Source of the DNA: JAFGIT01 sp016929465 [NCBI: Candidatus Coatesbacteria bacterium]
GTDB taxonomy: Bacteria; B130-G9
Assembly (NCBI GenBank): GCA_016929465.1
Contig: JAFGIT010000135.1
Coordinates: 1-16,333 of the forward strand
Direction of reading: 5' to 3'
DNA: 16,333 nucleotides
The notes beneath the pieces are model-generated. The model did no database searches, was not told the origin of the DNA, and worked only from the letters and a program-made list of their open reading frames with translations. Positions 1 to 16,333 of this stretch are shown here, one piece after another. A program made the position numbers and the translations under genes. How positions within the stretch are numbered: the stretch's first letter is position 1; the number at the start of each line of letters is the position of its first letter.

Positions 1-545
1 GCCAGGACGGAGGCGATTGCCAAGCGCTGTTTTTCGCCGCCGGAGAGTGCGGCAGGCTCTCTATTTTCGAATCCAGCAAGGCCGACGAATTCGAGGCACT
101 CCTTTATTCGGGCACGAATCTCACCCGGCTCGACGCCTAGGTTCTCTGGACCGAAGGCTACTTCCTGCTCGACGTTTGTCGAGAAGAGTTGGTTCTCGAA
201 CTCCTGAAATACAATCCCGACCGCACCCGCCAGTTCTGAAACCCCATGTTCTCTGGGTATCAGTCCATATACGTTGAGGGAGCCGGTCAATTCGCATCGT
301 TGGAAGTTCGGGATAAGGCCATTCAGGCACTTCAGGAGAGTCGATTTCCCGGCACCGGTGTGCCCGACCAACGCGACTGCTTCACCACGTTCGAGCTCGA
401 GATCGATCCCTTTGAGTGCTTGTGATTCGGAGCCTTGATATCTGACCGTCAGGCCTTCTGCTTCGACGATTAGATGGTGGTTATCGGACGGGTCCTGGGC
501 ATCCGTCCTCGGGCCTTCACCGCTGTCATTCACAGCATCAGACAT
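1..545 (-). CDS. ECF transporter ATP-binding subunit (EcfA-type), partial, C-terminus outside window
   Basis: ABC ATPase that would energise an energy-coupling-factor micronutrient transporter at the inner face of the membrane. Reading leftward from the ATG at 543-545, 181 codons are visible. They contain a Walker A GHTGAGKST (residues 61-69), a Q-loop VFQEFENQLF (112-121, the NQLF form typical of EcfA proteins) and the signature LSGGEKQRLAIA (168-179). Walker B, the D-loop and the switch His lie beyond position 1, so I cannot tell whether this is a single ATPase or a fused EcfA1-EcfA2. The first ~25 residues are a polar extension before the conserved fold. The ATG overlaps the 3' end of the S-component gene by 16 nt and lacks a clear Shine-Dalgarno. 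An in-frame GTG at 531-533 forms a GTGA overlap with that gene's stop and is an alternative start. Context supports co-expression with the upstream S component. Confidence 0.93.
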   Translation of the reverse strand, partial: MSDAVNDSGEGPRTDAQDPSDNHHLIVEAEGLTVRYQGSESQALKGIDLELERGEAVALVGHTGAGKSTLLKCLNGLIPNFQRCELTGSLNVYGLIPREHGVSELAGAVGIVFQEFENQLFSTNVEQEVAFGPENLGVEPGEIRARIKECLEFVGLAGFENREPAALSGGEKQRLAIASVL

Positions 546-1273
546 CCAATAAAGATGGCTGCAACGAAAGGCGTGACGATGAGTTTGATGCTCTCGGGGG
601 CTTGCCCAGCATTCAGCATCAGACCACATGCGAGGCCGCCCAATGCACCGGCTATGACCAGGAATGGACCCACAACCTGTGGCAAAAGCCCGCTTCGTGG
701 CTGGCGTTCGGGCATTATCTGCGAATGAAGAAGGCCCATGCGTGCGACGCGCTGAAATAAAAGCGCGAAGACAAAGGGATATAGGGCCGCCATAATCGTG
801 TTGTTGGTTGATATGGCCGATCCCAGGACCGCGAATGGGACCAAACCGAGCAAGTCAACTCCCCAGGCAATAATCACCCCACAGGAGACTGCCGCGAATA
901 CTCCGACGAGCATCTTTTGGAAGTAATTCGCGTTCGCTGGCAAGCTTCTGAAGATGTTCTGAAGGAGTTTATAGGGCAAATACCCGAGCATGAAGTTGCC
1001 GAGAAAGCCCGGAATGCTGCCCAGACCGAACATCCCGCCGAAGAGATCACCGACCACGTTGCCGATTGCTGCCCCCCACGCGGCGGCGGGGCCGAAAAGG
1101 AGCGAGCAGAATAGCGGGACGAGCGCAGCGGGCCTGATCTCAGTGAAGCCTGGCACCAGAATGAGCCCCTTGAATGGAAGCAGCAGGCATACATAGAGAG
1201 CTGCAATCACTGCTGTCAGGACGATCATCCTTGTATTCGCCCACATCGAGAAGAGCTCCCTGTTACCCGGCAT
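530..1273 (-). CDS. ECF transporter S component (substrate-binding membrane subunit), substrate unknown
   Basis: Integral membrane protein of 247 aa that should bind the vitamin or other micronutrient carried by the adjacent EcfA system. Hydrophobic segments lie at about 16-34, 45-70, 82-104, 121-150, 160-173, 197-220 and 230-247. The stretch IRPAALVPLFCSLLFGPAAA (46-65), followed by a Gly-rich GxxxGD segment, matches the 'RPA...llfGP..G...G' core of S components in the broad ECF_trnsprt/riboflavin-type families. The protein is longer than the usual 170-200 aa because of two extra C-terminal helices after a polar linker (~180-195). The start ATG at 1271-1273 overlaps the HD-GYP stop by 11 nt and has AAAGGA seven bases upstream. 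A second ATG at 1244-1246, with GGGAG nine bases upstream, is also possible. No substrate can be assigned: no riboswitch or biosynthetic neighbour points to one. Confidence 0.8.
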   Translation of the reverse strand: MPGNRELFSMWANTRMIVLTAVIAALYVCLLLPFKGLILVPGFTEIRPAALVPLFCSLLFGPAAAWGAAIGNVVGDLFGGMFGLGSIPGFLGNFMLGYLPYKLLQNIFRSLPANANYFQKMLVGVFAAVSCGVIIAWGVDLLGLVPFAVLGSAISTNNTIMAALYPFVFALLFQRVARMGLLHSQIMPERQPRSGLLPQVVGPFLVIAGALGGLACGLMLNAGQAPESIKLIVTPFVAAIFIGCLML

Positions 1274-2504
1274 TCATCTGTCCTTTCAACTCGCGGTATG
1301 CGTATGTCTTGAATGCTTTCACAACCTCGGGATCAAATTCATCACCCGCACCGTTCTCTATCAAATCGACTGCCTTCTCGAATGGCATGGGGTCTCGATA
1401 TGGTCTCTTGGAGGTCACCGCATCGAATACGTCAGCGACGGATATTATCCTCGAGCCGAGCGGCACTTCGTGCCATTTCAGTCCATCCGGATAGCCCTTG
1501 CCGGACATCTTCTCATGGTGATGAGCTGCGATGTGCGGGATTCCCTCCAGGCTCTTCGTGAAGGGTATCCGACGCAAAATCTCATAGGTCTGCTTTGCGT
1601 GCTCCTGAATGTGCATCCTCTCATGCTCGGTGAGGCGACCGGGTTTCCGCAGCACCTCATCGCGGACCCCGATCTTGCCTATGTCATGGAGCAGGCCGGC
1701 GAATCGGAGCTGGCGAAGTTCCTCCCCTTCGATCCCCATCTCCTTGGCGATGCCAACCGAGATATCGGTGACCCTCGCCGAGTGACCAGCTGTATAGGGG
1801 TCCTTAGCGTCGATCGCAGCCGCGAGTGACTCGAAGAACTTCTCCAGCATCGTCTCTTGTGCCTCGTATAGCATGGCGTTCTCGAGTGAAACGGAGGCGA
1901 AGGAGCCGAGCAGTCTTATCAGCCGCTCGTCCTCCTCATCGAACGGGCCGCCCGATTTATTCAGAACTTGCATGACCCCAATCACATTTCTCAGCTTGTC
2001 CCTCAGCGGGGCGGTAAGCATGTTTCTCGTGACATATCCGGTCAGTTTGTCGATGTTTTTGTCGAAGCGAGGGTCTGAATAAGGCTCGGGGATATTTATC
2101 AATTCACCGGTCATCGCGCATGCGCCGGCGATTCCCGAATCTATCGGGATTATGATCTCTTTGATTTCCAGCTGCGTGGCAATCATCGACTTCAGATGAA
2201 GCCGATCGACATCGACCAGGTATATCGTGCTTCGGTCCGCGTTCATGAGGCGCTTGCTCTTATCCAGAATCAGGAGCAGCAGCTCCTTGAGTCGGACCTC
2301 GGCCGATAGCATATAGCCAATGTGAATCAGCTCCGAGAGCCGGTCCACCTTCTCCTTCAATCGTTCTCGATCCAGGAATGCATCAGCGAGATACGTCCTG
2401 ATGTCGCCCTCGGTATGGAGCTGAGAGAGGTCGGATCGGAACGCCTCGGAAAGCGAGCTCTCTATGAGCTTTATGAAACTCTCAACCAATTGCTCGTTCG
2501 CCAA
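1263..2504 (-). CDS. GAF-HD-GYP domain protein, predicted cyclic-di-GMP phosphodiesterase
   Basis: Predicted cytoplasmic signalling enzyme that hydrolyses cyclic-di-GMP under control of a GAF sensor. From the TTG at 2502-2504 it is 413 aa: a helical N-terminus (1-60), a GAF domain (~60-210), and an HD-GYP domain (~220-405). The HD-GYP domain carries HDIGKIG (273-279), AHHHE (327-331), GKGYPDGL (335-342) and SVADVFDAVTSKRPYR (355-370), so the metal ligands and the GYP motif are intact. No membrane segment is seen. I chose the TTG because AAGGAGG ends five bases before it. In-frame ATGs further up (2558, 2543) have no Shine-Dalgarno, and the longest open frame would run into the SRP RNA gene. 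The stop overlaps the ECF S-component start, which implies translational coupling. The GAF ligand is unknown. Confidence 0.9.
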   Translation of the reverse strand: MANEQLVESFIKLIESSLSEAFRSDLSQLHTEGDIRTYLADAFLDRERLKEKVDRLSELIHIGYMLSAEVRLKELLLLILDKSKRLMNADRSTIYLVDVDRLHLKSMIATQLEIKEIIIPIDSGIAGACAMTGELINIPEPYSDPRFDKNIDKLTGYVTRNMLTAPLRDKLRNVIGVMQVLNKSGGPFDEEDERLIRLLGSFASVSLENAMLYEAQETMLEKFFESLAAAIDAKDPYTAGHSARVTDISVGIAKEMGIEGEELRQLRFAGLLHDIGKIGVRDEVLRKPGRLTEHERMHIQEHAKQTYEILRRIPFTKSLEGIPHIAAHHHEKMSGKGYPDGLKWHEVPLGSRIISVADVFDAVTSKRPYRDPMPFEKAVDLIENGAGDEFDPEVVKAFKTYAYRELKGQMNAG

Positions 2505-2533
2505 ATCTCCCTCCTTGTCATAAACTCGACGAG

Positions 2534-2563
2534 ATATTGCCATCACAATTGTGGCCATGTCAA
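2534..2563 (-). promoter_or_regulatory. Possible promoter of the HD-GYP/ECF operon with a palindrome in the spacer
   Basis: Reading minus, TTGACA (2558-2563) is followed after 18 nt by CAATAT (2534-2539), a weak -10. The spacer contains the perfect 10-bp palindrome CACAATTGTG (2544-2553), a plausible operator. A transcript starting here would carry the AAGGAGG and TTG start at 2504, which agrees with the chosen start. The -10 is poor, so this is tentative; readthrough from the SRP RNA promoter is an alternative. Confidence 0.35.
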
Positions 2564-2594
2564 CGAGAACGGCAGTCGGGAGGGGACAGCACGA

Positions 2595-2609
2595 ACGGTT
2601 CACAACCGT
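2595..2609. repeat. Short perfect inverted repeat ACGGTT-CAC-AACCGT in the HD-GYP leader region
   Basis: Six-base arms with a three-base loop, in the gap between the SRP RNA and the HD-GYP gene. There is no T-run, so it is not an intrinsic terminator. It could be a small hairpin in a readthrough transcript or a protein site; function unknown. Confidence 0.35.
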
Positions 2610-2674
2610 CAGGCAGAGATGCGGGGACTCCTGGCAAAACGGAGGAGATAAAAATACTGAATAAGCCAGAAAGA

Positions 2675-2940
2675 GCCGTGCACCCACCTTTGACCGTAGG
2701 CCCCCGCGTGCCAATCGCAGCCAGCTCCAGCCAGGCGGCCCTGCGGCACACGAAAGGGTCTGCTTACCGCTGCTCCCTTCCGGGCCTGACGGGGTTCACA
2801 GATTCTCGTTGCGTAGGACCCAGCCTTCAACACCGCTTACGATGGTCAGACCAGATAACCTGCCGGCCGGGGGCGGGAATTCGACCCTGCTATAGCGGAT
2901 TGCAGGTTCAGGGCACCGCTGGCTCCCCGTCTAGCACGGC
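2675..2940 (-). ncRNA. ffs: Signal recognition particle RNA, long bacterial form with Alu domain
   Basis: RNA core of the signal recognition particle, which binds Ffh and targets nascent membrane and secreted proteins. The minus strand holds the near-invariant domain IV hairpin: GTCAGGCCCGGAAGGGAGCA lies at 2771-2790, with its GGAA tetraloop at 2778-2781, followed by GCGGTAAGCAG. The 5' part has the Alu-domain hallmarks GCCGTGCTAG...GGGGAG, GGTGCCCTGAACC, then GCAATCCGCTATAGC and GTCGAATTCC. The 5' end GCCGTGC (2934-2940) pairs exactly with GCACGGC (2675-2681), which closes the molecule at 266 nt, the expected length for the long bacterial class (Bacillus scRNA type) rather than the ~100-nt E. 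coli 4.5S type. It starts about 11 nt after the C25 peptidase stop. A T-rich patch (TATTTTTAT) lies ~16 nt beyond the 3' end, with no strong terminator hairpin apart from the closing helix itself. Confidence 0.96.
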
Positions 2941-2951
2941 TTTTTTTGGCT

Positions 2952-5132
2952 CTATTTAATAAATAGGCAGCTCCCACCAAGATTACTACAAGGCTCGAGC
3001 GTCTCCGGATCGAACAGCATTATATAGAACGCATTGGATCCATCCGGACAGACAGATGTATCGATTGTGGTCAGCTCGTAATTCTCGAGTGCAAAACCGG
3101 ACTCGAGCGTGAAAGGTATCAGATTGAGCCCCGATGTCCAATCCGGGTAGCTGAATACTTCGCCCTGTGCGGAGACGAATGCTATCGCAAATAGCACCTC
3201 CCGGGCCCCCTCATTATTCATACAGGTGATCTCCAGCCCGACGTTCCTGTTCGGGTAGGAGAATCTCGGGACGGAAAGACCGACATGAATCGGTGGCTCG
3301 AGCGGTTGAACCGGACCGCCGATCTGGAGCGATGGATCGCCGAAAGAGACGTATTCCATCACCGTCTTCACGTCGTAAACCGACGGCGACCACCAGCTAT
3401 TAATATAGCCCTCGAGACCCTTCAGGAACATCTCACCGACCGAGCGGTGACCGTCCTTATACGCCTTCAACATCAAACGGCTCAGCTTAGCGGCGTAGTA
3501 GAGATTCCAACTGGTGCCGGATCCGGCTCCATACGCAACGCGAGTGGCCCCGGTATAGGCGATGGCGCCGCCATCGACGCAGTTCAAGAACTGCTCGCCA
3601 ATGCTATCGCCTATCGACGGGAACTGGGGATGCTCCCAATTCTCATTGTCGAAACCAGCAGTCTCGCATGATGGCGCGGTGATGAACGGCATCACATCGG
3701 CATTCGTGAGATCAGATATCTGATCCGAGAACAGGTAATTCCCCATACCAAAGGCAAATGCTTCGTAAGTGCCATGCCCGATGTAGGTCGCAAAACCGCA
3801 ACCTTCATTGATATGGCTGATAACGCTGCGATCGGACAGCGAGGCATTGCGATCAAAGGTAGTGGTGGTATAGAGCCTTGCGACCGAATAATTCGAGAAT
3901 ATGTCCGATGCAAGCTGCTCGCACGCATATTCACCTTCCGCGTCAGGCCCGGAGATAACAGAACCGCAGAGGACAGCCCGTTCGAAATTCGGCGAATTCT
4001 CGTCGATGTTGAGCTCATAATTAATTATCTGCGAGACCATGATGCCGAGATCGACCGCCCTTCCTGCCGGCAATCTCGAGAACATGACATCAGGCATCAA
4101 GTCAACGTGGTCCGCGTTGGGTTGGGAGGAGGAAGACTCACCATAGATTCCGTCTCCATCCGTATCCCATGTGCAAAGGACACCATCGCTATCAAAAAGG
4201 TCAGCATAGTAGAGGTCGGCTGGAACAAGGCGACCGTCCGTCACATTCGAGTAATCGTCGTAGTTGTCGAATACTTCGGCGTATCGCACCGGGAATAGGT
4301 CCGCATCTCCTACCCCGAGGACGTATCGGGTCCCGTGGTCTTTGACGTGCTCCGATATGAAGTACTTCAGCTTGGCTGCGTCGTCCTCTCCGAATGGATT
4401 TGCGATCGCATCCCCGAGGGTCACTAGAACTGTCCTTACTCCCAGGAGATTCTTATGTGTCACGAATCCTGTGAGGATGTCTGCAAACTCATCCGGAGCG
4501 ATTATCAGCAAATCCCACACATCATCGTCACCGTCCTTGGTGCGGCGGTCGTTCTGGACCTCATCCGTATAGGAAATGCCTATAACTGCAGATCGAAGCG
4601 ACTGCGCCTTCATCTCATCCGCGAGATACCTGACGGGATATATGCACACGGTGACGAACTTCTTGAAATTCCAGTCCTCGACATCGCGGCCGCCGCTGAC
4701 ATACATCCGTGCCCAATCAGCTGGAAACCACGCTGAGGCGACGAAATCGGGATTCGTTTCGGGCGTGAATAACGCCGGGTCTGCGAGGGGCATGGGGCCG
4801 TCTGAGACCTGAATTGGGCTCGCGAGAGTCAATTCGTCGAATTCGGCATTCTCTATGCTCAGTTCAGTTATCCTTGCTGTGTATGGCAATTTCAGGCTTA
4901 TCGTCTTGTAGGGCAGCCGCGGCGTTTCGACCGCCTCGATGATCTGCTCGCATCCTCGGACTTCGATTGACTGAGAAGCGCCAACCTGAGTCAGAACGGG
5001 TCGAGAAAACTCGACAAATACTCTTGCCGAGTGATTCGGATCAGCTGCATTAGAATCCGCAACGCAAATTGCAGCGAATACGGAAATCAATGCCGCCAAC
5101 ACCAAAATTATGGTTCTATGTCTTGCTATCAC
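2952..5132 (-). CDS. Secreted gingipain-type cysteine peptidase (peptidase family C25)
   Basis: Predicted exported endopeptidase of 726 aa. The start is GTG at 5130-5132 with AGGAG eight bases upstream. Residues 1-~28 form a signal peptide (basic MIARHR, then a hydrophobic core, Ala-rich cleavage region). An N-terminal beta-rich region runs to ~200, then the C25 fold ~205-605. That fold contains the two hallmark catalytic blocks: ATYIGHGTYEAF with His453, and ITAPSCETAGF with Cys489. DTDGDGIYG (323-331) looks like a calcium-binding loop. A C-terminal beta domain (~610-726) follows. I see no obvious C-terminal type IX sorting motif and no LPXTG or membrane anchor, so simple Sec export is the default inference. 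The gene follows hrcA by 55 nt and may be partly co-transcribed with it. Substrate preference (Arg or Lys) cannot be read. Confidence 0.88.
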   Translation of the reverse strand: MIARHRTIILVLAALISVFAAICVADSNAADPNHSARVFVEFSRPVLTQVGASQSIEVRGCEQIIEAVETPRLPYKTISLKLPYTARITELSIENAEFDELTLASPIQVSDGPMPLADPALFTPETNPDFVASAWFPADWARMYVSGGRDVEDWNFKKFVTVCIYPVRYLADEMKAQSLRSAVIGISYTDEVQNDRRTKDGDDDVWDLLIIAPDEFADILTGFVTHKNLLGVRTVLVTLGDAIANPFGEDDAAKLKYFISEHVKDHGTRYVLGVGDADLFPVRYAEVFDNYDDYSNVTDGRLVPADLYYADLFDSDGVLCTWDTDGDGIYGESSSSQPNADHVDLMPDVMFSRLPAGRAVDLGIMVSQIINYELNIDENSPNFERAVLCGSVISGPDAEGEYACEQLASDIFSNYSVARLYTTTTFDRNASLSDRSVISHINEGCGFATYIGHGTYEAFAFGMGNYLFSDQISDLTNADVMPFITAPSCETAGFDNENWEHPQFPSIGDSIGEQFLNCVDGGAIAYTGATRVAYGAGSGTSWNLYYAAKLSRLMLKAYKDGHRSVGEMFLKGLEGYINSWWSPSVYDVKTVMEYVSFGDPSLQIGGPVQPLEPPIHVGLSVPRFSYPNRNVGLEITCMNNEGAREVLFAIAFVSAQGEVFSYPDWTSGLNLIPFTLESGFALENYELTTIDTSVCPDGSNAFYIMLFDPETLEPCSNLGGSCLFIK
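2953..2980 (-). promoter_or_regulatory. Putative SRP RNA promoter inside the 3' end of the C25 gene
   Basis: Reading minus, TTGGTG (2975-2980), 16 nt, TAAATA (2953-2958). It places the start in the A-run at about 2941-2947, a few bases before the mature 5' GCCGTGC. A dedicated promoter is expected because the RNA is nearly contiguous with the upstream peptidase gene. Confidence 0.4.
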
Positions 5133-5156
5133 TAAGATCTCTCCTGAATCTCTATA

Positions 5157-5184
5157 AGGTTAATCTGGGCCGGAACCCTGTCAA
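5157..5184 (-). promoter_or_regulatory. Possible promoter for the C25 peptidase in the hrcA-C25 gap
   Basis: Immediately after the hrcA stop the minus strand has a consensus TTGACA (5179-5184). It is followed after 16 nt by TAACCT (5157-5162), a poor -10; TATAGA lies 22 nt away, too far. This would give the peptidase its own transcript. The -10 is weak. Confidence 0.3.
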
Positions 5185-5187
5185 TAA

Positions 5188-6228
5188 TCATCTTGAAAGC
5201 AGTCGACTCATCAACTTCGACGTAAAATCTACTATTGCCATTAATCTAGCATATTGCATCCGCGTCGGTCCTAAAACACCAACAGCGCCGAGCACTTTGT
5301 TGTTGCATCCGTAAGAACCTGCAACAAGTGAACAATCATCTAGCTCCTGCAGGTCACATTCTTTGCCGATAAATATCTTCGGCCCGCCGCCTGAGAGGCA
5401 CTCGTTCAGTATTCTCACGAGCCGGGACTTCTCGTCCATCGCCTTCAGGAGGCCCTTGAGTCGCTCGAGATCGGAGGTCCTCTCATTATGGATTATATTC
5501 TGTTTGGCGCCGACATAGACCTTCTCCGCCTCTTCCCTGGTAGGAAAGGCCTCCTTCGATATACGTAGAGCTAGATCGAGCAGAAGGTCAAAATGACGCC
5601 TCTCATCCTCCATCTGGGCCTGAACCTGCTCCCGGATCCTCAAGAGGGAGTGGCCCTTGAAACGGTCATTGACCAGGCGAGAGAGCTTGTCCAGCTGCTC
5701 CTGAGAAATCACCTCATCGAGCGTTATGATCTTGTTCGTGATGATTCCATTCTCGGCAACAATGACCGCGAGGATTCGGCGATCGTGAACGTGCACGAAA
5801 TCAACGTGCCGACATATAATCCCCGATAGGTCTATGAGTGAGACGATCCCCGTCTGCTTGGTGAATGTCGAAAGGAGTTCGGAGGTCTGCTTTAAGAGAA
5901 AGTCTATCGAGAGCGACGTGTCATCCCCGTAGTGCTCGGAGATCATATCCCTCTCGGCCTGAGTAAGAGCCTCCCCTTGCATCAGGTAATCGACGAAATA
6001 CCGGTAGCCCTTGTCCGTCGGAATGCGACCCGAGGACGCGTGAGTCTGGCCTATATAACCCTCGTCCTCCAGGTCAGCCATTATGTTCCTTATCGTCGCC
6101 GGGCTGAGACCGAGATCGGTGACCTTGGAGGCAGTCCTGGAGCCGATGGGCTCATTGGTGTCTATGTAATGCGCGACAACGCTTTTCAAAACCTCTCGCT
6201 GCCGCGGATTCAGGCTTTCGCGATTCAT
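5188..6228 (-). CDS. hrcA: Heat-inducible transcription repressor HrcA
   Basis: DNA-binding repressor that in other bacteria binds CIRCE operators to hold down groESL and dnaK operons until heat shock. The 346-aa length fits the family (~340). The winged-helix N-terminus (1-~75) includes LNPRQREVL, YIDTNEPIGSRT, LSPATIRNIMADLEDEGYI and HASSGRIPTDKGYRYFV, all strongly diagnostic. The GAF-like and inserted dimerisation domains follow (FTKQTGIVSL; a C-terminal VGVLGPTRMQYARLMAIVDF). The ATG at 6226-6228 is preceded by GGAAGAAG. The usual partners grpE, dnaK and dnaJ are absent here; nth lies upstream and a C25 peptidase downstream. I find no good CIRCE (TTAGCACTC-N9-GAGTGCTAA) in its leader, only a one-sided resemblance, described separately. 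Confidence 0.97.
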   Translation of the reverse strand: MNRESLNPRQREVLKSVVAHYIDTNEPIGSRTASKVTDLGLSPATIRNIMADLEDEGYIGQTHASSGRIPTDKGYRYFVDYLMQGEALTQAERDMISEHYGDDTSLSIDFLLKQTSELLSTFTKQTGIVSLIDLSGIICRHVDFVHVHDRRILAVIVAENGIITNKIITLDEVISQEQLDKLSRLVNDRFKGHSLLRIREQVQAQMEDERRHFDLLLDLALRISKEAFPTREEAEKVYVGAKQNIIHNERTSDLERLKGLLKAMDEKSRLVRILNECLSGGGPKIFIGKECDLQELDDCSLVAGSYGCNNKVLGAVGVLGPTRMQYARLMAIVDFTSKLMSRLLSR

Positions 6229-6263
6229 GTCTTCTTCCGGTATCTCCTATGCAAGCGTCTGAT

Positions 6264-6287
6264 CATATTCAGCACTAATCTAATATG
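6264..6287. promoter_or_regulatory. Inverted repeat CATATT-N12-AATATG in the hrcA leader, with a CIRCE-like half-site
   Basis: Arms at 6264-6269 and 6282-6287 overlap the putative -10. The spacer and flank contain CAGCACTAA, which matches 6 of 9 bases of a CIRCE half (GAGTGCTAA), but the partner half is not recognisable. It could be a divergent HrcA operator or chance. Confidence 0.25.
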
Positions 6288-6310
6288 TCCTACCGTAGAT
6301 GCTTCGTCAA
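6282..6310 (-). promoter_or_regulatory. Putative hrcA promoter
   Basis: Reading minus, TTGACG (6305-6310, 5/6 to consensus), 17 nt, CATATT (6282-6287, 4/6). TATTAG two bases further on is an alternative -10. The implied leader is about 45-50 nt before the ATG at 6228. Confidence 0.4.
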
Positions 6311-6350
6311 GATTGCGACAGAGATTCCGCGAGATCTGGTCTTGAGCGCT

Positions 6351-6365
6351 CATCGGCCCCCGATG
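6351..6365. repeat. Perfect inverted repeat CATCGG-CCC-CCGATG between nth and hrcA
   Basis: Six-base G+C-rich arms with a 3-nt loop, 64 nt after the nth stop. There is no T-run on either strand, so it is not a classical intrinsic terminator. It may act as an mRNA 3' stabiliser or be incidental. Confidence 0.35.
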
Positions 6366-6428
6366 GGGTCATAGAACGATAGATGAGGGGGAAGAGACGC
6401 TCTCGAGGAATACGGCATCGTCCTTCGC

Positions 6429-7193
6429 TTAGTCACGGCTCTCTTGTCTCGCATCCTGATAATAGCTGCAGAAAGACGATAGGAAGCACCTATCGCACTT
6501 TGGGGATCGGGCTTTGCAGATCATGCGGCCCAGGCGGATCAGATTCATGTGAAGGTTATATCTGTCCTTCCCGGGGACGATGCCCTCAAAAAAGGCCTGC
6601 ATTTTCTCACGCGTGGGAGATTCAGCGTCGAGCCCAATCCGCCTCGAGACTCTGAACACATGTGTATCGACTGGGAAGGCTGCCTTATCACAGGCGAATA
6701 ACAGCACACAAGCGGCTGTCTTGGTTCCGATACCAGGGAAGGCGGTCAGGTACCGGTAACCCTCGCTCAGAGACATGGTGCATAGAAAACCCATCTCGAG
6801 TGTCGGGTCCTTCTTCTTTATCTCGGCGAGCACATTTGCGATTCTCCTCGCCTTCGTGGGGCCGAGACCGGCTACTTTGATCAAATCGACGATCTCCTCG
6901 TGGTCTGCCTGTAGGACCAGGTCCCAATCTGGAAAGCGGGCCTTCAGCCGCTTGAATGCGGCGAAGGAATTAACGTCCGTTGTGTTTTGCGAGAGGATGG
7001 TGAGGATCAGCTCGTCGAGCGGAGACCGTCGTGGTCTCCGCTCGGGCAAGCCAAAGTTATCTATCAGTTCAGTATTGACGAGTGCAATCAGCCGTTTCTT
7101 TTCAAGATCGTCTTCATGTCGATTCGTTTTACTGAGCCTCGGTAAAGGTGATCCTATGGCCAGAAAGTGCCTTCCACGGCCTATCAAACACAT
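6429..7193 (-). CDS. nth: Endonuclease III (HhH-GPD DNA glycosylase/AP lyase with 4Fe-4S cluster)
   Basis: Base-excision repair enzyme that removes oxidised pyrimidines and cleaves the abasic site. Numbering from the ATG at 7191-7193, the helix-hairpin-helix FPGIGTKTA (152-160) contains the catalytic Lys158, and FPVDTHVFR (173-181) the catalytic Asp176. The C-terminus has Cys226, 233, 236 and 242 in the exact C-X6-C-X2-C-X5-C spacing of the 4Fe-4S loop. SQNTTDVN (68-75) matches the family SQ-T-D motif. The start is uncertain: conserved sequence begins around residue 30, the ATG at 7193 has no Shine-Dalgarno, and it lies 65 nt inside the end of the beta-helix gene. No better ATG, GTG or TTG exists in frame further down, only a CTG at 7163 preceded by GGAAGG. 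Translation coupled to the upstream gene is plausible. Confidence 0.93.
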   Translation of the reverse strand: MCLIGRGRHFLAIGSPLPRLSKTNRHEDDLEKKRLIALVNTELIDNFGLPERRPRRSPLDELILTILSQNTTDVNSFAAFKRLKARFPDWDLVLQADHEEIVDLIKVAGLGPTKARRIANVLAEIKKKDPTLEMGFLCTMSLSEGYRYLTAFPGIGTKTAACVLLFACDKAAFPVDTHVFRVSRRIGLDAESPTREKMQAFFEGIVPGKDRYNLHMNLIRLGRMICKARSPKCDRCFLSSFCSYYQDARQESRD

Positions 7194-8895
7194 GATTGGC
7201 GACGGTCATCAGTGAATAGAGACCTATCTCTTGATCGACCATTGAGAAGCCAGAGTAGAAGCTCGCCGTCATAGCATGCATTGCGAATGCGTAATTATCG
7301 CCCACGTACGGTGACGGCGATAGGAGTGAATATGCTCCGGGGACCCATGCCCCACCGGGATTCATGGTGAAGTACTCACCGTTTTCGAGTAGGAAAGCCA
7401 GGAGAAGATCGGTTTCTTCGGCTTCGTATCCGAAACAAGTATAAAGCCCGATCACCGTCAGCTCAGTCCCTCTATCATATTCGCCATTTCGGTTGGTGTC
7501 GGTATATGGCTCGCGCTCGGAATCCCATTGGCCATTCTCGTTGAGATCGGTAAATGGTTCTCCTTTATCGTATCTGCTGTTGTAGTTCTCGTCGATGTAA
7601 GGTTCGCCTGGATCCCAATAGCCATTGTGATTCTCATCCGTGAATGGCTCGGTGTCGCCGCATTGCCCGTCTCCATCGAGATCCTCGAACGGCTCGCCGA
7701 CGTCCCACACCCCATTGCCATTAAGATCCCCGAACTGCTCGGCTACAAAATAGGTTTTTAAGCCATTTCTATCCTTGGCTGGTTCCGAGAGGATTACCCG
7801 ACAGACAGCCCCGACTTCTTTGCCACCAAAGACGCCCATATCGATGTCGGACATGTCGTAGTTCGACTCATCGGTTCCATCGGGCAGTCGGGGATCGCCG
7901 GTGCCAATGCACGGCGAGCCATTTGCCAGGTGAAAATCCATACCATCGGGATCAACGAATAGCGGATCCTCGCCAGTTATCGTGGTGTCCGCATCGAGGA
8001 CCACATTATCAATGTCTTCCCCGTTATCATAGAGGCAGCAATATTCAATCCGTAGTCTCTCGACAGCTGAGATACCGATTCCGCATTCGGTGATTATATT
8101 GTTGCGGAACAGCTCGGCCGCATCTGACGAATACCAGTAAGCGCCGACGGGAAATCCGACAATCACGTTGTTGCGGATAATAGGCTGCGTATAGCTTGCG
8201 ACCGCAACACCATAGACTTCATCATTGGCTGTGCTATTGATGATGAAGTTATTGCGAATAGTCGGCTCGCAGGGGACGTCTGTATCCGTTCTGCAGTAAA
8301 CTCCGGCGTACCCGTTGCCCTCGATCACGTTGTGCATCGCCTGGGCCTGGCAACCGTGCTCGAAATACAGCCCATAATAGTTGTTATCAACCAACCTGTT
8401 CCCGATTATGTAGGGATTGGCGGAATCAGTGTTATAGCGCTGATCGTAAGCAGTAATTTGGCAGAGCATCCCCGTGCGATTTCCTGTGCTCTCACAGTTC
8501 ACCACCATGGATGTCTCGCTCTTGCCCCGGAAGCAGATACCGGATGCCTTGCTGTTTCTTACCGTGAGGTCGCGGATGATTGTGAAAGGTGCATTGACTA
8601 TGAAGATATCATAGTTGCCCTTCGAGCCGTCGATGATGGTCTTGCCCATTCCCTCGCCGCAGATTGTTATCGACCATCTAACAGGCTTAACATAGCCAAT
8701 CTCGCCAAACGAGATGGACGTCTCATAGTAAGTGCCTTCTCTGATGAACACCGTATCCCCTGTGTTGGTCGCATAGACCGCATCCTGGATCTTCAGGTAG
8801 TCATCCGGAACGACAATGGTCCGACCTTCCACAACAACTGGGACCATAAGAGCGCAGATCATCGCTGCGAATAGCGTGAAAAACCAAACTCTCAT
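7129..8895 (-). CDS. Secreted right-handed beta-helix protein with Asp/Asn-rich calcium-type repeats
   Basis: Predicted exported or surface protein of 588 aa; function unknown. The ATG at 8893-8895 has AGGAGG five bases upstream and opens a signal peptide (MRVWFFTLFAAMICALMV, cleavage near residues 23-25). The reading frame stays open to 8943, but that stretch contains the promoter -10. Residues ~25-315 show parallel beta-helix features: the opening TIVVPDDYLKIQDAVYATNT and repeated NN-I/V turns (IRNNFIINS, IRNNVIVG, FRNNIITE). DPLFVDPDGMDFHLANGSPC and DMGVFGG (to ~355) are the usual end of polysaccharide-lyase-like helices with a choice-of-anchor module. Residues 386-476 hold six Asp/Asn repeats. 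The final ~110 residues are unrecognised. No catalytic residues can be assigned, so binding or adhesion is as likely as lyase activity. Confidence 0.85.
   Translation of the reverse strand: MRVWFFTLFAAMICALMVPVVVEGRTIVVPDDYLKIQDAVYATNTGDTVFIREGTYYETSISFGEIGYVKPVRWSITICGEGMGKTIIDGSKGNYDIFIVNAPFTIIRDLTVRNSKASGICFRGKSETSMVVNCESTGNRTGMLCQITAYDQRYNTDSANPYIIGNRLVDNNYYGLYFEHGCQAQAMHNVIEGNGYAGVYCRTDTDVPCEPTIRNNFIINSTANDEVYGVAVASYTQPIIRNNVIVGFPVGAYWYSSDAAELFRNNIITECGIGISAVERLRIEYCCLYDNGEDIDNVVLDADTTITGEDPLFVDPDGMDFHLANGSPCIGTGDPRLPDGTDESNYDMSDIDMGVFGGKEVGAVCRVILSEPAKDRNGLKTYFVAEQFGDLNGNGVWDVGEPFEDLDGDGQCGDTEPFTDENHNGYWDPGEPYIDENYNSRYDKGEPFTDLNENGQWDSEREPYTDTNRNGEYDRGTELTVIGLYTCFGYEAEETDLLLAFLLENGEYFTMNPGGAWVPGAYSLLSPSPYVGDNYAFAMHAMTASFYSGFSMVDQEIGLYSLMTVANHVFDRPWKALSGHRITFTEAQ
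7468..7740 (-). repeat. Six tandem 15-residue Asp/Asn repeats (EPF-x-D-x-N-x-NG-x-WD-x-G)
   Basis: In-frame coding repeats of 45 bp (one of 48) within the beta-helix protein. The units begin EQFGDLNGNG, EPFEDLDGDG, EPFTDENHNG, EPYIDENYNS, EPFTDLNENG and EPYTDTNRNG. The D-x-N/D-x-N/D-G spacing resembles EF-hand or dockerin-type calcium loops. Unit 4 has lost the Gly and unit 2 the Trp-Asp. The units are diverged at DNA level, so this is not a recent expansion. Confidence 0.85.
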
Positions 8896-8941
8896 AAAAG
8901 CCTCCTGTCTGCATAAATGTTTGGCTACAATATCGTTAAGC

Positions 8942-8969
8942 ATTCTACGAGCGTCCCAACTCCTGTCAA
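8942..8969 (-). promoter_or_regulatory. Strong sigma-70-type promoter of the beta-helix gene (and probably nth)
   Basis: Reading minus, TTGACA (8964-8969, 6/6), 16 nt, TAGAAT (8942-8947, 5/6). The start would be near 8935, leaving a ~40-nt leader that contains AGGAGG. The gap 8896-9039 holds this promoter and nothing else that I can see. Confidence 0.7.
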
Positions 8970-9039
8970 GCGCTTTTGGCTCAAATCAACATCAATCTGG
9001 AGACAATTCGCTCGGAGACTCCTGCCTTCGGAACGTCGG

Positions 9040-10299
9040 TCAGGAGCCTTCTATTACAGAACGAAAGCGCCTCAGCATTCTCGAAAGCGTGCACCCGGCA
9101 AAGAGACAGATGAACGGATACAAAGGAATGCTATATCTGGACAATGAGCGAGTCAGAACATAACCGGACCAGAAGTAGAGGATGAACAGCAATGTGAGAG
9201 GTACTATCCCACCGCCGGTTCTCCTGCAGAATACCAGTGCGGCAATTGCCATGATAACATAGAGGAGATTCTGCAGCACGCCGGTCCATACAATCGCCCT
9301 TGCTCGTCTGGGGCCAATGACCACGTTGTATGCAATGTTGTCTAAGAGCGACAGCCTTGGGTAATCAATGAATATAATTCCGGTCTTGAGTAGTGCTCGC
9401 CTGGGCAGATCGGACAAGTTCTTGATGAACACCCGCTTCCCCTCCTCGAAGAAGTATCTGTTTCGCTCTATCCAGCCCATCTTCTCCGCCTTCTCGAAAA
9501 CCTCGGGGGACAGCGCTGGTTTCGCGATACCCTCCGGTGGCACGAGTTCCTCATCCGCACCGGTCAGGAAGTTGAAGCCAAAGAGCGTGCCGGTTGGAAT
9601 GAATGCATCAAACCTGATGTAATTTCTGATTATCCAGGGAGCGATGACGGCGAGGAATGCCGCGACAGCAACGGCAGATAGCGCCAACTTCCTTCTGAAA
9701 GTGACCCTTGTGAACATGAGCAGGCCGACTACGAGTATCACTACCATTTGGGCTGCCGACTTGCACATCGTCGCGATGCCTAAGATTGCTCCTGCGGCCA
9801 ATGCCCAGCCGATGTTCATCTTCTCCAGCAGCTGCAGGATGATAACGACCGACACGCCGATGAGAAATGCGAAAAGCGTATCCGGATATAGCACCCCGCA
9901 ATGCACCGCAGACGGCAGGTGAAGGGCGAGCAGCATTGCGCCCAAAAACGCCGCCCACGAGTCGTTGAGGTATTTTCTGCCAAGATAGAACACGATGAGA
10001 GATAGAGAAGCTGACAGCAGGATGTGTGCAGCGACGACCGCCTTATTCGAATCGCCAAAAATGGCATAGAGCGCGGCGATAAAATAGCCGTAGAGCGGCA
10101 CTCTTATGGGCAGTTCGGGCTCTCCTGGAGCCGATGCATTCAACAGATTTCCATCACGAATGTTGCGGGCCATGTTCACGTATTCGCTGGCATCCAGAAC
10201 TGCGGGAGGTATTCCGAAGAATGTCACGAAGGCCACCCTTGCGAGTACTGCGACGGAAAATATCAGGATAACGGCAGTGATCGGCTTGATTGAGGTCAT
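9040..10299 (-). CDS. GT39-family (GT-C fold) membrane glycosyltransferase
   Basis: Predicted polyprenyl-phosphate-sugar-dependent transferase of 419 aa acting at the outer face of the cytoplasmic membrane; its acceptor is unknown. The first membrane helix is followed by a periplasmic loop, LDASEYVNMARNIRDG (35-50), and then RVPLYGYFIAALYAIFG (66-82). This D...Y...A...R-P-Y arrangement is characteristic of the ArnT/PMT-like GT39 group. About ten further hydrophobic helices follow. A central soluble segment (~250-300) and a C-terminal RYSIPLYPF, a common GT39 end motif, are also present. The ATG at 10297-10299 overlaps the upstream DUF2079 stop as ATGA, so the two are translationally coupled. 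Nothing in the sequence assigns a sugar. Confidence 0.8.
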   Translation of the reverse strand: MTSIKPITAVILIFSVAVLARVAFVTFFGIPPAVLDASEYVNMARNIRDGNLLNASAPGEPELPIRVPLYGYFIAALYAIFGDSNKAVVAAHILLSASLSLIVFYLGRKYLNDSWAAFLGAMLLALHLPSAVHCGVLYPDTLFAFLIGVSVVIILQLLEKMNIGWALAAGAILGIATMCKSAAQMVVILVVGLLMFTRVTFRRKLALSAVAVAAFLAVIAPWIIRNYIRFDAFIPTGTLFGFNFLTGADEELVPPEGIAKPALSPEVFEKAEKMGWIERNRYFFEEGKRVFIKNLSDLPRRALLKTGIIFIDYPRLSLLDNIAYNVVIGPRRARAIVWTGVLQNLLYVIMAIAALVFCRRTGGGIVPLTLLFILYFWSGYVLTRSLSRYSIPLYPFICLFAGCTLSRMLRRFRSVIEGS

Positions 10300-12113
10300 T
10301 CCGGACTCACGCCTTTCCTGTGGAAAACATATATCGGCCCTTCCTGATAGATGAGATCGAAACCATCGAGCGAGCTAGTATTCTTGACCGTCTCGACGAT
10401 TGGCGTCTCCCACCAGGTAGTGATTTTGGCGACATCGACAATTGCGTATTGAACGGCCCCCGGCGCAAGAGCATTCTCACCAAGGAAGTAGACCTCATTC
10501 CTGGATGCGAGGTGAGGGAGCATGTAGCGCGGAGCCGTCGCCGGAACATGAGAGGGGACCATCTCCAATGCAGCTTTCTGCGCGTCGAAATATGGGTCCT
10601 TCTTCATTTTGAATGCCCCCCACCAAACGGGAGTGTAGATGACTGCAATCACGAATGCCAGAACCGCAAGGGAGAGCGACAGCATACGTCGCCCACCGCC
10701 CCCTATTCTGGCTATGGTCACGGCAGTTGCCGGAGCGAAACACGACGACGGGAGAATCCCGTGGTGGAATGTGATTGGGACCTCCCAATTCATCAAACCG
10801 CAGACTACGAACGCCGGGGCCAATCCCATTAGAGAATAAAGACTCCCGAATGGGAGCAAGAAGAAAAATGGCGCGAACATATAGAAGGCCAGTTCCTGCT
10901 TCGCGACCTGGGATAGGTTATCCAGCAAAATCGATGGATTCCGAAGCGTCTCCATCGCAAGTCCAGAAATGGACCGGATGTATGGGTAACGGACAACCAT
11001 CATGTTATCTGCCGCCCGGAAATTCGGGAATAGGATCGCGAAAACGAGAACAATCCACAGGATGTTGACGACAGCGGGAGCGATAATCCACTTCCTGGCC
11101 CTTCGCTGCAGCAAGGCGAGCACCGGGAACATCAGCATGATAAAGGGGACGTTTTCCTTCAATCCGCTGCTGAGGACCATGAAAGTCATGAACCAACCGA
11201 ATCGCCCACGCTCGAAGAAATAGATGGAAGCCGGCATCAGTAGCGTTGCGAAGATTATAGGATGGAAGCCGGTGTAATTCTGTGCGATGGCCGTTGGGAT
11301 GAGAAGATAGGCGACTGTAAGAAGCAAACTCTCCAATGCTTTGAGGCGGGTCCTCACTAGGGCGAAGAATGGCACAGCTGCAAGGCCCATGATGAGAGTC
11401 TTTATGACCAAGAACACTGCTGCTGTCCTGAAAATGAGGAAGAACGGGAGGACAATCAGCTTGGTCGGCGCGAAGTGGTCTCCGATCAGCTCATACGTCT
11501 GGCCCCCGGATTGAGTATGCAATCTCGACAGGAAGAAGTGGCCCTGCGAGAAGCTATACTGTGCGGTCGTGAACCTCGAGAGGTCATGCCAATTGCCGAA
11601 GATGTAAAAGTCCCAGAGCCCGGTTGCCAGGAAGAATGCTATGTAGAGAGCGACGATGCCGGCCAGGATCCTGATCCTGTTCCTTTCTATTAACTGGTCG
11701 ATTCGGGCGCGGCGATCGGAATCGAGCTCAATCCGAATGAAAAGCCCCGCCGCGAGAATCAGGCCAAATAGAAATGCTTTGGGACCCAGATTGTCGATAT
11801 ACGATGAGAAATACGCCCTCTTCGATGCGCCGAAATGTGGCATGAAGAGCGGAATCGTGATCAGGGCAAATGCCGGAATTAATGTCAGCCCCACATCTCC
11901 TCCAATGCCTTCTCGGGAGTGGGGAGCCGCCGGTCTTGCAGAAAACCTGCAAAGCGCGGATGTGAGAATCGCGCCGGCAAGCGCAAAGAGTAGCGTCCTC
12001 CAGGGCGAAGGCATCCCTGCGCAGACACCGGGGAAAAACCAGGCGAAATACGCACCGATCACGGCGCCGGCGAGGCCGGAGATCATCAGACCAACTCTAT
12101 CAATCTGTCTCAT
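10296..12113 (-). CDS. DUF2079 family polytopic membrane protein, GT-C-like
   Basis: Large membrane protein of 605 aa from the ATG at 12111-12113, with more than ten hydrophobic helices. The DUF2079 landmarks are present: the loop FTTAQYSFSQGHFFL (181-195), GDHFAPTKLIVLPFFLIF (211-228, the H-F-S/A-P motif), YTGFHP (280-285), and GLKENVPF (317-324, the K-E motif). The C-terminal ~120 residues form a soluble tail. The family is uncharacterised but related to GT-C glycosyltransferases, and pairing with the GT39 gene fits a role in envelope or lipid-linked glycosylation (inference). The start is uncertain. The ATG lacks a Shine-Dalgarno, TTG at 12129-12131 has TAGGA five bases upstream, and the frame stays open to a TTG at 12185. 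Confidence 0.8.
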   Translation of the reverse strand: MRQIDRVGLMISGLAGAVIGAYFAWFFPGVCAGMPSPWRTLLFALAGAILTSALCRFSARPAAPHSREGIGGDVGLTLIPAFALITIPLFMPHFGASKRAYFSSYIDNLGPKAFLFGLILAAGLFIRIELDSDRRARIDQLIERNRIRILAGIVALYIAFFLATGLWDFYIFGNWHDLSRFTTAQYSFSQGHFFLSRLHTQSGGQTYELIGDHFAPTKLIVLPFFLIFRTAAVFLVIKTLIMGLAAVPFFALVRTRLKALESLLLTVAYLLIPTAIAQNYTGFHPIIFATLLMPASIYFFERGRFGWFMTFMVLSSGLKENVPFIMLMFPVLALLQRRARKWIIAPAVVNILWIVLVFAILFPNFRAADNMMVVRYPYIRSISGLAMETLRNPSILLDNLSQVAKQELAFYMFAPFFFLLPFGSLYSLMGLAPAFVVCGLMNWEVPITFHHGILPSSCFAPATAVTIARIGGGGRRMLSLSLAVLAFVIAVIYTPVWWGAFKMKKDPYFDAQKAALEMVPSHVPATAPRYMLPHLASRNEVYFLGENALAPGAVQYAIVDVAKITTWWETPIVETVKNTSSLDGFDLIYQEGPIYVFHRKGVSPE

Positions 12114-12257
12114 GCTTATTTTAACAGGCAACCTATTCCTAATTTGAAGCGCTCGATGTCCTACGTCGAACAAATAGATGCACAAGCTTCCTGAAAAGCT
12201 AGGTCAGTGTCAATATGTCCGCTGAATTATCGATCGGCGGAGAGGACTTGGCGTCCA

Positions 12258-13214
12258 TCAGGGACCGGTCAGCCCCGGAGCGATATGCTCATCTGGAAAG
12301 AGGTGATCCTGAATGATCTTCAGAGCCTCGACGACTCTCGGCCCCTGTCGCGTGGCGAGGTCCGGGTCGAGGGAATAGACCCTACCGTTCTTGATTGCCG
12401 GGATGTCCTTCCAACGCTCCAATTGCCGCAGGTCAGCAAGAACTGAAGCATGGCTGCCGTGACCTGTAGCCAGAATCACATCGGGGGCGGAGGCGATGAT
12501 GGTCTCCAGACTCAACCTCGGATAGCGGATTGGATTGCTGCCGATGACGTTGTTTCCTCCCGCTATCTGAACTAGTTCTCCTATGAAGGTCTGAGTGCTA
12601 GCGCTGACGATGGGCTTTGTATCGAGAGTTATCAGCACCTTCGGCCTTCCTCTGGCCTTTCCGAGCTTCTCCGCGCTTGCCCTCACATTCCTGACAGACT
12701 GCTCGATATTCGCGACAAGCCCGTTGGCGCTATCCTCTCTTCCGAGCAGTTTGCCTAATTGGCCTATCGCCTTCAGAAGGCCCTGCATGTCATTCGGAAA
12801 CACGCAGAAAACCGCAATGCCAAGCGATCGCAGTTTATTGATGTCAATCTCCGAGTTACCATCCATCGTGGCCAGCACGATATCGGGAGTGAGGGATGCG
12901 ATCATCTCGACGTTGAGCGCCGCAAATCCTCCCACCTTAGGAAGAGCGTTCACCTCCTTCGGGTAGTTGCTGTAGCTGCTGACACCGACCAGGTTTTCGC
13001 CTAATCCGAGGCTGCAGACGATTTCGGTGAGGTTGGGGGCGAGCGTGACAATCTTCTTCGCATCTCGGACGATGGGAATGGTGACGCCGGACGCATCGGT
13101 CAGAATTCGCTTCCCAGCCTCGACACCGACTGCGGTGCAAGCGCCAGAGACGAGGAGCAGGGAAAGCGCCGCGACGACCGAGGCGAATAAAATACTCGGA
13201 TAACGATCAGTCAT
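12258..13214 (-). CDS. ABC transporter substrate-binding protein, cobalamin/siderophore (BtuF/FhuD) type
   Basis: Extracytoplasmic binding protein of 318 aa for a helical-backbone class III transporter. A signal peptide (1-25) ends SGAC at Cys26, a passable lipobox, so a lipoprotein is likely. The mature domain shows the family opening RIVTLAPNLTEIVCSLGLGE (KKIVTLAPN here, 53-61), then VGVSSYSNYPKEVNALPKVGGFAALNVEMIASLTPDIVLA. The second lobe has FIGELVQIAGGNNVIG, a run ending LETIIASAPDVILATGHG, and a C-terminal VYSLDPDLATRQGPRVVEAL. The ligand (cobalamin, heme or Fe-siderophore) cannot be decided. No permease or ATPase partner lies in the window. The ATG at 13212-13214 has no Shine-Dalgarno and sits directly under a promoter (leaderless). 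It is divergent from pdxA with an 86-nt gap, too short for a cobalamin riboswitch. Confidence 0.87.
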   Translation of the reverse strand: MTDRYPSILFASVVAALSLLLVSGACTAVGVEAGKRILTDASGVTIPIVRDAKKIVTLAPNLTEIVCSLGLGENLVGVSSYSNYPKEVNALPKVGGFAALNVEMIASLTPDIVLATMDGNSEIDINKLRSLGIAVFCVFPNDMQGLLKAIGQLGKLLGREDSANGLVANIEQSVRNVRASAEKLGKARGRPKVLITLDTKPIVSASTQTFIGELVQIAGGNNVIGSNPIRYPRLSLETIIASAPDVILATGHGSHASVLADLRQLERWKDIPAIKNGRVYSLDPDLATRQGPRVVEALKIIQDHLFPDEHIAPGLTGP

Positions 13215-13221
13215 GTGCGGA

Positions 13222-13249
13222 ATCGTATGCAGCTTCCCGCAGATGTCAA
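13222..13249 (-). promoter_or_regulatory. Promoter of the substrate-binding protein gene, predicting a leaderless mRNA
   Basis: Reading minus, TTGACA (13244-13249, 6/6), 16 nt, TACGAT (13222-13227, 4/6). Only 7 nt separate the -10 from the ATG at 13214, so transcription should begin at or within a base or two of the A of ATG. Confidence 0.6.
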
Positions 13250-13259
13250 CAGACTGACC

Positions 13260-13288
13260 TTGTCTGAACTGGCCAGTGGTGTTAGATT
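13260..13288 (+). promoter_or_regulatory. Possible pdxA promoter
   Basis: TTGTCT (13260-13265), 17 nt, TAGATT (13283-13288, 4/6). The start would fall near 13295, leaving a leader of about six bases. This is consistent with the lack of a Shine-Dalgarno before the pdxA ATG. Both boxes are weaker than in the divergent promoter. Confidence 0.35.
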
Positions 13289-13300
13289 CCCAGAATTACG

Positions 13301-14338
13301 ATGAGACAGCCAATTATCGCAATAACAATGGGTGATCCGGCGGGGGTTGGCCCCGAGGTGATCGTCAAGGCACACCGCATTCTCGTGGATGAGAAGAGGC
13401 CAGTCAATGCCCTGGTGATCGGCGATTTCGACCTTCTGAAGAAGGTCTCTGAGCAGACCGGCTCGGGGATCGAGCTCTCGAAGATTGATGAGACCGAAGT
13501 ATCACGAGTGCCGCTTCTCGTCCGAGACAATCCGGAGGTCCTTCACGTTCTGGACCTTGCGAATGTCGAGCCCGAGGCGCTCAGCTTCGGTGAGCCCGAC
13601 ATGTTCACTGGAAAGGCAGCCATCGACTACATAGTCACTTCCCTGAGACTCTGCAAGTCGGAGAGCGTCTCGGCGATCGCGACGGCGCCTGTCTCGAAGA
13701 AGGCCATCTGTGACGCGGGCATCACATTCACCGGTCATACCGAGTTAATCGCCAATACTATGGGCGTTCGGGATTTTGCGATGATGTTCGTCTGCAAGGG
13801 TCTGCGTGTGCTTTTACTCACGACTCACATCCCTTTGAGCAGCGTCTCCTCCCATGTCAATGAGAGGAACGTGCGGAGGCTCATCTTCCTCACAGAGAGA
13901 ACGCTGACGGGATTCTTCGGAGTTGCCAAGCCCAAGATCGGCGTTTGTGGCCTCAATCCGCACGCTGGGGAGGATGGTGTTATTGGAAGGGAGGAGGTCG
14001 AGGACATTATTCCAGCGATAAAGTCCGCCCGGAGGGAGAAAATCGATGTGCGTGGGCCATACCCCGCAGACACTCTCTTCACGCCCGAGAAGACGAGGGA
14101 ATTCGACGCGATAATCGCGATGTACCACGACCAGGGACTCATCCCGGTTAAAATGACTGACTTCAGAGGATCGGTGAACGTCACGGTCGGCCTGCCAATC
14201 GTCAGGGTCTCAGTCTCCCACGGAACTGCGAGCGATATTGCGGGCAAGTGGGTCGCCGACCCGTCGAGCATGGTCGAATCCCTCAAGCTCGCAGACCGAA
14301 TGACGAGGACTCTCCTCGCAGGTCAGAACAGCAAGTAG
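13301..14338 (+). CDS. pdxA: 4-hydroxythreonine-4-phosphate dehydrogenase (pyridoxal phosphate biosynthesis)
   Basis: Oxidises 4-phosphohydroxy-L-threonine with NAD(P) to give the precursor that PdxJ condenses with deoxyxylulose phosphate to pyridoxine phosphate. The 345-aa length fits the family (~330). Diagnostic motifs are TMGDPAGVGPEV (9-20), SKKAICDAGITFTGHTE (132-148), TTHIPLSSV (174-182), GLNPHAGEDG (217-226), GPYPADTLF (252-260) and YHDQGLIPVK (275-284). The three metal-binding histidines correspond to His176, His221 and His276. The ATG at 13301 is the first in frame after a TAG at 13283 and has no Shine-Dalgarno. pdxJ is not in the window. PdxA2-type paralogues act in other catabolic pathways, but the motifs do not suggest that here. 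Confidence 0.96.
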   Translation: MRQPIIAITMGDPAGVGPEVIVKAHRILVDEKRPVNALVIGDFDLLKKVSEQTGSGIELSKIDETEVSRVPLLVRDNPEVLHVLDLANVEPEALSFGEPDMFTGKAAIDYIVTSLRLCKSESVSAIATAPVSKKAICDAGITFTGHTELIANTMGVRDFAMMFVCKGLRVLLLTTHIPLSSVSSHVNERNVRRLIFLTERTLTGFFGVAKPKIGVCGLNPHAGEDGVIGREEVEDIIPAIKSARREKIDVRGPYPADTLFTPEKTREFDAIIAMYHDQGLIPVKMTDFRGSVNVTVGLPIVRVSVSHGTASDIAGKWVADPSSMVESLKLADRMTRTLLAGQNSK

Positions 14339-14352
14339 CGTGGAAGTCGGCT

Positions 14353-15147
14353 GTGACTTCTAATCCACCATTCATCATCAGAAATAAAGCCATCCAGACC
14401 ATTATTCTCATGGCTTCACTCTGGCTCCTGGGCCTGATACAGCTCAACGATGTGGACTCACAGATATCATTTCAGCTCTTCTTCGCGATGCTCGCGCCTC
14501 ACCTTTTCAGCGGAACCGCGGTCTTTGCCGCGCTCCTTCTCTATCTGCCCTCGGCGGCTTTCCTGATGCAATTGAACCACCCAGCATCATCCGGCATGTC
14601 GCTGGTACTATTCGCGGCTCATTCACTTGCGCTCCTTGCAGCCACATTCGTTTCAGTGCTCAGCATAAGAGGGAGCACAAGTCGGACCAGGAAGCTCGTA
14701 TTCGGCCTCTATTATATCTTGACCCTATATATGGCCATCTCATACGCATATCGAATGAGAGCGAGTTCGTTCTATTTGAGCATCTGGCCAATCCTCCTGA
14801 TTTTGCTGCCGATGCTCATAATGTGGAGGCTCCGTCAATTCCTGCCCTTCTTCTGGAAGACGATTGGGGTCGCAATCGTCTATATTCCCCTCAGCTTCAT
14901 TATTAGATTGGCTATTTCCTGCGGATTGGCTGCCGACTGGCGCGGTCTCATGGACCGAATTGCAATCGAGGCGGCATTCCAGGAACTGGTCCTGCCACTG
15001 GGGCCTTATGTGTTGATGGCGCTGATCGCATCGGTTATCCTCACCTTCAGCCAAGGCCGGCACCTTCACCCATCTGCCGTTGAATTCGACGGGGCCATCA
15101 AAGTCCGAGAGCTGGAGGATTCGAGCGAACCCGACTCGAACGGCTAG
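14353..15147 (+). CDS. Polytopic membrane protein of unknown function
   Basis: I do not recognise a family. From the GTG at 14353-14355 (GGAAG six bases upstream) it is 264 aa. The frame is open to an ATG at 14248, but that lies inside pdxA and would add a hydrophilic Arg-rich segment in another frame of pdxA. Hydrophobic segments lie at about 13-30, 42-73 (probably two helices or one long one), 83-104, 115-133, 141-158, 168-190 and 211-232, so seven or eight helices. A polar acidic C-terminal tail (~233-264, ending EDSSEPDSNG) follows. There are no evident catalytic motifs, Cys clusters or charged pairs within the helices. It is 14 nt after pdxA on the same strand, hence probably co-transcribed; a link to vitamin B6 is only a guess. 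Confidence 0.7.
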   Translation: MTSNPPFIIRNKAIQTIILMASLWLLGLIQLNDVDSQISFQLFFAMLAPHLFSGTAVFAALLLYLPSAAFLMQLNHPASSGMSLVLFAAHSLALLAATFVSVLSIRGSTSRTRKLVFGLYYILTLYMAISYAYRMRASSFYLSIWPILLILLPMLIMWRLRQFLPFFWKTIGVAIVYIPLSFIIRLAISCGLAADWRGLMDRIAIEAAFQELVLPLGPYVLMALIASVILTFSQGRHLHPSAVEFDGAIKVRELEDSSEPDSNG

Positions 15148-15161
15148 TAATTGAAACCTAC

Positions 15162-16333
15162 TCAATCAGCGGCATCTACTGCCCCTTTTGTGCGGAACTC
15201 CAGCATCACCACGTCGCGGCCAGGCACTTCGAATTCCATCGTGAGTTTAGCGCTGAGTGCTATGACCTCTTTCCTGGTCTTCTGTGTCACGTAATCGACG
15301 TGATATTTGTCTTTGAGCCCATACCGTGCGGGGTCACACTCACATTTGACTGATACGTTCTCGTTCGAGATGTTAGCGAAGAAAAAGCCCAGGCCCCGGG
15401 GAGCCGCCCACCCGCTGGTGATGATCGCGTCCGTCTCGACGGTTCCGGCCCGCGCCGTGTCCTGCTCGGGAAAGACATTGAAGTGGTCGTAGTCGAGGGA
15501 CAGTCGGGGCACATCGGAGATGATCTCGAGCGGCGGCATCATCCGCCCCCAGCACAGGTATGGCCTGCCGAAGCCGAGTCTCGCGCGAGCCATTGTGCGC
15601 AGGAATTCCAGGTATGGCTTGTGCACCCGCGCGGGGTCAGCTACCTCCCTGTATTCTGTCCAATAGTCATAGGTGAGGTAGTGGCTCGGGCCATCCATGC
15701 TATCGAATAGTTCAAGCTCGCTGAACTCGTAGTTGAGCTCCAATATCGCCCCTGAAAGATAGACCCTGGCCGCAATCAGATAAAAGATTTCACCGAAGCG
15801 ACGCGATAGCTTCGCGAATCCATCCAGCCTGACCGGCCCGTATTCATGATAGACATAGTCGAAGAGGGGTATGCTCTCGACCATACCGTTCGGATCACCA
15901 CCCCACTCGAAGGCACCCTGACGGCCGGCCATCGCTCTTGAGTGGCAAAAGTCGATGACGTCGATGTAATTCTCGACTATAACCTCCGTCCCGATTGGAA
16001 CTCGCTGCCCGCCTTTGATTGCCGCACATACATCATGCGAGCGGTTCAACAGGTCTCGATATGCGCGTATCATATATGGCCCCGATGTCAGGTGGGTATG
16101 ACCGGGATTCCCGCACGCGAACGGGGCGGCGCAGCTAATTGATATGTCATTATATAGAGCGTCGCATCCGAATCTTGGCTCTGATACGAGCACCCCATCC
16201 CTGAAAATGTAGAATTCCTGCCATTCGGGCGATGCCGGACACATCCAGACCTTATGCTTGCCGCCGTCGACGAACTCGTGGGCGGTTGCGCCTTTCATCA
16301 GCTTTACGTAGTCCCGGGCGGAAGTCGATAGCC
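15162..16333 (-). CDS. Unrecognised protein, possibly glycoside-hydrolase-like, N-terminus outside window
   Basis: The frame has no stop to the right edge. The residues before the first Met at 16298 (STSARDYVKLMKG) read like continuing coding sequence, so about 390 C-terminal residues of a larger protein are seen. The part visible (numbering from that Met) includes EPRFGCDALYNDISISC (40-56), GNPGHTHLTSGPYMIRAYRDLL (63-84), VENYIDVIDFCHSRA (108-122), VYHEYGPVRLDGFAKLSR (150-167), and GRPYLCWGRMMPP (245-257). A beta-sandwich-like C-terminus follows. A cofactor-free mix of His, Asp, Glu, Trp and Tyr motifs, a helical TIM-barrel-like middle and a beta tail suggest a carbohydrate-active enzyme, perhaps DUF6259-like; this is recall of style, not a firm match. 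It is convergent with the membrane protein gene, with 14 nt between stops and no terminator hairpin. Confidence 0.6.
   Translation of the reverse strand, partial: LSTSARDYVKLMKGATAHEFVDGGKHKVWMCPASPEWQEFYIFRDGVLVSEPRFGCDALYNDISISCAAPFACGNPGHTHLTSGPYMIRAYRDLLNRSHDVCAAIKGGQRVPIGTEVIVENYIDVIDFCHSRAMAGRQGAFEWGGDPNGMVESIPLFDYVYHEYGPVRLDGFAKLSRRFGEIFYLIAARVYLSGAILELNYEFSELELFDSMDGPSHYLTYDYWTEYREVADPARVHKPYLEFLRTMARARLGFGRPYLCWGRMMPPLEIISDVPRLSLDYDHFNVFPEQDTARAGTVETDAIITSGWAAPRGLGFFFANISNENVSVKCECDPARYGLKDKYHVDYVTQKTRKEVIALSAKLTMEFEVPGRDVVMLEFRTKGAVDAAD

What the first reader, a model, noticed from the sequence alone, without database searches (positions are those of the whole stretch)
530..2504. 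Cyclic-di-GMP phosphodiesterase translationally coupled to an ECF transporter
The HD-GYP stop overlaps the S-component start by 11 nt, and the S-component stop overlaps the EcfA start by 16 nt (or 4 nt with the GTG). Stop/start overlap across three genes suggests matched expression of a GAF-sensing c-di-GMP phosphodiesterase and a micronutrient uptake system. That raises the possibility that c-di-GMP level or the GAF ligand is tied to the imported compound. The S component is also longer than usual, with two extra C-terminal helices.
Basis: partly seen in the sequence, partly recalled or inferred. Interest (0 to 1): 0.6.

Follow-up and report, generated by a model that had tools for sequence, protein, structure and literature searches.

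The report
Signalling enzyme leading a transporter operon
In one small bacterial family, a gene for a signal-degrading enzyme (GAF plus HD-GYP) sits first in what looks like an operon for a vitamin-type importer and overlaps the next gene by 11 bases; one relative has lost the enzyme but kept the importer, so the two seem to be expressed together without the importer needing the enzyme.

Summary
The observation largely holds. A GAF-HD-GYP gene (1263-2504, minus strand) overlaps the start of a QueT-like ECF S component (530-1273) by 11 nt, and a Shine-Dalgarno-like AAAGGA lies inside the HD-GYP tail. EcfA follows, but its start is ambiguous and its overlap with S is not conserved. The second half of a fused EcfA1A2 and EcfT lie on contig C387. 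A second genus (G002) keeps HD-GYP and S with an 11-nt overlap. Upstream neighbours differ, but a TTGACA-N18-CAATAT-like element precedes HD-GYP in both, so promoter-HD-GYP-S-EcfAA-EcfT behaves as one unit. In a third genus (G001) the transporter genes are intact, and only a decayed HD-GYP remnant lies between that element and S, with the 11-nt overlap kept. Outside the family, 0 of 25 S loci with upstream sequence have an HD-GYP. Best reading: a lineage-specific operon that co-expresses a c-di-GMP (or cGAMP) phosphodiesterase with an importer of unknown substrate. The enzyme is dispensable for keeping the transporter. The proposed GAF-ligand link is untested. The extra C-terminal helices are a trait of this S family.

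The parts
2534..2563 (-). promoter-like element TTGACA-N18-CAATAT, TG before the second hexamer
   Evidence: The same pattern lies at the 5' end of the locus in G001 and G002. It has 3 hits in 354,352 bases (both strands; the window and 35 loci of the four family genomes, some of which overlap), all three at this operon. The pattern was written after seeing the three sequences. The generic scan does not list it: its second hexamer matches TATAAT at only 3 of 6, below that scan's rule of 4.
1263..2504 (-). GAF + HD-GYP phosphodiesterase (413 aa, TTG start)
   Evidence: Pfam GAF 3.2e-16 and HD_5 5.1e-42; best solved relative PmGH 4mcw, E 1.7e-72; 7 of 8 PmGH metal ligands plus D183, K225 and GYP kept, E185 is Tyr
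1263..1273 (-). 11-nt overlap of HD-GYP stop (TAA) and S start (ATG)
   Evidence: ATGCCGGGTAA; GTGCCGAGTAA in G002; TTGCGCAGTAA in G001
1281..1286 (-). AAAGGA, Shine-Dalgarno-like, 7 nt before the S start, inside the HD-GYP coding region
   Evidence: read directly
530..1273 (-). QueT-like ECF S component with two extra C-terminal hydrophobic segments (247 aa)
   Evidence: Pfam QueT; family alignment A1; hydropathy
3..545 (-). EcfA 5' part, cut by the contig end; first half of a fused EcfA1A2 (start 545 or 533)
   Evidence: TIGR04520 E 9.7e-43, 146.5 bits for the fragment against a whole-protein cut-off of 315; the fused G001 chain matches here and on G000:C387, where the second half and EcfT (PF02361, 1e-31) lie

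Best explanation
This is a lineage-specific operon. A promoter just downstream of the SRP RNA gene drives HD-GYP, S, EcfA1A2 and EcfT. Ribosomes finishing HD-GYP stop 11 nt inside the S cistron, whose ribosome-binding site lies in the HD-GYP tail, so S is made in step with the enzyme (inferred from anatomy, not measured). The HD-GYP protein most likely hydrolyses c-di-GMP (or 3',3'-cGAMP) under control of its GAF domain (inferred from kept residues). S, EcfA1A2 and EcfT import a small unknown, QueT-like substrate (inferred from family). Shared expression lets a nutrient-scavenging state and a lowered second-messenger level be set together (inference). The enzyme is an accessory of the operon that the transporter can do without.
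For: HD-GYP (71% aa identity) and S (62%) adjacent with an 11-nt overlap in G002. Upstream genes differ: SRP RNA in the window, a polysaccharide flippase in G002. DNA matching the SRP RNA-C25 peptidase-HrcA block lies on other contigs than the ECF genes in G001, G002 and G003. Promoter pattern at this locus in three of three genera that hold S. Both genes under constraint: pN/pS 0.26 (HD-GYP) and 0.34 (S) between window and G002, dS saturated. Catalytic residues kept. GGDEF proteins in 4 of 4 family genomes. G001: decayed HD-GYP between promoter element and S, overlap kept. S, EcfAA and EcfT stand together in other phyla.
Against: The whole phylum held is four genomes, and the intact pair is seen in only two. 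Other neighbours in the window also stay together in G002 (C25-HrcA, endonuclease III-NosD, PMT-DUF2079), so conservation of the HD-GYP/S pair is not exceptional. The -10 hexamer is weak (3 of 6) and the generic scan does not list the promoter. The G002 protein does not find the G001 remnant above shuffles (25 of 500 reach it). No expression data. Transporter substrate and GAF ligand are unknown. G003 is inconclusive.
Confidence: 0.7

Rival explanations
1. Functional circuit: the GAF domain binds the imported compound (or a product of it) and switches the phosphodiesterase, so that uptake is reported as a change in c-di-GMP.
For: Adjacent with the same overlap in two genera, both genes under constraint. 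GAF domains bind small molecules (recalled).
Against: G001 keeps the importer and lost the enzyme. 0 of 25 S loci outside the family with upstream sequence carry an HD-GYP. No shared ligand is known: no Rfam riboswitch in the 20 S loci given to the search, and the family has its own tgt and queC.
Confidence: 0.12
2. Incidental neighbours: HD-GYP came to lie in front of an existing ECF module in an ancestor and sits there for transcription or translation only, with no shared physiology.
For: S, EcfAA and EcfT stand without HD-GYP elsewhere. Enzyme lost in G001 with promoter element, start and overlap kept. Other neighbours in the window are also conserved in G002.
Against: Kept across two genera at 62-71% identity with a preserved junction although 5' synteny has changed.
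Confidence: 0.3
3. The S component is a queuosine-precursor (preQ1/queuine) importer and the operon is a queuosine salvage unit.
For: Pfam QueT above its cut-off in 5 of 5 S proteins scanned (one, four).
Against: QueC over nearly its full length and Tgt occur in 4 of 4 family genomes (G000's Tgt in two pieces on two contigs), so they appear to make preQ0 themselves; the other pathway genes were not searched. The window S and the G002 S also score for the riboflavin S family. No NCBIfam hit for S.
Confidence: 0.15

Closest known systems
PmGH (Persephonella marina GAF-HD-GYP, PDB 4mcw)
   Same: Same GAF + HD-GYP order, aligned over residues 57-398, E 1.7e-72; 7 of 8 metal ligands, D183, K225, GYP and D308 kept
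   Different: E185 (a metal ligand) is Tyr, as in the PYTAGHS motif of V-cGAP3 (5z7c), so a two-metal site is more likely (inference); about 55 extra N-terminal residues; sits in front of ECF genes
QueT / QrtT-type ECF S components (PF06177)
   Same: QueT domain over residues 17-164, above the Pfam cut-off
   Different: 247 aa with two further C-terminal hydrophobic segments, seen in 6 of 6 aligned homologues; substrate unknown
ECF transporters with dedicated S, EcfA and EcfT genes in one locus ('group I', recalled)
   Same: S, EcfA1A2, EcfT in order in G001
   Different: The two ATPases are one chain; an HD-GYP gene leads the locus in two genera only

Membership tests
HD-GYP phosphodiesterase | HD...GYP domain homology | tested here: met
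   PF13487 E 5.1e-42, profile positions 3-170 of 170
HD-GYP phosphodiesterase | metal ligands and catalytic Asp/Lys | tested here: met
   7 of 8 PmGH ligands plus D183 and K225; E185 is Tyr. In PmGH the E185A mutant keeps reduced activity (PMC4159591, passages)
HD-GYP phosphodiesterase | hydrolyses c-di-GMP or 3',3'-cGAMP | not testable with these tools
   GGDEF proteins exist in the genome, so the substrate is plausible
ECF S component (QueT family) | homology to PF06177 | tested here: met
   50.9 bits against a cut-off of 33.7
ECF S component (QueT family) | transports queuosine precursors | not testable with these tools
   own Tgt and QueC argue against need
ECF transporter | EcfA ATPase(s) and EcfT with the S component | tested here: met
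   EcfA start in the window; other half and EcfT on G000:C387. The join between contigs C264 and C387 is inferred from G001
Translationally coupled gene pair | stop/start overlap with ribosome-binding site in the upstream gene | tested here: met
   11 nt in the window, in G002 and behind the remnant of G001; AAAGGA 7 nt before ATG in the window
Translationally coupled gene pair | downstream translation depends on upstream translation | not testable with these tools
   needs a reporter assay

The most novel reading that the evidence does not exclude
The GAF-HD-GYP protein is the sensor of the imported compound: uptake by this QueT-like ECF importer changes c-di-GMP level through the co-made phosphodiesterase. 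Searches listed no paper on such a link; one search (c-di-GMP with ECF transporter) listed two, of which I saw only the listing. G001, which lost the enzyme but kept promoter element, leader start and junction, would be a natural knock-out of the signalling arm.
Probability: 0.1. Interest if true: 0.6.

Novelty: new member of a known kind. Interest (0 to 1): 0.32.

Why it matters
If true, it gives a testable case in which uptake of a micronutrient and turnover of a bacterial second messenger are set by one transcript, with a natural enzyme-loss variant as control. Otherwise it shows how an enzyme can be lost from the head of an operon while the junction that starts the next gene is kept.

Tried and rejected
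AlphaFold of the S component with two sequences gave mean pLDDT 41.7; discarded and not used for the helix count. The helix claim rests on hydropathy of six homologues.

Substrate from riboswitches: Rfam at its gathering scores gave only the SRP RNA in the window, nothing in the five loci and nothing in the 20 S loci. Substrate from neighbours: besides S, EcfA and EcfT, the only gene cluster found in more than three of the 26 sequences compared (25 loci and the window) was one of membrane glycosyltransferases, in 5; two of its five members were scanned and are PMT_2. An aminotransferase and a GNAT protein follow EcfT in G229 and G089; only the G229 copies were scanned. No clear substrate. No PDB relative of S at E up to 1.

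The idea that S is a queuosine salvage transporter was lowered by Tgt and QueC in 4 of 4 family genomes.

G003 (same genus as G001, 83% complete): no S hit, but an EcfT fragment at a contig end (87%) and the glycosyltransferase flank without HD-GYP or promoter pattern before the contig ends. Treated as inconclusive.

Remnant control: with a permissive frameshift alignment the window protein scored 137.4 against 500 shuffles with maximum 134 (reversed protein 105.4), but the score of the G002 protein (119.1) was reached by 25 of 500. Stronger support is tblastn of the first 60 aa over 29 S loci, E up to 5: only the window, G002 and G001 match (G001 E 1.1e-4), at the expected place; the last 40 aa do not find the G001 remnant, and their only other matches are two weak ones in L081.

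The generic promoter scan of 1-5400 found one site, on the other strand, against 3.7 expected, and not the element I describe.

Relation of the organism: the phylum held has four genomes. I did not name it. Genome-wide rates of 11-nt overlaps were not measured.

Full report
What is there. The window is one whole contig, G000:C264, of a 423-contig genome that is 86% complete. On the minus strand, in order of transcription: the large bacterial SRP RNA (2939-2676, 209.9 bits), a promoter-like element (2563-2534), a GAF-HD-GYP gene (2504-1263), a QueT-like ECF S component (1273-530) and the start of EcfA, cut by the contig end. HD-GYP begins at TTG 2504 behind AAGGAGG (2516-2510). S begins at ATG 1273, so that it overlaps the end of HD-GYP by 11 nt, behind AAAGGA (1286-1281) (read). 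EcfA may begin at ATG 545 or GTG 533; neither has an evident ribosome-binding site (my reading).

The rest of the transporter. The homologous locus in G001 (same family) shows S, one fused chain with two ABC ATPase domains, and EcfT (PF02361). The second half of this chain and EcfT of the window's genome lie on contig C387 (8-922 and 980-1756), and most of the chain and EcfT of G002 on C53. That C264 and C387 join is inferred from G001.

Conservation of the pair. The phylum held has four genomes in one family. G002 carries HD-GYP (71% identity) and S with GTGCCGAGTAA, again an 11-nt overlap. Its 5' neighbour is a polysaccharide flippase, and no SRP RNA lies in the 15.5 kb read there. DNA matching the SRP RNA-C25 peptidase-HrcA block lies on other contigs than the ECF genes in G001, G002 and G003; in the G001 and G003 loci read, the promoter pattern is absent, and no HD-GYP match lies on that G001 contig. 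So HD-GYP has stayed with S while the sequence 5' of its promoter element differs. As a caution, C25-HrcA, endonuclease III-NosD and PMT-DUF2079 are also still near each other in G002, so adjacency by itself is not rare between these genomes.

Promoter. TTGACA-N18-CAATAT, TTGACA-N18-CAAGAT and TTGACA-N18-CAGTAT, each with TGG before the second hexamer, precede HD-GYP in the window, HD-GYP in G002 and the remnant in G001. The pattern has three hits in 354,352 bases of both strands from 36 sequences of the four genomes (the window and 35 loci, some overlapping), all three here. It was written after seeing these sequences. The second hexamer matches TATAAT at 3 of 6 in each, so the generic promoter scan does not list it.

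Loss of the enzyme in G001. G001 (95% complete) has no match to the HD-GYP protein above 40% identity, the best being over the HD-GYP domain alone. Between the promoter element and S lie 252 nt of open frame (stop included) that start TTG within the same GAGATTTGG, match HD-GYP residues 6-39 (44% identity, E 2e-6 in the 390-nt stretch; E 1.1e-4 over 29 S loci), and then, in order, short weak pieces (E 0.1-0.2 each in the 390 nt) like residues 152-161, 382-397 (another frame) and 401-410. The frame ends TTGCGCAGTAA, again 11 nt into S if S starts at that TTG; an ATG further upstream in the S frame exists too. This reads as a gene that lost its GAF and HD-GYP domains but whose ends stayed. The open frame through the pieces may be chance or kept for starting S. 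A permissive alignment control favours the remnant with the window protein (0 of 500 shuffles reach it) but not with the G002 protein (25 of 500).

Outside the family. The S profile finds 25 of 386 genomes in one domain-wide sample and 22 of 290 in a second, overlapping sample that adds three loci. With L007 (an Armatimonadetes MAG) these are 29 S loci, a weak second hit in G043 set aside. Twenty-eight have at least 1263 nt of upstream sequence; one (G105) has none. An HD-GYP profile at E up to 1 hits 2 of 29, the window and G002. Outside the family it is 0 of 25 with upstream sequence. S with EcfAA and EcfT, without HD-GYP, is the more widespread arrangement.

The proteins. The HD-GYP protein matches PmGH (4mcw) over GAF and HD-GYP, E 1.7e-72. 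D183, K225, the GYP residues and 7 of 8 metal ligands are kept; E185 is Tyr. In PmGH the E185A mutant keeps reduced activity (PMC4159591, passages), and V-cGAP3 has the same PYTAGHS motif (alignment), so activity is likely and c-di-GMP or 3',3'-cGAMP is the probable substrate (inference). GGDEF proteins are present in 4 of 4 family genomes. Both genes evolve under constraint (pN/pS 0.26 and 0.34 between window and G002, dS saturated). The S component has two extra hydrophobic segments at its C-terminus, as do all six aligned homologues, so this is a trait of the S family and not of this operon. Its substrate is open: QueT is the Pfam name, but Tgt and QueC occur in 4 of 4 family genomes.

Reading. 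Shown: overlap, conservation in two genera, remnant in a third, shared promoter-like element, absence of HD-GYP in the 25 outside loci. Inferred: one transcript, coupled translation, phosphodiesterase activity, transport. A ligand circuit between GAF and the importer stays possible and untested. Searches for papers with HD-GYP + energy-coupling factor + c-di-GMP, with c-di-GMP + ECF transporter, and with HD-GYP plus five further terms found 0, 2 (seen only as listings, with 36 and 1 mentions of c-di-GMP and one mention each of ECF transporter) and 0. Overlapping, translationally coupled pairs as such are well described (listing).

Noticed in passing
2676-2939 (-): Large bacterial SRP RNA gene (209.9 bits) next to a C25 peptidase and HrcA; DNA matching this block is found in all four family genomes, apart from the ECF genes in the other three.
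   Followed up: partly
2952-5132 (-): Peptidase family C25 (gingipain-like) protein, weakly like PorU sortases of type IX secretion, below the curated cut-offs.
   Followed up: no
9040-12185 (-): A DUF2079 membrane protein gene followed by a PMT_2 glycosyltransferase gene with a 4-nt overlap (10296-10299); matching DNA of both lies close together in G002.
   Followed up: no
L086:7052-12441 and L089:7929-13312: In G229 and G089 two genes (184 and 1612 aa in G229, no Pfam match in the G229 copies) precede the same S-EcfAA-EcfT module.
   Followed up: partly
G000:C180 and G002:C236: A second Tgt-like protein below the family cut-off in two of four genomes; in G000 a GGDEF protein lies about 1.8 kb away on the same contig.
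   Followed up: no
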